Source: Algoriphagus limi (GTDB taxonomy: Bacteria > Bacteroidota > Bacteroidia > Cytophagales > Cyclobacteriaceae). From it: a stretch of 64,000 nucleotides of DNA. The position numbers and the translations under genes were made by a program. Shown in pieces: positions 1-64,000 of this stretch. Every line of letters starts with the position of its first letter. The stretch's first letter is position 1. The notes below the pieces were generated by a model that did not search any database, had not been told where the DNA came from, and was given only the letters and a program-made list of their open reading frames with translations. The stretch lies in NCBI RefSeq assembly GCF_024919275.1, contig NZ_JANWGH010000003.1:37677-101676 (forward strand). Direction: 5' to 3'.

Positions 1-396
1 GAACCATTCATAGGAGATGGTTCCCGTACCGGTTGCGGCGACGCTCAGGTCGGTAACTGATCCGTTTTGGCAGACGGTTTCTCCCACGGGCTGTGAGGTG
101 ATTTCTGTTTCCGGGGTTACGGTCAGCTGAACGATATCGGAGTTGACTGATCCGCAGGTTGCACTGGTAGCGGTGGCGAAATAGTAGAAGGTTCCGTCGT
201 TCGAGATATCGGGAGTATGTGTTGCGCCGGTTCCTACGGAGGTTGCTCCGGAGTAAGAGTTTGAGGAGTTGACGAACCATTCATAGGAGATGGTTCCCGT
301 ACCGGTTGCGGCGACGCTCAGGTCGGTAACTGATCCGTTTTGGCAGACGGTTTCTCCCACGGGCTGTGAGGTGATTTCTGTTTCCGGGGTTACGGT
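1..396. repeat. In-gene tandem repeat, 273-bp period
   Basis: Bases 1-123 and 274-396 are identical, an offset of 273 bp, exactly 91 codons. The intervening 124-273 carries the rest of the repeat unit. Copies therefore stay in frame, and the full array probably continues left of the window. Confidence 0.9.
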
Positions 397-873
397 GATG
401 GTTCCTGTTTCAGTTGTTGTCCCAGCACAACTGCCCCCTGATGCATTAACCTCAAAAGGATATGATCCGGCAGTCCCAGGACCAGGCGCTCCGCTAATGG
501 TTAATGTATTGCCTGACATTGAGTATGTAACACCTGTAGGGAGGCCTATCACTGAAACAGATCCTGAACCTAAGACTTCATAAGTGATATTTACGATATT
601 CTGCTCTTCGCATATTGTCTGGATATCTGTCCCAGCAGCAGAAGTCAAATTTATAGTACAAGCAAAAATCTCCTCAATCCTTAAATTCTCTTTAGGATCA
701 ACTTCTTTTTTGATTGTTGTTATCGGCTCAATCTCCTTTTGTTCTTCAGCTTCGAAAAGCTGAATGAAAGGTTTGAGATCAGAGATATTGATTTCTTTGG
801 TTTGGGCATAGAACTTCCAGCTGAAAAATATCAGAACTATAAAAAGTGATACTTTGAGTAAAGTTCTACTCAT
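1..873 (-). CDS. Secreted Ig-like repeat surface protein, N-terminal part (C-terminus lies outside the window)
   Basis: The reading frame opens at the ATG at 873-871 and stays open to the window edge, so at least 291 codons are present and the 3' end is missing. The N-terminus is a signal peptide (MSRTLLKVSLFIVLIFFSW, then KFYAQ). After a spacer of about 45 residues comes a first Ig/PKD-like domain (roughly residues 65-155), then near-identical copies of a 91-residue domain with a conserved cysteine in TVCQNGS and the motif ISYEWFV. Such arrays are typical of Bacteroidota surface adhesins and gliding-type proteins exported by the type IX system, with the sorting tail at the far C-terminus. 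Export route and adhesion role are inference from this layout; the total length is unknown. Confidence 0.85.
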   Translation of the reverse strand, partial: MSRTLLKVSLFIVLIFFSWKFYAQTKEINISDLKPFIQLFEAEEQKEIEPITTIKKEVDPKENLRIEEIFACTINLTSAAGTDIQTICEEQNIVNITYEVLGSGSVSVIGLPTGVTYSMSGNTLTISGAPGPGTAGSYPFEVNASGGSCAGTTTETGTITVTPETEITSQPVGETVCQNGSVTDLSVAATGTGTISYEWFVNSSNSYSGATSVGTGATHTPDISNDGTFYYFATATSATCGSVNSDIVQLTVTPETEITSQPVGETVCQNGSVTDLSVAATGTGTISYEWF

Positions 874-1224
874 AGGCCGTTGTTTAGCATTTAAATGCAT
901 TTCAGTCGGCTAAAAATGCATTTCAAATTTAACTTTTATCTTTTGGAAAGCCTAATAAATTGAATGAATTTTCTAGTCTTTCCGCTTGATAATCAGTTAA
1001 GTTATAAGGTATATATCCCCTTATTATATACTTTATATATCTCAATCTTATATTATTCCAAATTCAAATAATATATGATCAAGTACATTATTTTGTTACT
1101 TGACGAATTTTATTTCAATTATTACAGATAAAGGGATTCAAATCTATTTAAAATTTTGTCATATCCAAAAAATCAAGAAAAAAATTGGATATGTATAAGA
1201 TGGGTATAGAAAAATTTTGGAGGC
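874..1224. other. AT-rich intergenic region between two leftward surface-protein genes
   Basis: No open frame of note is present. A minus-strand match to the Bacteroidota -7 box (TAAATTTG, seen as CAAATTTA at 924-931) lies about 50 bases upstream of the 873 start, but no good -33 partner was found. The stretch 1005-1070 is an unusually AT-rich run of TATA-like steps. A hairpin at 1160-1193 is listed separately. Confidence 0.5.
1160..1193 (-). terminator. Candidate terminator after the T9SS-tailed protein gene
   Basis: CATATCCAA (1160-1168) pairs perfectly with TTGGATATG (1185-1193) around a 16-base loop. On the minus strand it follows the stop of the 1225-2514 gene by about 30 bases and is followed by an interrupted T-run. 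The long loop keeps confidence moderate. Confidence 0.45.
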
Positions 1225-2514
1225 TTATTTTCGAATGATTCGTATTTGTTGATTTTCATTGTTCCAAAAAATATCTAGGAGGAATAATCCTTCTCCTGCA
1301 TTTCTTAAATAATCCGAAACTGTTTTTTCCACTTCCATAGTGGAGTACACCAAAAATTCAGTTCCAGTCCCTTGAGAATTATAGATTCTGACTAAAAGAG
1401 GAGAGTCATTCAAAGAGTCTTTGTCCCGTAATTGAAGTTGAATACTTTCATTGTTTTTTGATGGGTTGGGATACAAAACCCAAGCACTTTCTCCTCGGGA
1501 AGGATTAACAGTAATGCCCCGTATTTCAGTGTAATTTGCAGTACCATCAAAATCTATCTGCTTCAATCTATAAAAAATATTTCCACCTCCAATAGGAAGT
1601 TTTTGGTCTATGAATACATATTCTTTTGGACCATCAGAATAACCCACACCGACTACATTGCCGATCTTTTCCCAATTCTTAACCCCATTAATTGATCGCT
1701 CTATTTCAAATCCTTGATTTTCCCATTCTTTGGTAGTTGCCCATTGTAACTCAGCTATTCTTAATTGAGAATTAAATTCGGCAGTGAAATAAGCATATTC
1801 AACTGGAAGAATACGGGCTGAAAGAATTTTGCAGAGTTCACCCAATTGTATTTCATCTGTCCAGGAAATATTGCCTGAGGTTCCGGGAATTGGAGGGTTA
1901 GTATTCTCACAAAGTTCCGATTGATCTCCTGACCAACCTGTAACAACCACTCCACCAGTTCCGATATTCAATACTGCTTCACCCAATTCTAATTTTGAAT
2001 TCGGTCCTTGGAGATTGATCGTGACTTGTTCTAAGGTGAATATATTTCTTGTATCATCTCTGGAATCAAAGCGGATTTCTCCTCCATCCTCCACGCAGAT
2101 AGTTACATTTTCTAACTCAGTTATATAAATCAAGTCCAATACGGAACCTGCCCCAACCACTATACAACCATTTGTAATAGTGAATCCAGGCTCATTTCCT
2201 TGATTTGGACGATCCAAAGTTAAATCAGCTCCGTTTTGCAAAATGATACCACCTAGATTAAAATCAGATGCTTCCCAAGTATAGGCTACATTCGCACCGG
2301 TGAATTTTGCAATCTGTCCCTCTAAAAAATCTCCAGTTCCAGTCCATCGGCTTTCATCCAAGCCTTGGTTGGTTCGATCATTTACAAGGGTTATGGAGGA
2401 AGTATAGGTTCTTGGACTTCCGCATTCAGCGCATTGACTATAGGATTTTGTGCTGAATTGAAATAGCACAATGAGAAGCGAAATGAAGATTTTCAGATCG
2501 ATTTTCTGTTCCAA
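1225..2514 (-). CDS. Secreted protein with type IX secretion C-terminal sorting domain
   Basis: This encodes 429 residues. The N-terminus is a signal peptide ending near KSYSQ. Residues about 30-225 are a Gly/Asn-rich region suggestive of a beta-helix or beta-solenoid. Residues about 235-340 match the domain type often seen before T9SS tails in Bacteroidota (motifs LQWATTKEWENQGFEIERS and FYRLKQIDFDG). The last 80 residues form a Por-type sorting tail, with VLYPNPS near its start and a C-terminal basic end (QIRIIRK). The tail predicts transport across the outer membrane and attachment or release at the cell surface. Substrate or ligand is unknown. It lies upstream of, and in the same direction as, the repeat protein at the window edge, but 351 bases separate them. 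Confidence 0.85.
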   Translation of the reverse strand: MEQKIDLKIFISLLIVLFQFSTKSYSQCAECGSPRTYTSSITLVNDRTNQGLDESRWTGTGDFLEGQIAKFTGANVAYTWEASDFNLGGIILQNGADLTLDRPNQGNEPGFTITNGCIVVGAGSVLDLIYITELENVTICVEDGGEIRFDSRDDTRNIFTLEQVTINLQGPNSKLELGEAVLNIGTGGVVVTGWSGDQSELCENTNPPIPGTSGNISWTDEIQLGELCKILSARILPVEYAYFTAEFNSQLRIAELQWATTKEWENQGFEIERSINGVKNWEKIGNVVGVGYSDGPKEYVFIDQKLPIGGGNIFYRLKQIDFDGTANYTEIRGITVNPSRGESAWVLYPNPSKNNESIQLQLRDKDSLNDSPLLVRIYNSQGTGTEFLVYSTMEVEKTVSDYLRNAGEGLFLLDIFWNNENQQIRIIRK

Positions 2515-2611
2515 TTTTTAGGCAAAAGGGGTGATTGGGATGGGAGCAGATTAGTACATACAAAAGTTTGAAATTTTTGATACTTTCTGCAAAAAATTAG
2601 GGGTGTACTGC

Positions 2612-2653
2612 ATAAAAATAAAAAGACCCTGAAAGTAATGACAATCAGGGTCT
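2612..2653 (-). terminator. Rho-gene intrinsic terminator
   Basis: AGACCCTGA (2624-2632) pairs with TCAGGGTCT (2645-2653) around a 12-base loop. Read on the minus strand the stem is followed by a T-rich tract (complement of 2612-2623). It sits just beyond the rho stop at 2676. Confidence 0.85.
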
Positions 2654-2675
2654 ATAGCTTTGATTTTTGAATGAA

Positions 2676-4412
2676 TTACCCGTTCATACTGATCAGGAAT
2701 TCCGCATTGTCCCGGGTTCCTTTCATACGCTGAAGCAGGAACTCCATGGACTCTTGTGCCGTCATATCGCTCATCAATTTGCGAAGGATCCAAACGCGCT
2801 GCATCTCTTCTTTGTCCATTAATAGATCTTCTCGACGAGTACCAGAACTCAAGACATCAATAGATGGATAGATTCTTCTGTTTGCAAGTTTACGATCCAA
2901 TGCCAATTCCATGTTACCGGTTCCCTTGAATTCCTCGAAGATCACTTCATCCATTTTAGAACCAGTTTCAACCAAGGCTGTTGCGATAATGGTCAAAGAG
3001 CCGCCATTTTCTACATTTCTCGCAGCTCCGAAGAATCGCTTAGGCTTATGCAAGGCATTGGCATCCACACCACCGGAAAGGATTTTTCCGGAGCTTGGTA
3101 CGACGGTATTGTGTGCTCTAGCCAATCGGGTGATGGAATCCAACAAAATCACTACATCGTGACCTACTTCTACCATTCGCTTTGCTTTCTCCAAAACGAT
3201 ATTAGCAACCTTCACATGGCGCTCAGCCTGCTCATCAAAAGTAGATGAAATTACTTCTGCTCGTACAGATCGAGCCATATCTGTCACTTCCTCAGGTCGC
3301 TCATCGATCAACAAGATCATCAAATGAACCTCTGGATGATTTTGTGTGATGGCATTAGCAATTTGTTGCAAAAGAACTGTCTTACCAGTTTTTGGCTGAG
3401 CTACGATCATACCACGTTGTCCCTTTCCGATAGGAGCAAACAAATCCAAAATTCGAGTGGAATACCCATCCGGTTTGGTAGACAAGTTCAATCGCTCCTC
3501 AGGGAATAATGGGGTGAGGTATTCAAATGGAACTCGATCCCGAATTTCGTCGGTGGTTTTTCCATTGACTGTCCCGATCTTCAATAAGGCGAAATATTTT
3601 TCTCCTTCTTTAGGAGGACGGATAGATCCTTTAATATGGTCTCCCGTTTTCAGGCCAAAAAGTTTGATTTGACTTGGAGATACGTAGATATCATCAGGAG
3701 ATGCAAGGTAGTTATAATCTAAAGAACGAAGGAATCCATATCCTTCTTGCATGATTTCCAATACCCCTTCATTTTCGATGACTCCGTCAAATTCCCGAGG
3801 GCTTACGTAAGTTTTTTTCTTTCCACCTTGAACGGTTTCAGCTGTAGGAGTCAAGATCTCATCTTGAGATTTGAAGTTTTTGCGCTTTGGAAGATCTACT
3901 TCAGGTTCGCTTTTCTGTTCAGGAGTGCTTTGTTTGTCTTCCTGAGAAGCTTTTTCCACATTCACTTCCTCAAAAACGCGCTTTCTTGGTCGGAAAGTTT
4001 TTGGAGATTCCTCTGCAGTTTCTGCAGCTTTTTTCTCGGGTTTATGCTTAGGCTTTTCAGCTTTTGGCTCTTCCTTCTGTTTGGCTTTTTCTTCTTTAGG
4101 AGCTGAATCTTCCGATTTTTCAGTCACGTTCTGTCTTCTGAATTTCGGCTTGTATTCCGCTTCTTCTTGAGGTTTTTCAGCTGCTTTTGGGGCAGGTTTG
4201 GATTCTGGTTCTGGAGCTGGTTTTTCTTGGATTTCTGCGAGGGCGGGCTTTTTCTTAGGGAGGGCTTTCTCGGGGGTGATTGCTTGTTGGTCGAGAATTG
4301 CGTAGACGAGTTCGTCTTTTTTAAGGGATTTGAAGTTTTTGACGCCCAACTCCTCTGCGATTTCCTTCAGCTCAGACAATAATCTGATTCTGAGTTCTTC
4401 TATGTTGTACAT
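2676..4412 (-). CDS. rho: Transcription termination factor Rho with long disordered insert
   Basis: Rho is the hexameric RNA-dependent ATPase/translocase that ends transcription. The 578 residues show a Rho N-terminal helical domain (about 1-45), a Lys/Glu/Pro-rich low-complexity segment (about 48-205), an OB-fold RNA-binding domain (about 215-290, with EGYGFLRS) and the RecA-like ATPase. Walker A is AQPKTGKT at about 339-346, and the Q/R-loop region and C-terminus are intact. E. coli Rho is about 420 residues, so the extra length is almost all the charged insert, which is common in Bacteroidota. It is a single gene with its own terminator; 187 bases separate it from recO upstream, with no clear promoter box seen. 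Confidence 0.97.
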
Positions 4413-4599
4413 AAAGAGATGATAAGTAAATAATAATGTGTGCTAAAATGCTAATTAGGAATCGTAAATGTTTTCGAAGCAAAAAAGAACTGCTGGAAAG
4501 TTTCAAGCCAAAGTGGGCTGGCCTGTTCATTTACGGTGTTGATGCAATATTACAGTTATATCGTTGATTTAACAAATATTTATTTTCAGTGAAATAAAT

Positions 4600-5292
4600 T
4601 TATTCTTCCATAATCTGTCTAATTACGGTAATGGACTTCCATGGTTGATTATGATCCAATTGCTCTGAAAAGAAGTCCAATAAATAATCCAGTAACTTTC
4701 TTCGGATTAGATGAGGTATGCGTGCCTTGCAGGCGAAGGAATTTTCCATCAATTCATGCAAATAAGTCGATACTACGGGTATTTCTTCAGGAGAAAAAGG
4801 CAAGGTTCTGCTTTCTTCTAAGAAAATGGAAACTTCCTCTGGTCCAAAACCCAAAAACTTTGCCAACTGAATTAAAAATGCATGCGGATAATGCCGGAGC
4901 TCGATATTCGGTAAGTCCAAATGAATCAGAGATTTTTTTATCCAATCAAAAAGCCATTCGTTTTGATAATTTTCATAAATGGACTTGCTAATTGCCTCTG
5001 CCACAAAAAGAGCGATGCTTGTTTTTCGAAAATCAAACGGGATCAACTGGTAAGGATGGTTGATTTTTGCTTCAGAAATCCGCTGAAGACCTGCCCCTTC
5101 TTTTTCATAGACCACCAAGTCCAACATAGTCATGGGTTGGTACAAGGCGATTTTTGATTTGTTTCCGGCTTTTCGAACGCTGTTTACAATGTAGGATTTA
5201 AAGCCTAATTCGCGGGTGAAGATTTTAACGATCACGCTGCTTTCCTGATATCGGATGCAACTGATGACGATTCCTTCTGTCTTCCGAATCAT
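4600..5292 (-). CDS. recO: DNA repair protein RecO
   Basis: RecO loads RecA onto SSB-coated DNA with RecR during RecFOR recombinational repair. The 230-residue product has the N-terminal OB fold (about 1-80, beginning with [17 protein letters not shown]) and the helical C-terminal domain. The CxxC zinc cluster found in some RecO proteins is absent; only isolated cysteines remain. Its ATG overlaps the stop of tdk by four bases (5289-5292), so the two are translationally coupled in a ferredoxin-tdk-recO string. Confidence 0.93.
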
Positions 5293-5876
5293 GGTCGCTT
5301 ATCTTCCAGAAAGCATCTTCGGCATCGGGCTTCGTAACTTTCTTTTTCACCCAAAACCACCTTTTGGCGAGAATCAGAAAGCCGAAGGGAGAAAGCCGCC
5401 AAATCTCCGCATTTCATACATATGGCGTGTACCTTGGTGACATATTCAGCAGTCGCCATCAACTTTGGCATGGGGTCAAAGGGCTGTCCTTCAAAATCCA
5501 TATCCAAGCCAGCTAAAATTACGCGCTTTCCTTGATTGGCTAATTGATTGACCACCGGAACGATGCGGTCATCGAAAAACTGAACCTCGTCGATTCCCAC
5601 CACATCACAATCACCTGTCAATAGTAAAATGTCTTCTGCAAAATTGACTGGAGTAGATCGAATCGAAGTCTCATTGTGTGATACCACTTCTTCTTCGTGG
5701 TAACGCGTGTCTATTTTGGGCTTAAAAATCTCGACCTTCAACTTGGCGATTTTTGCCCGATTTAATCTGCGAATTAATTCCTCGGTTTTTCCGGAAAACA
5801 TGGACCCACAGATGACTTCAATCTGTCCTTTTCGCTCTGTATTTTTTGTTCCTCTTGGGGATCTTTCTACAAACAT
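5289..5876 (-). CDS. tdk: Thymidine kinase (type II)
   Basis: This enzyme phosphorylates thymidine to dTMP in the salvage pathway. The 195 residues show Walker A GSMFSGKT (24-31), the Walker-B-like DEVQFF, and a four-cysteine zinc ribbon (CMKC and, further on, CRRC), all typical of the tetrameric type II family. Length matches the family. It lies 3 bases downstream of the ferredoxin gene and overlaps recO by 4 bases. Confidence 0.96.
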
Positions 5877-5879
5877 ACC

Positions 5880-6206
5880 TCAGTCACTATACTCTAAATG
5901 AGGAAATTTATTGATTTCTGCTACTCTAATATGCAATTCACCTGCTGGAAGTTCAGCCTGGCAGCATAACCGCTCATTATCTTTTAATCTACCCTGATTT
6001 CTGAAAAAAAGCTCCCGTTCATTCGGAGGGCTAAGATTTTCCATTCCGGAAACCACGATCATTTTGCAACTTGTACAGCGTCCTTTTTTGCCGCAGGCAT
6101 GCATCCAGTCAATGCCATTTTCATGAATTAATTCAATAACTTTACCCGAAGATTTCTCCGAATCTATGGTACGATTGTAGAGATTTTCTATCACAATTCG
6201 GGACAT
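5880..6206 (-). CDS. [2Fe-2S] ferredoxin
   Basis: This 108-residue protein has the plant/adrenodoxin-type cluster motif: C38-x5-C44-x2-C47 and a fourth cysteine in LCCQAEL near residue 81-82. It should carry electrons in the cytoplasm; the partner reductase or oxygenase is not in this neighbourhood. It is the first gene of the leftward tdk-recO string. The start at 6206 lies only 31 bases from the start of the divergent gene at 6238, so the two must share a compact promoter region. Confidence 0.9.
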   Translation of the reverse strand: MSRIVIENLYNRTIDSEKSSGKVIELIHENGIDWMHACGKKGRCTSCKMIVVSGMENLSPPNERELFFRNQGRLKDNERLCCQAELPAGELHIRVAEINKFPHLEYSD

Positions 6207-6237
6207 TTGTTCGTTGACTTTTGTAAATCACCAGCTA

Positions 6238-7338
6238 ATGACAACTCAAATTAACAGCAATTATTTAGAAAAATACGCCAAAGATTACGCAGAGATTGTC
6301 TGCGATCGCTTTTATCAGAATCGCCAATTTATTACCGGACAGGATATAGTGGGCCTCACTGCATCCGTTCAGGTCAATTTTTTTGTGATACGGAGGCTTT
6401 TTGAGCTTTGGCAGCAGGAATTACAAAAGCTAAAGAGTAACCCCTATTTCGATTATCGGGATGTGGCAGTTCACGAGGCTTTGACCCAATTTATGAATGT
6501 CCTTTCCCGCCGGATCAAAGTGGAGCGAAATCATCTTCAGCCCTTGGTTGAATTTGCTGTTCAAAAATCTATTGAATTGGCAACAAATCCGGTAGCTTTT
6601 TACCAGGCCGAAATAGATAAAGCTCCTTCGCAAAAAATCAATGAGTACCTCGCCGAAAATAAAAGATATTACAAATGGCATCCTCAGGTTATTACTTTTT
6701 TGATTGATAAAGCTGGTTTTGGACAGGATCCAATTGCCTACAAAAAAGCGATTGCGGCAAATTATCAAGCAATCAAGGAGCAGTTGGAATCGGTAAATCT
6801 ACTGTTGGCGACCTTAGGAGAAATTAAAGCCTTTGACCTGGATGCTTATATTGAAAATGCACAAGAGACAGAAGCACCAAAGCCGATAGTTGAGGAAGAA
6901 AAACAAGACTCATTCTTTGATCAAATTGAGTCCGAGCCTGCTTCTTCTGAACCAGAGGAAGAGAAGGTTCCTGAAGTGGCACCAGCTCCTGAGGCTCCTC
7001 AAGCACAGCCCATTTCTCAATCAAATTTCACAGGAAAATTAGATCCTAATCAAATCAAATCTCGCTTTGCTGCGGAGAGTTACAAGGGAATGAAAGGTTT
7101 GATTGGGGAATTGTCAGAAAGTTTGGCAATCAATCAGCGCTTTATGTTCCGTAAGGAATTATTCGAAGGCAATGATGATCTTTTGACCCATGCTTTGAAA
7201 ACCCTTGACGCTTGTAAATCTTTCGATGAGGCAGTCGAGGTGATCAACGTACGCTATTTGACGGAATTGGGATGGGACGAAAGCTCCGAACCTGTAGAGG
7301 AGTTTTTGCACGTGGTTTACAGACGTTTTTCGGATTAA
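6238..7338 (+). CDS. Conserved cytoplasmic protein of unknown function with acidic linker
   Basis: I do not recognise a functional family. The ATG at 6238 gives 366 residues (MTTQINSNYL...). An upstream in-frame TTG at 6214 is less likely because it sits 7 bases from the divergent ferredoxin start. The N-terminal 200 residues are predicted mostly helical (motifs ITGQDIVGLT, VNFFVIRRLFELWQQEL). Residues about 210-265 are a Glu/Pro/Ala-rich linker, and the last 100 residues form a second compact helical domain ending in FLHVVYRRFSD. There is no signal peptide or membrane segment. The two-domain-with-linker form suggests a scaffold or adaptor, but this is inference. Its 3' end overlaps the convergent rodA stop by 4 bases. 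Confidence 0.85.
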   Translation: MTTQINSNYLEKYAKDYAEIVCDRFYQNRQFITGQDIVGLTASVQVNFFVIRRLFELWQQELQKLKSNPYFDYRDVAVHEALTQFMNVLSRRIKVERNHLQPLVEFAVQKSIELATNPVAFYQAEIDKAPSQKINEYLAENKRYYKWHPQVITFLIDKAGFGQDPIAYKKAIAANYQAIKEQLESVNLLLATLGEIKAFDLDAYIENAQETEAPKPIVEEEKQDSFFDQIESEPASSEPEEEKVPEVAPAPEAPQAQPISQSNFTGKLDPNQIKSRFAAESYKGMKGLIGELSESLAINQRFMFRKELFEGNDDLLTHALKTLDACKSFDEAVEVINVRYLTELGWDESSEPVEEFLHVVYRRFSD

Positions 7339-8609
7339 CTGATTCGACCTAGTTGCTGAGAACGGGAGGCATCCATTTTTACAAAAATGAAAAGCAACAT
7401 GGTAAATGACCACAAGGACGATCCTCCATAACTGAAGAAGGGTAGGGGAATTCCAACTACTGGAAAGAGTCCAATGGTCATGGAAATATTGATCATAAAG
7501 TGGAAAAATAGGATGGAAACCACGGAATATCCATAAATCCTCGAGAATCGGGTCTTTTGGCGCTCAGCCATAACCACTAGGCGATAAAGCAGGGCCACAA
7601 ATAGTCCAATCACGATAAAGCTTCCTGCCCATCCAAATTCCTCTCCCAGCGTACAGAATATAAAGTCTGTGTGCTGTTCTGGAACAAAATCAAACTTTGT
7701 CTGAGTACCTTGAAGATATCCTTTCCCAAAGAAACCTCCCGATCCAATAGCGATTTTGGATTGGGTTACATTCCAACCTACTCCCAGGGGATCGATGTCT
7801 GGATTAAACAATACCATGATTCGGTTTTGTTGATGAGGGGGGAGTTTAGAAACAACCCAGTCAATACTATAGGTGTAGCCAATCATCAACAAAGCAATCG
7901 CCGAAAAAGCAATGGTTCGCTTCCAGGAAGTTTTTCCGATTGATATCAGAATCAAGGCGAGAATAGCGATTGCTCCTACGAGATAAAGATTATTTTCAAT
8001 TCCTAAAGCCAAAAGAGTCAAGGCAATAAATCCTAACCCTAGGATGTAGTATCGTTGAGGTAGCCCTTCACGGTAGAACATGATCAAAAAGGAAAAATAA
8101 ACCATGGCCGTTCCTGTGTCAGGCTGCAATAAAATCAAGACTATAGGAAGCATTAGGACTCCAAATGCTACTAATTGATTTTTGGTTTTGGCAAGGTCAA
8201 ATGTCGGTCGCTCCATCACTTTGGCAAGTGCTAGGGCGGTTGCAAATTTGGCAAATTCTCCGGGCTGTATGCGGAAGGAGCCAAATCCAATTGAAAGAAC
8301 CTGTCCATTGACTTCTTTTCCAAAGACAGGTGTCAATAGAAGAATAAACAGAAAGACCAGATAGATGGGAAGGGCTAGATTTTCAAAAAGGCGATGATCT
8401 GCCGCCATGATCAAAATGATCAAGACCACCGAGATCCCAATCCGGACAAGCTGCTGACCGGAATTTATGGACATGTCAAACATGCTTTGAGGAGCCTGAC
8501 TGTCATACACGGCAGCATAGATATTAAACCACCCGATGATCACCAAGGCAAAATAAATGACCACTACCAGCCAATCTACTCGGTTAATAGGAATATCGGG
8601 CTCTCTCAT
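7335..8609 (-). CDS. rodA: Rod shape-determining protein RodA (SEDS glycosyltransferase)
   Basis: RodA polymerises lipid II into glycan strands for cell elongation together with PBP2. The 424-residue polytopic membrane protein has the SEDS hallmarks: RIQPGEFAKFATALALAK in the first half, LLQPDTGTAMVY, the large extracytoplasmic loop with EQHTDFIFCTLGEE, and the terminal GIPLPFFSYGGSS. It is the last gene of the mreB-mreC-mreD-mrdA-rodA string and abuts mrdA without a gap. Its end overlaps the end of the opposing unknown gene by 4 bases. Confidence 0.97.
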   Translation of the reverse strand: MREPDIPINRVDWLVVVIYFALVIIGWFNIYAAVYDSQAPQSMFDMSINSGQQLVRIGISVVLIILIMAADHRLFENLALPIYLVFLFILLLTPVFGKEVNGQVLSIGFGSFRIQPGEFAKFATALALAKVMERPTFDLAKTKNQLVAFGVLMLPIVLILLQPDTGTAMVYFSFLIMFYREGLPQRYYILGLGFIALTLLALGIENNLYLVGAIAILALILISIGKTSWKRTIAFSAIALLMIGYTYSIDWVVSKLPPHQQNRIMVLFNPDIDPLGVGWNVTQSKIAIGSGGFFGKGYLQGTQTKFDFVPEQHTDFIFCTLGEEFGWAGSFIVIGLFVALLYRLVVMAERQKTRFSRIYGYSVVSILFFHFMINISMTIGLFPVVGIPLPFFSYGGSSLWSFTMLLFIFVKMDASRSQQLGRIS

Positions 8610-10412
8610 TTAATAGATAAAGTTTCCTGCCAAAACATATTCTTCCAAAGCTGGACGGGTAATCTGCCCTTTGATGTACTTTTCAATCATCAAAGACGCG
8701 GTACTTGCAGCGGCTCTACCTCCCCAGCCGGCATTCTCCACATAAACCGCGATGGCAATTTTTGGATCGTCTTTTGGTGCAAAAGCCACAAATACGGAAT
8801 GGTCTTCTCCATGAGGATTTTGAGCAGTCCCGGTTTTTCCTGCAATCACCAAATCCTCAATAATCGCTCGGTTTGCTGTTCCATAAAGTGCTTCAGCCAT
8901 GGCATCTTGGATTAGGTCAAAATGCTTGGCATCCACACCCACTTCATGCTTGGTGCGGTATTTGGCAGGGATTCGAGTTGGATCTCCGTCAATTGCTTTG
9001 ATCAAATGAGGGGTATAGTAATAGCCTTTGTTTGCAAAAATCGCTGCCAAATTTGCCATTTGAAGCGGGGTGACCAATAACTCCCCCTGCCCAATAGAAA
9101 GAGAGTAGATGGTGGAATATTTCCATCTTCCTTCTCCATAAATTCTATCATAGAGCTTACTCGAAGGGACATCGCCTCCATATTCACCAATCATATCGAC
9201 GCCAAGTCGTCCACCCAGTCCAAATTTCAGCACTTTTTCCCGCCAAGAATCGAGACCAATTTCAGTGTCCTTGAATGTATTCGAGGAAACTTCCCGGTTG
9301 ATCATTCTGCGGAACGCTTGGTGATAATAAGGATTACAAGAGTTTCGAATAGCTCCAAACAAATTCACAGGTGAAGGGTGATTATGACAAGCAACTAATG
9401 ATTTGTTGCAGGCATAGGTTGTTTCTGGAAAAAGAATTCCTTCCTGAAGTCCGATCAAACTTTGGACAATTTTGAAAGTCGAACCTGGAGGATAGCGAGC
9501 CATAATAGGTCTATTTAGGAATGGCTTGCTATTCAAGGAATTTAAAATAGTGTAATTTTTCCCAAAATCTGCTCCAGTTAGATCGTTGGGATCATAAAAG
9601 GGAGCGGAAATAAATGCCAAGATTTCCCCGGTTTTTGGTTCAATAGCTACAACAGATCCTGTTTTCCCTTGCATCAAATATTCTCCATAGAGCTGAAGAT
9701 CCCGATCCAAGGTGGAGGTCAAATTAGTGCCTGCTACCGAAGCGGTGTCATAGGCTCCATTTTTAAAAGGTCCTTTGTCGACTCCGCGTACGTTGACCAT
9801 CTTGTATTTCACACCTTTTTGGCCTCGGAGCTCATCTTCATAAAATCGCTCCATTCCGCTGAGGCCTACATAATCTCCCTGTTCGTAATAGTCCGTGGTA
9901 TCTCGCTCCAACTGTTGGCCATTAATCTCTCCGATATATCCCAAAGCATGTGCGGCAATAGGAGTCGGATATGAACGAACCGATCGAGTCGTGATGAATA
10001 AGCCCGGATAGTCGATTAAGAAGTCCTGGATTTTGGCAAAATCCGTAGTAGAAATTTGCTTGATCAAAGGAGATGGCTTGACCGAGGAATATTTCCTCGC
10101 CGCATTGTAAGCCGTGATTAATTGTTCTTTTTCAATTCCAAAAATGCTGAGAAAGCGAGCGGTGTCTTTGACTGTAAATTCCTTTGGGACAACCATCAAA
10201 TCAAAAATGGGATTGTTGTAAACCAACAATTCTCCGTTCCGATCATAGATTAGTCCCCGATAAGGATGATCCACCACCCGCTGAATAGCATTTCGTTCAG
10301 CTCTTCTCGAAAAACTATCATCGACAACCTGAATCATGAAGAGCTTGGTAAGGAGCACCAAACCCACTAAGAAAATGACAATGATAATGATAAACGGCCT
10401 TTGGTCGTTCAT
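8610..10412 (-). CDS. mrdA: Penicillin-binding protein 2 (elongasome transpeptidase)
   Basis: PBP2 cross-links peptidoglycan during elongation and activates RodA. The 600 residues contain one N-terminal membrane anchor (about 6-28), the dimerisation/pedestal domain (RGLIYDRNG near 52-60), and a transpeptidase domain with all three active-site motifs: S311-T-F-K314, S358-C-N360 and K526-T-G528. A short cysteine-bearing insert (TTYACNKS and ACHNHP) precedes the SxN motif, as in many Gram-negative PBP2 enzymes. The start codon overlaps the mreD stop by 4 bases. Confidence 0.97.
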   Translation of the reverse strand: MNDQRPFIIIIVIFLVGLVLLTKLFMIQVVDDSFSRRAERNAIQRVVDHPYRGLIYDRNGELLVYNNPIFDLMVVPKEFTVKDTARFLSIFGIEKEQLITAYNAARKYSSVKPSPLIKQISTTDFAKIQDFLIDYPGLFITTRSVRSYPTPIAAHALGYIGEINGQQLERDTTDYYEQGDYVGLSGMERFYEDELRGQKGVKYKMVNVRGVDKGPFKNGAYDTASVAGTNLTSTLDRDLQLYGEYLMQGKTGSVVAIEPKTGEILAFISAPFYDPNDLTGADFGKNYTILNSLNSKPFLNRPIMARYPPGSTFKIVQSLIGLQEGILFPETTYACNKSLVACHNHPSPVNLFGAIRNSCNPYYHQAFRRMINREVSSNTFKDTEIGLDSWREKVLKFGLGGRLGVDMIGEYGGDVPSSKLYDRIYGEGRWKYSTIYSLSIGQGELLVTPLQMANLAAIFANKGYYYTPHLIKAIDGDPTRIPAKYRTKHEVGVDAKHFDLIQDAMAEALYGTANRAIIEDLVIAGKTGTAQNPHGEDHSVFVAFAPKDDPKIAIAVYVENAGWGGRAAASTASLMIEKYIKGQITRPALEEYVLAGNFIY

Positions 10413-10933
10413 AGAATTCCCCTCCTTCTTTTAAAGAACAACGCCTGTACAAGTATAGCCAAAAGCGCAGTCAAAATCGAAGAAAAGAAGCTTTTGTTTA
10501 GGATATTTAAGAAGCCTAAAGTCCCCCATTGATCTACGAAGAAAAATATGAGGCAAAAGAAAAAAGTCATAGGTAAAATATAAGTCAAATACCAGCCTGT
10601 TCCCATTTCCTGTAAGGTTGGTTCGGTATCTTCATCATAGCCTCCTGTTGGGCTAATTACTCTCAACCATAATGGTCTGATAAAAGCCAAAAAGGTGGTT
10701 CCAGCAGCATGAATCCCGCCTGTATCATAGAAAATATCCACGACAAGACCCAATCCAAAACTGATCAGCAATAAAGAAATCGGTGTCGTATTGATAGGAA
10801 GATGGAGAATTAGGATGATGTAGAGAAAACAAAGACCCACTCCAAAAAGTGCCAGGTTTTTGAATAAGAAAACCTGAAGTGCAACTAGGATAATTCCCCA
10901 AGCCAAATACGAAAGTAGATTCCTAATATTCAT
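10409..10933 (-). CDS. mreD: Rod shape-determining protein MreD
   Basis: MreD is the small inner-membrane partner of MreC in the elongasome. The 174-residue product is almost wholly hydrophobic, with about five to six predicted membrane spans and the helper motif DIFYDTGGIHAAGTT in the middle. Sequence identity in MreD is generally low, so the call leans on size, topology and its place between mreC and mrdA. It overlaps mreC by 11 bases and mrdA by 4. Confidence 0.93.
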   Translation of the reverse strand: MNIRNLLSYLAWGIILVALQVFLFKNLALFGVGLCFLYIILILHLPINTTPISLLLISFGLGLVVDIFYDTGGIHAAGTTFLAFIRPLWLRVISPTGGYDEDTEPTLQEMGTGWYLTYILPMTFFFCLIFFFVDQWGTLGFLNILNKSFFSSILTALLAILVQALFFKRRRGIL

Positions 10934-11759
10934 CGCTGATTTCGGCTTTTTGGTACAAAGAATCCAACTCGCTTAATTCGGTATTTTCAATCAAGTAAAC
11001 GTGGTTTAGCTTGCTGAAATCTGCACTGAGCTTGACGGTAATATTCAGATAATTTTGATCCTCGCCCGGAGCAACTTCGCTGATCGTCCCGATTAAGATA
11101 CCTTCCGGGAAAATGGCATTGAAGCCAGAAGTCACCACTGTGTCTCCTTGGCTTGCCAACACATGTCGGGGCACGTAGAGCATTTTTGCATATTGGGGAT
11201 CATTCCCATCCCAATTGATGGAGCCAAAGACATCACTGGATTTGATTTTTGAAGAAACTAACAAGCCAGTGTTCAAAAGAGAAATTCCAACAGCATAGTT
11301 GTTTGAAACGGTTTTTACACGACCCACCACACCTTCTTGGTTGAATATTCCCATTCCCTCTTTCACTCCTTGGTTACTACCTTGGTTGATCGTAAGGTGA
11401 TTTTGAGTGAGTCTAAGGGTTTGTCCTACCACCCGCGCACTCTGTACTGTGTAGGAGGCTCTAAAAGCTGAATCCAAACCCTCCTCAGAAAGGCTATCGT
11501 AAGGAGTTAGTAAGGTGATTTGCTGAAGCAATTCCGCATTTTGAGAAGCTAGGTCCTGATTTTCTTCCGCTAGATTGAAAAAGCCTACAACATCAGCTTG
11601 AGTTTTAAGCATGCTCCCTGTCAATGCCATCGAACTGTTGAAAAAAGCTGCCCCTTGGGGGGAGTTATTTCGGACCACCATCCAAATGGCGATGATTTCT
11701 AAAAATACAAATAATAAAAGGGCCCTTAGTCTATAAAGGAATTCTAAAATGCGTAGCAT
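10923..11759 (-). CDS. mreC: Rod shape-determining protein MreC
   Basis: MreC is a bitopic periplasmic scaffold joining MreB to PBP2. The 278 residues show an N-terminal membrane span (about 10-30), a coiled-coil (about 62-82, AEENQDLASQNAELLQQI) and the beta-rich MreC domain (NQGSNQGVKEGMGIFNQEG and GDTVVTSGFNAIFPEGI). Length matches the family. It lies 7 bases downstream of mreB. Confidence 0.96.
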   Translation of the reverse strand: MLRILEFLYRLRALLLFVFLEIIAIWMVVRNNSPQGAAFFNSSMALTGSMLKTQADVVGFFNLAEENQDLASQNAELLQQITLLTPYDSLSEEGLDSAFRASYTVQSARVVGQTLRLTQNHLTINQGSNQGVKEGMGIFNQEGVVGRVKTVSNNYAVGISLLNTGLLVSSKIKSSDVFGSINWDGNDPQYAKMLYVPRHVLASQGDTVVTSGFNAIFPEGILIGTISEVAPGEDQNYLNITVKLSADFSKLNHVYLIENTELSELDSLYQKAEISDEY

Positions 11760-11766
11760 TCAGGCT

Positions 11767-12795
11767 TTAAGTCATCAATACTGTTCGGAAATTTTGTAGG
11801 TTTTTCAAGGCAGTACCAGTTCCTCTAACTACTGCGCGAAGTGGATCCTCAGCAATGTGAATAGGCAACTTCGTTTTTTGATGAAGTCGCTTATCCAATC
11901 CTTTCAAAAGAGCTCCACCCCCAGTAAGGTGAATTCCATTGTCATAGATATCCGCTGATAATTCAGGGGGAGCAATTTCAAGAGCCTTCAATACCGCTTC
12001 TTCAATTTTGGACACAGACTTATCCAAAGCAAAAGCAATTTCAGAATAGGACACTTTGATGACCTTTGGAATACCTGTCATCAAGTCTCTACCTCGGATT
12101 TCATAATCTTCAGGAGCCTCGTCCAATTCAGTCAATGCAGAACCAATTGCGATTTTTACTTTTTCAGCAGAACGCTCTCCGATCAGAAGGTTGTGCTGTC
12201 TTCGCATGTAATCCAAAATATCCTTGGTGAAGGTGTCTCCAGCTACTCGGATGGATTGGTCGGCCACAATTCCTGACAAAGCAATCAAAGCGATTTCTGT
12301 TGTTCCACCTCCGATATCCACGATCATGGAGCCCATTGGCTTTTCTATGTCGATACCGATTCCAATTGCCGCAGCGATTGGCTCAAAAATCATATATACC
12401 TCTTTGGCACCAGCATGCTCAGCTGAGTCACGAACAGCTCTTTTTTCCACTTCGGTAATACCAGAAGGAATACAAATCACCATTCGGTGAGATTGCGGGA
12501 ACATCCCTTTCTTCTGACCTGGGATCATTTTGATAAGACCACGAATCATCTGCTCAGCCGCGTAGAAGTCGGCAATCACGCCATCCTTCAAAGGACGAAT
12601 AGTCTTGATGTTTTCGTGTGTCTTTTCGTGCATGTTCATCGCTTCCCTTCCGACAGCCAAAACTCGGTTATTGGTCTTGTCTATCGCAATGATGGAAGGC
12701 TCATCCACTACGATTTTATCTTTATGAATAATCAGCGTATTGGCTGTCCCCAGATCGATGGCGATGTCACTTGAAAAAAAATCAAATAATCCCAT
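11767..12795 (-). CDS. mreB: Rod shape-determining actin homologue MreB
   Basis: MreB is the membrane-bound actin-like filament that orients elongation complexes. The 342-residue product has the expected actin-fold ATP-binding motifs: DLGTANTLI near the N-terminus, DIGGGTTEIAL in the middle, and LTGGGALLKGLD near the C-terminus. The amphipathic start MGLFDFF suits membrane binding. It is the first gene of the five-gene rod operon. A minus-strand -7-like box (TAATTTTG, complement of 12879-12886) lies about 85 bases upstream. Confidence 0.98.
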   Translation of the reverse strand: MGLFDFFSSDIAIDLGTANTLIIHKDKIVVDEPSIIAIDKTNNRVLAVGREAMNMHEKTHENIKTIRPLKDGVIADFYAAEQMIRGLIKMIPGQKKGMFPQSHRMVICIPSGITEVEKRAVRDSAEHAGAKEVYMIFEPIAAAIGIGIDIEKPMGSMIVDIGGGTTEIALIALSGIVADQSIRVAGDTFTKDILDYMRRQHNLLIGERSAEKVKIAIGSALTELDEAPEDYEIRGRDLMTGIPKVIKVSYSEIAFALDKSVSKIEEAVLKALEIAPPELSADIYDNGIHLTGGGALLKGLDKRLHQKTKLPIHIAEDPLRAVVRGTGTALKNLQNFRTVLMT

Positions 12796-13032
12796 GTTGT
12801 ATGCTTGGTGTTTTTATTAAATGCAGATTGGAAAGTTTAACAGCGGTAACAAGTTACGCATTATTAAACGGAGGTCGGCAAAATTATTATCTTCTGTCCA
12901 TAAAATTGAATCATTGGGGATATTTTTTAGATGAAATTGAAGAATAAAAGTCGCTTTCTCCATAAATCCCTAAAAATGACCTTAAATCTTTCAAAATCAT
13001 TCCTCTCTCCAATTTTCATAGATAAGAGAAAA

Positions 13033-13063
13033 TTGTTTTTCGATTAAAATTATTTTACCTTTG
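13033..13063 (+). promoter_or_regulatory. Promoter of rimP-nusA-infB
   Basis: TTG at 13033-13035 and TACCTTTG at 13056-13063 are spaced by 20 bases, matching the Bacteroidota -33/-7 consensus (TTG, about 20 bases, TAnnTTTG). The -7 box ends on the GTG at 13063 that would be an alternative rimP start, which argues for the ATG at 13123 instead. Confidence 0.75.
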
Positions 13064-13083
13064 TGCCGTATTCGGAAGTTTCT

Positions 13084-13106
13084 AGAGGGGACCACATGTC
13101 CCCTCT
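13084..13106 (+). promoter_or_regulatory. Leader hairpin upstream of rimP
   Basis: AGAGGGGAC (13084-13092) pairs perfectly over 9 bp with GTCCCCTCT (13098-13106) around loop CACAT. It should fall close to the 5' end of the transcript, about 17 bases upstream of the rimP ATG. It could stabilise mRNA or act in feedback control by NusA or translation factors; the T-run after it is weak for a terminator. Confidence 0.7.
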
Positions 13107-13122
13107 TTCATTATCGATTCTT

Positions 13123-13596
13123 ATGGAGGATTTAAAGCAAAAATTGATTGAGCTTGTCGAGCGGAATCTCCCTGATGAGGAGCATTTCATGGTTGACCTG
13201 CAATTGACCCCCAAAAAGGATCAGTTAAATCTGAATATTTTGATCGATGCCGATCAGGGATTGACAATCGATTCTTGTGCTAAAGTGAGTCGATCGGTTT
13301 CTGAGGAAATTGAAACCTTGGATTTGATTGATTCCGCTTATCGGATCGAAGTTTCCTCTCCCGGAGTGGATTTTCCGCTTTCAAGCGTCCGTCAATATCG
13401 TAAGAATGTCGGAAGAGAGCTGAAGGTTCTTTTGGCAGATGGCAAAGAGCAAAAAGGAAAGCTAGTGGAAGCCAATGATAATGGTATTCTACTTTCTGTA
13501 AAAGTTAAAGAGAAGGGGAAAAAGGCAGTAGAAGTAGAAACGCCCATTTCCTATGTTGAGATAAAAAAATCAGTTGTACAAGTGTCTTTTAAATAA
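13123..13596 (+). CDS. rimP: Ribosome maturation factor RimP
   Basis: RimP assists 30S subunit maturation. The ATG at 13123 yields 157 residues, normal for the family; an upstream GTG at 13063 would add 20 residues but overlaps the promoter -7 box. The N-terminal alpha/beta domain (LNILIDADQGLTIDSCAKVS) and the DLIDSAYRIEVSSPGVDFPL core signature are present, followed by the SH3-like C-terminal domain. It is the first gene of rimP-nusA-infB, the usual order. Confidence 0.95.
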   Translation: MEDLKQKLIELVERNLPDEEHFMVDLQLTPKKDQLNLNILIDADQGLTIDSCAKVSRSVSEEIETLDLIDSAYRIEVSSPGVDFPLSSVRQYRKNVGRELKVLLADGKEQKGKLVEANDNGILLSVKVKEKGKKAVEVETPISYVEIKKSVVQVSFK

Positions 13597-13601
13597 ATCA
13601 A

Positions 13602-14846
13602 ATGGATGCCAAAGTTTTAATCGAATCCTTCGCGGAATTTGCGAGATCTAAAAATGTGGATCGCCCTACGATGATCCGTATTCTTGAGGATGTGTTCAGA
13701 GCCATGATCCGGAAAAAATTTGAAACGGATGAAAACTTTGACGTAACCATCAACGCCGATAAGGGGGATTTGGAGATTTTCCGAATTCGGGAGATTGTAG
13801 ACGACAACTCAGAGGATATTTGGGATTTCGATAAAATCAGCCTTACTGATGCTCGTAAAATCGAACCTGATTTCGAAATCGGGGAGGAAGTTTATGAGAA
13901 AATTGAGCTGGAAGAATTTGGCAGAAGAGCAGTACAAATGGCTCGTCAGACTTTGATCCAAAAGATCAAAGATTTGGAAAAAGATATTCTGTTTAACAAA
14001 TACGAGGAATTGGTAGGAGAAGTAGTCACTGCTGAAGTTTATCAGATTTTGAGCAGAGAAGTGTTGTTGATTGATGGAGAAGGCAACGAGTTGATCTTAC
14101 CAAAAGGAGAGCAGATTCCTAAGGATAGGTTTAGAAAAGGGGATACTGTGAAGGCGATTGTTCACAAAGTGGACATGATGAACGGAAACCCTAAAATCAT
14201 CCTTTCTAGAACTTCACCTGTGTTCTTGGAAAGACTATTCGAAAACGAGGTTCCTGAAGTATATGATGGTTTGATTACCATTGTAAAAATCGTTCGTGAG
14301 CCAGGTGAGCGGGCAAAAGTGGCTGTTGAATCCTATGATGATCGCATTGATCCGGTAGGAGCTTGTGTGGGTATGAAAGGATCACGAATTCACGCAATTG
14401 TTCGTGAATTGCAGAATGAAAATATAGATGTAATCAATTACACAGAAAACTTGGAGCTGTATGTATCCAGAGCTTTGAGTCCTGCTAAAGTTTCTTCCAT
14501 TTCTGTAAATGAGGAAACCAAGCGAATTTCAGTGTTCTTGAAGCCAGATCAGGTTTCACTTGCTATCGGAAAAGGTGGTTATAATATCAAATTGGCCAGC
14601 AAATTGGTAGGATATGAAATTGATGTCTTCAGAGAGCTTAATGAGAATGAAGAAGAAGACGTGGATTTGGTTGAATTTGCAGATGAAATCGATGCTTGGA
14701 TCATCGATGAATTGAAGAAAACTGGTTTGGATACAGCCAAATCGGTATTGGCTTTGACCAAGGAGGATTTGGTACGTCGTACGGAACTGGAAGAAGAAAC
14801 CATTGAGGAAATTTTCCGAATCCTACGTCAAGAATTTGAACAATAA
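13602..14846 (+). CDS. nusA: Transcription termination/antitermination factor NusA
   Basis: NusA binds RNA polymerase and modulates pausing, termination and antitermination. The 414 residues contain the N-terminal polymerase-binding domain (1 to about 125), an S1 domain (about 130-200), two KH domains (GACVGMKGSRIHAIVRELQN and SLAIGKGGYNIKLASKL) and an acidic C-terminal helical tail. It lacks the second acidic repeat of the 495-residue E. coli protein. It follows rimP by 5 bases and precedes infB by 61. Confidence 0.97.
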   Translation: MDAKVLIESFAEFARSKNVDRPTMIRILEDVFRAMIRKKFETDENFDVTINADKGDLEIFRIREIVDDNSEDIWDFDKISLTDARKIEPDFEIGEEVYEKIELEEFGRRAVQMARQTLIQKIKDLEKDILFNKYEELVGEVVTAEVYQILSREVLLIDGEGNELILPKGEQIPKDRFRKGDTVKAIVHKVDMMNGNPKIILSRTSPVFLERLFENEVPEVYDGLITIVKIVREPGERAKVAVESYDDRIDPVGACVGMKGSRIHAIVRELQNENIDVINYTENLELYVSRALSPAKVSSISVNEETKRISVFLKPDQVSLAIGKGGYNIKLASKLVGYEIDVFRELNENEEEDVDLVEFADEIDAWIIDELKKTGLDTAKSVLALTKEDLVRRTELEEETIEEIFRILRQEFEQ

Positions 14847-14907
14847 TAGACTGAAAGTCTACCTATTACCCAATATTTAAAATAGATTTCGAAAGCGGTT
14901 TTTGCGT

Positions 14908-17661
14908 ATGTCAGAAGAAAAAATGATGAGATTAGGCGCTTTAGCTAGGAAGCTCAACGTGGGTACTGCTACCCTTGTAGAGACTTTGGCGAAAAAGGGC
15001 CATGAGGTGCAGGATAATCCTAATTCTAAAATCAGCATGGAGCAAGTGGAGCTGCTGAATAAAGAATTCAGGTCCTCAGCTCAAGAAAAAGAAGAAGCTT
15101 CACATTTATCAATTGGGAAGCGTCACGAGACAGTTACGCTCGAATCCGAACCTCAGCCTGAGCCCGCTCCAGCTCCCGCTCCGACTCCGGCACCAAAAGA
15201 AGAGCCTGCTCCTCCAGCTCCCGCTCCAGAGCCTGTAGCTGAAAAGCCCGCTCCAGCAGAGCCTCAACCTGAAAAGGTGAATATTGAAGGCCCAAAACTG
15301 GAAGGTATTAAAGTATTGGGTAAAATTGACCTGACTCCGAAAGGGGATACTAAAAAGCCTAAAAAAGAAGAGCCTGCGGTGAAGAAACCAGAGGCTAAGA
15401 AGGCTCCTGAAGCACCTAAAGCTCCTGAAAAACCAAAAGCACAGGAAAAGCAAGTTGAAAAGCCTGCTGCTCCAGCACCTCAGAAGCCTGTGGAAAAAGC
15501 TCCTCCGGCACCAGCTCCAAAAGATGAGGTAATCGCTGCAAAAGCGGATAACCTGAAAGGGCTGACCGTTTTAGGTAAAATCGAATTACCAACCGAAAAG
15601 AAGAAGAAAGGCGGTCCTGTTGCTTCTTCGGACGAACGTGCTCGTGATAAGAAGCGACCAAGAAAACGTATTGACAAGGGCAATAGGAATAGAGGTCAAG
15701 GCCAACAAGGTCAAGGTGATGGACAGAAGGGTGGAAAGAAAGGACAGCCGGCTAGAACGCACAAAGTAGAGCCTACTCAAAAGGAAATCCAAGATCAAAT
15801 CAAGCAAACGCTTGCCAGATTGCAAGGTGGAAAATCCGGAGGAAAAAAGAGCCGCCGTGATAAGAAAGCCGAGCGAGAGAAGGATACAGCCGAAATGGCA
15901 CAGGAAGGATCAAAGATTCTAAAAGTTACCGAATTTATTTCGGCAAACGATCTTGCTTCCCTATTGGATGTCTCTGTGAATGAGATCATATCTACCTGTA
16001 TGTCATTGGGAATGTTCGTTTCCATCAATCAGCGATTGGATGCAGAAGCAATTACCATTATCGCAGATGAGTTTGGCTATGAGGTAGAATTTACCAAAGA
16101 TATTGAAGAGGAAATTGTAGAGGAAGAAGAGGATAAGCCAGAAGATCTTGTGGAGCGAGCTCCAATTGTCACTATCATGGGACACGTCGATCATGGTAAG
16201 ACCTCTCTCTTGGACTACATTCGCCGATCAAAGGTAACTGCTGATGAGGCTGGAGGTATCACCCAGCATATCGGGGCCTATGATGTGCGTACCAAAGATG
16301 GACATAAGATCGCCTTCTTGGATACGCCGGGTCACGAAGCCTTTACTGCGATGCGTGCACGTGGTGCTAAAATCACTGACGTGGCCATCATTGTGATTGC
16401 TGCCGACGATAGCATCATGCCTCAAACCAAAGAAGCTATCAACCACGCTCAAGTAGCGGGTGTTCCGATGATCTTTGCGATCAACAAGGTGGATAAGCCA
16501 AACGCCAATCCAAATAAGATCAAAGAGGAATTAGCGAATATGAACTTATTGGTAGAAGAATGGGGTGGTAAATACCAGTCTCAGGATATTTCTGCCAAAA
16601 CAGGTCAAGGTGTTGATGAGCTTTTGGAAAAAGTTCTTTTGGAAGCTGAAATCCTTGAATTAAAAGCTAATCCTAATAAGAACGCTGTTGGTACTGTAAT
16701 CGAAGCGTCTTTGGATAAAGGTCGTGGTTATGTAGCAACCGTAATGATTCAAGCAGGAACATTGCACGTTGGTGATGTGATGGTAGCTGGATCTCACTAT
16801 GGCCGTGTGAAGGCTATGTTTGACCATACCGGTAAAAAACTGAAAGAGGCTGGACCATCTACTCCAATTCAGATATTAGGTTTAAGTGGAGCTCCTCAGG
16901 CAGGGGATTCCTTGAAAGTCTATGACAATGAACGGGAGGCCAGAGAAATTGCCAACTCCAGAGAGCAAATTCAACGAGAGCAAAGTCTCCGAACCAAGAA
17001 GCATATCACCTTGGATGAAATAGGCAGACGATTGGCAATTGGTAACTTCAAAGAACTCAACATCATCATCAAAGGTGATGTGGATGGTTCTGTGGAAGCC
17101 TTATCCGATTCCCTGTTGAAACTTTCTACCGATGAGGTAAAAGTGAGTATCATCCATAAAGGTGTTGGACAGATTTCCGAATCTGATGTATTGCTAGCTT
17201 CTGCTTCTGATGCGATCATCTTAGGATTCCAGGTTCGTCCTTCTACCAATGCGAAGAGACTTGCTGAACAGGAAGAAATCGAGATCAGACACTACTCAAT
17301 CATCTACGATGCGATCAACCAAATCAAGGATGCGATAGAGGGTATGCTTGAGCCGGAATTTGAAGAAGTTATTACGGGTAATATCCAAGTTCGCGAGGTA
17401 TTCAAAATCTCCAAAGTGGGAACAGTCGCTGGTTCTTATGTGACAGATGGATACATCACTAGAAAGAACAAAATCCGTGTGATTCGAGATGGTATTGTAA
17501 TCCACGATGGTGAAATCGACCAATTGAAGCGATTCAAGGATGATGTAGCCGAAGTGAAAGCTGGATACGAATGCGGTATTTCTATCAAAAACTTCAACAA
17601 CATCCAAGTAGATGATACTATTGAAGGTTATGAAATGCGAGAAGTAAAGCGCAAGCTTTAA
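14908..17661 (+). CDS. infB: Translation initiation factor IF-2
   Basis: IF-2 is the GTPase that brings initiator tRNA to the 30S subunit and promotes subunit joining. I take the ATG at 14908 (917 residues); an in-frame TTG at 14902 adds only two. The N-terminus has an IF2_N helix ([14 protein letters not shown]), then about 300 residues rich in Pro, Ala, Glu and Lys, in which the phrase [16 protein letters not shown] recurs. A second IF2_N-like module precedes the GTPase domain, with G1 at 425-432 (GHVDHGKT), G3 DTPGHEAF and G4 NKVDK. Domains II-IV follow. A strong terminator closes the operon. Confidence 0.98.
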
Positions 17662-17680
17662 TCAACATAAATTCAACTGA

Positions 17681-17712
17681 AAAGGAGTAGGGAAACCTGC
17701 TCCTTTTTTCTT
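17681..17712 (+). terminator. Intrinsic terminator of rimP-nusA-infB
   Basis: AAAGGAGTAGG (17681-17691) pairs with CCTGCTCCTTT (17696-17706, one G-U) around GAAA and runs into a T-tract. Confidence 0.92.
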
Positions 17713-17719
17713 TAATCAA

Positions 17720-17917
17720 ATGCTGTTTGCACTTCAATTTTTATTCAAGGCGCTTTCAATTCTAAGTTTGCTTTGTCTTTTTTTGGGATTGATCCGTCCC
17801 GTTTTGGTGCTTTGGTTTTTGGATAGGATGAATAGGCTAAAGGTGATCCAAGTGTATGGCCTTTTATTCTTGATTTCCGGTCTTTTTTATTGGCTTCTGA
17901 ATTTTATTTCCAAATAA
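17720..17917 (+). CDS. Small hydrophobic membrane protein
   Basis: The 65-residue frame starts with ATG just after the infB terminator. It has two hydrophobic segments (about 3-28 and 45-62) joined by a basic loop (FLDRMNRLK), so the loop should be cytoplasmic. The shape is like small inner-membrane proteins; no family is recognised. It is co-directional with the next gene 31 bases downstream and may form a pair with it. Confidence 0.6.
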   Translation: MLFALQFLFKALSILSLLCLFLGLIRPVLVLWFLDRMNRLKVIQVYGLLFLISGLFYWLLNFISK

Positions 17918-17948
17918 AAATTCTGACTTTTATCATATTCCGATTGTA

Positions 17949-18500
17949 TTGGTCTTGAAAAAATTAGTCCCTGTACTTTTATTTCTATGTTTTGTGTCGT
18001 ACCACTTTGGGTACTACCTCTACTATTTTTCCTCTCATTACCAGTTAGAGCAGAGTTGGCAGGATAAAATCTATTCAGAGCAAACTGAAGGCTTGGAAGA
18101 GCGATTTCTGGAAATTCCACTTTCGGCTCCCTACATGGCTGATCAGGATGAATACCAATTGACCAATACCCGTTTTGAAAAAGACGGGAAGTATTATCGA
18201 GCCATTAAGCAACGTTATCAAAAAGATACGCTTCAAATCATCTATGTGCCTGATACGGCAAGAAGAACTTTAGAATCCACAGTTCAGAAATGGATAAGTT
18301 TTTTGACCGAAAATGACTATCCAGGCAAGAGTGAAAATTCAACACAATTGAAGGTTTTCATCAAGGATTATGTGGAAACACCTTCTTTTGAAATTCAGTG
18401 GATAGGGGAATCTCCTTATCTACAACATCAAGGGTTTATTTTTTCAACTTACAAGAGTCCTTTTTTTCAATTAACTACCCCACCTCCGCAATTCGCGTAA
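17949..18500 (+). CDS. Single-span membrane-anchored protein of unknown function
   Basis: The frame lacks an ATG near its 5' end. Candidate starts are TTG at 17949 and TTG at 17955 (giving LKKLVPVLLFLCFVS, a good membrane anchor). About 180 residues follow: one N-terminal hydrophobic span, a Tyr-rich start (YHFGYYLYYF), then a soluble, probably extracytoplasmic domain. No catalytic motif is recognised. The preceding small membrane gene suggests a two-gene membrane unit. Start choice is uncertain. Confidence 0.7.
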   Translation: MVLKKLVPVLLFLCFVSYHFGYYLYYFSSHYQLEQSWQDKIYSEQTEGLEERFLEIPLSAPYMADQDEYQLTNTRFEKDGKYYRAIKQRYQKDTLQIIYVPDTARRTLESTVQKWISFLTENDYPGKSENSTQLKVFIKDYVETPSFEIQWIGESPYLQHQGFIFSTYKSPFFQLTTPPPQFA

Positions 18501-18546
18501 TCAATTTCTTTTTCCGGCATTTTAAAAACTGCTAGGATTTAAATCT

Positions 18547-18564
18547 AGAGTTGAATTCAACTCT
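18547..18564. promoter_or_regulatory. Perfect 18-bp palindrome upstream of an outer membrane protein gene
   Basis: AGAGTTGAATTCAACTCT is its own reverse complement with no loop. It lies 46 bases after the preceding stop and about 140 bases before the ATG of the barrel protein. A loop-free palindrome fits a dimeric regulator site better than a terminator, but chance cannot be excluded. Confidence 0.4.
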
Positions 18565-18704
18565 CCAGATCAATTTACCCCATTCTTCAGGTGCGGCAAT
18601 AGGCTTTTCTTTTAAACAAAGTTAAGTCTTCCTTGCTATGTATTCCTATCTCCTTTCGAGTAAGGTTTGGGGATTTTCTAAAACATTTATTACGCATTTA
18701 AATC

Positions 18705-19814
18705 ATGAAAAAAACATATACAGTTATTGTATTGGCTTTAGGTTTCTTGCTTTTGCCATCAATTAGTTGGTCACAAGGATGTGTGGCTATCCGTCAATAT
18801 TCTGGCTTGGGAAATGCCGTTGGGCAGGGTAATTTTCAAGCCAAAGGGGATTTGAACCTCAGTTTGAATTACCGCTATTTTAAGAGTTTTAGGCATTTTC
18901 GAGGCACTCATGAAGAACCAAACCGAGTCGAAGATGGAACAGAAGTGATCAACTGGTCCCATGGAGTAGACTTCAATATCAGTTATGCTTTTTCCAATCG
19001 GTTGTATGGAATAATTTCTCTGCCATTTGCCTATAATGAACGATCCTCACTTTATGAGCATGGCAGAACTGAAAGGCATAGCACTTATTCTAAAGGTTTG
19101 GCTGACATGCGGATTGGCGCTGGATTTTGGTTGTTTTCAGATGAAAAACCTAGAAAAGGAAATATCGCAATGGGTCTAGGAGTAAAAATCCCAAGTGGAG
19201 ACGATGCTGCTAGTGATACCTTTTTTAATGTTGGGCCAAATGGAGAATCAGAAATCAGACCGGTAGATCAATCTATTCAGCTTGGAGATGGAGGAGTAGG
19301 TTTGATTTTGGATACCCAGGGGATATGGGAACTTTCGCATGGATTCTATTCCTATTTCAGTGGATTTTATATGATCAATCCACGAAACACAAATGGTACT
19401 CCTACTTATAGGAGACGCGAAAGTGAAGCAATCATGAGTGTGACTGATCAATATGCATTCCGTAGCGGTTTGTTCTATAGTGTTAAATCCATTCACGGCC
19501 TGGGCTTAGTTTTTGGAGGAAGGCTAGAAGGGATCCCGGTAAGAGATTTTGTTGGAGAAAGTGATGGATTTAGAAGGCCAGGCTATGTGATTTCGGTGGA
19601 ACCCGGGCTAAGTTATATGCTGGGAAATGTGACTGGAACTCTAAATGTTCCTATTGCTTTGGTGAGAAATCGAACTAGAAGTTTGACAGATATTGCAGAC
19701 TCTACACCAGATAATATCCGACATGGAGATGCGGCTTTTGCAGATTATCTGATCAATTTTTCTTTGGCTTGGAGAATACCAAAGAAAGCTCCGCAAATAT
19801 TTAATTCTTTGTAG
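18705..19814 (+). CDS. Outer membrane beta-barrel protein, transporter-like
   Basis: The 369 residues begin with a clear signal peptide (MKKTYTVIVLALGFLLLPS, cleaved after ISWSQ). The rest alternates short amphipathic beta strands and turns, with aromatic residues at strand ends and many Gly/Asn turns. This is the pattern of the MetA/phenol-degradation-type barrel family (for example LADMRIGAGFWLF and YISxEPGLSYML-like strands). The C-terminal segment FADYLINFSLAWRIP resembles a closing strand. Substrate unknown. It converges on cstA; the two share a hairpin. Confidence 0.75.
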   Translation: MKKTYTVIVLALGFLLLPSISWSQGCVAIRQYSGLGNAVGQGNFQAKGDLNLSLNYRYFKSFRHFRGTHEEPNRVEDGTEVINWSHGVDFNISYAFSNRLYGIISLPFAYNERSSLYEHGRTERHSTYSKGLADMRIGAGFWLFSDEKPRKGNIAMGLGVKIPSGDDAASDTFFNVGPNGESEIRPVDQSIQLGDGGVGLILDTQGIWELSHGFYSYFSGFYMINPRNTNGTPTYRRRESEAIMSVTDQYAFRSGLFYSVKSIHGLGLVFGGRLEGIPVRDFVGESDGFRRPGYVISVEPGLSYMLGNVTGTLNVPIALVRNRTRSLTDIADSTPDNIRHGDAAFADYLINFSLAWRIPKKAPQIFNSL

Positions 19815-19819
19815 GCGAA

Positions 19820-19853
19820 AAGGTCAAAGAGCCTTTGCAGGTTCTTTGACCTT
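19820..19853. terminator. Convergent terminator overlapping the cstA stop
   Basis: AAGGTCAAAGAGCC (19820-19833) pairs with GGTTCTTTGACCTT (19840-19853), one G-U, around a 6-base loop. It lies between the barrel gene stop (19814) and includes the last codons and stop of cstA (19824). On the minus strand it is followed by TTTTC, a good terminator for cstA; the plus-strand T-run is weaker. Confidence 0.8.
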
Positions 19854-21458
19854 ACTTTTGATACTTTTCGTAGCCAAGACCATTAGGGAAATTGCCAAGA
19901 TGAATAGCAAGGCTGCCATGATAGAAAGCACATAGACTTGATCTTGAAAATTTTTCCATGCGAATAATCCAAGGGAAGCCAAAGTCACCGTAAACATGAA
20001 AAACATGGGAATGGTAACAAAAAGCGCATTCTTCTTTTTATGGATCATCCAAACAGCAATAGTTAAGAGTGCTAAAGCAGCAAGCAACTGATTAGCAGAG
20101 CCGAAAATGGGCCATAAAACAGCAAATTCTCCTGAAGCCAACAAGAGTGCTGAGAAAATCACGACCAATCCAGTTGAAATAAATCGATTTTGAGAAAGCG
20201 TCTTTCCTGCTGGAGTTTTGACATCTTCAAAATATTCTTGGACAGTGAATCGCGCCAATCTTGTACACGTATCAAGCGTAGTCAATGCAAAGGCAGAAAC
20301 GGTTAAGGCTACAAAACTCACTGCAAACTCCTCTGAAATCCCCAAGGTGGAAATCATTCCTCCCAAACCCGTTGAAAAAAGAGCTACAGGGCCTTCTTCG
20401 CCAAGACGAGATAGGTATTCTCCTTTTTCCAAAATCACTACCGCACCTACTGATAAGATTGCAAGAAATGATTCGATCAACATGCCCCCAAATCCAACGA
20501 TTTTGGCATCACTTTCTTTATCAAGTTGCTTGGAAGTAGTGCCCGAGGCTACCAGGGAATGAAAGCCACTAATGGCACCACAGGCTATCGTCACAAATAG
20601 GACAGGGAAGATATACCCCAAATTTTCGGTAGCGAGTGTGATTTCACTACTCATTTTGATACTAGGATTGGCGAAGACTACACCCAAGATGGCAGCGATC
20701 ATCATTCCATAAAGAAGGAAACTATTCAGGTAATCCCTTGGCTGAAGAAGCAGGCTGACAGGAGTGACCGATGCGATGAAAGCATAAGCTAAAAGCAGGA
20801 AGATCCAGGCTTTATAATCTAAAGCAAAGGGGATTAGCATGCCCAAGTAAACCGAAAAATACATCAGGACTATCCCAATAACAGAGATTATTAAGAAGGC
20901 TTTTTTGCGATTACCAACTAGGCGATTGACAAATCCAAAAACTACTGCAAGGAGAATAAATAAGAAGGAAGCCGAGGCTACACTTGGGTTGGTGATAAAA
21001 GTTTTGGCAATAATGTCTGCAAAAACCCCAATTACAAGAATTAATGTTGAGAAGCTAAAGATGACAAACAGCTGTTTTCCCTGAAGTCCGATTTGATTTC
21101 GGATAATGACCCCAATTGATTTTCCTTCGGTTCGAAGTGACGCAGCCATACTTCCTAAGTCATGGACTGCCCCAAAAAATATTCCCCCTACCAAAATCCA
21201 AAGAACGGCAGGGATCCACCCAAATGTCACGGCGATGATGGGTCCAACAATCGGCCCCGCCCCGGCGATGGAGGCAAAGTGATGGCCCAAAACTACAATA
21301 GGTTTGCTAGGTTCATAATCCACTCCATCTCGTAGCGTGTGGGCTGGAGAAGGGTTTTTGTCATTCAATCCAAATTTCCGGTACACGAAATTTCCATAAA
21401 ACCGGTAGGCTAGAATAAGAATGATTGCCGAAAGGATAAGGATGATGGTGTAGCTCAT
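19824..21458 (-). CDS. cstA: Carbon starvation protein CstA family (peptide/pyruvate transporter)
   Basis: CstA-family proteins are inner membrane transporters linked to uptake of peptides or pyruvate under carbon limitation. The 544 residues are polytopic, with about 14-16 spans, and carry family signatures near the N-terminus (VVLGHHFASIAGAGPIVGPI and FFGAVHDLGSMAASLR) and centre (GAISGFHSLVASGTTSKQL). E. coli CstA is about 700 residues; this shorter form is common in Bacteroidota. Which substrate it takes cannot be told from sequence. The final eight codons form part of a terminator hairpin. Confidence 0.93.
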   Translation of the reverse strand: MSYTIILILSAIILILAYRFYGNFVYRKFGLNDKNPSPAHTLRDGVDYEPSKPIVVLGHHFASIAGAGPIVGPIIAVTFGWIPAVLWILVGGIFFGAVHDLGSMAASLRTEGKSIGVIIRNQIGLQGKQLFVIFSFSTLILVIGVFADIIAKTFITNPSVASASFLFILLAVVFGFVNRLVGNRKKAFLIISVIGIVLMYFSVYLGMLIPFALDYKAWIFLLLAYAFIASVTPVSLLLQPRDYLNSFLLYGMMIAAILGVVFANPSIKMSSEITLATENLGYIFPVLFVTIACGAISGFHSLVASGTTSKQLDKESDAKIVGFGGMLIESFLAILSVGAVVILEKGEYLSRLGEEGPVALFSTGLGGMISTLGISEEFAVSFVALTVSAFALTTLDTCTRLARFTVQEYFEDVKTPAGKTLSQNRFISTGLVVIFSALLLASGEFAVLWPIFGSANQLLAALALLTIAVWMIHKKKNALFVTIPMFFMFTVTLASLGLFAWKNFQDQVYVLSIMAALLFILAISLMVLATKSIKSKVKEPAKAL

Positions 21459-21620
21459 GGGCTAGGTGATTTTGGGTATTGGCCAAAGTGGCCAGAATGC
21501 CTGAAATTAAGAAAATATTTAGGATTTTATGGGTAAAAATGACTGGATAAGCGAGCAGTTTGAATTACATAAAGGGTCATGGCTTGATAAGTTCTGTTTT
21601 CATTTCATGGATTTAAGGTC

Positions 21621-21628
21621 TAAATTTG
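21621..21628 (+). promoter_or_regulatory. Candidate -7 box of accD
   Basis: TAAATTTG fits TAnnTTTG and lies 35 bases upstream of the accD ATG. No clear -33 TTTG is seen at the usual distance, so only the -7 half is supported. Confidence 0.45.
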
Positions 21629-21662
21629 TTTCTTTAACTTTTCTAACCCAGAAAAAACAGAT

Positions 21663-22505
21663 ATGGCGTGGTTTAAACGAACTGATAAAGGGATTAAAAC
21701 CTCAACCGCTGAGAAAAAGGATGCTCCTGATGGGCTTTGGTTTAAAACCCCAAAAGGAAATATCATTCATACGCGGGAGCTCAAGAATAATTCCTATGTG
21801 TGCCCGGATGATGATTATCACGTAAAAATCGGTTCAGCCGAGTATTTTGAAATTCTCTTCGACGATAACAAATTCACCGAGCTGGATGCAAATATGACTT
21901 CAGGGGATCCTTTGAAGTTTACTGATACCAAGCCTTACCCTGTTCGGATCAAAAGCAGCATTGAAAAGACGGAATTGAAAGATGCCGTGCGAACTGCCCA
22001 TGGAAAAATGAACGGGTTGAATATTGTCATTGCTTGTATGGATTTTAATTTCATCGGGGGCTCTATGGGTTCTGTGGTTGGAGAAAAAATTGCCCGAGCG
22101 ATTGATTACGCACTAAAACACAAAGTTCCATTCTTGATGATTTCCAAATCAGGTGGAGCGCGGATGATGGAAGCTGGATTTTCCTTGATGCAAATGGCAA
22201 AGACTTCTGCGAAACTGGCTTTATTGGATCAGGCAGGTATTCCTTATATTTCACTTTTGACAGATCCAACGACCGGCGGAGTTACCGCTTCTTATGCCAT
22301 GTTGGGCGATTTTAATATTGCCGAGCCTGGTGCTTTGATTGGTTTTGCAGGTCCTCGGGTTATTCGAGAGACAATCGGCAAAGATCTTCCAAAAGGTTTT
22401 CAAAGTTCCGAGTTTGTATTGGAACACGGATTTTTGGATTTCATTGTCGACAGACGGCAGTTGAAAAGCAGACTGACAACTTTGTTAAACCTCTTGAACA
22501 ATTAA
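21663..22505 (+). CDS. accD: Acetyl-CoA carboxylase carboxyltransferase subunit beta, lacking the zinc ribbon cysteines
   Basis: AccD pairs with AccA to transfer the carboxyl group from biotin to acetyl-CoA, the first step of fatty acid synthesis. The 280 residues have the crotonase-fold core with the acyl-CoA and biotin site motifs [29 protein letters not shown] and [16 protein letters not shown]. The N-terminal zinc-ribbon position (about 24-52, [16 protein letters not shown]...) has only one cysteine (C47) of the four expected from E. coli. The rest is intact and no frameshift is visible, so the protein is probably active. accA is not in the window. Confidence 0.96.
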
Positions 22506-22525
22506 TCAGTTATGATCTTATAAAA

Positions 22526-22570
22526 AAGCAAATTCAACCTTCAATTTTATAGGAAGGGTTGAATGCTTTT
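22526..22570 (+). terminator. Terminator-like hairpin after accD
   Basis: TTCAACCTTC (22533-22542) pairs with GAAGGGTTGAA (22553-22563), one base bulged, extended by AAGCA and TGCTT flanks; TTTT follows. It separates accD from nqrF. Confidence 0.65.
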
Positions 22571-22591
22571 GATGATTAATAAATATATTTG
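22559..22591 (+). promoter_or_regulatory. Promoter of nqrF
   Basis: TTG (22559-22561) and TATATTTG (22584-22591) are 22 bases apart, close to the Bacteroidota consensus. The -7 box lies 52 bases upstream of the nqrF ATG. Together with the terminator before it, this suggests nqrF is transcribed alone. Confidence 0.6.
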
Positions 22592-22643
22592 TGCGCCTGT
22601 AAAAAAGGCATTTAATCCATAAGAATAGAAAAACCAAAATTTC

Positions 22644-23948
22644 ATGGGTTCAGTAATTATCACGTCAATCGTAGCATTTACCCTGATCATCTTGTTGCTG
22701 GTTTTTATCCTCCTATTTGCTCAGTCCAAACTGGTCAACTCTGGAGATGTGAAAATCGTCATCAACGGAGATGAAGGCAGCCCTATCATCGCTTCAGCGG
22801 GTACCAGCTTGCTTTCAACTTTGGGTAATCAGAAGATTTTTCTTCCTTCAGCATGTGGAGGGGGCGGTACTTGTGCGATGTGCAAGTGCGTAGTAGAAGA
22901 AGGAGGCGGTGAAGTCCTTCCAACTGAAGTTGGTCACCTTAGTCGAGCAGAGCAGCAAGGAAATGTCCGATTGGCTTGCCAGGTAAAGGTTAAGCAGGAT
23001 ATGAAAATCCGTGTTCCGGAAGAGATTTTCGGAATCAAGAAGTGGGAATGCGAAGTTATTTCCAACTACAACGTTTCTACCTTTATCAAGGAATTTAAGG
23101 TGAAACTTCCAGAAGGCGAGACACTCGACTTCGAATCCGGAGGTTATATCCAAATTGACGTTCCACCAATCACGGTTAATTTCAAAGATATCGATATCAC
23201 TCCACATCCTGAGTTGGGTCACCCAGCAGATGTATACAAGAGTGATTGGGATAAATTTGGATTGTGGGATTTGGTGATGAAAAATGACGAGGAGCTTTTC
23301 CGAGCTTACTCCATGGCCAACCACCCAGCTGAAGGTAACATTATCATGTTGACCATCCGTATTGCTACTCCACCATGGGATAGAGCAAATAACAAGTGGA
23401 TGGATGTAAATCCAGGGGTATGTTCTTCTTACGTATTCTCCAGAAAGCCGGGTGATAAAGTGACTATTTCTGGTCCTTACGGAGAATTCCACATCAACCC
23501 AACTCAGCGTGAAATGATCTATATCGGTGGTGGTGCTGGTATGGCTCCATTGAGATCTCATATCTTCCACCTGTTCCACACTGAGAAAACTCATCGTAAG
23601 GTTTCTTACTGGTATGGAGGCCGTTCTAAAAAAGAACTATTCTACGTACCTCATTTCCGAGCGATCGAAAAAGACTTCCCGAATTTCAAATTCTACATCG
23701 GACTTTCTGAACCACTTCCAGAAGATAATTGGAAGATTAAGAAATCCCTAGATGACGAAGAAGGAGATGGCTATGTAGGATTTATTCACCAGGTATTGTA
23801 TGACAACTATCTGAAGAATCATCCAGAGCCAGACGAGATCGAATATTACCTATGCGGTCCTCCTTTGATGAACGCAGCTGTACTAAAAATGCTCGATGAT
23901 CTAGGAATTCCGGATGAAAACATCCGATTCGACGACTTCGGAGGATAA
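22644..23948 (+). CDS. nqrF: Na+-translocating NADH:quinone reductase subunit F
   Basis: NqrF takes electrons from NADH and passes them through FAD and a [2Fe-2S] centre into the sodium-pumping Nqr complex. The 434 residues comprise an N-terminal membrane helix (about 5-27), a ferredoxin domain with C71, C77, C80 and C112, the FAD-binding RAYSMAN and the NAD-binding [11 protein letters not shown], ending with CGPPLM and the aromatic tail. It is slightly longer than Vibrio NqrF (about 407) owing to an insert near residues 175-215. None of nqrA-E lies beside it: accD is upstream and a terminator follows. Confidence 0.96.
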
Positions 23949-23954
23949 AACAAG

Positions 23955-23990
23955 AAAGTCTGTCTCGGAAAACGGGACAGACTTTTTTTA
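23955..23990 (+). terminator. Intrinsic terminator of nqrF
   Basis: AAGTCTGTCTCG (23956-23967) pairs with CGGGACAGACTT (23973-23984), followed by a T7 tract. Confidence 0.93.
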
Positions 23991-24074
23991 TTATTGGTAA
24001 GCATAAGCCTTTTTAAAGAAGCTGTCTTCGGTGGATACTTCTTTTTGATTATTTTTAAAATCTAACGCACCCGT

Positions 24075-25229
24075 ATGAGTATTCAGTCTTTTTTTGAACC
24101 AGTTGCCGAATTTCTTTGGCAGAAAAAATATCCCGATAACTCCTTCTTTAAACAGATTCATTGGTATGGAGAGGAATTTCCCGATTTAAAGGGGATTCAA
24201 ATTGCTTTGGTAGGATTGAAGGAAACTAGAGGAGTCAAGCAATCCAAGAGCGCCGAGCGTGGAGCTTCAGAGATTCGAGAAAAACTTTATTCCCTTAAAA
24301 GAGGAATTGGTCCCTATAGAGTGGCAGATTTGGGGGATTTGATTCCTGGAGAGAATCTCCAGGAAACCTATGAGCGAATTCAGAAAGTCGGGGATTTCTT
24401 GATGAAAAAACAAATTCTGCCGATTTATCTGGGAGGAACTCATGACTTGGATATTGGACAATATTTGTCCTATGAGAAAATGAAAAAGCTGGTCAGCCTT
24501 CTGACAGTGGATGCGAAACTTGATATGGAAGAAGACGGTCCCATGGCTGATAAGCATACTCAGGAGATCATCCTCCATCAACCTAATTTTCTTTTCACTT
24601 ATTCCCATTTGGCCTATCAAAGCTATTTGGTAGACCCGACTTTAATTAATGTGATTGAGAAGTTGTATTTCGACCATATGCGACTGGGAATGGTTCGAAA
24701 GGAGTTTAAGGAAATTGAGCCCATAATTCGTAATGCGGATTTATTGAGTTTCGATCTTTCGGCAGTGCAGTCATCTGATGCTCCAGGTGTACTTGAAGCG
24801 AATCCGTTCGGTTTGACTGCTGAGGAAGCTTGTCAGATTTGTTGGTTTGCTGGGATGAATGAGAAATTGAGCTCATTCGGACTTTATGGATATGAGCCAT
24901 ACTATGATGATGCACAGAATAAGACGGCTATGGTTGCTGCTGTAATGATTTGGTACTTTATCGAAGGGTTTTATTCTAGAAAGGACAGTTTATCATTTAA
25001 GAGCAGCGATTACATCAAGTACACGGTTTCCTTGGACACCAAGCCAAATACCTTGGTTTTTTATAAAAGTAAGCGAAGCGGGAAATGGTGGATGGAAATC
25101 CCCCATGGCGATAAGGACCATTTTGAGCGTGGCAGTTCCACCGTTCCTTGTAGCTATTCTGATTACCAAACTGCCCAAAAAGGAGAGATTCCTGAGCGCT
25201 GGATTAATGCCCAGATCAAGTTGCTCTAA
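24075..25229 (+). CDS. Arginase/formimidoylglutamase-fold protein with altered metal site
   Basis: Members of this fold hydrolyse guanidino or formimino groups using two Mn ions. The 384 residues align with the family through GGTHD (H123), DAKLD (D146, D150) and SFDLSA (D227). Two metal ligands of active arginases are changed: the His of DAHxD is K148 and the second Asp of SxDxD is S229. The protein is longer than a typical arginase (about 300), with a C-terminal extension of about 80 residues. Bacteroidota carry such proteins annotated as formimidoylglutamase, but loss of two ligands makes normal chemistry doubtful; a structural or regulatory role is possible. It overlaps the next gene by one base (TAATG). 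Confidence 0.85.
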   Translation: MSIQSFFEPVAEFLWQKKYPDNSFFKQIHWYGEEFPDLKGIQIALVGLKETRGVKQSKSAERGASEIREKLYSLKRGIGPYRVADLGDLIPGENLQETYERIQKVGDFLMKKQILPIYLGGTHDLDIGQYLSYEKMKKLVSLLTVDAKLDMEEDGPMADKHTQEIILHQPNFLFTYSHLAYQSYLVDPTLINVIEKLYFDHMRLGMVRKEFKEIEPIIRNADLLSFDLSAVQSSDAPGVLEANPFGLTAEEACQICWFAGMNEKLSSFGLYGYEPYYDDAQNKTAMVAAVMIWYFIEGFYSRKDSLSFKSSDYIKYTVSLDTKPNTLVFYKSKRSGKWWMEIPHGDKDHFERGSSTVPCSYSDYQTAQKGEIPERWINAQIKLL

Positions 25230-25456
25230 TGAATACTTACACTCGGCAACAACTTGCCCTTCGAAATGGTCAAGACAAACCCGAAGTTTGGATTGCATTT
25301 CGCGGGGTAATATATGATGTGACAGAATCGCGACTTTGGAAAACCGGAAAGCATTATGAGCATTGGGCCGGGCAAGACCTTACGGAGGAATTAAGCGATG
25401 CTCCCCATACAGAACAGGTTTTTGAGCGATTCAAACCTATAGGTAGATTGATTTGA
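25229..25456 (+). CDS. Small cytochrome b5-like heme/steroid-binding domain protein
   Basis: The 75 residues make a single cytochrome b5-like fold: AFRGVIYDVTES for the core strands and KHYEHWAGQDLTEEL for the binding pocket. The HPGG heme motif of true b5 is absent, which is closer to the membrane-associated progesterone receptor-like group. It has no membrane anchor. Its ATG shares a base with the stop of the arginase-fold gene, and a kinase gene follows after one base, so it is embedded in a tight four-gene string ending with murQ. Confidence 0.85.
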   Translation: MNTYTRQQLALRNGQDKPEVWIAFRGVIYDVTESRLWKTGKHYEHWAGQDLTEELSDAPHTEQVFERFKPIGRLI

Positions 25457-25457
25457 T

Positions 25458-26300
25458 ATGATATTAATTGCTGATAGCGGTTCCAGTAAAACAGACTGGA
25501 GAGTAATCCATGCTAATGGGCAGATTTCCCAATTTCGTGGAGTAGGGTTTAATCCTTATTACCAGAGTTCAGAGCAAATGGCTTCTGAAATGAAGGTTGA
25601 CTTTTTATTGAACCTCCAGGATGAAATTCGAGAAATCCACTATTATGGTGCGGGTTGCTCGACTCCTGAACGCAAAGCTGAAGTTGCAAAGGCTTTATCC
25701 ACTGTTTTCCCATCAGCATCAATCGAAGTTGATCATGACTTAGCCGCGGCAGCAAGAGCTACCTGTGGCCATTCTGCTGGGATAGCTTGTATTTTGGGCA
25801 CTGGATCGAATAGTTGTGATTATGATGGAGAAAAAATCATCGCCAATAGGCCAGCACCTGGTTATATCTTAGGAGATGAAGGTGGAGGGGGATACATTGG
25901 CCAAAAACTCCTAAAGGACTTTATCAATGAAGATATGCCTCAGGAAATACGGAAGGATCTCATAGATGAATTTCAGTTGACTCAGGCCATTATTCAAGAA
26001 AACATTTATAGAAAACCTTTTCCAAATCGGTACATGGCAAGTTTTTGCCGCTTCATTTCTGAGCATAAAAGTCATCCTTATTGTTACAGACTTTTTTACG
26101 ATTCATTTATGGAATTCTTCGAAATGCATGTATTCCGGTATCCTGATTTTCATAAGAAGCCAGTGAACTTCGTAGGTTCTATTGCATATTACAATTCCGA
26201 TATCCTTCGTAAAGCCGCTATGGATAAAGGTCTTCATGTTAAATTAATTCTAGAAAGCCCAATCGCGGGCTTGACACTTTACCACCAAGAAATGCTATGA
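25458..26300 (+). CDS. BadF/BadG-family amino-sugar kinase (N-acetylglucosamine/N-acetylmuramate kinase)
   Basis: The 280 residues show the ASKHA fold: phosphate-1 motif ADSGSSKTDWRVI at the N-terminus, CILGTGSNSC for phosphate 2, and GDEGGGGYIG, typical of eukaryote-type GlcNAc kinase relatives. Its neighbour murQ starts within its last codon (ATGA, 26297-26300). That suggests it makes MurNAc-6-phosphate (and/or GlcNAc-6-phosphate) for MurQ in peptidoglycan recycling. Substrate preference is inferred from context, not from residues. Confidence 0.88.
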   Translation: MILIADSGSSKTDWRVIHANGQISQFRGVGFNPYYQSSEQMASEMKVDFLLNLQDEIREIHYYGAGCSTPERKAEVAKALSTVFPSASIEVDHDLAAAARATCGHSAGIACILGTGSNSCDYDGEKIIANRPAPGYILGDEGGGGYIGQKLLKDFINEDMPQEIRKDLIDEFQLTQAIIQENIYRKPFPNRYMASFCRFISEHKSHPYCYRLFYDSFMEFFEMHVFRYPDFHKKPVNFVGSIAYYNSDILRKAAMDKGLHVKLILESPIAGLTLYHQEML

Positions 26301-27109
26301 AGGTAACAGAAACCAGTTCCCTATATGACAATTTGGAGCAAATGTCCATCAAGGATTTACTCCGAAATATTAATCAGGAAGACCATAAGGTAGCCGAAGC
26401 AGTCAAATTGGTGATTCCAAAGATTACTGCTTTGGTGGAAAAGATTGTTCCTAGAATGAAAGAAGGGGGGAGGCTTTTTTATATAGGTGCAGGAACGTCT
26501 GGAAGGCTAGGTATTTTGGACGCTTCTGAATGTCCTCCTACCTATGGGGTTCCTCACGATTGGGTGATTGGATTAATAGCAGGGGGAGATGCGGCAATTC
26601 GGAAAGCAGTAGAAAATGCCGAAGATGACCCAAATCAAGCATGGAGGGATATTCAGGAATATGGTTTCAACGAGTTGGATACCGTGATTGGAATCGCTGC
26701 TTCCGGTACTACACCCTATGTTATTGGAGGAGTTAGGACTGCCAAGGAAAAAGGATTGTTGACAGGATGTATCACCTGTAATCCTGATTCACCTTTGAGT
26801 AAAGAAGTGGAGTATCCTATTGAAGTGATCGTAGGGCCCGAATTTGTGACGGGAAGTACCCGTATGAAAGCTGGAACTGCGCAGAAGTTGGTTCTGAATA
26901 TGATTTCTACCACAACGATGATTAAGTTGGGAAGAGTAAAAGGCAATAAGATGGTTGATATGCAGCTTTCCAATGCGAAGCTAGTGGAGCGTGGGACACG
27001 GATGATTATGGAGGCAACAGGCTTAGATGCTCAAGAAGCGAAAGAATTATTATTGAAAGAAGGGTCTGTTAGAAAAGCTACTCAGGCTTTTTATCAGGGA
27101 AAGAAATAA
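26297..27109 (+). CDS. murQ: N-acetylmuramic acid 6-phosphate etherase
   Basis: MurQ cleaves the lactyl ether of MurNAc-6-phosphate to give GlcNAc-6-phosphate and lactate in cell-wall recycling. The 270 residues carry the SIS-domain signature GAGTSGRLGILDASECPPTYG-like block (about 65-85, with the catalytic Glu in ASECPPT), IAASGTTPYVIG and GSTRMKAGTAQKLVLNM. It is some 30 residues shorter at the C-terminus than E. coli MurQ (298). It is coupled to the amino-sugar kinase by a 4-base overlap. Confidence 0.96.
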   Translation: MKVTETSSLYDNLEQMSIKDLLRNINQEDHKVAEAVKLVIPKITALVEKIVPRMKEGGRLFYIGAGTSGRLGILDASECPPTYGVPHDWVIGLIAGGDAAIRKAVENAEDDPNQAWRDIQEYGFNELDTVIGIAASGTTPYVIGGVRTAKEKGLLTGCITCNPDSPLSKEVEYPIEVIVGPEFVTGSTRMKAGTAQKLVLNMISTTTMIKLGRVKGNKMVDMQLSNAKLVERGTRMIMEATGLDAQEAKELLLKEGSVRKATQAFYQGKK

Positions 27110-27133
27110 TTCTTTAGAACAAAATTGATAAAA

Positions 27134-27153
27134 AGCCTGTATCTTTGCAGGCT
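27134..27153 (+). promoter_or_regulatory. -7 box inside an inverted repeat, upstream of the pseudouridine synthase gene
   Basis: TATCTTTG (27140-27147) is an exact Bacteroidota -7 consensus. It is flanked by AGCCTG and CAGGCT, which are reverse complements, so the box forms the loop of a 6-bp hairpin. The element could serve as murQ terminator and downstream promoter together. No clear -33 box at the normal spacing. Confidence 0.55.
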
Positions 27154-27218
27154 CTTTAAGCGGTTGAATTTCAATTGCTTATTTTAAAATTTAATTACAG
27201 CAGTGATGCTGCATACTT

Positions 27219-28418
27219 ATGAGAAAAAACAATTCAAGAAAGCCTTTTTTCAATCAAGAAAAGCAAGGTAAAAAAGAAGAGAGATCACAGGATTTCTCAG
27301 GATTTGAATCCAAAAAAAGATCCTTTGGCTCCTCTGAAAAGAAAAGTGGTCCAAAAGGAGGAAAATTCGAAAAGAAAGGTGGGAACCCTGCATTCAAAAA
27401 CAAATTTGAAGACGAGGGTAAACCAAAATTTTCAAAAGACTCTAAACCGGGTAAACGATTTTTTGGAGAAGAAGAATCCGGTAAAGGAAGACCTCAACCG
27501 AAGGAATCCAAGTCTTCGGGGCGAGTTTATTTGGGAAGGGGAAAAGATCAAAAGCCTATTTATGGCGATAAATCCGAAGGTTTTTCTGGAAATAAACCTA
27601 CTAAAAAGGGCTTCGGCAAGAACAGACCTTCTAGAATCCAAAATCAGGATTTGATTCGTCCTGAATATCAATTTGAAAATGTTCCAAAAGGCAAGAAGAA
27701 CCAAGATCAAGATGAAATTCGTCTGAACAAATACATTGCGAATTCTGGAATCTGTTCAAGAAGGGAAGCTGATGAATTGATCGCACAAGGTCTTGTTTCC
27801 GTGAATGGCAAGGTGGTGACCGAATTGGGATTGAAAGTCCATCGAAATGATCGTGTCGTTTACAATGGGAAAAGAATAAATCCTGAGAAGCCAGTTTATT
27901 TGCTTTTGAATAAGCCCAAGGATTTCATCACCACGACTGAAGATCCCATGGAGCGAAAGACCGTCATGAATCTCGTGGAGAATGCCTGTGAGGAGCGAAT
28001 TTTCCCAGTAGGAAGATTGGATCGGAACACCACAGGTCTGTTATTATTTACCAATGACGGAGAACTGGCAGCAAAGCTTTCTCATCCTTCGAATGAGATC
28101 AAGAAGATCTATCAAGTGACATTGGATAAGCCTTTGACTAAAAATGATGAAGAGGCGATTCGCGAAGGACTTACGCTAGAGGATGGCCCTGCCAACGTTG
28201 ATGATTTGCAGGTACTTTCTCTGGATAGAAAGATTTTGGGATTGGAAATCCACATTGGTAGAAACCGTATCGTAAGGAGAATATTTGCTCACTTAGGTTA
28301 TGATGTGACTGCTCTAGATCGAGTACTATATGCAGGCTTGGATAAGAAAGATCTCAAACGCGGACATTATCGCTTCCTTAGCGAAAAGGAAGTCATGCGA
28401 TTGAAATATTTCACCTAA
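27219..28418 (+). CDS. RNA pseudouridine synthase, RsuA/RluB family, with long basic N-terminal extension
   Basis: The enzyme isomerises a specific uridine in rRNA. The 399 residues split into a Lys/Gly/Phe/Ser-rich, probably disordered region (1 to about 160), an S4 RNA-binding domain (about 166-215, RLNKYIANSGICSRREADEL) and the catalytic domain with VGRLDRNTTGLLLF, where D268 is the catalytic aspartate. The family is usually 230-290 residues; the extension is typical of Bacteroidota. RluB versus RsuA specificity is not decidable here, though RluB (23S) is more common. It stands alone between a -7 box and a terminator. Confidence 0.92.
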   Translation: MRKNNSRKPFFNQEKQGKKEERSQDFSGFESKKRSFGSSEKKSGPKGGKFEKKGGNPAFKNKFEDEGKPKFSKDSKPGKRFFGEEESGKGRPQPKESKSSGRVYLGRGKDQKPIYGDKSEGFSGNKPTKKGFGKNRPSRIQNQDLIRPEYQFENVPKGKKNQDQDEIRLNKYIANSGICSRREADELIAQGLVSVNGKVVTELGLKVHRNDRVVYNGKRINPEKPVYLLLNKPKDFITTTEDPMERKTVMNLVENACEERIFPVGRLDRNTTGLLLFTNDGELAAKLSHPSNEIKKIYQVTLDKPLTKNDEEAIREGLTLEDGPANVDDLQVLSLDRKILGLEIHIGRNRIVRRIFAHLGYDVTALDRVLYAGLDKKDLKRGHYRFLSEKEVMRLKYFT

Positions 28419-28420
28419 TA

Positions 28421-28450
28421 AAAAAGCTCCTGAAAAGGAGCTTTTTTTTT
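28421..28450 (+). terminator. Intrinsic terminator of the pseudouridine synthase gene
   Basis: AAAAAGCTCCT (28421-28431) pairs with AGGAGCTTTTT (28436-28446) around GAAA and runs into a T10 tract. Confidence 0.94.
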
Positions 28451-28578
28451 TAATAGATTATTAAAATTTGAATCATTAATTAGACAGCCTGTATACTTTT
28501 TCCAGTAGTAATCGATACGTATATAGCTTTAGCAAAATCTTTTTAATGCTTGAATCAAGTCTTTTTTTGTCATGATTC
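28451..28578 (-). pseudogene. Diverged duplicate of the thioredoxin gene 3' end and its flank
   Basis: This stretch matches 28657-28784 at a constant offset of 206 bases with scattered substitutions and no indels. Its minus strand still encodes the thioredoxin C-terminus in frame (MTKKDLIQALKRFC, then TAA), against MTKKDLIQALKGFC in the intact gene. Similarity stops at the CATGATTC point (28578/28784), beyond which the copy continues into the hairpin pair. It is a gene remnant or partial duplication, not a functional gene. Confidence 0.85.
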
Positions 28579-28583
28579 TCGCC

Positions 28584-28607
28584 CCAGTTCGTGTCTCCAC
28601 GAACTGG
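28584..28607. repeat. Palindromic element, first of a mirrored pair
   Basis: CCAGTTCGTG (28584-28593) and CACGAACTGG (28598-28607) form a perfect 10-bp stem around TCTC. The core GTGTCTCCAC is the reverse complement of the core of the second element. Confidence 0.85.
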
Positions 28608-28626
28608 AATTCATCTTTGTCGTTTT

Positions 28627-28648
28627 ACGTGAGTGGAGACACTCACGT
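28627..28648. repeat. Palindromic element, second of a mirrored pair
   Basis: ACGTGAGTG (28627-28635) and CACTCACGT (28640-28648) form a perfect 9-bp stem around GAGA. The core GTGGAGACAC mirrors the first element while the outer stem differs, the layout of bacterial interspersed REP/BIME-type pairs. Confidence 0.85.
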
Positions 28649-28656
28649 CGGCGATA

Positions 28657-28784
28657 TAATGGATTATTAAAATTTGAATCATTAATTAGACAGCCTGTAT
28701 ACTTTTTCCTGTAGTAATCGATGCGGATGAAGCTTTAGCAAAATCCTTTTAACGCTTGAATCAGATCTTTTTTTGTCATGATTC
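28657..28784. repeat. Direct repeat partner covering the intact thioredoxin 3' end
   Basis: This is the second copy of the 206-base-offset duplication; its right part is the final codons of the intact thioredoxin gene and its left part is the downstream flank. Bases 28419-28734 hold no other gene. Confidence 0.85.
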
Positions 28785-29040
28785 CGGCTTTTCTCCAAAG
28801 GATTTTTCCTCTTTTAAAAAGTACATAATGAGGAATGGATCGTATTCCAAATTGCTGGGAAAGCTGAGGGTATTGATCTACATTCAATTTGAGTAATTTG
28901 ATTTTCCCTCCCAATTCATCCAATGCCATATCCAAAACGGGATTCATGGTTTGACAAGGGCCGCACCAGTCTGCATAAAAATCCACCAAAATGGCATCTT
29001 GACTTTTTTGGATCAGTTCTTTTGGGTTTTTCTTTGGCAT
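28735..29040 (-). CDS. Thioredoxin
   Basis: A 101-residue single-domain thioredoxin with the redox motif WCGPC at about 25-29, preceded by VDFYAD, and the cis-proline loop SIPHYVLF near residue 68. It has no signal peptide, so it should reduce disulfides in the cytoplasm. The length is normal. It sits downstream of the ompH terminator, so it probably has its own promoter. The last 14 codons are duplicated 206 bases further downstream. Confidence 0.93.
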   Translation of the reverse strand: MPKKNPKELIQKSQDAILVDFYADWCGPCQTMNPVLDMALDELGGKIKLLKLNVDQYPQLSQQFGIRSIPHYVLFKRGKILWRKAGIMTKKDLIQALKGFC

Positions 29041-29047
29041 GGTTGAA

Positions 29048-29083
29048 ATAAAAAAGCCGGCTCCTGAATAACAAGAACCGGCT
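29048..29083 (-). terminator. Terminator at the end of the bamA-ompH string
   Basis: AGCCGGCTCCT (29055-29065) pairs with the AAGAACCGGCT side (29073-29083), mainly through AGCCGG/CCGGCT. Read on the minus strand it is followed by a T-rich tract (complement of 29048-29054). Confidence 0.85.
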
Positions 29084-29104
29084 AAAATTAAGTTTCAATT
29101 TCGA

Positions 29105-29650
29105 TTAGTTTCCAGCTGGAGGAGTAGGTAATTGGATACCTAACTTAGCCAAAACCAACTCAGTAAATTTATCTTCTTCTTTAGTGTAAAGCAAGATTGG
29201 TGCTTGACCTGCAGTTTCTGCGAAAACGTGTGTGTAGTTGTTTTCAGCAGCTACCGCATTGATAGCGTTGATTACTTTAGTCTGAACTGGCTCAAGCAAT
29301 TCTTGTAATTTTCTCTGGTAGGAGATTTCAGCATCTTGCTGATACTTTTGAACATCCTCTTGAAGTTTTGTCAATTCTGCTTCTTTGGCTGCACGTGCAT
29401 CGTCAGTCATAGTAGGAGCAGCTTGCTGGTAAGACTGCACCTGACGCTGAAAATCAGCAACTTTTGTTTGGATATTAGTTTGAAGCTGAGTTTGGTAATC
29501 TTGAAGATCAGCTCCGATTTGTTCCATTTCTGGCATCAAATCCATGATAAACTCAACATTGGTATACCCAATTTTCAATTCTTGTGCCTGAGCGGCAAAT
29601 CCTACGCAAAGCAGAGCAATTGCAGAAAGGATAACTTTTACTTTCATCAT
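29105..29650 (-). CDS. OmpH/Skp-family periplasmic chaperone (second copy)
   Basis: Skp-like chaperones hold unfolded outer membrane proteins in the periplasm and hand them to BamA. The 181 residues show a signal peptide (MMKVKVILSAIALLCVGFA, cleaved after AQAQ), then two long helical arms rich in Gln, Glu, Lys and Ala (about 45-125). ATG codons at 29650 and 29647 are equally plausible starts. It follows a related gene (29662-30198) and bamA, the usual Bacteroidota order. A strong terminator lies just past it. Confidence 0.9.
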   Translation of the reverse strand: MMKVKVILSAIALLCVGFAAQAQELKIGYTNVEFIMDLMPEMEQIGADLQDYQTQLQTNIQTKVADFQRQVQSYQQAAPTMTDDARAAKEAELTKLQEDVQKYQQDAEISYQRKLQELLEPVQTKVINAINAVAAENNYTHVFAETAGQAPILLYTKEEDKFTELVLAKLGIQLPTPPAGN

Positions 29651-29661
29651 TTGTGTTTTAT

Positions 29662-30198
29662 TTAATTGTTGTCTTCAATTCCCAATTCATCCAAGACAAA
29701 TTCTGAATAATCATGCCTTGGATCGGTATAAATAATGCCCGAAGGTACGGAAGCTTTGTCAAATAATACAGCCAAGTTATTTTTTCGAGAAACTCGCTCG
29801 ATGGCATCGTATATTTTTGACTGCAAAGGCTGCAGAAGTTCGGCCTGCTTTTGGAAATACTGACCGTTAATTCCAAATATTCGACTGTTGAATTCCTGAG
29901 ATTGCTTTTCTTTTTCCCGGATTTCACCAAGTCGCTTTTGGTACATTTCTTCTGTCAGGAGGACTTCTTCCGCCTTCAGCTGCACATACATTTCTTTTAT
30001 CTCAGCGTCCAAATCCTGTGCCTCTTTCTTCCAGGCATTGCTTAGCTTTTCAAGCTCTTGTTGTACGGTTTTATAGTCCGGATGTTTATTCAGAATATAT
30101 TCCGAATCAATATATCCGAATTTTTGAGCTGTTAACTGACTGGAAATCAGAGTAAAGCCAAATAAAAGCGCTATGGTTAGAAATCTTTTCATGTTCAA
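29662..30198 (-). CDS. OmpH/Skp-family periplasmic chaperone (first copy)
   Basis: The 178 residues have a signal peptide (MKRFLTIALLFGFTLISS, cleavage near LTAQ), the conserved FGYIDSEYIL start of the mature protein, and helical arms (about 40-110). It differs enough from the neighbouring paralogue (shared pattern but low identity) to suggest distinct roles, perhaps hetero-trimers, which is inference. It is 11 bases upstream of the second copy and 82 bases downstream of bamA. Confidence 0.92.
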   Translation of the reverse strand: MNMKRFLTIALLFGFTLISSQLTAQKFGYIDSEYILNKHPDYKTVQQELEKLSNAWKKEAQDLDAEIKEMYVQLKAEEVLLTEEMYQKRLGEIREKEKQSQEFNSRIFGINGQYFQKQAELLQPLQSKIYDAIERVSRKNNLAVLFDKASVPSGIIYTDPRHDYSEFVLDELGIEDNN

Positions 30199-30280
30199 GT
30201 CATTTTAAGGAGCTTGGATAAAACGAATTCAAGGCTCCGAAAATTTTGACATAAATTAACCAATACACGCCATTTTCCTA

Positions 30281-32980
30281 CTATCTGAATTGCTGTCCGA
30301 TGGTAAAGTGGAACTGTGGACCACTTCTTCGGGTCTGTCCAGGAATTGCATCAAATCCATATCCCCAGTCAACTCCAAGCAAACCAAAGGCTGGCATGAA
30401 GATTCTAGCACCAAAACCAGCTGATTTTTTCAAATCATACGGGTTAAATTCTTTATAGGATCCCCAGTTGTTTCCGGCTTCAGCAAATCCAAGCACGAAG
30501 ATGGTTGCAGAAGGATTTGGAGAAACTAGGAATCGTAATTCCATCACATACTTATTATAGACTATACCACCGTAAGGATCTGGATTTTCAGTTCCTCGGG
30601 TATCTCTACCTGGAGTGATGGATTGGTTTTCGTAGCCTCTCAAACCGATGATTTCTTGACCTAAAGCAAAGTTGTTGAAGGTCATACCATCACCACCCAT
30701 TACGAAACGCTCCAAAGGAATTATTCCGATTCGGTCTCCGTAGGAGCCCAAGAAGCCCATATGTGCTCGAGCACTAGCTACTAGCTTGTTTGACCCAAAT
30801 AGTGGAGTGTAAATACTCGCATCAAACATCCACTTGTGGTATTCCAACCACTTGTATTTTTCCTCATCCGGAGACTCCGCATCTATATTTTTATTCAAAG
30901 ATGTATAAGGTGGAGTCAATGCTGTAGACAACATAATGTTGGATCCAAAACGAGGATAGATCGGGTTGTCTACGTTATTTCTAGCAATCGTATTATTGAA
31001 TGTAATACTGTTGGATCGACCTGTTGGATAGCTTAGACCGAAGGAAGTTCCGAATCGGTCAAACTCATAAACTTGGAACTGTAATGAATTCGAAATGCTG
31101 AAATAGTCATCTGGCCAAGTCACCCTTCTTGCCAAACCTATGGTCGCTCCGGTGATTTTGAAGAAACCTAATTCGTTTCCAAAGTTGGCAGAGTTAAAGA
31201 AGTCTACCTGTCGCTGTACAGAGTGGTTAAAGCTAATGCTCAGAGCGTTTGGTTTTCTTCCGCCAAACCAAGGTTCAGTAAGGGAAACTGAATAGTTCTG
31301 GAATGTTCGCCCGTTTGCTTGTACACGTAAGGATAGTTTTTGACCATCACCTACTGGAAGGGGATCCCACTTGTCGAAATTACCGATGTTTTTGATGGAG
31401 AAGTTGTTGAATACAAGTCCAACTGTACCTACGAAGCCGTAGAATCCACCCCAACCACCGGAGAGTTCAATCTGGTCATTTGGTCTTTCTTCCAGCTCAA
31501 AAGTGATATCTACGGTAGCTGCCTCAAAGTTTGGTCTAAGGTCCGGATTGATCTTTTCCGGGTCAAAATAACCCAATTGGGAGAGTTCTCGGATGGTTCG
31601 AACCAACAAGGCTCTGTTGAATTTCTGCCCAGGTAGAATCCGGATTTCCCGCATCACCACGTGGTCAGAAGTCCGCTCATTACCTTTAATGTTGACCGAA
31701 TTCACAGTAACCTGTGGTCCTTCGAAAATCCGCATTTCCAGATCAATGGAGTCTCCGACTACATTAACTTCTACCGGTTGGATATTGAAGAAAAGGTATC
31801 CATCATCTTGGTAAAGGGAGCTGACATCATCCCCTTTTTGAGGGTCATAATTCAAACGCTTATCCAAGCGTTCTTTATCGTAAACATCACCTTTTTGAAT
31901 GCCTAATTTGGCTCTCAATACCTCATCTGGATGGATGAAGTTTCCTGTAAATTCAATGTTTCGATAGTAATATTTTCTGCCTTCCTCTAGCTCCAAATCA
32001 ATATTGATCTCATCTTTTCCATAAGCATAAACCGAATCCGATACAATTTTTGCATCCCGGAATCCTTTTGTTTGGTAGAAGTTGATCACATTGTCTTTGT
32101 CGTTTCGATATTCCTTCGGAATGTATTTGGAGCCGGCAAAGAAGTTCAGTTTGAAATTTTTATTGATATACGTTTTTACATCCTCTCTTGAAGCAGAGTC
32201 TGTATATCGAATCGTGTTGGCGAAATCAGAAGCAGAAGCATCTGTCATTCGTGAATAAAGGTCTCTGAAAACACTCACCCGAGCATGTTCCTTGGTCTTT
32301 TTCAGCTTCCCTTTTACTTTGGAATCAGCAATTTCCTCATTTCCGAAAATGCGGATTTCATTGATTTTTACCTTGCTTTTTGGATCTACATCAAATCGAA
32401 GCAATACACTATTAGGCAAAGTGGTGTCACGGACCTGATTGACCTTTACTTCAGTGTTCAAGTAGCCTTTGTCCACAAAATATTTTTGAATATTTCGTTC
32501 TGCGGTATTCAATACATCTTCACGGACTACTCGTCCTCGGATATTGATTTTATCCCGGAGTTCACTTTCCTGAGTTTTGTTGATTCCGGTAAATTCCACT
32601 CTTGAGAATCGAGGTCTTTCGGTCAGTTCCAAAAGCAAATAGATGTCTTCACCTTCGATTTTGGTAACCAAAATTTTCACATCACCAATGATGCCTTGAT
32701 TCCACAGTTTCTTCAATGCATTGGAAATGGCATCACCTGGAACTTCAATCCGGTCATCGACTTTGATACCTGCAAGAGAAATAATGGCGTTTTCATCCAG
32801 TGTTGAAAGCCCTACTGCCTTGATTTCGGCCACTCGAAAAGTCTGGGGTTTGGAATAATTTAATTCCAAAATATCAACTGGCTTGGCTGTGGCAAAGCGA
32901 GATTGTCCCAGTCGAATCTGTGACATCGCCGTACTTGCCCAAATCAGACAAAACAGAATCAGTAAACTTCTTTTCATCAA
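30281..32980 (-). CDS. bamA: Outer membrane protein assembly factor BamA
   Basis: BamA inserts beta-barrel proteins into the outer membrane. The 899 residues include a signal peptide (ending near TAMSQ), five POTRA repeats (about 45-450, with motifs such as EVPGDAISNALKKLWNQG and FEGPQVTVNSVNIKGNERT) and a C-terminal 16-stranded barrel with the loop-6 region RGYENQSITPGRDTRGTENP and a terminal FTIGQQF strand. POTRA3 appears longer than in E. coli (extra segment about 245-310), as in other Bacteroidota. It follows uppS by 3 bases and precedes the two ompH genes. Confidence 0.97.
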   Translation of the reverse strand: MMKRSLLILFCLIWASTAMSQIRLGQSRFATAKPVDILELNYSKPQTFRVAEIKAVGLSTLDENAIISLAGIKVDDRIEVPGDAISNALKKLWNQGIIGDVKILVTKIEGEDIYLLLELTERPRFSRVEFTGINKTQESELRDKINIRGRVVREDVLNTAERNIQKYFVDKGYLNTEVKVNQVRDTTLPNSVLLRFDVDPKSKVKINEIRIFGNEEIADSKVKGKLKKTKEHARVSVFRDLYSRMTDASASDFANTIRYTDSASREDVKTYINKNFKLNFFAGSKYIPKEYRNDKDNVINFYQTKGFRDAKIVSDSVYAYGKDEINIDLELEEGRKYYYRNIEFTGNFIHPDEVLRAKLGIQKGDVYDKERLDKRLNYDPQKGDDVSSLYQDDGYLFFNIQPVEVNVVGDSIDLEMRIFEGPQVTVNSVNIKGNERTSDHVVMREIRILPGQKFNRALLVRTIRELSQLGYFDPEKINPDLRPNFEAATVDITFELEERPNDQIELSGGWGGFYGFVGTVGLVFNNFSIKNIGNFDKWDPLPVGDGQKLSLRVQANGRTFQNYSVSLTEPWFGGRKPNALSISFNHSVQRQVDFFNSANFGNELGFFKITGATIGLARRVTWPDDYFSISNSLQFQVYEFDRFGTSFGLSYPTGRSNSITFNNTIARNNVDNPIYPRFGSNIMLSTALTPPYTSLNKNIDAESPDEEKYKWLEYHKWMFDASIYTPLFGSNKLVASARAHMGFLGSYGDRIGIIPLERFVMGGDGMTFNNFALGQEIIGLRGYENQSITPGRDTRGTENPDPYGGIVYNKYVMELRFLVSPNPSATIFVLGFAEAGNNWGSYKEFNPYDLKKSAGFGARIFMPAFGLLGVDWGYGFDAIPGQTRRSGPQFHFTIGQQFR

Positions 32981-32983
32981 AAC

Positions 32984-33721
32984 TTAAGATTTAATCTGCT
33001 CACCAGTTTTACCAAATCTACGCTCTCTTTGTTGATAGTCTAGAATGGCTGCGACTAGGTGTTCTCTTCTGAAATCCGGCCATAGCACAGGAGTAAAATG
33101 CAACTCCGTGTAGGCCAATTGCCAAAGCAGAAAATTGCTTATACGAAACTCTCCGCTAGTCCGAATCATTAATTCCGGATCCGGGATACCGGCAGTTTCT
33201 AAATGGTCGGCAACTACCTGTTGGTTGATGTCTTCCACTTGCAATTTTCCTTCAGAGATTTTTTGAGCAATGCGCTTGGTCGCTTGGGTAATTTCCCACT
33301 GTCCGCTATAACTCAAAGCCAAGATTACAGTAAGTCCATCATTTTGGGCTGTAGTTCTTTTGGCTTCCATGAGTTTATCGTAGGCAGCAGGTGGAAGGCT
33401 ATCTAGGTCTCCGATACTTTCCAGACGAATATTGTTTTTCATCATCATGGGAACTTCATCGGTGATGGTCTTGACTAGAAGCTCCATCAAACCATTGATT
33501 TCTTCCTGAGGGCGGGACCAGTTTTCGGTAGAAAATGAAAAGAGGGTAAGGTACTTTACACCTAAGTTTTCAGCACCTTCAATGGCGTCTTTTACTGCTT
33601 GGATGGCATTTCGGTGACCGAAGATCCGCATGGCGCCTTTTTTCTTCGCCCAGCGGCCGTTACCGTCCATGATGATTGCAATATGTTTTGGGATTCGCTT
33701 TAGGTCTAAAACTTCCTTCAT
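32984..33721 (-). CDS. uppS: Undecaprenyl diphosphate synthase (isoprenyl transferase)
   Basis: UppS condenses isopentenyl diphosphate units into the C55 carrier lipid for cell wall synthesis. Starting at the ATG at 33721 gives 245 residues, the family length; an upstream ATG at 33799 would add 26 atypical residues. Motifs include IAIIMDGNGRWAKKKG (the catalytic Asp), FSFSTENWSRP and ELMIRTSGEFRISNFLLWQ. The gene overlaps none but lies 3 bases before bamA and 82 after the preceding DUF6089-like gene. Confidence 0.96.
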   Translation of the reverse strand: MKEVLDLKRIPKHIAIIMDGNGRWAKKKGAMRIFGHRNAIQAVKDAIEGAENLGVKYLTLFSFSTENWSRPQEEINGLMELLVKTITDEVPMMMKNNIRLESIGDLDSLPPAAYDKLMEAKRTTAQNDGLTVILALSYSGQWEITQATKRIAQKISEGKLQVEDINQQVVADHLETAGIPDPELMIRTSGEFRISNFLLWQLAYTELHFTPVLWPDFRREHLVAAILDYQQRERRFGKTGEQIKS

Positions 33722-33803
33722 TACTTCCGATCCGGGTGCCTTCAATTTTGGAGGTACAAAAATGCTATTTCTTTTCCAATAATTTAGCCTAAGTATCAAA
33801 TAA

Positions 33804-34637
33804 TTAATAGGCGTAGCATTTTGTACTCTGGATCGTATAGCTCAAGCTGACTCCCAAAAAATAGTACCAATCCTTGTCATAGGGGTTTCCAAAGTTTATC
33901 CCAAAAGGAATATCGGGATTTGCTGGATCTTGAAAACGGGGGATCGGAGGTGTGCTTCCGTCAATCTTATCGATATAGTCCGTAAATGTGGCTCGTATAC
34001 CTGCTTCAACTTGTAAAGTCCATCGATCATTCAATCGATACTTGATGCCACCGCCAAAAGGGATGATTACCGAGCCAAGATTGTAGCGTTCTGAAGGATT
34101 GTATGCAAAGGTATTTCCCTTCATAAAGAAATGGGAATAGCCGATTCCAAAGAATGCATAAGGTGACCAGAAGAATTCAGAATCATTTCTCAGGAAATCC
34201 AGGAAATTAAATTCCATTATCGCAGTTCCTTCTAAAACTCCTCCTCTAAATCTAGCATCCCGACGCTGTGCAGGTAAATCCAAAGGTCGAACACTATCGG
34301 TTGCCCGAAGCGTCCCAGCGGTAATTCCTACCCTAAGTGACCAGACATTGTCAAAATTTCTCTTGCCAAACAACGTGCCGTGAAGACCCAAATGGTCCAG
34401 GTCAATATTCCGTAGGATATCTCCAGTGTATGCCGTAGTACCCAATCCACCCCCGACTTCATATTTCTGAGCATGAGCTTGGGAAAAAATCCCCATCCCA
34501 AAAATCCAGAAAAAGAATAGGAAGGAAGAAATCTGAAAATTGACCTTTTTCAAGACGATGCAAGTTATGAAGTACCTAACGTTTAAAAAACGCCGTTTCG
34601 TATCTACAGGGTTAATCTTTGTTAAGCTGTTTTTCAA
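33804..34637 (-). CDS. DUF6089-like outer membrane beta-barrel protein
   Basis: The product is a beta-barrel of about 230 mature residues starting QKYEVGGGLGTTAYTGDI, with alternating strands (EFNFLDFLR, WSPYAFFGIGYSHFF, NDRWTLQVEAGIRATFTDYI). This matches the DUF6089 family, which in Bacteroidota commonly sits beside uppS/bamA. The first 28 residues of the 277-residue frame do not look like a signal; a TTG at codon 29 followed by KKVNFQISSFLFFFWIFG would give a normal signal peptide ending SQAHAQ. Start therefore uncertain. Its genomic placement suggests a role tied to outer membrane assembly, an inference. Confidence 0.8.
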   Translation of the reverse strand: MKNSLTKINPVDTKRRFLNVRYFITCIVLKKVNFQISSFLFFFWIFGMGIFSQAHAQKYEVGGGLGTTAYTGDILRNIDLDHLGLHGTLFGKRNFDNVWSLRVGITAGTLRATDSVRPLDLPAQRRDARFRGGVLEGTAIMEFNFLDFLRNDSEFFWSPYAFFGIGYSHFFMKGNTFAYNPSERYNLGSVIIPFGGGIKYRLNDRWTLQVEAGIRATFTDYIDKIDGSTPPIPRFQDPANPDIPFGINFGNPYDKDWYYFLGVSLSYTIQSTKCYAY

Positions 34638-34656
34638 GATTTATTTGAACTGGAAA

Positions 34657-35532
34657 TCAATTTCTCATGTCAAATCCCCAATTCAATTTATGCCTTAAGG
34701 TATCAAAAAAATCGTAATTGGGGAGCTTGACAAGTTTAGCGAAGAATTTTTCCTTTCTGATTTTAAATTTCATTTCTGAAGAAACAGAGGTGGATCTTGA
34801 GTCAAGTGATATCAAAAATCGCTCTGCTCTTCCTTCTATTTCAAAACTGATTTCACTTTCATCCGAAACGATAATGGGACGAACATTCAAATTATGTGGG
34901 CTAACAGGAGTGATAACAAAGTTCTTGGCTGAAGGTGAAATCAAAGGCCCCCCGCAGCTAAGGGAATATCCGGTAGATCCCGTTGGAGTTGCTACAATTA
35001 ATCCATCCGCCCAATAACTATTCAGATAGCGCCCATCAATGTAGGTATGGACTGTAATCATGGAAGAGGTGTCTCGTTTGTGAATGGTGAATTCATTCAA
35101 TCCGAAATTCAATCCATCAAACAATCTCCTTTTGGTCTTAAGAGAAACCAAACTTCGGTTTTCGATTTGAAAATTTTCGGTAGCTAAATGCTCTACAGCC
35201 TCACTGATTTTGTCGGTGGAAACAGTAGCCAAAAAGCCCAAACGGCCAGTATTTAATCCCAAAATCGGCGTTTCTAATTCTCCAACCTGACAGACAGAAT
35301 CCAGCAATGTCCCATCGCCGCCTATTGAAATCAGAAACTTCATGGCTTTCATGTCTTTGGGATTTTCCAAAACTTCAAACTTCAGTCCGGTCTTGCCATG
35401 CATTCGCAGATTTCGATCAAATTGCTGAGTCACAAAGATTTCGAAACCGTGATTTTCTAAGGATTTAAATAGAGCCCGTACGTCTTTTAAGAATTCATGC
35501 TTCAATGACAGGCCATGCAGCGCGATTTTCAT
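34657..35532 (-). CDS. nadK: NAD kinase
   Basis: NadK makes NADP from NAD using ATP or polyphosphate. The 291 residues show GGDGTLLDS (catalytic Asp), NTGRLGFLATV, and TPTGSTGYSLSCGGP, all diagnostic. The length matches the family. It follows the CBS-domain gene by 3 bases, a pairing common in Cytophagales. The DUF6089-like gene comes 19 bases later. Confidence 0.97.
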   Translation of the reverse strand: MKIALHGLSLKHEFLKDVRALFKSLENHGFEIFVTQQFDRNLRMHGKTGLKFEVLENPKDMKAMKFLISIGGDGTLLDSVCQVGELETPILGLNTGRLGFLATVSTDKISEAVEHLATENFQIENRSLVSLKTKRRLFDGLNFGLNEFTIHKRDTSSMITVHTYIDGRYLNSYWADGLIVATPTGSTGYSLSCGGPLISPSAKNFVITPVSPHNLNVRPIIVSDESEISFEIEGRAERFLISLDSRSTSVSSEMKFKIRKEKFFAKLVKLPNYDFFDTLRHKLNWGFDMRN

Positions 35533-35535
35533 ACG

Positions 35536-36201
35536 CTAAATATCTAAAAATCTCAGCAAGTTACCGATTCGGTCTTCTTCACTGCTGATTTGAGTCTCTT
35601 CTTGGTAATGATCTAGAATTTTGTAGCCGAAGCGCTCCAAGGTGGCTTTGATATATCGCAACTCAGGCTTGTCGAGCTTGAGCGTCAATTTGATTTTGTT
35701 TTCATCCAGTGGGTCACTGCTGATGAAAGAACTCAAAATCTTGGTGTTTTCGGTTTCTGCCAAGCGGGCGATTTCGGCAAGGCTGTAATCCGTCATATTC
35801 ATTGACAAGACCAAAACAGATCCTTGCGATTGTATAGAGAGACTGTCAGCAATCGCCGCAATCGCATCTTCCATAGTGACTACTCCCATATAAGCCATTT
35901 CTCGATCCAATACTGCTACGATGTTTGAATCCTGCTCAGAGCTGACTCTCAGCACATCATAAATATGCTGATCTGAATAAACCCAGCATGCTGGCATGTC
36001 TAAGGAAATTTCTTCCACTGTTGCCTCAGGATTATTTAAATCGAAGATGGTTTCCTCACTTAAAAAACCAAGGAATTTCCCCTTATCCACTACAGGCAGA
36101 AAATTGGTACGAATCTCCTGCATCCAACTCAAAGCCATCTTAGCTTGATCGCTCAGCTTAAGTGGTGGAATGAGATTATTGATGAATTCGTAGGCCTGCA
36201 T
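35536..36201 (-). CDS. CBS-domain protein
   Basis: The ATG at 36201 (MQAYEFINNLIPPLK) gives 221 residues; the longer frame from 36243 adds an unconvincing N-terminus. Two CBS motifs (about 10-60, 70-125; FLPVVDKGKFLGFLSEETIF and IVAVLDREMAYMGVVTMEDA) form one Bateman module that should bind an adenine nucleotide. The C-terminal 85 residues (LVLSMNMTDYSLAEIARLAE...) resemble an ACT-like alpha/beta domain. Placement 3 bases before nadK suggests nucleotide-sensing near NAD(P) metabolism, but no regulatory link is demonstrated. Confidence 0.88.
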   Translation of the reverse strand: MQAYEFINNLIPPLKLSDQAKMALSWMQEIRTNFLPVVDKGKFLGFLSEETIFDLNNPEATVEEISLDMPACWVYSDQHIYDVLRVSSEQDSNIVAVLDREMAYMGVVTMEDAIAAIADSLSIQSQGSVLVLSMNMTDYSLAEIARLAETENTKILSSFISSDPLDENKIKLTLKLDKPELRYIKATLERFGYKILDHYQEETQISSEEDRIGNLLRFLDI

Positions 36202-36282
36202 GAATGAAAGATAGGAAATGATTTGAAATGTTAAAACGTCCAAGAGCCTATTCTTGTTCCCTTGACCGAAATTCTGAGTTGA

Positions 36283-37479
36283 TTAAAACAACCAATTATT
36301 AAGGATTCCTAGCAAAATTCCGCCCAAAATGATCCAAGGAGAGGAGATTTTGGTGAATTGTAAAAGAGAATAAGCTCCCAGAATCATGAGAATATTCAAA
36401 AAGTTGGCTTCTAGGGGTTCAAAAAGAAGATAGGCAGCTGCAATCAGCATTCCGCAAGAAACTGCGTTGATTCCCTCCAAGGCAGCCCGAACAGGTCGAT
36501 ATTTCTTTAATTGATCCCAAAATCGAATCACAAAGAATATCATGAAAATCCCGGGAAGAAAGATTCCTGCCGCAGCAATTAAGCCTCCTGTTAAGAATCC
36601 GATTAGCCCATATTCCCGCATGGAAAGAGCTCCCACAAAAGAGGAGATACTAAAGGTGGGGCCAGGGATTCCCTGAGAAATTGCATATCCAGTCAAAAAT
36701 TCTTCTGAAGAAAGGAAGTTTTTGAAATCTACAAATTCGGCATAGAGGTAGGGAACTAAAACTTGTCCTCCACCAAAAATCAAACTTCCGTTCCGGTAGA
36801 AATTCTCAAAAAGCAATACGGGTTGATATCTGGTCAACGCACCCAAAACAGCTGCAATAACCAAAACACCTCCCCATAAATAAAAATTTGCCCATTGAAT
36901 GCGCAAGGGCTCATCCTGTTCCAGTTTCGGTTGTTTTTTATACTTGATAGAAGTGCTCAATCCGCCGATTACCAAGAGCACAGGGAAGACAAATGGTGAA
37001 CTGTAGAAAAATGCCACAAAAGTGGAAATCAATACCAAGACCATAGCTTCTGTGGTTTGAACCATTTTACTGATGGTTTTTTGCGCAGCAAAAATGATAA
37101 AGCCAATAGCCATTGGTTGAATGAATTTGGCGAAGTTGAGGGCATCCGGGCTGGTTTCTTGCAAGAAGAAAATTAGGGCTGCTGCCGCAGTCATAATCAG
37201 CGTTGCTGGAATGATCCAAACCAATAAAGCTAAATAGGCTAGATTAGGTCCTCCCACTCGGAATCCGATAGCAGATATCAATTGAGTGGAGGATGGACCG
37301 GGGAGCATGTTGCAGAGAGCATTGAGCTCCCAAAGTTCATCTTCGGTGATGTAGTTTCGAACCTTCACCATACGCTCCAGAAGCATGGCTAAAAATGCCT
37401 GAGGTCCACCAAAGGCAGTAAGAGAAAGGGCCAGAATGTCCTTCAGAAATAAGTAGTATCTGACCCTTTTTATTGACAT
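36283..37479 (-). CDS. chrA: Chromate transporter, ChrA family
   Basis: The 398-residue polytopic protein has two CHR half-domains in one chain, each beginning with the family signature (FGGPQAFLAML with ELNALCNMLPGPSSTQLI in the first; FGGGQVLVPYL with TGYAISQGIPGPTFSISSF in the second). ChrA proteins export chromate by a proton-linked process, or sulfate-like anions in some hosts. It lies 3 bases after an oxygenase gene and 81 bases before the CBS gene. No chrB regulator is seen. Confidence 0.92.
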   Translation of the reverse strand: MSIKRVRYYLFLKDILALSLTAFGGPQAFLAMLLERMVKVRNYITEDELWELNALCNMLPGPSSTQLISAIGFRVGGPNLAYLALLVWIIPATLIMTAAAALIFFLQETSPDALNFAKFIQPMAIGFIIFAAQKTISKMVQTTEAMVLVLISTFVAFFYSSPFVFPVLLVIGGLSTSIKYKKQPKLEQDEPLRIQWANFYLWGGVLVIAAVLGALTRYQPVLLFENFYRNGSLIFGGGQVLVPYLYAEFVDFKNFLSSEEFLTGYAISQGIPGPTFSISSFVGALSMREYGLIGFLTGGLIAAAGIFLPGIFMIFFVIRFWDQLKKYRPVRAALEGINAVSCGMLIAAAYLLFEPLEANFLNILMILGAYSLLQFTKISSPWIILGGILLGILNNWLF

Positions 37480-37482
37480 CGC

Positions 37483-38460
37483 TTATTTTCTCAGTCCCAA
37501 TTCACGAAGTCGCTCTTCCAAGAATTCTCCTGCTGTTGCATCTGTAAACTGCTTTGGATTTTCAGCGCTGATGCAGCTTTCCAAACAGGTCAAATCCATT
37601 TCTGAACGTGGATGCATGAAGAACGGAATAGAAAAACGGCTAGTATTCATCAATTCTCGCGGTGGATTGACTACGCGGTGAATGGTGGATTTCAGTTTTT
37701 TATTTGTCAATCGCTCCAACATATCACCTACATTCACTACCAATTGATCAGGTAGTGCAGTGATTGGGATCCATTTTCCGTCTTTTCTAAGTACCTGCAA
37801 ACCATCAGCACTTGCTCCCATCAATAAGGTTATCAAGTTGATATCTCCATGCTCGGCGGCACGTACTGCATCCTCAGGAACCTCCTCAGGGTTTTGGATT
37901 GGGAAGTAGTGAATTTGGCGGAGGATGGAATTTCCATAGGCAACTTTATCCTCAAAGTAATCCTGAGGCAGATCCAAACTTATGGCAATGGCCTGCAACA
38001 TGGATTTTCCAGCTTTTTCCAGGGTTTGGTAAGCTTCGATTGCTACCTCTTTGAACTCAGGAACTTCTTCCGGCCAAACATTCTCCGGATATTCCTTTTT
38101 CACAGAATCTTCGTCAGCAATAAAAGACAGTTCCTGTCCTACATGGTAGAATTCCTTCAAATCACCGGTATTTCTACCCTTTGCATGCTCTTTTCCTTTC
38201 CCTGTGTAACCTCTTTGATAACCAATTTCTGGTCTTTCATATTTTGCTTTTACTTCATCAGGAAGAGCAAAATACTTCTTGATGGCAGCATAAAGTCTAT
38301 CCTGCAAGTCTTGGCTAAGTCCGTGGTTTTTGATCGCCACAAAACCAATGTTTTCGTAGGCTTCGCTCAATTTCTTGACAAAAGCCGCTTTCTGTTCGGG
38401 AGTCCCCGAGGTGAAATCCGCCAAGTCTAAGCTTGGAATTTCATCGAAAAGGATGGACAT
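37483..38460 (-). CDS. Isopenicillin-N-synthase-like Fe(II)/2-oxoglutarate oxygenase
   Basis: The 325 residues have the double-stranded beta-helix oxygenase fold with the iron triad H204-x-D206 and H261 and the 2-oxoglutarate RxS motif R275-F-S277. The DIOX_N domain (about 5-115) is also present. Such proteins hydroxylate or oxidise small molecules; the substrate is unknown and no biosynthetic cluster surrounds it. It is the upstream member of the chrA pair and diverges from a lipoprotein gene. A minus-strand -7-like box (TATTTTTG, complement of 38501-38508) lies about 40 bases upstream. Confidence 0.9.
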   Translation of the reverse strand: MSILFDEIPSLDLADFTSGTPEQKAAFVKKLSEAYENIGFVAIKNHGLSQDLQDRLYAAIKKYFALPDEVKAKYERPEIGYQRGYTGKGKEHAKGRNTGDLKEFYHVGQELSFIADEDSVKKEYPENVWPEEVPEFKEVAIEAYQTLEKAGKSMLQAIAISLDLPQDYFEDKVAYGNSILRQIHYFPIQNPEEVPEDAVRAAEHGDINLITLLMGASADGLQVLRKDGKWIPITALPDQLVVNVGDMLERLTNKKLKSTIHRVVNPPRELMNTSRFSIPFFMHPRSEMDLTCLESCISAENPKQFTDATAGEFLEERLRELGLRK

Positions 38461-38534
38461 ATTTTAGTTGATTTAGATGATAATGAGCACAAATTTTGCC
38501 CAAAAATAATACCTTTAGTTTCAAATCCCTCACC

Positions 38535-39308
38535 ATGAAAAAAAACCTCTTTGCACTTTCCATATTGGGCTTTGCATTATTTTCTTGTTCTGAAAATCGC
38601 AAGAAAATCAACGAGCAAGTTGTTGGACCAGCCCAAATTGATTCAGCTACGGTAGTCAGCACCAGCCCAAATGTAGCCTTTTTTCAATATGATGAGTTGC
38701 CGGATTATCCGGACGCTGTTTTGGAATTGTTCACTCCATTGGGTAATCAGGTCTTCAAGCCGGGAAAAGTCCCTTTTGAGTTCAATATCAAGAATTACCC
38801 TTTTGAGGAAGAAGCTTCGAATCAATTTAAGCTTTTTATGGTATTGAATAATAATGATCCTATTGGATATCGAAGTCCAATCTTTCAGCAGGAGTTAGAA
38901 GAAGGAACTTATCGGGTTGTTGCTTTTTTGGTAGACGAGGCGGGATTTGCCTTGAAGAATTTCGGGAATTACGTAGACCGTGATTTTCAGGTGGGGGATT
39001 CTCGACCCTTTCCTTATTCTGCTGAGCCGTATTTGGCTGTGAATTATCCAAGAAACCAAGAATTGATTGAGGAGGGGGAAGAATTGGTGGTGGACTTTTT
39101 GGTATTGGGTGGAGATATGAAACTCGACGATCTTCAAGTGAAAATCGAAGTAGGTGATTATCATTATGAGATTGATCATATGGCACCCGTTCGGGTGGAT
39201 AATCTCCCCTCAGGTGAATACCAAGTAAAAATTTCCCTTTTAAGAAAAGACGGAACTGAGCTGGAAGGACCATTCTCTTCGGTTTCTAAGACGGTCCTTG
39301 TCCGATAA
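38535..39308 (+). CDS. Lipoprotein of unknown function
   Basis: The ATG at 38535 begins a lipoprotein signal (MKKNLFALSILGFALFSC; the lipobox cysteine is residue 18); a frame from 38496 uses TTG. The 257-residue product has three to four beta-rich stretches: ELFTPLGNQVFKPGKVPFEF, RVVAFLVDEAGFALK, and EIDHMAPVRVDNLPSGEYQV, resembling Ig-like lipoproteins that Cytophagales often carry next to serS. It is probably anchored in the outer or inner membrane facing the periplasm. Ligand unknown. It is 38 bases upstream of serS with a promoter box between. Confidence 0.8.
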   Translation: MKKNLFALSILGFALFSCSENRKKINEQVVGPAQIDSATVVSTSPNVAFFQYDELPDYPDAVLELFTPLGNQVFKPGKVPFEFNIKNYPFEEEASNQFKLFMVLNNNDPIGYRSPIFQQELEEGTYRVVAFLVDEAGFALKNFGNYVDRDFQVGDSRPFPYSAEPYLAVNYPRNQELIEEGEELVVDFLVLGGDMKLDDLQVKIEVGDYHYEIDHMAPVRVDNLPSGEYQVKISLLRKDGTELEGPFSSVSKTVLVR

Positions 39309-39313
39309 GTCCT

Positions 39314-39321
39314 TATCTTTG
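39314..39321 (+). promoter_or_regulatory. Candidate -7 box of serS
   Basis: TATCTTTG is the exact Bacteroidota -7 consensus and lies 26 bases before the serS ATG. A -33 box at the right spacing is not evident. Confidence 0.5.
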
Positions 39322-39346
39322 TGCCTCAAAAATTCCAAAAGTATTC

Positions 39347-40618
39347 ATGCTATTAGTTAATCATATTCGTGATCAATTTGATGTGGTTTTGGCCGGCTTG
39401 CAAAAGCGGAATTTTCCGGATGCATTGGCGGTATTGAATCAGGTGCTTGCACTCGATGATCAACGAAAAACTACTCAAACCCAACGGGATCAGCTTCAGG
39501 CTGAATCCAACAGTATTTCCAAGGAAATTGGAATGCTCATGAAGTCTGGAAAACGAGAAGAAGCAGAGCAAATCAAAGCCCGAACTGCTCAACTCAAGCA
39601 GGAAATCAAGGACTTGGATGATCAAAATTCCAAAGCTGAGGAAGAGTTAAAAGCCCTTCTATATACGATTCCGAATATTCCTCATTCTTCTGTTCCTGCA
39701 GGGAAATCTGCAGAAGACAATGAAGTTGTTTTGGAGCATGGTGTTATCCCAAACCTTGGTGAGGATAAATTGCCGCATTGGGAGCTGATCAAAAAATATG
39801 ACATCATTGACTTTGATCTAGGGGTGAAAATCACCGGAGCAGGCTTCCCTGTCTACAAAGGAAAGGGAGCAAGATTGCAGCGAGCTTTGATCAATTTCTT
39901 CTTAGATGAAGCCTTGAAAGCTGGGTTTTTGGAAGTACAGCCGCCGATTTTGGTAAATGAAGACTCAGGGTATGGAACAGGCCAACTTCCGGATAAGGAA
40001 GGGCAAATGTATCATGCTACTGCTGATAATTTATACCTGATTCCAACGGCGGAAGTCCCTATTACCAATTTGTATCGGGATGTGATTCTTTCGGAGGAGG
40101 ATTTACCGATTCGAAATGTAGGCTATACGCCATGTTTCCGTCGGGAAGCCGGAAGTTGGGGTGCGCATGTGCGGGGTTTGAATCGATTGCACCAATTCGA
40201 CAAAGTAGAAATCGTACAAATCACGCATCCCGATAAATCCTACGAGGCTTTGGAAGAGATGAGTTCCTATGTACAGGGATTATTGCAAAAGCTCGAGCTC
40301 CCATATCGAGTGCTTCGACTTTGTGGAGGAGATATGGGCTTTACTTCTGCTTTGACTTACGATATGGAAGTATTCTCAGCGGCTCAGGAGCGATGGTTGG
40401 AGGTGAGTTCTGTTTCCAATTTTGAAACTTACCAAACCAATCGTCTAAAATTGCGATTCAGAGGCGAGGATAAGAAAACCCAATTGGCTCACTCGCTGAA
40501 TGGATCAGCTTTGGCTCTTCCACGAATTGTAGCTGCTATTTTGGAAAATAACCAAGGACCGGGTGGTATTCAAATGCCAAAAGTCTTGCACCCATATTTG
40601 GGATTTGATAAGATCTAA
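39347..40618 (+). CDS. serS: Seryl-tRNA synthetase
   Basis: SerRS charges tRNA-Ser and the tRNA for selenocysteine. The 423 residues show the N-terminal tRNA-binding coiled coil (about 30-105) and the class II catalytic domain with motif 2 CFRREAGSWGAHVRGLNRLH and motif 3 SLNGSALALPRIVAAILENN. Length is standard. Confidence 0.98.
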   Translation: MLLVNHIRDQFDVVLAGLQKRNFPDALAVLNQVLALDDQRKTTQTQRDQLQAESNSISKEIGMLMKSGKREEAEQIKARTAQLKQEIKDLDDQNSKAEEELKALLYTIPNIPHSSVPAGKSAEDNEVVLEHGVIPNLGEDKLPHWELIKKYDIIDFDLGVKITGAGFPVYKGKGARLQRALINFFLDEALKAGFLEVQPPILVNEDSGYGTGQLPDKEGQMYHATADNLYLIPTAEVPITNLYRDVILSEEDLPIRNVGYTPCFRREAGSWGAHVRGLNRLHQFDKVEIVQITHPDKSYEALEEMSSYVQGLLQKLELPYRVLRLCGGDMGFTSALTYDMEVFSAAQERWLEVSSVSNFETYQTNRLKLRFRGEDKKTQLAHSLNGSALALPRIVAAILENNQGPGGIQMPKVLHPYLGFDKI

Positions 40619-40651
40619 TTGACGAATTGGGCTAGTAGCACATTTTAATTT

Positions 40652-40793
40652 AAAACCACATAGTAACATAAATAGCATAGTAGATATTGGCTGGAAATAA
40701 GAGGGTTAAGCGTTAGTTTTCGGTCAAGAGCGGATATCAAAAAGTTATGTACCCTATGATTCTATGTGGTGAAAAAAACCACATAGCAACATA
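40652..40793. repeat. Short direct and inverted repeats in the serS-NTF2 gap
   Basis: The 19-mer AAAACCACATAGTAACATA (40652-40670) recurs at 40775-40793 with one change (T to C). Next to the second copy CTATGTGGT (40762-40770) and ACCACATAG (40778-40786) form a 9-bp hairpin with a 7-base loop. The gap 40619-40850 has no gene. It looks like a degenerate dispersed repeat. Confidence 0.7.
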
Positions 40794-40850
40794 GAAAACA
40801 GAGTTGATTAGGGCTGGGATTGAGCGGTCTCCCTTTAACCATTTCAAACA

Positions 40851-41273
40851 ATGAAAAATATCCTTGTTCTCTTTTTTCTGATCCTTATCTCAGGTAGTGT
40901 TTTGGCCCAAGAGCAAACAGATCGGGAATTGATTCAAGCTACGGTCAAAAATTATTTTGATGGGATGATTCAGCGAGACCGATCCAAATTGGAAGAGGCT
41001 TTTTTGCCGGAGGCGAGATTGATAGGATATAGAGGAGAAAACCTGACTATCACGGATTTTGAAACTTGGGCAGAAGGAACTGCCAAGGGAGAACCCCGAG
41101 ACCCGGCTGCCTATAAAAATGAAATCATATCCATCCGAGTACAAGGGAATACTGCTTCTGTCGAAACAGAGTTGTATTGGCCAGGAATCTATTATTATGA
41201 TTTTCTTACACTTATTAAGGTAGAAGGCAAGTGGAAGATTGTACACAAAAGCTGGTACGAGCGAAAACTTTAA
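40851..41273 (+). CDS. Secreted NTF2/lumazine-binding-like protein
   Basis: The 140 residues start with a signal peptide (MKNILVLFFLILISGSVLAQ). The mature part is a single NTF2-like cone fold with the pattern ELIQATVKNYFDGMIQRD, the central strands, and VEGKWKIVHKSWYER at the end, matching the putative lumazine-binding (Lumazine_bd_2) group. Such proteins are mostly of unknown enzymatic activity; periplasmic location is predicted. It ends 17 bases before the uvrA stop on the other strand. Confidence 0.85.
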   Translation: MKNILVLFFLILISGSVLAQEQTDRELIQATVKNYFDGMIQRDRSKLEEAFLPEARLIGYRGENLTITDFETWAEGTAKGEPRDPAAYKNEIISIRVQGNTASVETELYWPGIYYYDFLTLIKVEGKWKIVHKSWYERKL

Positions 41274-41290
41274 ACTTTAGCTTACATTTA

Positions 41291-44116
41291 TTAAGTAAAA
41301 CTCTCCCGCAGATACTTAGCAGTATAATTTCCTTCTTCTTTTGCCAAATCTTCTGGGGTCCCTGCATAGGTCAAATGCCCTCCTTTGTTTCCCCCTTCTG
41401 GACCCAAATCGATCACCCAATCGGCAGAACGGATCACTTCTGTGTTATGCTCAATGATAATTACCGAATGACCCTGATCGATCAATGCATTGATGCTGTG
41501 TAAGAGCTTGCTGATATCGTGGAAGTGAAGTCCAGTAGTCGGTTCGTCAAAAATAAAGAGCACCTGATCACCGGATTTGGTGCCGCCTTTTCCAAGGAAT
41601 GAAGCTAATTTTACTCGTTGGGCCTCTCCTCCGGAAAGGGTATTGGAGCTTTGTCCCATCCCGATATAGCCTAATCCAACTTCCTGCAAAGGCTGAAGCC
41701 GATTGATTATTTGGGTTTTTCCCTGAAAGAATTCCATCGCTTCGTCTATGGTCATTCCCAAGACTTCGGAGATATCCTTGTCCTTGTATTTGACATCGAG
41801 GATTTCATTCTTGAAGCGTTTTCCCTTGCAGGATTCACAGGTTAGGTGGATATCTGCCATAAATTGCATTTCCACAGTAATCGTTCCTTCCCCCTGACAA
41901 GCTTCACATCGGCCTCCGTCTACATTGAAAGAGAAAAATGCAGGTTTGTATCCTCGTTGCTTAGAAAGTGGCTGATCTGCAAAAAGTGCCCGAATGGCAT
42001 CGTATGCCTTGACATAGGTGACAGGATTGGATCTGGATGATTTTCCAATCGGATTTTGATCCACAAATTCCACTTGGGTAATCCGCTTGTAATCCCCTTC
42101 AATTCGGTCGTATTTTCCACTCTCATCAATGACGGTTCCGAGCATTTTGCCTAAAGCAGGATAAAGGACTTTTTTGATCAGCGTAGATTTTCCAGAACCG
42201 GAAACGCCTGTCACGACGGTTAAGGTGTTTAGCGGGAATTGTACGGTGAGATTTTTCAAATTATTCTCTCGAGCCCCTTTGACGATAATGGAGTCTTTCC
42301 ACTTTCGGTTGCCATTCTTTTTCCAGATTTGCTCTTCACCACGAAGGTATTTGGCAGTATGCGTTTGGGCCGAGGCCATCAAATCCTGAATCGATCCTTG
42401 GAACAATAATTCCCCGCCATGTACTCCTGCATCCGGTCCGATGTCGATGATTTGATCGGCAGCTTTCATGACTTTTTCCTCATGCTCCACCACAATAACG
42501 GTATTTCCCATATCCCGAAGAGACTTGAGTACTCCTACCAATCGATCCGTGTCCCGAGGGTGCAAACCAATACTCGGTTCGTCCAAAATGTACATGGAGC
42601 CAACCAATGCGGAACCTAGCGAAGTTGCCAGTTTGATACGTTGATACTCCCCCCCGGAAAGGGTAGAGGTCAATCGATTCAGCGTCAAATATCCAAGTCC
42701 AACCTGATCCATAAATTCCAATCGACTGACAATTTCCTTTAGTAGTCGGTTGGCTACTTTGGTCTCATGATCATTCAGTTTCAGATTTTGGAAAAATTCC
42801 AACGCCTCATCTATAGGCATCAAAACCAAGTCCGTAATTGACTTCCCATTGATTTTGACATAAGATGCATCCTTTCGCAAGCGAGTGCCTCGACATTCCG
42901 GACAGGTAGTTCGGCCACGGAATCGGGAGAGCATCACCCGATATTGGATTTTATGGGTTTTGGTTTCAAGCTCCTTGAAAAATTCATTCAAGCCACGAAA
43001 ATAGGAATTTCCTGTCCAGAGCAATTCCTGCTCCTTTTCTGTCAGTTCATTATAAGGCCGATGAATTGGGAAATCGAATTCGATTCCCTTTTTCAATAGT
43101 GGTTCCACCCAGGAGCGTGAAGTCTCTCCCCTCCAAGGAGCGATCGCTCCCTCGTAAACGGAAAGTTCTTTGTCAGGAATCACCAAGTCAGGATCAATTC
43201 CTAGGACACTTCCAAAACCTTCGCAGCGCTTGCAGGCTCCATAAGGATTATTGAAAGAGAAGAAGTTGACCGAGGGAAGCTCAAAACTCATCCCATCTAA
43301 TTCAAATCGGTCGGAAAATTCACGGGTTTCTTGGTCTGGGATTGTGATTTTACAATCTCCATGTCCTTCGAAAAGAGCCGTTTGTACCGAGTCAGCAATA
43401 CGGAACTGATTGTCCTCATCGTTTTTTCTCACAGAGGCTCGGTCGATCAGGATTTCATAATTTCCCTTTGGGATTTTTTTCTCCTCCAAAAGATCTTCCA
43501 CGAAATAGGCCTCCCCATCAATCAAGATTCGGGTATAGCCTTTTTGTAAAAGTAATTCCAGCTCCTGTTCGATTTTCCTTCCCTTGGCTACTTGAAGCGG
43601 ACAGGAAATCATGACCTTGGAACCTTCCTCAAAGGATAAAATAAAGTCCACAATATCCGTGACGGTATGGTGCTTGACTTCATTTCCTGAGATGGGCGAG
43701 AAGGTCTTTCCCACCCGGGCAAAAAGTAATTTCAGGTAGTCATAAATCTCGGTAGTCGTACCAACTGTGGAGCGCGGATTTTTGGTAGTGACTTTTTGTT
43801 GGATTGCTATGGCTGGAGCTACTCCCTTGATGTATTCGACCTCGGGTTTTTCCATTCTTCCGAGAAACTGACGGGCATAGCTACTCAAGCTTTCCACGTA
43901 CATGCGCTGGCCTTCTGCAAAGAGGGTGTCAAATGCAAGAGAAGATTTACCCGAACCAGAAAGTCCTGTGATAACCACAAAGTTGTTTCTCGGTATTGCA
44001 ACGCTCAGGTTTTTCAAGTTATTGACCCGGGCGTTTTTGATAATGATGAATTTCTTTGGATCGAGAGATTCGAGGTCTTTTGTATCAGTCAAGGTACTCA
44101 AAGTCATAGCTGGCAA
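41291..44116 (-). CDS. uvrA: Excinuclease ABC subunit A
   Basis: UvrA is the damage-sensing ATPase of nucleotide excision repair. The 941 residues carry two ABC modules: Walker A GLSGSGKSSLAFDT in the first and GVSGSGKSTLIKKV in the second, each with ABC signatures TLSGGEYQRIKLA and TLSGGEAQRVKLA. Zinc-binding CxxC pairs are present (CKRC/CPEC near the first insertion and CEAC/CESC in the second). Start ATG 44116 or 44107 (MTLSTL). It stands alone. Confidence 0.98.
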   Translation of the reverse strand: MPAMTLSTLTDTKDLESLDPKKFIIIKNARVNNLKNLSVAIPRNNFVVITGLSGSGKSSLAFDTLFAEGQRMYVESLSSYARQFLGRMEKPEVEYIKGVAPAIAIQQKVTTKNPRSTVGTTTEIYDYLKLLFARVGKTFSPISGNEVKHHTVTDIVDFILSFEEGSKVMISCPLQVAKGRKIEQELELLLQKGYTRILIDGEAYFVEDLLEEKKIPKGNYEILIDRASVRKNDEDNQFRIADSVQTALFEGHGDCKITIPDQETREFSDRFELDGMSFELPSVNFFSFNNPYGACKRCEGFGSVLGIDPDLVIPDKELSVYEGAIAPWRGETSRSWVEPLLKKGIEFDFPIHRPYNELTEKEQELLWTGNSYFRGLNEFFKELETKTHKIQYRVMLSRFRGRTTCPECRGTRLRKDASYVKINGKSITDLVLMPIDEALEFFQNLKLNDHETKVANRLLKEIVSRLEFMDQVGLGYLTLNRLTSTLSGGEYQRIKLATSLGSALVGSMYILDEPSIGLHPRDTDRLVGVLKSLRDMGNTVIVVEHEEKVMKAADQIIDIGPDAGVHGGELLFQGSIQDLMASAQTHTAKYLRGEEQIWKKNGNRKWKDSIIVKGARENNLKNLTVQFPLNTLTVVTGVSGSGKSTLIKKVLYPALGKMLGTVIDESGKYDRIEGDYKRITQVEFVDQNPIGKSSRSNPVTYVKAYDAIRALFADQPLSKQRGYKPAFFSFNVDGGRCEACQGEGTITVEMQFMADIHLTCESCKGKRFKNEILDVKYKDKDISEVLGMTIDEAMEFFQGKTQIINRLQPLQEVGLGYIGMGQSSNTLSGGEAQRVKLASFLGKGGTKSGDQVLFIFDEPTTGLHFHDISKLLHSINALIDQGHSVIIIEHNTEVIRSADWVIDLGPEGGNKGGHLTYAGTPEDLAKEEGNYTAKYLRESFT

Positions 44117-44208
44117 AGTTAATCATCTAACCCTAGAAGTCATGCGAAAGTTTGATACACTGTATTCGCATTGCAAGTAATAAATACTAAACAATCTTAA
44201 TTCGTTTC

Positions 44209-44304
44209 CGTCACTGCGAGACCTGCAGGGCGAAGTAGTCTCCCAGATTTAGAGGTAACTTTCAAGAGATTGCTTAGTTGTCGTTCCTCCTCCTCGCAAT
44301 GACG
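44209..44304. repeat. Terminal-inverted-repeat element of the CGTCATTGCGAG type
   Basis: CGTCACTGCGAG (44209-44220) is matched, with one change, by the inverted CTCGCAATGACG at 44293-44304. Inside lie AGTAGTCTCC and AGAGATTGCTTAG, weak mirrored parts. The sequence resembles a widely dispersed bacterial palindromic element family, recalled rather than searched. It has no coding capacity. Confidence 0.75.
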
Positions 44305-44506
44305 GCCAACTTTGACTTTCCTCAAAACTCCCACCTTGTAAACACCCCAAAGTTTTGGGCAGTCTGCCTTTCTGTACCGTATGCATCCCAATTAGCGCCG
44401 ATTCCAAATCCGAGTGGCCCTTTTTTCAATCCCACATTGTTTACCACTTACTAATATCCATTCGTGGGTGAAGATATTCAAGGCGGCAAAGACAAGTCAA
44501 ATAAAA

Positions 44507-44552
44507 GCTCCAAAGGAGCGTAATATATGTAGCCCGGGGTTTTAACCCCGGG
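44507..44552. repeat. REP-like double hairpin
   Basis: GCTCC-AAA-GGAGC (44507-44519) is followed by CCCGGGGTT-TT-AACCCCGGG (44533-44552), two perfect hairpins 13 bases apart. The layout (small hairpin, TATGTAGC spacer, G/C-rich hairpin) resembles REP elements linked to RAYT transposases in Bacteroidota. No transposase is nearby. Confidence 0.7.
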
Positions 44553-44576
44553 TTATATTGCAAATAATATTCCTGC

Positions 44577-44620
44577 GCTGGCCAAGCATTTTTGAATTGG
44601 AAATGTGGCTTGTTGCCAGC
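44577..44620. repeat. Third palindrome in the uvrA-pnuC gap
   Basis: GCTGGCCAAGC (44577-44587) and GCTTGTTGCCAGC (44608-44620) pair with a small internal mismatch, extended by ATTT/AAAT toward a short loop. It is unrelated in sequence to the other two elements. Confidence 0.6.
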
Positions 44621-44792
44621 AAGATGGAGATGAAGCTATGGTAAAATAAGGGAAAGTTATGCTAGATATCGAATTTTGGTGTTTGGATAAGAATTAAAAA
44701 GTAAACGGTACGATTTACGGATTACCGATTACTATTTACAAGGAAACCCTCCAATCTTCCCACTTTCCAACTTTTATCCTTTTCTTCGCAAC

Positions 44793-45410
44793 ATGGATTT
44801 TCAATTTTTCATCGATGGACTGTCCGAAGGCCTTAAAGCCATGACTTGGCTAGAAGGGATAGCTGTATTTTTTGGGATTGCTTCGGTTTTTTATTCCATG
44901 CGGGAAAATATTTTGGTGTATCCGACTGGCCTAGTTTCCACCCTGATTTATGTATGGATTTGCCTTCAGTACAAGCTCTATGCGGACATGGGAATCAATG
45001 CCTATTATTTCAGCATGTCCATCTATGGTTGGTATGTGTGGACTCATCCTAAAGAAGATCAGCAGGTCCTGCCTGTCACTTGGCTCAAACCTTCAGGCTG
45101 GGTTACTTCTGCTTTGATTTTTGTGGCTTCCTATGGGATTCTTTCTTTTGTACTCAGCAATTTTACAGATTCAGACGTGCCTTATTGGGATTCATTCACC
45201 ACTTCCTCTGCTTTTGTGGGGATGTGGCTGATGGCAAGAAAAAAAGTAGAAAACTGGATTTTTTGGATCATAACTGATTTGGTTTCTGTGCCTCTTTATT
45301 TTTACAAAGGGCTGATTTTAACGTCTTTTCAGTTTTTATTCTTTACCGTTTTGGCAATTATGGGCTTATTTGCCTGGGTCAAATCAGCTAAACACTATGC
45401 CGAATCCTAA
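44793..45410 (+). CDS. pnuC: Nicotinamide riboside/mononucleotide transporter PnuC
   Basis: PnuC facilitates uptake of nicotinamide riboside for NAD synthesis, driven by phosphorylation inside the cell. The 205 residues are polytopic (about 7 spans) with the family pattern WLEGIAVFFGIASVFYSMRE, NILVYPTGLVSTLIYV, YFSMSIYGWYVW and the C-terminal YKGLILTSFQFLFFTVLAI. Its 3' end overlaps the NadR-like kinase gene by 14 bases, a coupling that fits the trapping step. Confidence 0.94.
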   Translation: MDFQFFIDGLSEGLKAMTWLEGIAVFFGIASVFYSMRENILVYPTGLVSTLIYVWICLQYKLYADMGINAYYFSMSIYGWYVWTHPKEDQQVLPVTWLKPSGWVTSALIFVASYGILSFVLSNFTDSDVPYWDSFTTSSAFVGMWLMARKKVENWIFWIITDLVSVPLYFYKGLILTSFQFLFFTVLAIMGLFAWVKSAKHYAES

Positions 45411-45927
45411 ACGCGTACTCATTTTAGGACCGGAGTCCACTGGGAAAAGTACCTTGGCCTCTGATTTGGCGGTTCATTATGATGAGCCTTGGGTGCCGGA
45501 ATTTGCGCGGGAATATCTCGATATGTTGGATCGGGAATATGAATTTGGAGACCTTTTGAGAATTGGGAAAGGTCAAATGGCTTTAGAGGATGAAAAAGCA
45601 CAGACAGCCCAAAAGCTACTTTTTTGTGATACGGACTTGCGGGTGATACAAGTCTGGTCTCAGCATAAATTCGGAGAAGTTCATTCTTGGATTTTGGAGG
45701 AATTGGAAAAACGTGCCTATGATTTGATTTTGCTGACAGATATTGATTTGCCTTGGGAGCCTGATCCTTTACGGGAGCATCCCGAACCTGAAATGCGGGA
45801 ATATTTTTTGAATTGGTATGCAGATATCGCAGCGAAAAGTGGTTTTCCTTGGGAAAAAATCAGTGGATCGCGTAGTCAACGCCTGGAAAAATCCATAGAT
45901 TTAATCCAAACCCACCTCTTCAATTAA
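45397..45927 (+). CDS. NadR-like ribosylnicotinamide kinase (P-loop ATPase)
   Basis: The ATG at 45397 (MPNPKRVLILGPESTGKST) gives 176 residues; a longer frame from 45370 runs into pnuC. Walker A GPESTGKST is at about 10-18, then FAREYL and the LLTDIDLPWEPDPLREHPE segment typical of the kinase half of NadR. There is no adenylyltransferase or DNA-binding domain, so it is a stand-alone kinase. It should phosphorylate nicotinamide riboside brought in by PnuC. The next gene follows 6 bases later. Confidence 0.88.
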   Translation: MPNPKRVLILGPESTGKSTLASDLAVHYDEPWVPEFAREYLDMLDREYEFGDLLRIGKGQMALEDEKAQTAQKLLFCDTDLRVIQVWSQHKFGEVHSWILEELEKRAYDLILLTDIDLPWEPDPLREHPEPEMREYFLNWYADIAAKSGFPWEKISGSRSQRLEKSIDLIQTHLFN

Positions 45928-45933
45928 TTCACT

Positions 45934-47481
45934 ATGACCGCACGATTTCTTCTCGCGTTTTTGTTTTTGGGACTTTTTTCTTGCGAAAAAGCCGAACAAA
46001 AACCTCAAAAACCCAATATTGTCCTGATTCTTGCCGATGATTTGGGATATGGAGAAGTAGGATTCAATGGTCAAAAACTGATCAAAACACCAAATATGGA
46101 TGCTTTGGCAGCGAGCGGAAGGATTTTCACTAATCATTATACTGCGGCTCCAGTTTGCGCACCGGCGAGAGGGATGATTTTGACAGGTTTGCACAGTGGG
46201 CATGCTTACATTCGGGGCAATGATGAGTGGCGGGAGAGAGGAGAAGTTTGGGATTATGCCAAAGCTGCGGAAGATCCAAATTTGGAAGGGCAACGACCAC
46301 TGCCAGCTGAGACTTTGACAATTGCCAAAGTACTTCAGCAAAATGGATATAAAACTGGAATTGTAGGAAAATGGGGTTTAGGAGCTCCTTTGAGTGAAGG
46401 AATCCCAAATAATCTGGGTTTCGATTACTTCTTTGGCTACAACTGTCAGCGGCAGGCTCATAATCTCTATCCGCCGCATTTGTGGGAGAATGAAACGAAG
46501 ATTCCATTAAACAATGAGATTGTCGTTCCAGGGACGAAATTGGATGAAGGGGCAGACCCTGTGGATCCAGCTTCCTATGCTCGCTATCAGCAGCAAGAAT
46601 ATGCTCCTGAAGTGATGCATGAGAAGGCTTTGGCTTTTTTGGAGGAAAATTCAGATCAGCCTTTTTTCCTTTATTATGCTTCTCCATTACCGCATTTGCC
46701 ATTGCAAGTTCCACAGGATTTGGTACAGAATTATGTGGAAGTTTTTGGGGAAGAAGCTCCTTATGATGGTTCGAAAGGTTACTTCCCAACCCGCTATCCA
46801 CGGGCCACTTATGCAGCCATGATTACTTTATTGGACAAGCAAATTGGAGAACTTCGCCAGAAGGTAGAGGAATTGGGGCAGACTGAAAATACCATCTTTA
46901 TCCTAACAAGCGACAATGGTCCTACCTACACGGGAGGAGTGGATTTTGACTTTTTTGAAAGCTCTCAACCTTTCAGTAATGGTTATGGGCGAACCAAAGG
47001 CTTTGTCTATGAAGGTGGAATTCGGGTTCCTATGGTGGTTAATTGGCCTGGAAAAGTTGAGTCCGGTTCTCATTCCGATCATATTTCTGCCTTTTATGAT
47101 CTTTTTCCAACTCTCTGTGATTTGATTGGAGTTGATACTCCTGAAAATCTTGATGGGATGAGTTTTTTGCCTGCGATATTGGGAGAGGAACAAAAGTCCC
47201 ATGAATTTCTGTATTGGGAATTTCCTGAATATAGAGGGCAGCAGGCTGTTCGGATGGGAAATTGGAAGGCTGTTCGTCAAAAGTTGAAGGAAGGAATTGT
47301 CAAAACAGAGTTGTATGACCTATCAGTTGATCCTTTGGAGGAAAATGATCTAGCAGAAAGTTACCCTGAGATCGTTGTCCAGCTGGAGGAAATCATGAGT
47401 AAGGAGCATGAGGAATCTGTTATTGATCGTTTTAAATTTGAAGCGCTAGGTGATCAACTCAGTGCTGATTCAGGGAATTAA
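45934..47481 (+). CDS. Sulfatase lipoprotein (arylsulfatase type)
   Basis: The 515 residues start with a lipoprotein signal with the lipobox cysteine at residue 17. The metal site begins IVLILADDLGYGEVGF and the formylglycine motif C75-A-P-A-R79 is intact, so conversion by FGE is needed; such an enzyme is not in this window. Other motifs are GIVGKWGLG, TSDNGPTYTGG and the C-terminal subdomain. It should hydrolyse sulfate esters of polysaccharide or aryl compounds outside the inner membrane. It is 6 bases after the NadR-like gene, probably chance co-direction. Confidence 0.93.
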   Translation: MTARFLLAFLFLGLFSCEKAEQKPQKPNIVLILADDLGYGEVGFNGQKLIKTPNMDALAASGRIFTNHYTAAPVCAPARGMILTGLHSGHAYIRGNDEWRERGEVWDYAKAAEDPNLEGQRPLPAETLTIAKVLQQNGYKTGIVGKWGLGAPLSEGIPNNLGFDYFFGYNCQRQAHNLYPPHLWENETKIPLNNEIVVPGTKLDEGADPVDPASYARYQQQEYAPEVMHEKALAFLEENSDQPFFLYYASPLPHLPLQVPQDLVQNYVEVFGEEAPYDGSKGYFPTRYPRATYAAMITLLDKQIGELRQKVEELGQTENTIFILTSDNGPTYTGGVDFDFFESSQPFSNGYGRTKGFVYEGGIRVPMVVNWPGKVESGSHSDHISAFYDLFPTLCDLIGVDTPENLDGMSFLPAILGEEQKSHEFLYWEFPEYRGQQAVRMGNWKAVRQKLKEGIVKTELYDLSVDPLEENDLAESYPEIVVQLEEIMSKEHEESVIDRFKFEALGDQLSADSGN

Positions 47482-47498
47482 TCGAGAGAAGTATAGAT

Positions 47499-48533
47499 TT
47501 ACTTTTTCTCAAAAATCAGCGTATCTCCATCCGAGGGGATATGGCCTTTCTTATCCAAAATTCCCTCCATCAATAAATTGGCGATGGAAACGCCCTCTTC
47601 ATCCACTGTCACCCAAAGGAAATGATCCATTGACCTTCCTAGTGAATTGTTCTGTACGCCTCCGGTGGTAGCCAAATTGATATAGTCCATCCCATTTCGC
47701 TCAAGGTATCGGAATGTGTGGGTGTGCCCATTGAAAACGGTATAATTTCTTCCCTCCAGTGCTTGCTCCAATTTGAAAAATCGCTCATTTTCTGGATTTT
47801 CCCACATGGGCTTATGCATCATTAAAAAAGTCCATTTTACATCTGGGTTTTTCTGTAGCACTTCCAAAAAGTAATTCATCTGATCTTCACTGATGTTTCC
47901 AAAACTTCTCTCCGGTAAGTTGTCGTATTCGGTTTGAGCATAAGCTTCCCGACCTTGTTCATCCAAGACCCTTATTCCCTCATTTCTGATTTTTTCAATC
48001 TCATCATTTCGCTCTTTTCCATGGTCTTCACTGTCCAGAATTAGGAAAAGGGTGTTTTTATAGATGAAGTGGTAGTAGTTTTTCCCATATCGCTCCTTCC
48101 AAATCCCCTGAGCAAAATTTCCTGTCAAGTCATGATTCCCTCCGGTGTAAAAAACAGGGGCTTTGGCAGCCTCTGTGCGGGCATCAAAAGAATCCCATTG
48201 CTGATCCCAACTTACAGAATCCGGCGCTCCACCTTCTATCAAGTCCCCTACATTGACTATCAATTCTGGCCTCATCAGATTCAGTTGAGCGATAGCAACC
48301 TCATAGATTCTCGGTCTTTCACCACCCGTTAAATCACTATGCACAGCGAAAGAGAATTTCTCCGAATCATTGTCAAATGTCTCTTTAGTCCAAGGTGTAT
48401 TTCCCGAATCGATATCATGGGTGAAAATTGGGGGAGTAGTGTTTTCTTTTTCCTTACATGAGATAAATGGGTTTAACCCAAGTGTTAGCAGAAAAAGGAA
48501 AATTGGGCCGAAATTGGAAAATGACTTTTTCAT
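47499..48533 (-). CDS. Metallophosphoesterase lipoprotein
   Basis: The 344 residues begin with a lipoprotein signal (lipobox near FISC, residue 26). The calcineurin-like fold is marked by AVHSDLTGG (atypical first motif: DxH is replaced by HSD), VGDLIEGG (GDxxxxG), GGNHDLTG (GNHD), and FNGHTHTFR (GHxH). These four-of-five ligands support a two-metal phosphoesterase; substrate unknown. It converges with the sulfatase, whose stop is 17 bases away. Confidence 0.88.
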   Translation of the reverse strand: MKKSFSNFGPIFLFLLTLGLNPFISCKEKENTTPPIFTHDIDSGNTPWTKETFDNDSEKFSFAVHSDLTGGERPRIYEVAIAQLNLMRPELIVNVGDLIEGGAPDSVSWDQQWDSFDARTEAAKAPVFYTGGNHDLTGNFAQGIWKERYGKNYYHFIYKNTLFLILDSEDHGKERNDEIEKIRNEGIRVLDEQGREAYAQTEYDNLPERSFGNISEDQMNYFLEVLQKNPDVKWTFLMMHKPMWENPENERFFKLEQALEGRNYTVFNGHTHTFRYLERNGMDYINLATTGGVQNNSLGRSMDHFLWVTVDEEGVSIANLLMEGILDKKGHIPSDGDTLIFEKK

Positions 48534-48571
48534 AGGGAGGGTAGGAAGGTGGGATATTTACAAAATCAGGA

Positions 48572-49651
48572 TTACCATTTATAGAGTGAAACCGTAGCAG
48601 CCTCAACCAATTTCATTTGATCAGGATGGTAATTATTGTTGAGGACGATGATGGTTTTATTTTCCTCAATGAAGCGTACAATAATGGTTTTATAGCCTGG
48701 GTTGTCCCCTGTATGCATGACCATCTTTTCAAATGGACTTTTTGGCTCAATATCCCATCCGAAACCATAATAGCTGCGAGTTCCATCATTCAATCTATAG
48801 GGTTCAAAGGCTTCCTGAAGAGTTTTCTGACTGATTAATTTTTCTCCGTAAAGCACCTGATCCCAAATCAGCAAGTCTTGTGCAGTGCTGCTGACTCTTC
48901 CAGGTCCTTTTCGATTGCCAAGCCAAACTGTATAATCTGATGAGTGGAAGCGATTGGCATTGACGTAATTTCCATTTTCATCCTTTAAATGACCTGCTGC
49001 GAAATTGGGAACTTTGGCTTTTTCTTCCAGACTTCGAATACTCGTGCTTTTCATCCCAAGCGGTTCAAAAATCCACTCGCTAGAAAGCTCCACAAAGTCT
49101 TTTCCTGTTGCTTTTTCTACAATGCTTCCCAAAAGCACATAGCCTGTATTACTGTATTGGTATTTTTCTCCAGGTTCAAAAAGTTTGGGAGGAGCATACT
49201 TTCGTAAGTATTCCAAGATTTCCGGGTTTCCAGCCACTTTGCTTTTATCCCAATGCTCATCCATGATGGCCTGATAATCCGGCAAGCCAGAAGTATGTGT
49301 CAATAAATGCCGAATATTTATGCCTTTGTAGGGAATGTCCAGGTATTTCTCCACCGGATCATCAAAATCCAATAAGCCTTTTTCTTTGCATAGCATGATC
49401 ATCATTGCCGTGAACTGCTTGGAAACGGAAGCCATTTCAAAAATATCACCCGTTTTCAAGGGAATGTTTTCCTCGTAGCTCCTCATCCCAGTAGCTTTTT
49501 CGAATAGGATTTCTCCATTTTCAGCCACTAAGACAACTCCCGAAAATCCATCTGCAGATGCATGCTCAAAAGCTTCTTCGAGCAGTTTCTTTTGGGCAAA
49601 AACGGAGAATGCTGAAAAAAAGGCTAGGATAAAAAGGATTTGTTTTCTCAT
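48572..49651 (-). CDS. Serine hydrolase of the beta-lactamase/class C family
   Basis: The 359 residues start with a signal peptide (ending VFAQ). The penicilloyl-serine fold is shown by S75-V-S-K78, YQYSNTGY (YxN) and MHTGDNPGY (HxG third motif). Such proteins act as D-aminopeptidases, esterases or carboxypeptidases rather than clinical beta-lactamases. The start overlaps the stop of the S9 peptidase by 4 bases (49648-49651), so the two exported hydrolases are co-translated. Confidence 0.93.
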   Translation of the reverse strand: MRKQILFILAFFSAFSVFAQKKLLEEAFEHASADGFSGVVLVAENGEILFEKATGMRSYEENIPLKTGDIFEMASVSKQFTAMMIMLCKEKGLLDFDDPVEKYLDIPYKGINIRHLLTHTSGLPDYQAIMDEHWDKSKVAGNPEILEYLRKYAPPKLFEPGEKYQYSNTGYVLLGSIVEKATGKDFVELSSEWIFEPLGMKSTSIRSLEEKAKVPNFAAGHLKDENGNYVNANRFHSSDYTVWLGNRKGPGRVSSTAQDLLIWDQVLYGEKLISQKTLQEAFEPYRLNDGTRSYYGFGWDIEPKSPFEKMVMHTGDNPGYKTIIVRFIEENKTIIVLNNNYHPDQMKLVEAATVSLYKW

Positions 49652-51714
49652 GGTTGGATTTGTCTTTGGATAAATTCAATAGCGGCTTCATAGGCTTTCA
49701 CCCAATTGCGATGAAGGATGAATGAATGTACTTCATCAGGGAAGACTAACTGCTCGACAGTAACACCCTGCTTTCCCAGGACCTCCGCTAATTCCACAGA
49801 TTCTGAGAAAAGTACATTTCTATCATCGTCACCGTGAATCAGCAAAACGGGATCTTCCCAATTTTCGACATAAGCCATAGGAGATGATTGAAAGGCTAAT
49901 TCGGCCATCTCGGGAAATTTTTCAGGTTCGTACCAAGGAGCAAAAACAGGAATATCCTGATTCCAATTATGAACACCGTGAATATCCACCCCAGCAAGGA
50001 ATTTCTCTGGTGCTTGTGCAAGACCATGCGCAGTCAAAAAGCCTCCATAACTTCCGCCCCAAGGGATGATTTTTCCGGCATCCACATCTGGTCTAGTTGC
50101 TAGATAATCTGCTGCAGCCAGCAAATCTAAAACCTCACTTGCACCTCCTGCTCCATAGTTTTCTTCTTCACGAAAGTCCATTCCATAGCCAATTCCACTT
50201 CGATAGTTCAGCGTCAAAGCAATAAAACCATTGGCGGCGAAATATTGCTGCAATGCATAGGCATTGCTATAATATTGAGAGTAATTGAATCCCAAAAGCA
50301 TCTGTCTTCGACTTCCTCCATGCAGGAAAATAACCGCTGGATATTGCTTGTTCGGGTCGTGATTAGGAGGAAGAAAAAGCTGAGCCCTGCTTTTAAATCC
50401 ATCGGAAGCTTGGATATCAAGTCCGATAGGGGTTACGAGATTTTTGGGGAAATTTTCTGGGAATAGCTCTTCCGCCAATAGGTTGTTTTGATTGTAGTAT
50501 CGAATAACCGGCCAAGCAGGTCGGGTAGCATTCGCTGAAAGATAAGCTATGCCATTTTCTATCCGGACAGGAGTCCAGTTGATATTTCCTTTCTCTGTAA
50601 GGTCCTCCAGGTTATAAGAAGTTAAATCGAGTCTATAGATTTTTCTCCGTTCGATGTCTCCGATATTGCTGGTAATCAGTAGCTCATTTTTCGTAAAGGA
50701 AGTATTCACCTTTTCCACAAACCCTTGTCCTTTTGTCAAGTGTTGAACTTCCCCATTGGAAGGATTGACAGCATACAATTGAACCCAGCCATTTTTTTCC
50801 CAAGGGAAAACCAAGGAGCCGCTTGGTGTCCACCAAATTCGATCTGATTCAGCAGGAATGTCCCGAACCACGACCGAGCCTTTTCCGGGATCAGCTCGCC
50901 AAACTTCCGAAGCCTCCATTGTTTCAATGCTTAAAATCCGAATGCTCCAAGGATTAGCTTCCTTGTGAGAAGTGAAGGGAAGTTTGTTGTTCACATTAGG
51001 GATGCGCAGGTAGGCTAGTTTTTTTCCATCCGGAGACCAAGCAGGGTAACGGTCATGATCAAGACTGGTTTCTGGATAGCTGAGGGTTTTTTTTTCTCTG
51101 TTCCACAGACCGATATAGGAGTGATCTCCTCGATTGGATACGAATGAAATCCACTTTCCATCCGGGGAAAAAGCATAGGAGCCAATCGAACCTCTAGCCT
51201 GAAAAACCTTAGAAGAAGCATTCTCTGAACCTATTTCCAATTGATGTAAATCCCTCCCTTTTCGGAAAATCAATAGCTTGGAATCCGGAGAAAATACGGG
51301 TCCGCTTCCTTCTGATAGGAGCTTTTCCTCACCGTTTTGGAGATTGATCAAATGGATTTTAAAATCCGTGTTTTCCTGAAGTTGGGCAGGATTGGCGGCT
51401 TCACCAGCAGAGTTTTTTGAATTTCCCCGAACATAAACTAAATACCTGCCATCCGGTGAAAAAGTCAAGGAGCCAATGCCGATCCCAATATCACCCTCAT
51501 AGGAAGTCAATGATTCAGCTTTAAAATCTGGAGCCTTTGCAAAAAAGATATTCCGTTCTCCTTCGGAATTAAATACCCAAGCGACAGCTTTTCCATCAGG
51601 ACTAGCAATGAGGTCAGTTGGGAAAGGGGCGGCAAGATAATCGGAGATGTTTTGTGATTTTCCAGGGAGAGTGAGAGAAAGGAAAACCAAGGCAAGGAAA
51701 AAGATTTTCTTCAT
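49648..51714 (-). CDS. S9 family prolyl-oligopeptidase-type peptidase, secreted
   Basis: The ATG at 51714 gives a signal peptide (MKKIFFLALVFLSLTLPG, then KSQ); a longer frame from 51768 would hide it. The 688 residues have an N-terminal beta-propeller (WD40-like PD40 repeats: SPDGKAVAWVF, SPDGRYLVYVRGN, SPDGKWISFVSN) and a C-terminal alpha/beta hydrolase with the nucleophile WGGSYGGFLTA, LIHGDDDRNV (Asp) and DEVHSF (His). It cleaves peptides, probably dipeptides or oligopeptides, in the periplasm. It is coupled to the serine hydrolase downstream. Confidence 0.93.
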   Translation of the reverse strand: MKKIFFLALVFLSLTLPGKSQNISDYLAAPFPTDLIASPDGKAVAWVFNSEGERNIFFAKAPDFKAESLTSYEGDIGIGIGSLTFSPDGRYLVYVRGNSKNSAGEAANPAQLQENTDFKIHLINLQNGEEKLLSEGSGPVFSPDSKLLIFRKGRDLHQLEIGSENASSKVFQARGSIGSYAFSPDGKWISFVSNRGDHSYIGLWNREKKTLSYPETSLDHDRYPAWSPDGKKLAYLRIPNVNNKLPFTSHKEANPWSIRILSIETMEASEVWRADPGKGSVVVRDIPAESDRIWWTPSGSLVFPWEKNGWVQLYAVNPSNGEVQHLTKGQGFVEKVNTSFTKNELLITSNIGDIERRKIYRLDLTSYNLEDLTEKGNINWTPVRIENGIAYLSANATRPAWPVIRYYNQNNLLAEELFPENFPKNLVTPIGLDIQASDGFKSRAQLFLPPNHDPNKQYPAVIFLHGGSRRQMLLGFNYSQYYSNAYALQQYFAANGFIALTLNYRSGIGYGMDFREEENYGAGGASEVLDLLAAADYLATRPDVDAGKIIPWGGSYGGFLTAHGLAQAPEKFLAGVDIHGVHNWNQDIPVFAPWYEPEKFPEMAELAFQSSPMAYVENWEDPVLLIHGDDDRNVLFSESVELAEVLGKQGVTVEQLVFPDEVHSFILHRNWVKAYEAAIEFIQRQIQP

Positions 51715-51851
51715 AGTGCTATGTGTTTCAGACAATTTAGTGATCTGTGGAGGGCTTTCAAAGTCCAAGTGATTCAGAAACTTCCGCTGGTCAAATCTTT
51801 TGTTTTTTTCGAGCCAAAAAATGTAGATTCCCTATTCTAAACAATAAACCC

Positions 51852-53189
51852 ATGAGTAGAATAATCTTGATTTTTTGTGTTTTTATAGGGTTCGTTCGGG
51901 AAAGTCAAGCACAGTTTTCTCAGGCGAGTCGAGATTCAATTCAAAAGCTCAGTCAGGTAGATCATCAATTGATGATGAAAATGCTCGGCATAGAAAGTCT
52001 TCGACCTGGACCTTCGGGGAACCCTTCTGCTCCCAATGCAGCAAACTCGGATGAAAGCAAGGCCAAAACCTACGAATCTGTTCCTAATCCATGGATTTTT
52101 GAGAATGGAGAGCCGGTAAAGACAGTTTCTGATTGGGAGAGGCGAAGGGAAGAATTGTTTGAACTCTTTGATCGGGAAATGTATGGAAGAACTCCCGAGA
52201 ATTTACCAGTTGTCAATTGGGAATTGGTTTGGGAAAAAGATAGCCTAATAGGAGATGTGGAGGTGATCTATAAAAGCCTTAAAGGCTGGGTGGATAACTC
52301 TTCTTTTCCTTCCATTTCCGTTGCCATCGATTTTGAATATGCCCTTCCTAAAAACAGGAGTGAAAAGGTTCCTCTGATCATGGAATTTGGCTGGAGGTGG
52401 CCGCCTGGAATGCGTAGACCTCCTGCTCCTCCAGGGCCTAGTTGGCAAGAATTGGTCTTAAAGGCTGGATGGGGTTTTGGAGTCATCATTCCAACGAGTT
52501 ATCAAGCCGACAACGGAGCGGGATTACGTGCTGGAATTATTGGCTTGATGAATCAAGGTAACCCTCGAAAATTGGATGATTGGGGCACGCTCAAAGCTTG
52601 GGCTTGGGGAGCGAGTAGGGCTTTGGATTATTTGGAAACTGACCTATCGGTAAATTCTGAAAAGGTAGTCATCGAGGGGCTTTCTCGCTATGGAAAAGCT
52701 GCTTTGGTAACTATGGCTTATGATTCCCGCTTTGCCGTAGGATTGATCAGTTCATCCGGGGCTGGCGGAGCAAAATTACTTCGCAGAACTTTTGGAGAGC
52801 AGGTGGAAAATCTAGCCAGTTCAGGTGAATATCATTGGTTTGCTCCAAATTTCATCAAATATGCCGGGCCACTTATACCGAATGATTTGCCGGTGGATGC
52901 TCATGAATTGATAGCACTTTGTGCTCCTCGGCCTATATTTATTTCGGTCGGTTCTCCTGAAGTTGAAGGTCAGTGGATTGATGCGAAGGGGATGTTTGAG
53001 GCAGAAGTTTTAGCCGGACCTGTCTATGAATTATTGGGCAAAAAGCCCTTGCCGACGGACCAATTCCCTCCCATACAGACCTTTTTGAAAGAAGGGGACT
53101 TGGCTTTTCGCCAGCATGAGGGAGGTCATACTGTGGGGCCTAATTGGCCCTATTTTATTGAGTGGGCAAGGAGGTATTTAGACAATTAA
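51852..53189 (+). CDS. Glucuronoyl esterase-like alpha/beta hydrolase (CE15 family)
   Basis: The ATG at 51852 yields a signal peptide (MSRIILIFCVFIGFVRESQAQ) and 445 residues; the longer frame from 51747 has an unlikely N-terminus. CE15 hallmarks are the nucleophile motif GLSRYGKAAL (GxSRxGK), LIALCAPRPIFISVGSPE and RQHEGGHTVG for the catalytic His. CE15 enzymes cut ester links between lignin and glucuronoxylan; a marine polysaccharide substrate is equally possible. Its start is 137 bases from the divergent S9 peptidase. Confidence 0.85.
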   Translation: MSRIILIFCVFIGFVRESQAQFSQASRDSIQKLSQVDHQLMMKMLGIESLRPGPSGNPSAPNAANSDESKAKTYESVPNPWIFENGEPVKTVSDWERRREELFELFDREMYGRTPENLPVVNWELVWEKDSLIGDVEVIYKSLKGWVDNSSFPSISVAIDFEYALPKNRSEKVPLIMEFGWRWPPGMRRPPAPPGPSWQELVLKAGWGFGVIIPTSYQADNGAGLRAGIIGLMNQGNPRKLDDWGTLKAWAWGASRALDYLETDLSVNSEKVVIEGLSRYGKAALVTMAYDSRFAVGLISSSGAGGAKLLRRTFGEQVENLASSGEYHWFAPNFIKYAGPLIPNDLPVDAHELIALCAPRPIFISVGSPEVEGQWIDAKGMFEAEVLAGPVYELLGKKPLPTDQFPPIQTFLKEGDLAFRQHEGGHTVGPNWPYFIEWARRYLDN

Positions 53190-53264
53190 TGAAGATTTAA
53201 GTACCAAGTATCTGGTATCAAGAAGATGGAGGATTTGTTGAAGTCATCTATTTGTTTTAAAAGT

Positions 53265-54230
53265 ATGAAGCCCCGAGTTTTTATTGTTTTTCTGATTTGT
53301 CTTTTTCCTGTTTTTGGATTTTCGCAGGGAAAGAAGGTAGTGTTTATCATTTTGGATGGAATACCAGCGCCAGAATTGGAACGGGTTGAAACTCCTAATA
53401 TGGATGAGATAGCCAAAAAAGGAGGCTATTCCAGAGCCTTTACCGGAGGGGAAAGGGGTGGAGAATCCGAGACTCCAACCATTTCTGCCGTAGGATACAA
53501 CTCACTGCTAACTGGGACTTGGGCCAATAAACACAATGTTTGGGATAATGATATTGAGTCTCCTGATTATGCTTATTGGTCTGTTTTTAGACTAATGCGT
53601 GAAGCCCGTCCAAAATCAAAACTAGCTATATTTTCTACCTGGGAAGATAATCGGACCAAACTCCTTGGCGAGGGATTGGGTGAAACAGGAAATTTGAAAT
53701 TGGATTTTGCTTTTGATGGTTTTGAAAAGGATACCTTGCGTTTCCCGCATGATTTGGAGAAGGGCTATATTCAGAAAATTGATAACCTTGTCTCTTACGA
53801 GGCAGCCCATATTTTGAAGAACCAAGCCCCCGATCTTTCTTGGGTTTATTTAGAATTTACTGATGATATGGGCCATAGTTTTGGAAAAAGCCCGCAATTG
53901 ACTGCAGCCATCGAATTGGCAGATCGTCAAGTAGGTAGAATCTGGGAAGCAATTGAGTTTAGGGAGAAAAACTTCGGGGAGGAATGGCTGATTTGGATTA
54001 CCACCGATCATGGCCGAAAAGCTCCCGACTACAAAGACCATGGAGGACAAAGTGATTCAGAAAGAGAAATCTGGATGGTAACTAACATCTCCAATCTAAG
54101 TGAAAAATTCTATTCAGGGAATGCCGCTATGGTGGATATTTTACCTACTCTGATTGATTTTATGGGAATTCCTGTTCCGGAAATGCAAAAGCAAAATTGG
54201 GATGGGACTTCCTTATTGCAGAAAAAATAA
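53265..54230 (+). CDS. Alkaline phosphatase-superfamily protein, secreted
   Basis: The ATG at 53265 (MKPRVFIVFLICLFPVFGFSQ) starts a signal peptide; the frame from 53226 is less apt. The 321 residues have the phosphodiesterase/nucleotide-pyrophosphatase layout: IILDGIPAPE (Asp ligand), SETPTISAVGYNSLLTG (Thr nucleophile), FTDDMGHSFG (D and H), WITTDHGRKA, DHGGQSDSE. It is the type-I phosphodiesterase group, substrate unknown. A second member of this superfamily, eboF, lies at 61160. It precedes a terminator shared with the M28 peptidase. Confidence 0.88.
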   Translation: MKPRVFIVFLICLFPVFGFSQGKKVVFIILDGIPAPELERVETPNMDEIAKKGGYSRAFTGGERGGESETPTISAVGYNSLLTGTWANKHNVWDNDIESPDYAYWSVFRLMREARPKSKLAIFSTWEDNRTKLLGEGLGETGNLKLDFAFDGFEKDTLRFPHDLEKGYIQKIDNLVSYEAAHILKNQAPDLSWVYLEFTDDMGHSFGKSPQLTAAIELADRQVGRIWEAIEFREKNFGEEWLIWITTDHGRKAPDYKDHGGQSDSEREIWMVTNISNLSEKFYSGNAAMVDILPTLIDFMGIPVPEMQKQNWDGTSLLQKK

Positions 54231-54257
54231 AGGCTCGAGAATTAATCCCGAGCCTTT
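54229..54257. terminator. Bidirectional terminator between two convergent hydrolase genes
   Basis: AAAGGCTCG (54229-54237) pairs with CGAGCCTTT (54249-54257). A T-tract (GGTTTTTT) follows on the plus strand, and the complementary T-run is partial on the minus. It lies between stops at 54230 and 54264. Confidence 0.88.
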
Positions 54258-54263
54258 GGTTTT

Positions 54264-55808
54264 TTAATCCATTCCTCCTTTTCGAGTTGGGGATCGCTGG
54301 GTTGGCCAGCTTGTTGGGTTACCATCTCTTCCAACTGGAATTCTTCGCTCACGGGATACCATTTCCGGTTCCTCACTTGCCATGTAAACCATGATTGCAG
54401 CAAGAATCACATTATTTTGAACATCATCGAAGACGATTTTGTCATAGGTGTCCAAATTCGTGTGCCAAGTGTAGTTGAAATAAGACCAGCTTAACGAACT
54501 TAAAGAGAATGCCGGCACGCCAGCTGCTACGAATGAAGCGTAGTCAGATCCTCCGCCACCAGGGTTTCCAGGGAAAGTGGTGTTGATGTCACGAGTGATT
54601 TCTCTAGGAACTTTGGACATCCATCGACCCAAGTAATCATAACTGTGGATGAATCCCTGACCGGAAATATTTGCAACTCTTCCTGTTCCATTATCTTGGT
54701 TGAAAAGGGCCTGAATCTTACCCATCATTTCTGGATGATCTTCTACAAAAGCACGAGAACCATTCAATCCCTGCTCCTCAGAACCCCAATGTCCCACTAA
54801 AATAGTACGTTTTGGATTTGGATAAACTTCTTTCAAAATCCGCATCACCTCCATCATCATGATGGTTCCTGTTCCATTGTCAGTTGCACCGGTACCTCCA
54901 TCCCAAGAATCAAAGTGTGCAGAAAGTAGCACATACTCATCTGGCTTTTCTGTGCCTTTGATCTCTGCGATCGTATTGAAGGTTGGCTGAACGCCGGTTT
55001 CTTTGGATTGAGCATTGAGATGAATCATTGGCTTCTTTCCGCTATCAGCCAATCTATATAGCATTCCGTAGTCCTCTAGCGACAGGTCTACAGTAGGGAC
55101 TTTCTTGGTGTAAGCAGAAAAGATCTTATTGGCACCAAACCCTCTAGACCAATAGCTAGTGAGGACTCCCAAAGCACCTGCGTCTTCAAGGGCTTGAGGT
55201 AATTCCCGACGGCCAAGCCCAGTTTTTTGGATTCTTGCCTGCCAGGCACGTTCGAAAATGCTTCGCTCTGCCTTCATCTTTTCGAAGGACTCTTCAGTAG
55301 CCCATTCTTCCCAGTTGTAGTCTGGACGACCGGTAAGCTGAGGCGCAGATATCATTACATATTTTCCTTTGACATTCGGTAGCCAAGCTTGGAAAGCAGC
55401 CGAATCCTGCAAGTCTGGAAGGATAATTACTTCTCCGCTTGCACCGCCTTCAGGAGAAGCAGGAGACCAAGCGAGTTGGGTGCCGGAAAGAGACTTTACC
55501 CAAGGCTCCATCATGTCGATGTGCGTAATGCCACGATCCCATCCGCGCCATTCACCCCACTGCTCATTTCGAGCTTCAATTCCCCATGATTGGTATTTTT
55601 CAACCGCCCAGTCATGAGCATCTTGCATTTGAGGAGAACCCACCAATCGAGGACCAATTCCATCCATCAGTTCATGGGCAATTTCCTTAAGCTGGGAATT
55701 TTCCCGAGCTTCTTGAATGATTTTTTCAATCACTTCATTTTGCTGGGCCTGTGCTTGTATGCCGAATAGCAATAGAAGCCCCATTCCAAAAAGGTAGCGT
55801 TTTTTCAT
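54264..55808 (-). CDS. M28 family metallopeptidase, secreted
   Basis: The 514 residues start with a signal peptide (MKKRYLFGMGLLLLFGIQA, cleavage after QAQ). The co-catalytic zinc site reads AHFDSW, ATDNGTGT, SEEQGLNGS (general base Glu), NQDNGTG and WHTNLDT, in the M28 order. A protease-associated-like segment (about 95-190) precedes the catalytic domain. It is an aminopeptidase-type enzyme working in the periplasm or outside. It stands alone, divergent from ebo. Confidence 0.93.
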   Translation of the reverse strand: MKKRYLFGMGLLLLFGIQAQAQQNEVIEKIIQEARENSQLKEIAHELMDGIGPRLVGSPQMQDAHDWAVEKYQSWGIEARNEQWGEWRGWDRGITHIDMMEPWVKSLSGTQLAWSPASPEGGASGEVIILPDLQDSAAFQAWLPNVKGKYVMISAPQLTGRPDYNWEEWATEESFEKMKAERSIFERAWQARIQKTGLGRRELPQALEDAGALGVLTSYWSRGFGANKIFSAYTKKVPTVDLSLEDYGMLYRLADSGKKPMIHLNAQSKETGVQPTFNTIAEIKGTEKPDEYVLLSAHFDSWDGGTGATDNGTGTIMMMEVMRILKEVYPNPKRTILVGHWGSEEQGLNGSRAFVEDHPEMMGKIQALFNQDNGTGRVANISGQGFIHSYDYLGRWMSKVPREITRDINTTFPGNPGGGGSDYASFVAAGVPAFSLSSLSWSYFNYTWHTNLDTYDKIVFDDVQNNVILAAIMVYMASEEPEMVSRERRIPVGRDGNPTSWPTQRSPTRKGGMD

Positions 55809-56001
55809 ATTTCAAGGAGTTTAGAACTTAAAAGTATAGGAAGCTATTGAGAATTCTAAAACCACTGGTGGAAATGCCTGGAAGAATGAGTTTTTATGAT
55901 TTTTTTCAGAAAGTCTCTTTTTCGCCCTCCATTCCTTGAAAAGGAGGTGGATTTTTTGTTGGGATTGAGTTTATTTACCTATTCGGAAAAAACGAACAAC
56001 A

Positions 56002-56889
56002 ATGAACCCAAAATCAGAGCTTTTAGCCTTTTTAAAAGCAATCATTCATAATAATGCAGAAGAAAAGTCTTTGAATTGGCTGGATGAAAAGGCTCAAAAA
56101 ATCCAAGATTCAAAATCAAAAAATGCCTTTTATCTCGCTTTTTCGCAGGCTTCTCGCTTTTTTTCAAAAGACAATCTTCAACTAGATTCTGAAGCAAAAC
56201 AAAAAGCAGATACGCTGATAGCTGGATTTCAGCCTGAGTTTTGGAATGTTCTTCAAACAGCCAGAACTTACCTTTTGCTTCATTTTTCTTTGGAAAAAGA
56301 CGAGTGGTTGAAAGCTATTAATCAGCTTTTTGAAACCGGTGATTTGTATGAGCAACAGGCACTTTATGCTTCCTTGTCTTTGATGCCTTTTTCTGAAGAA
56401 ATGCTTCCAAGAGCGATTGAAGGATGTCGTACCAACATGACCTTGGTTTTTGATGCCATTGCCTTGAATAATCCCTATGCTCCCAAACATTTCCCTGAGC
56501 TAAATTGGAATCAGATGGTATTAAAGGCGGTCTTTATGCAAAGACCACTTTACAGAATACAGCAATTGGAGCTGCGAAGGAATCCCGCCTTGGCGGAAAT
56601 CGCCTCAGATTTTGCGCATGAGCGTTGGGCTGCAGGACGTAATGTGATGCCAGAACTTTGGAGGTTGGTTTCTCCATTCGTGAATGAAAAGTTTATGGGA
56701 GATCTGGAAAAAGTGATGAGCTCAGAAGATTTGCTCGAACAAAAAGGAGGTGCTTTGGCACTTTATCATTCAGATTTTGCTCAAGCAAAAGAATTATTAA
56801 ATAAATACCCCGAATTGATTCAGGAGATCGAGAAAGGAGCAATTTCTTGGGAAGAAATCGGTCAGGAATATCAAGATACGAGAGTCTAA
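56002..56889 (+). CDS. eboA: EboA, first gene of the ebo cluster
   Basis: EboA is a helical protein of unknown biochemical function. The 295 residues are predicted all-alpha with no signal peptide or membrane span; recurring helix pairs (LYEQQALYASLSLMPFSEEM, EEKSLNWLDEKAQ) resemble a repeat-type scaffold. The call rests on order and the five downstream genes as much as on sequence. A short terminator-like hairpin (TCCTT-GAA-AAGGA, then T6) lies at about 55932-55957 upstream, followed by a weak promoter-like phrase (TTTG at 55955, TACCTATT at 55976). It is 42 bases before eboB. Confidence 0.9.
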   Translation: MNPKSELLAFLKAIIHNNAEEKSLNWLDEKAQKIQDSKSKNAFYLAFSQASRFFSKDNLQLDSEAKQKADTLIAGFQPEFWNVLQTARTYLLLHFSLEKDEWLKAINQLFETGDLYEQQALYASLSLMPFSEEMLPRAIEGCRTNMTLVFDAIALNNPYAPKHFPELNWNQMVLKAVFMQRPLYRIQQLELRRNPALAEIASDFAHERWAAGRNVMPELWRLVSPFVNEKFMGDLEKVMSSEDLLEQKGGALALYHSDFAQAKELLNKYPELIQEIEKGAISWEEIGQEYQDTRV

Positions 56890-56931
56890 AGCTAGACTAC
56901 AAAAAATTAGTAAACTCAAAATAGTATTAAT

Positions 56932-57843
56932 ATGCCCATGTATATAGACCCCCATATTCATTTAGTCTCCCGAACTACGGATGACTATGAAGCCATGCAC
57001 AAGGCGGGGATAGTTGCCACGATCGAGCCTGCCTTTTGGTTGGGTCAGCCTCGTACGGAAGTTGGAAGTTTCAAGGATTATTTCAGCACTTTGGTTGGTT
57101 GGGAGCGTTTTCGAGCCAGTCAGTTCGGGATTGTTCACTACTGCACCATGGGATTGAATAGTAAAGAGGCGAATAATATTCCTTTGGCAGAGCAGGTGAT
57201 GGAATTGCTTCCTCTTTATGTAGGAAAAGAAGGGGTGGTTGCCATCGGTGAGATTGGATATGATGATCAAACTGAGGCCGAAGACCGATTCTATCGAGTG
57301 CAATTAGAATTAGCGAAAGAGGTGGATTTACCGGTGCTTATCCACACCCCACATCGGGATAAAAAGCGTGGAACAACCCGCTCCATGGACGTAGCTGAAG
57401 AACACGGAATGGATCCGGGATGGATTATCGTGGATCATAATAATGAAGAAACCGTGAAGGAAGTGTTGGATCGGGGATATTGGGCTGGGTTCACAATTTA
57501 TCCGCATACCAAAATGGGTTCCGAGCGTATGGTTGAAATCGTCAAGCAGTATGGCCCTGAACGCATTATTGTCAATTCCGCAGCGGATTGGGGAATTTCA
57601 GATCCATTGGCAGTCCCTAAGACGGCCGATTTGATGCGAAAAATGGGTATTCCTGAGGAGCATGTTCAGATGGTTACCTATAAAAATGCACTTGCAGCTT
57701 TTTCAATTTCAGGCCAAATGCATGAGGATGACTGGTTGAAAGCTCCTCCTATTGATCAAACCAAAAAAATGAGTGGTAATTCTGTGCTTCGTGGAGGCCA
57801 AGTGCCACGAGTAGAGGGGCCATCCGACCGAGTAGAAAATTAA
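56932..57843 (+). CDS. eboB: EboB, TatD-like metal-dependent hydrolase
   Basis: The 303 residues fold as a TIM-barrel amidohydrolase with the TatD metal ligands H8-x-H10, E107 (GEIGYD), H138 (LIHTPH), H169 (VDHN) and D219 (AADW). TatD proteins are nucleases or hydrolases; in ebo clusters this member is named EboB and its substrate is unknown. All metal ligands are intact, so it is probably active. It is followed 3 bases later by eboC. Confidence 0.92.
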   Translation: MPMYIDPHIHLVSRTTDDYEAMHKAGIVATIEPAFWLGQPRTEVGSFKDYFSTLVGWERFRASQFGIVHYCTMGLNSKEANNIPLAEQVMELLPLYVGKEGVVAIGEIGYDDQTEAEDRFYRVQLELAKEVDLPVLIHTPHRDKKRGTTRSMDVAEEHGMDPGWIIVDHNNEETVKEVLDRGYWAGFTIYPHTKMGSERMVEIVKQYGPERIIVNSAADWGISDPLAVPKTADLMRKMGIPEEHVQMVTYKNALAAFSISGQMHEDDWLKAPPIDQTKKMSGNSVLRGGQVPRVEGPSDRVEN

Positions 57844-57846
57844 TCC

Positions 57847-58755
57847 ATGAAGGGAAAGCTTTTTGCTTATTTGCAAATTACCCGTCCTGCTAATGTGGTC
57901 ACAGCTGTGGCCGATGTCTGGGCGGGTTTTGCTATTGCTGGTGGCTGGAGCTATTTAATTTCGACCTGGAAAGACGGATCCGGATTTTGGATTAATCTCT
58001 TGTGGCTTTCCATCAGTACGATTGGCTTGTATGGAGGCGGAGTCGCATTTAATGATATTGCAGATGCGGAATTGGATGCGGTGGAGCGTCCGGAACGTCC
58101 TATACCTAGTGGCCGAGCAAAAAAATCCACAGCTATTATTGTAGCTAGTCTTCTCTTGTTTTTTGGGGTTTTGGCAGCTTTTCAGGTTAATCACCTTGCA
58201 GGAATTTTAGCCATAGTGATTAGCCTTTGCGCCCTAACCTATGATTACTGGGGAAAGCATCAAAACATCTTTGGCCCTATTAACATGGGGCTTTGCCGTG
58301 CTGGGAACCTATTGCTTGGAGTGGCTGTGGCGCCGGAAGTTTTGGAGAAAGTAGGGCCGATTGGAATACTTCCTTTGATCTATGTGGCGGCGATCACCAT
58401 GGTGAGTCGGGGAGAAGTGCATGGAAAAAATAGACGAGCTCTCTTCGCAGGATTGGGGATGTATGCTGTCATAGTGATTGGAATATTTCTTTTAGCCAAA
58501 ATTCAGGGGCCAAATTATTGGCATGTAATCCCCTTTTTAGCCTTGCTTTCTTATATGATTTTTCCACCGCTTATCAGAGCTATTCAAACTGAATCCCCAC
58601 AATTAATCGGAAAATCGGTCAAAGCTGCCGTAATTTCTCTCATCATCGTGAATGCGTCTTTAGGTGCAGCCTTTGAAAGCTGGGAGATAGGATTGGTTGT
58701 TTTGGCCTTATTACCCTTATCTTTGATTCTGGCCAAAGCCTTTGCTGTCACCTAG
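57847..58755 (+). CDS. eboC: EboC, UbiA-family prenyltransferase
   Basis: A polytopic membrane protein of 302 residues (about 8-9 spans) with the UbiA first Asp-rich motif N69-D70-xx-D73-xxx-D77, followed by ERPERPIPSGR. The second motif is reduced to YDYWGK near residue 135, without the usual DxxxD. UbiA enzymes join a prenyl chain to an acceptor in the membrane. Loss of the second acidic motif is worth checking before assuming normal activity. It overlaps a longer eboD frame but the preferred eboD start lies 49 bases beyond. Confidence 0.92.
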   Translation: MKGKLFAYLQITRPANVVTAVADVWAGFAIAGGWSYLISTWKDGSGFWINLLWLSISTIGLYGGGVAFNDIADAELDAVERPERPIPSGRAKKSTAIIVASLLLFFGVLAAFQVNHLAGILAIVISLCALTYDYWGKHQNIFGPINMGLCRAGNLLLGVAVAPEVLEKVGPIGILPLIYVAAITMVSRGEVHGKNRRALFAGLGMYAVIVIGIFLLAKIQGPNYWHVIPFLALLSYMIFPPLIRAIQTESPQLIGKSVKAAVISLIIVNASLGAAFESWEIGLVVLALLPLSLILAKAFAVT

Positions 58756-58804
58756 ATTTTGGCTTAAAAAGAAACTTTCACGGCCAAAGACCAATTATTT
58801 CCAT

Positions 58805-59953
58805 ATGGATACTATTCTTCAGCAGTCCTTTTCGGTTTCTTTCAATTATCCGGTTTGCTTTACGGAAAATCTATTTTCTGCTGAAAATCCAGTTTTTGTT
58901 AACGTCTTAGAAAAAGGAAAGAAGGTAAAGACCTTTTTTGTAGTTGATAGCGGGGTGGTTGAGGCTTTTCCAAATTTATTGGAAGAAATAAAGACTTACG
59001 CTTCACATCATAAAGAGCGATTCTTTCTGTGCGCAGACCCATTGGTAGTACCGGGTGGAGAAGCTTGTAAAAATGATCCAACCATTTACCAGCAAGTAGT
59101 TCAGGCCACAAATGACTTTGGGATTGATAGACATTCTTACATCGTCGCGATTGGTGGAGGAGCTGTTTTGGATATGGTTGGTTTCGCAGCTGCCATTTCC
59201 CACCGAGGGATTCGTTTGATCCGAATTCCAACGACTGTTTTATCCCAAAATGACTCAGGTGTAGGTGTAAAAAACAGTATCAACTACTTCGGGAAGAAAA
59301 ATTACCTAGGAACCTTCACTACTCCGATTGCTGTATTAAATGACTTCAATTTCCTCCAAACATTGGATGATCGTGATTGGAGATCTGGAATTTCAGAGGC
59401 TTTAAAAGTGGCTTTGATTAAGGATTTGGACTTTTTCGAATGGTTGGAAGCTAATGCTTCAGACATGGCGAGACGGCAAATCGAGCCGATGAAAACACAA
59501 ATAATCCGATGTGCCCAAATGCATATGGATCATATTGCGGGAAGAGATCCATTTGAGTTTGGGTCTTCCCGTCCCTTGGATTTTGGTCATTGGGCCGCTC
59601 ATAAATTGGAGCATCTCAGCGAGTATCGCGTGCGGCATGGGGAGGCTGTTGCCATCGGGATTGCATTGGATTCTACCTATTCCCACCTCTTGGGCTGGAT
59701 TAGTCATGATGATTTGAATCGAATTTTACAGGTAATTCAGACTTTAGGCTTTTCACTTTACGAACCGGAACTTTCAGGAGAAAATTTAATTCAGGGGCTT
59801 CGGGAATTCCAGGAGCATCTAGGCGGTGAGTTGACCATCATGCTGCTAGAAAAGCTTGGAAAAGGAGTTGAGGTGCATGAAATGGATGAAGAGTTAATTC
59901 GAAAGGCAATTGAATTTTTAAAGGAGAAAAGCCAAGAACCAAAGCTGATTTAA
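58805..59953 (+). CDS. eboD: EboD, 3-dehydroquinate synthase-like cyclase
   Basis: The ATG at 58805 (MDTILQQSFSVSFNY) gives 382 residues; a TTG start at 58742 would overlap eboC by 14 bases. It belongs to the sugar-phosphate cyclase superfamily: AIGGGAVLDMVGFAAAISHRG, PTTVLSQNDSGVGVKNSIN, and zinc ligands in GISEALK (Glu), DFGHWAAHKLE (His) and RHGEAVAIG (His). The DSSVGGK motif of AroB is altered to DSGVGVK, and ebo members form a group separate from AroB. The product is probably a cyclised sugar or cyclitol, not necessarily dehydroquinate. Confidence 0.9.
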   Translation: MDTILQQSFSVSFNYPVCFTENLFSAENPVFVNVLEKGKKVKTFFVVDSGVVEAFPNLLEEIKTYASHHKERFFLCADPLVVPGGEACKNDPTIYQQVVQATNDFGIDRHSYIVAIGGGAVLDMVGFAAAISHRGIRLIRIPTTVLSQNDSGVGVKNSINYFGKKNYLGTFTTPIAVLNDFNFLQTLDDRDWRSGISEALKVALIKDLDFFEWLEANASDMARRQIEPMKTQIIRCAQMHMDHIAGRDPFEFGSSRPLDFGHWAAHKLEHLSEYRVRHGEAVAIGIALDSTYSHLLGWISHDDLNRILQVIQTLGFSLYEPELSGENLIQGLREFQEHLGGELTIMLLEKLGKGVEVHEMDEELIRKAIEFLKEKSQEPKLI

Positions 59954-59955
59954 GC

Positions 59956-61158
59956 ATGCAAGTTGGACACTTTCAATTCAGTTATTGCAGTAATATTCAC
60001 CCCGGTGAAAGTTGGGAAGCAACCTTCGAAAATTTAAAATCCTACATTCCTCAAATCAGAGAAAACCTTCAATGGAAGGGGGCATTTGGGATAGGCTTAA
60101 GACTTTCCAACGAAGCGAGTTTGGAACTGGAAAAGAAGGATGAATTAGCCGCTTTTCAATCTTGGCTCGCTCAAGAAAACGCCTATGTTTTTACACTGAA
60201 TGGCTTTCCTTATGGAGATTTTCATCATACCCGGGTAAAAGATCAGGTTCACTTTCCTGACTGGACTACTGACGATCGAAAAAATTATACCATTCGATCA
60301 TTTCGAATTTTAGCCCAATTGCTACCCGATGGGATGAGTGGAGGGATTTCAACCTCACCTATTTCCTACCGACACTGGTTTAAAACTCCCGAAGAAAAGG
60401 ATGATGCAATGCAAAAAGCTACAGCCAATTTGATGGAAGTAGTAGCAGAGCTTGCGAAGATTCAAACCGAAACAGGGAAAACCTTGCATTTAGACATTGA
60501 ACCGGAGCCAGATGGAATTTTAGAGAATTCTGATGAGATGCTTTGGCTTTTTGATTCCTGGCTAATTCCCAAAGGAGCGCCGATTCTTTCTCAAAAGCTT
60601 GGAATTACCCTTTCTGAAGCTGAAATATTGATTCTGGAGCATATCCAAGTATGCTACGACGTTTGCCACTTTGCAATTGTTTATGAGCATCCGGCAAACA
60701 CTTTTTCCAAATTCAATAATGCCGGAATTAAAATAGGCAAGATCCAAATTTCAGCTGCTTTGAAACTGGATTTGGGAGAAAATAGAGCTGAAATTCAGCA
60801 GAAACTACTTCCCTTTGCTGAATCGACTTACCTGCATCAAGTGGTTGGTAGAAAGGCAGATGGAAGTCTTGTCTCCTATTCAGATTTGCCAGAGGCACTT
60901 GAGGCAATTCAAGATGCTGAGGAGAAGGAATGGCGAATTCACTTTCATGTACCGCTATTTGTAGAGTCTTATGGCCAGTTTTTTTCGACTCAAAGCAGTA
61001 TCTTAAATGTCTTGAGTGAATTAAGGAATCATCCTGAAATTACAGAGCATTTAGAAGTAGAAACCTACACTTGGGAGGTTTTGCCGGATGAAATGCGTTT
61101 GGAATTAGGTGAGTCAATAAGTCGGGAATTGGAATGGGTTCTTCAACGATTGGAGTAA
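59956..61158 (+). CDS. eboE: EboE, TIM-barrel metabolite-traffic protein
   Basis: The 400 residues look like a xylose-isomerase-type TIM barrel with no signal peptide: motifs NIHPGESWEATFENL, HLDIEPEPDGILE, CYDVCHFAI, GIKIGKIQISAALKL, WRIHFHVPLF. The pattern of Glu/Asp/His at strand ends is that of a sugar isomerase or epimerase, but no reaction is established. It lies 2 bases after eboD and 1 base before eboF. Confidence 0.9.
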   Translation: MQVGHFQFSYCSNIHPGESWEATFENLKSYIPQIRENLQWKGAFGIGLRLSNEASLELEKKDELAAFQSWLAQENAYVFTLNGFPYGDFHHTRVKDQVHFPDWTTDDRKNYTIRSFRILAQLLPDGMSGGISTSPISYRHWFKTPEEKDDAMQKATANLMEVVAELAKIQTETGKTLHLDIEPEPDGILENSDEMLWLFDSWLIPKGAPILSQKLGITLSEAEILILEHIQVCYDVCHFAIVYEHPANTFSKFNNAGIKIGKIQISAALKLDLGENRAEIQQKLLPFAESTYLHQVVGRKADGSLVSYSDLPEALEAIQDAEEKEWRIHFHVPLFVESYGQFFSTQSSILNVLSELRNHPEITEHLEVETYTWEVLPDEMRLELGESISRELEWVLQRLE

Positions 61159-61159
61159 G

Positions 61160-62530
61160 ATGAAAAAAACAGTTGTTCTAAATATCGTTGCATTGTCATC
61201 CAGAGTAATTGGGGAGAATACTCCTTTTCTCAGTGGATGGATTGCTAAGCAAAAAAAAGCTATTGTAGAGCCTGTTTTGCCAGCTGTAACCTGCTCGGCT
61301 CAATCTGTTTACCTAACCGGGAAAATGCCTTCCGAAAATGGAATTGTGGGAAATGGCTGGTATTTCAGGGATGAATGTGAAATTAAATTTTGGAGACAAT
61401 CCAATCGCTTGGTTCGGGCTCCAAAAATCTGGGATAAGTTAAAGACGGAAAATTCTGGCTTCACTTGTGCCAATATGTTTTGGTGGTACAATATGTATTC
61501 TTCGGTGGATTTAGCGGTGACGCCTCGCCCACTTTATCCTTCAGATGGGAGGAAATTGCCTGATTGTCACTCTCAGCCGATGGAATTACGGGATAGACTT
61601 CAAAATGAATTGGGTCAGTTTCCTCTTTTTTCCTTCTGGGGACCAAATGCTAATATTTCCTCTACCCAATGGATCGCCGAGGCCACCAAAAAGGTAGATC
61701 AATGGTATAACCCAACACTTAACTTGGTGTATTTACCCCATCTGGACTATGGGTTACAGAAGTATGGACTAGATTTTTCAAAAATCGGATCGCTTTTGAA
61801 GGAAGTAGATGAAGTAGCAAAAGATCTAATTACCTATTTTGAAAGTCAAGGAACCCAAGTTCTCTTGCTCTCTGAATATGGTATCACAAATGTCTCCCAA
61901 CCTATTCATATCAACCGCTTGCTCCGATCTGCGGGATGGATTCAGGTGAAGGATGAATTGGGCTTGGAAACTTTGGATGCAGGCACTTCTCAGGCTTTTG
62001 CGATCGCTGACCATCAAATTGCCCACGTGCATGTTCAAGATCCCGCGGTTTTTGATCAAGTAAAAAGTTTATTAGAAAATACTCCGGGGATTGAGTTGGT
62101 ACTTGACAAAAAGGCTCAGGCAAATTATGGTTTAGATCATCCTCGATCAGGAGATTTGGTAGTGGTAGCGGATAAGGACTCCTGGTTTACTTATTATTTC
62201 TGGTTGGATGATGAAAAAGCTCCAGATTATGCGCGATGTGTGGACATTCATCGAAAGCCCGGCTATGACCCGGTAGAATTATTTTTAGATCCTGCGATTA
62301 AAATTCCTTTGCTAAAAGTGGGGTCTAAGGTTTTGAAGAAAAAACTGGGATTCAGATATCTGATGGATGTAATTCCTCTAGATGCGACGCTAGTTAAAGG
62401 ATCACATGGTAGATTACCGGAGGAGGATGAAGACAAGCCGATTTTTGTGGGAAATACTAGCCTTCTGAATTCAGAAAAAATTCAACCTACAGACGTTTTT
62501 GATTTAATTTATCAGGCTGTCCAGGATTAA
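61160..62530 (+). CDS. eboF: EboF, alkaline-phosphatase-superfamily protein
   Basis: The 456 residues show a nucleotide-pyrophosphatase/phosphodiesterase type fold: PAVTCSAQSVYLTGK (Thr nucleophile region), YLPHLDYGLQKYG, VLLLSEYGITNV, and KGSHGRLPEEDEDKP for the C-terminal metal His. The first metal Asp motif is replaced by VLNIVALSSRVIG, so one ligand is not clear. The family is annotated as EboF or nucleotide pyrophosphatase. It ends 4 bases inside the opposing HD gene and closes the cluster. Confidence 0.88.
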   Translation: MKKTVVLNIVALSSRVIGENTPFLSGWIAKQKKAIVEPVLPAVTCSAQSVYLTGKMPSENGIVGNGWYFRDECEIKFWRQSNRLVRAPKIWDKLKTENSGFTCANMFWWYNMYSSVDLAVTPRPLYPSDGRKLPDCHSQPMELRDRLQNELGQFPLFSFWGPNANISSTQWIAEATKKVDQWYNPTLNLVYLPHLDYGLQKYGLDFSKIGSLLKEVDEVAKDLITYFESQGTQVLLLSEYGITNVSQPIHINRLLRSAGWIQVKDELGLETLDAGTSQAFAIADHQIAHVHVQDPAVFDQVKSLLENTPGIELVLDKKAQANYGLDHPRSGDLVVVADKDSWFTYYFWLDDEKAPDYARCVDIHRKPGYDPVELFLDPAIKIPLLKVGSKVLKKKLGFRYLMDVIPLDATLVKGSHGRLPEEDEDKPIFVGNTSLLNSEKIQPTDVFDLIYQAVQD

Positions 62531-63111
62531 AGAACTTTTAATTTTTCCTTAACGGATTCGATATTTTCCTGCTTTTTAGGCTCACGGTATTTCTTACAGT
62601 AATCTGTATGATAATCGTGTTTTTCCAAAAATGTCAATTGTAATTCATTCCAAGCTTGTTCGGAAAGTGAAGGATTAAAGTGAAGTAATTCCTCGTATAA
62701 AGCATTTCCTTGACGTAAAAAGTCATCCGTTCCTAAGTATTCCAAATCTGCATCTGCAATGATTCGCTCCAGTTGGTTAGTTGGTGTTTGAGGGATCTTG
62801 GTTGCCATGATCATTCCATGGATTTTTTTCAAGTCCTCATCTGAGACAAGATCCTTCAGGTACTTGGTGGCTATACCACAACCAATTTCCTCATGATTTT
62901 TTGGGTTTTCTACAAATCCAGTATCGTGAAAAAGTGCGGCTAGTCGAAGAAGTTCAATCTCGGATTCGCTGATTTTTTCAATTCCGGCTAAAAATAGAGC
63001 CTTTTCAGACACATATTGGGTATGAGCCAGATTGTGGTATGTCAGATAATCCGGAAGCTTTTCCAGAATATCCTGATACACGCGTTTTTGTATTTTTTCA
63101 AAGTCAATCAT
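62527..63111 (-). CDS. HD-domain metal-dependent phosphohydrolase
   Basis: The 194 residues contain the HD-domain signature: YHNLAHTQYV, ALFHDTGFVENPKNHEEIG (HD pair) and ADADLEYLG (the final Asp), all needed for metal binding. Such proteins hydrolyse nucleotides or cyclic nucleotides; the substrate is unknown. Its start codon overlaps the YitT gene stop by 4 bases (63108-63111), so the two may be co-translated. It converges with eboF. Confidence 0.9.
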   Translation of the reverse strand: MIDFEKIQKRVYQDILEKLPDYLTYHNLAHTQYVSEKALFLAGIEKISESEIELLRLAALFHDTGFVENPKNHEEIGCGIATKYLKDLVSDEDLKKIHGMIMATKIPQTPTNQLERIIADADLEYLGTDDFLRQGNALYEELLHFNPSLSEQAWNELQLTFLEKHDYHTDYCKKYREPKKQENIESVKEKLKVL

Positions 63112-64000
63112 ATGTGCTTTTTCCCCACTTTTTTGATGACACCACCCTTGACTTCCTTGATGGTCTGCACGTAGAAGAAAGCTTTCGGGTCTATTTCTTG
63201 AATGGCTAATTTCATTCGATGGACTTCAAGACGGGTCACAACCGTCATGATAATATCCACAGGATGATGAATATGAAAGGTGTCTGGAAGGTACCCTCTT
63301 TCACCTTTATATACTGAAATTGCCTTCTTAAAATCTTTTACTATCAATTCTTTGACCAATTCGTGTTCTTTTGAAATAATTGTTAATGCAGTGTACTCTT
63401 CAAAGCCTTCCACGACGTAGTCAGTAGTCTTTATAGCTGTAAAATACGTTAAAATTGAATACATGGCAGGTTCTATCCCAAAAACAAAGGCTGCGGACAG
63501 CATAATTAGGGAATTGAGAAACACGGTGATCTCACTGGCAGTCAAGGCTGAGTTCTTGTGAAAGTACTCTGTAATCACCTCAAAACCGTCAATTAAGCCA
63601 CCTCCACGGATAATTAGACCAATACCTGTTCCCATCAAAAACCCACCAAATACCGCAATCAAAACCTTATCGTCAGTCACAGTCGGAACTTCCAGAAAGT
63701 GAAGTACAATGGTCAAAAGAAAAATGGATATGCCACTTTGGATGGCAAATGTTCTGCCTATCATTCTCCAAGCCATAAATAGGAATGGAAGGTTAAGCAG
63801 TACCAATAACAAATTAAGATCAATACCAAAACCCAGATTGACCAAAATAGCAATACCTGTCACTCCTCCATCCAAAAACCTATTGGGGAGCATGAATGCC
63901 TCCAAGGCGATGGCCGCCAAGGCAACCCCTGCTATGGTGTAGGCAAGCGAGTGAGGTGAAAGGATGGATTTCCAATCGATGGGTTGTTTCGAAAGTTTTG
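63108..64000 (-). CDS. YitT-family membrane protein with DUF2179 domain, 5' end outside the window
   Basis: The frame stays open to the right edge (KLSKQPIDWKSILSPHS...), so its start lies beyond base 64000; a TTG at 63920 is an internal candidate only. Visible are five or so membrane spans (EAFMLPNRFLDGGVTGIAIL, LLVLLNLPFLFMAW, IRGGGLIDGFEVITEYFHK), then a cytoplasmic DUF2179 domain (YVVEGFEEYTALTIISKE, RGYLPDTFHIHHPVDI, IDPKAFFYVQTIKEVKGG). Substrate unknown. It is upstream of the HD gene and overlaps it. Confidence 0.9.
   Translation of the reverse strand, partial: KLSKQPIDWKSILSPHSLAYTIAGVALAAIALEAFMLPNRFLDGGVTGIAILVNLGFGIDLNLLLVLLNLPFLFMAWRMIGRTFAIQSGISIFLLTIVLHFLEVPTVTDDKVLIAVFGGFLMGTGIGLIIRGGGLIDGFEVITEYFHKNSALTASEITVFLNSLIMLSAAFVFGIEPAMYSILTYFTAIKTTDYVVEGFEEYTALTIISKEHELVKELIVKDFKKAISVYKGERGYLPDTFHIHHPVDIIMTVVTRLEVHRMKLAIQEIDPKAFFYVQTIKEVKGGVIKKVGKKHI

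What the first reader, a model, noticed from the sequence alone, without database searches (positions are those of the whole stretch)
56002..62530. Complete six-gene ebo cluster (eboA-eboF) in a Bacteroidota chromosome
Six tightly spaced genes in one direction match the whole enigmatic ebo set: EboA, TatD-like EboB, UbiA-like EboC, AroB-like EboD, TIM-barrel EboE and phosphatase-fold EboF. The cluster is known from eustigmatophyte plastids, where it was named, and from cyanobacteria, where it is needed to move the scytonemin monomer to the periplasm. Its reaction series is unsolved. The gene set suggests that a cyclised sugar is made, prenylated in the membrane, and processed by a phosphatase-type enzyme. 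No pigment or scytonemin gene is nearby, so the exported compound here would be something else, perhaps a cyclitol-lipid carrier of general use.
Basis: partly seen in the sequence, partly recalled or inferred. Interest (0 to 1): 0.9.

Follow-up and report, generated by a model that had tools for sequence, protein, structure and literature searches.

The report
Six-gene ebo cluster in Algoriphagus
This is a complete, previously described 'ebo' gene set of unsolved chemistry in a Bacteroidota bacterium; comparison with relatives suggests that its first step makes an inositol-like ring that is then tied to a lipid tail.

Summary
In detail: six tightly spaced + strand genes at 56002-62530 form a complete eboA-F operon in an Algoriphagus close to A. 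kandeliae. My tests sharpen it. (1) EboD is not AroB: one clade (100/99) apart from 20 DHQS-side rows, with its own active-site signature in 48 of 48 rows. (2) In ebo-like clusters of Streptomyces, Gemmatirosa and haloarchaea, inositol-3-phosphate synthase (MIPS) stands where EboD would: of 49 plasmid records with an EboB relative at 40% identity or more, 15 have EboD within 15 kb, 31 MIPS, 0 both, 3 neither. This independently supports a cyclitol product, possibly inositol-like. 'Inositol' occurs in none of the three main ebo papers. (3) EboF has the phosphodiesterase fold, but 3 of 6 metal-ligand positions are replaced throughout the rows seen, so the 'phosphatase step' is doubtful. (4) EboC shows no second Asp-rich UbiA motif. 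(5) EboE is in 54 of 58 other same-genus genomes. The locus is a new member of a known kind; the MIPS variant makes the open question testable.

The parts
56002..56889 (+). eboA: all-alpha, repeat/solenoid-like protein without solved relative found
56932..57843 (+). eboB: metal-dependent hydrolase superfamily; most conserved protein of the set
   Evidence: PF01026; closest solved sequence is archaeal AF_1765, 3guw, E 8.4e-26, against 6.3e-8 for a TatD-related DNase; median identity 73.6% to cyanobacterial EboB (n=4)
57847..58755 (+). eboC: UbiA-superfamily prenyltransferase without a recognisable second Asp-rich motif
   Evidence: NF035940 392.8 bits; first motif in 51 of 51, second in 0 of 51 EboC by pattern
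58805..59953 (+). eboD: sugar phosphate cyclase of its own clade, not DHQS
   Evidence: tree (EboD clade 100/99); active-site signature
59956..61158 (+). eboE: xylose-isomerase-like TIM-barrel protein (fold assignment from the 2016 paper)
   Evidence: NF035939 TIM_EboE 510.5 bits; no solved relative by single-sequence search
61160..62530 (+). eboF: alkaline-phosphatase-superfamily fold with altered metal site

Best explanation
The locus is a bona fide ABCDEF-type ebo operon. Most likely it makes a membrane-anchored, prenylated cyclitol. EboD closes a sugar phosphate into a keto-cyclitol (inferred; not DHQ). EboE, a TIM-barrel isomerase-type protein, and EboB, a metallo-hydrolase, remodel the ring (inferred). 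EboC attaches a prenyl chain in the membrane (prenyl transfer by EboC homologs, on surrogate acceptors, is published). EboA and EboF bind or shape intermediates (inferred). By analogy with Nostoc, the lipid serves movement of small molecules across the inner membrane (a phenotype published there, untested here). Because MIPS replaces EboD in other ebo-like clusters, the ring is probably inositol-like, so EboD may use a hexose phosphate rather than sedoheptulose 7-phosphate.
For: Profiles and order. EboD clade 100/99, apart from the DHQS side including the host's own AroB, and on the side of ValA/5tpr. Signature in 48 of 48 EboD: seven catalytic or metal positions kept; DHQS K250->H (48), R264->S/A/V (30/17/1), N268->D (48). 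MIPS in place of EboD: annotated regions; cross-table (15 EboD, 31 MIPS, 0 both, 3 neither of 49 records). Gemmatirosa block EboE-EboB-EboF-EboC-MIPS-isomerase without an EboD hit. Ketogulonicigenium ebo carries two Gfo/Idh/MocA genes, one best matching IolG inositol 2-dehydrogenase at 1e-31, under its cut-off. Genus-wide retention 54 of 58. Export phenotype of each single ebo deletion made in Nostoc (five genes, not eboD): PMC6282210, parts 1-3 of 6 read.
Against: EboC homologs (one from A. machipongonensis) farnesylate quinolines; phenols and catechols gave no product, and no cyclitol acceptor is reported in the parts that I read (PMC9235831). The MIPS swap is seen in relatives, not in this genome, which has no MIPS match, and its 31 records include many near-identical Streptomyces. 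The MIPS-type clusters differ in more than MIPS: they carry an extra PF01261 gene; the Streptomyces prenyltransferase is SCO3242 family (348 bits) and under the EboC cut-off (99 of 250); the haloarchaeal one is under both cut-offs; and the haloarchaeal PF01261 proteins hit EboE only at 1.5e-4 and 1.7e-6. Their product could therefore differ. EboD groups with sedoheptulose-7-phosphate enzymes, which argues for a C7 ring; 2-deoxy-scyllo-inosose synthase was not in my tree. No lipid-linked scytonemin monomer was found in Nostoc.
Confidence: 0.5

Rival explanations
1. EboC is an aromatic (quinoline-type) prenyltransferase and the cluster makes or moves a farnesylated aromatic metabolite; EboD supplies a ring precursor.
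For: Heterologous Maribacter, Zobellia and Algoriphagus EboC farnesylated 8-hydroxyquinoline-2-carboxylic acid; 6 of 14 aromatic acceptors gave product for the Maribacter enzyme (PMC9235831).
Against: Surrogate substrates in membrane fractions; no quinoline gene recognised in the operon; 46 of 49 EboB-bearing plasmid records have a cyclitol cyclase of one of two families within 15 kb.
Confidence: 0.2
2. EboD is a sedoheptulose-7-phosphate cyclase and ebo makes a C7 isoprenoid-cyclitol secondary metabolite (the 2016 proposal), without a general carrier role.
For: EboD lies on the side of ValA and 5tpr in the tree; ValA shares Asp at the N268 position; Yurchenko 2016.
Against: H275 is His in 48 of 48 EboD but Pro in 4 of 4 rows of the ValA/5tpr group, of which two are near-identical; MIPS, a glucose-6-phosphate enzyme by established knowledge, takes its place; near-fixation in Algoriphagus is unusual for a secondary metabolite.
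Confidence: 0.2
3. EboF is an active phosphodiesterase or phosphatase with an unusual one-metal or re-built site.
For: Thr44 at the nucleophile position, Asp196 and His416 kept in 60 of 60 rows, Glu/Asp239 in 60 of 60; eukaryotic lineages keep eboF alone (PMC5133447 passages).
Against: D54->Val/Ala, H214->Gln (Leu in three of four haloarchaeal rows), H258->Tyr.
Confidence: 0.35
4. The Ebo proteins are mainly a membrane assembly organised by the repeat protein EboA (the 2018 TPR-scaffold idea).
For: The EboA model is all-helical and resembles alpha-solenoid repeats weakly.
Against: The other five belong to enzyme superfamilies; many of EboA's invariant residues are charged or polar, which would fit a ligand site; the haloarchaeal clusters have no annotated EboA (that gene table is incomplete by its own note).
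Confidence: 0.08

Closest known systems
ABCDEF-type ebo operon of Bacteroidetes, Cyanobacteria and eustigmatophyte plastids (Yurchenko 2016, PMC5133447)
   Same: All six genes, order and strand
   Different: Nothing structural that I found; another species
ebo cluster of Nostoc punctiforme (Klicki 2018, PMC6282210)
   Same: Homologous proteins; median identity of the window's six to cyanobacterial loci 41-74% (n=4-5, N. punctiforme itself not among them)
   Different: No scytonemin genes beside it here; eboD is inside the operon here
Ubi-297/EboC of Algoriphagus machipongonensis PR1 (PMC9235831)
   Same: Same genus, same gene family, ebo context
   Different: Activity not tested for this protein
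MIPS-type ebo-like clusters of Streptomyces, Gemmatirosa and haloarchaea (seen here)
   Same: EboB, EboF-like and EboC-like genes; EboE in the bacteria; EboA in Streptomyces
   Different: Inositol-3-phosphate synthase instead of EboD, an extra PF01261 gene, prenyltransferase of the SCO3242 type in Streptomyces

Membership tests
ebo operon (ABCDEF type) | six genes, this order, one strand | tested here: met
ebo operon (ABCDEF type) | EboA subfamily model NF035937 over its cut-off | tested here: not met
   244.9 against 320 bits; the EboA domain model NF035938 is met (174.6 against 50)
ebo operon (ABCDEF type) | EboC and EboE equivalog models | tested here: met
   392.8/250 and 510.5/250 bits
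ebo operon (ABCDEF type) | needed for movement of a metabolite to the periplasm | not testable with these tools
   shown in Nostoc (PMC6282210)
3-dehydroquinate synthase (AroB) | falls in the DHQS clade | tested here: not met
   EboD clade 100/99, own AroB elsewhere
3-dehydroquinate synthase (AroB) | K250, R264, N268 (DHQS numbering recalled, placed by motif) | tested here: not met
   0 of 48 EboD against 20 of 20 DHQS-side rows
sugar phosphate cyclase superfamily | metal and catalytic positions kept | tested here: met
   D146, K152, N162, E194, K197, H271, H287 positions invariant in 48 of 48
Type I phosphodiesterase (PF01663) | fold and Pfam cut-off | tested here: met
Type I phosphodiesterase (PF01663) | six metal ligands of the two-metal site (names recalled) | tested here: not met
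   3 positions replaced, 1 conservatively changed, 2 kept
UbiA prenyltransferases | first Asp-rich motif | tested here: met
   51 of 51 EboC
UbiA prenyltransferases | second Asp-rich motif | tested here: not met
   0 of 51 by a crude pattern; gap in the alignment against one canonical host relative, the only control
TatD DNase | NCBI TatD subfamily TIGR00010 cut-off | tested here: not met
   40.1 against 206 bits; Pfam PF01026 is over its cut-off, 62.2 against 27
HEAT/TPR repeat proteins | EboA shares the repeat fold | tested here: inconclusive

The most novel reading that the evidence does not exclude
Ebo is one variant of a pathway spread over bacteria and archaea for a prenylated inositol-type lipid. 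The ring is made either by EboD, a hexose-phosphate cyclase with a third active-site type beside DHQS and the sedoheptulose cyclases, or by a dedicated inositol-3-phosphate synthase. EboC works without the second metal motif and EboF is a re-purposed phosphodiesterase fold. In Algoriphagus it is a near-core lipid, not a secondary metabolite.
Probability: 0.3. Interest if true: 0.8.

Novelty: new member of a known kind. Interest (0 to 1): 0.5.

Why it matters
The chemistry of ebo has been open since 2016 although the genes are spread over many phyla and algal plastids. A cyclase step that two different enzyme families seem able to fill names concrete substrates (glucose 6-phosphate, inositol phosphate) to feed to EboD and EboC. 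An altered EboF site tells experimenters not to assume a phosphatase. Algoriphagus, where ebo is nearly fixed and an EboC homolog has already been made in E. coli, is a convenient place to test it.

Tried and rejected
Rejected: EboD as a second AroB. A cargo gene beside the window's ebo: the flanks (M28 peptidase, second PF01663 enzyme, HD and YitT genes) are syntenic only in part of Algoriphagus. PF12902 ferritin-like genes lie beside ebo in several taxa but are not enriched in ebo+ Bacteroidota (2 of 35 against 15 of 357, p 0.66). ScyE_fam over the cut-off looks enriched (7 of 35 against 13 of 357, p 0.0008), but relatedness is not corrected for, only 18 of the 20 positive genomes could be named from the cut list (the other two were counted as ebo-negative), and the own genome has none over the cut-off. 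The first Verrucomicrobiota neighbourhood script called wrong ORFs in GC-rich DNA; replaced. EboA fold search gave no match at E<=0.001; this does not show a new fold. EboE by single sequence against PDB: only a hit at E 0.47. The third homologous-protein search was not used. I ran no promoter or terminator scan.

Dropped rows: 14 listed EboB records under 40% identity, and 3 of 66 that were never listed, were left out; the EboD and MIPS tables listed 60 of 110 and 60 of 121 records, and a record outside them counts as lacking (the three 'neither' records were checked directly: no EboD or MIPS in the 16-18 kb held). One Deinococcus record with EboD and a TatD-family gene beside it is not among the 49, because its EboB was not in the listings. 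In one search, 17 loci (Algoriphagus and one Nostoc) and rows covering under 300 model positions were left out; own AroB is there twice (L028, L184); L181 and L185 are long branches. In one search, partial L117 was left out of the EboF tally; 3 of 60 rows have no letter at position 10.
Full report
WHAT IS THERE. Six + strand ORFs at 56002-62530, 1 to 49 bases apart, match EboA to EboF. The EboA subfamily cut-off is missed but the EboA domain cut-off is passed. EboE is found in 54 of 58 other genomes of the genus (of the four misses two are 67% and 76% complete), in 0 of 5 sampled genomes of other genera of the family, in 35 of 392 sampled Bacteroidota, 92 of 240 sampled genomes of the phylum of L025 (Verrucomicrobiota; 90 over the cut-off) and 9 of 194 of the phylum of L015 (Cyanobacteria). 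So the set is near-core in this genus and patchy elsewhere.

WHAT IS PUBLISHED. Yurchenko 2016 (PMC5133447; outline, section 3.2 part 1, sections 3.4 and 3.7, and passages) named the operon, called ABCDEF ancestral in Bacteroidetes, placed EboD as a new sugar phosphate cyclase clade and proposed an isoprenoid-cyclitol. Klicki 2018 (PMC6282210; [quoted passage not shown] The Ubi-297 paper (PMC9235831; parts 1-2 of 4 and passages) assayed EboC of Maribacter, Zobellia and Algoriphagus machipongonensis. Of PMC6092422 and PMC4426668 I saw passages only.

EBOD. In a tree of 72 rows EboD (48 rows) is one clade (100/99), with ValA, 5tpr and two cyanobacterial cyclases on its side of a 100/99 branch and 20 DHQS-side rows (18 genome rows, the host's own AroB among them twice, and two solved DHQS) on the other. 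At the positions that in DHQS are K250, R264 and N268 (A. nidulans numbering recalled, placed by motif) all 20 DHQS-side rows have K, R, N, and EboD has H (48 of 48), S/A/V (30/17/1) and D (48 of 48). The ValA/5tpr group has M/Y, D/R and A/D there (3 and 1 rows each). The position of H275 is His in 48 of 48 EboD but Pro in 4 of 4 rows of that group, two of which are near-identical. Seven metal or catalytic positions are kept in 48 of 48. EboD thus looks like an active cyclase of a third kind. That K250 and R264 bind the DAHP carboxylate is recalled.

THE MIPS SWAP. Searching plasmid records with EboE and EboB led to annotated neighbourhoods. In Deinococcus, Ketogulonicigenium, Mycetohabitans, Aureibacter, Roseivivax and Salipiger the clusters hold a '3-dehydroquinate synthase', which the EboD search matches at 46-55% identity. 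In Streptomyces and in the haloarchaea Halocatena, Halobaculum and Natronococcus an annotated inositol-3-phosphate synthase stands in the cluster instead (the Streptomyces one checked: PF07994/PF01658; the haloarchaeal ones about 45% identical to it), with additional PF01261 isomerase-type genes. Gemmatirosa has EboE-EboB-EboF-EboC-MIPS-isomerase in one block and no EboD hit. In 49 plasmid records with an EboB relative at 40% identity or more, 15 have EboD within 15 kb, 31 MIPS, 0 both and 3 neither; 8 genera stand on the EboD side, 7 on the MIPS side. Many Streptomyces records are near-copies, so the independent weight is the genera. Of the 34 records holding a MIPS at 44% or more to the Streptomyces one, 31 are in that table, one Streptomyces (AMCC400023) has EboE within 5 kb, and two Halomarina records are not ebo neighbours as far as seen (one opened, L223, has no ebo hit). 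One Haladaptatus cluster has F, B, isomerase, C, isomerase and neither cyclase nearby. Against a plain swap: the Streptomyces prenyltransferase is of the SCO3242 family and under the EboC cut-off, the haloarchaeal one is under both cut-offs, and the haloarchaea have no EboE over its cut-off among the two proteins scanned. The word 'inositol' occurs 0 times in the held texts of the three ebo papers. Searches listed no paper that joins ebo and inositol synthase, but only open-licence papers are held, and searches listed 25 of 145 and 25 of 98. I recall, without a call, that a similar gene pair (SCO3242/SCO3243) lies in the calcium-dependent antibiotic cluster.

OTHER PROTEINS. EboB is the most conserved (median identity 89% to other Algoriphagus, 70% to other Bacteroidota, 74% to Cyanobacteria; EboA 57, 38, 41%) and its closest solved sequence is archaeal AF_1765. 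EboC keeps the first Asp-rich motif in 51 of 51 and shows no second one in 51 by a crude pattern; the alignment control was one canonical host relative. EboA is confidently modelled as all-helical with no clear solved relative; many invariant residues are charged or polar, which would fit a ligand site. EboE has no solved relative by single sequence.

MECHANISM. Shown here: gene content, clade, signatures, swap in relatives. Published elsewhere: prenyl transfer by EboC homologs; export phenotype in Nostoc. Inferred: cyclitol product, order of steps, lipid carrier role, C6 ring. Against the C6 reading stands EboD's place next to sedoheptulose-7-phosphate enzymes; for it stands MIPS, which by established knowledge uses glucose 6-phosphate.

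Noticed in passing
L212:4051-7069, L213:1043-4103, L226:10140-13421; G087 contig 2 near 1464562: A PF12902 ferritin-like gene (in the three loci with a 587-662 aa protein without Pfam hit beside it) lies next to ebo genes in Mycetohabitans, Aureibacter, Gloeothece (there EboB and EboD) and another Bacteroidota genome; a possible cargo pathway.
   Followed up: partly
L219:3087-4289, L220:2871-4070: ScyD/ScyE family genes stand directly before the MIPS-type ebo clusters of two Streptomyces plasmids (one scanned), as ebo and scyE go together in cyanobacteria.
   Followed up: partly
L211:4786-6832: Two Gfo/Idh/MocA oxidoreductases, one nearest to inositol 2-dehydrogenase IolG, precede eboD in Ketogulonicigenium.
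   Followed up: partly
L144-L163: Verrucomicrobiota carry many reduced or reshuffled ebo sets (E alone or with D, C, F, B in varying order; no EboA hit in these 20 loci), and a divergent, lower-scoring EboF type in some.
   Followed up: partly
window 53226-54230: A second PF01663 enzyme with the usual ligand pattern by eye lies 1.8 kb upstream of ebo.
   Followed up: no
window 62527-62530: The stop ends of eboF and the convergent HD-domain gene overlap by 4 bases.
   Followed up: no
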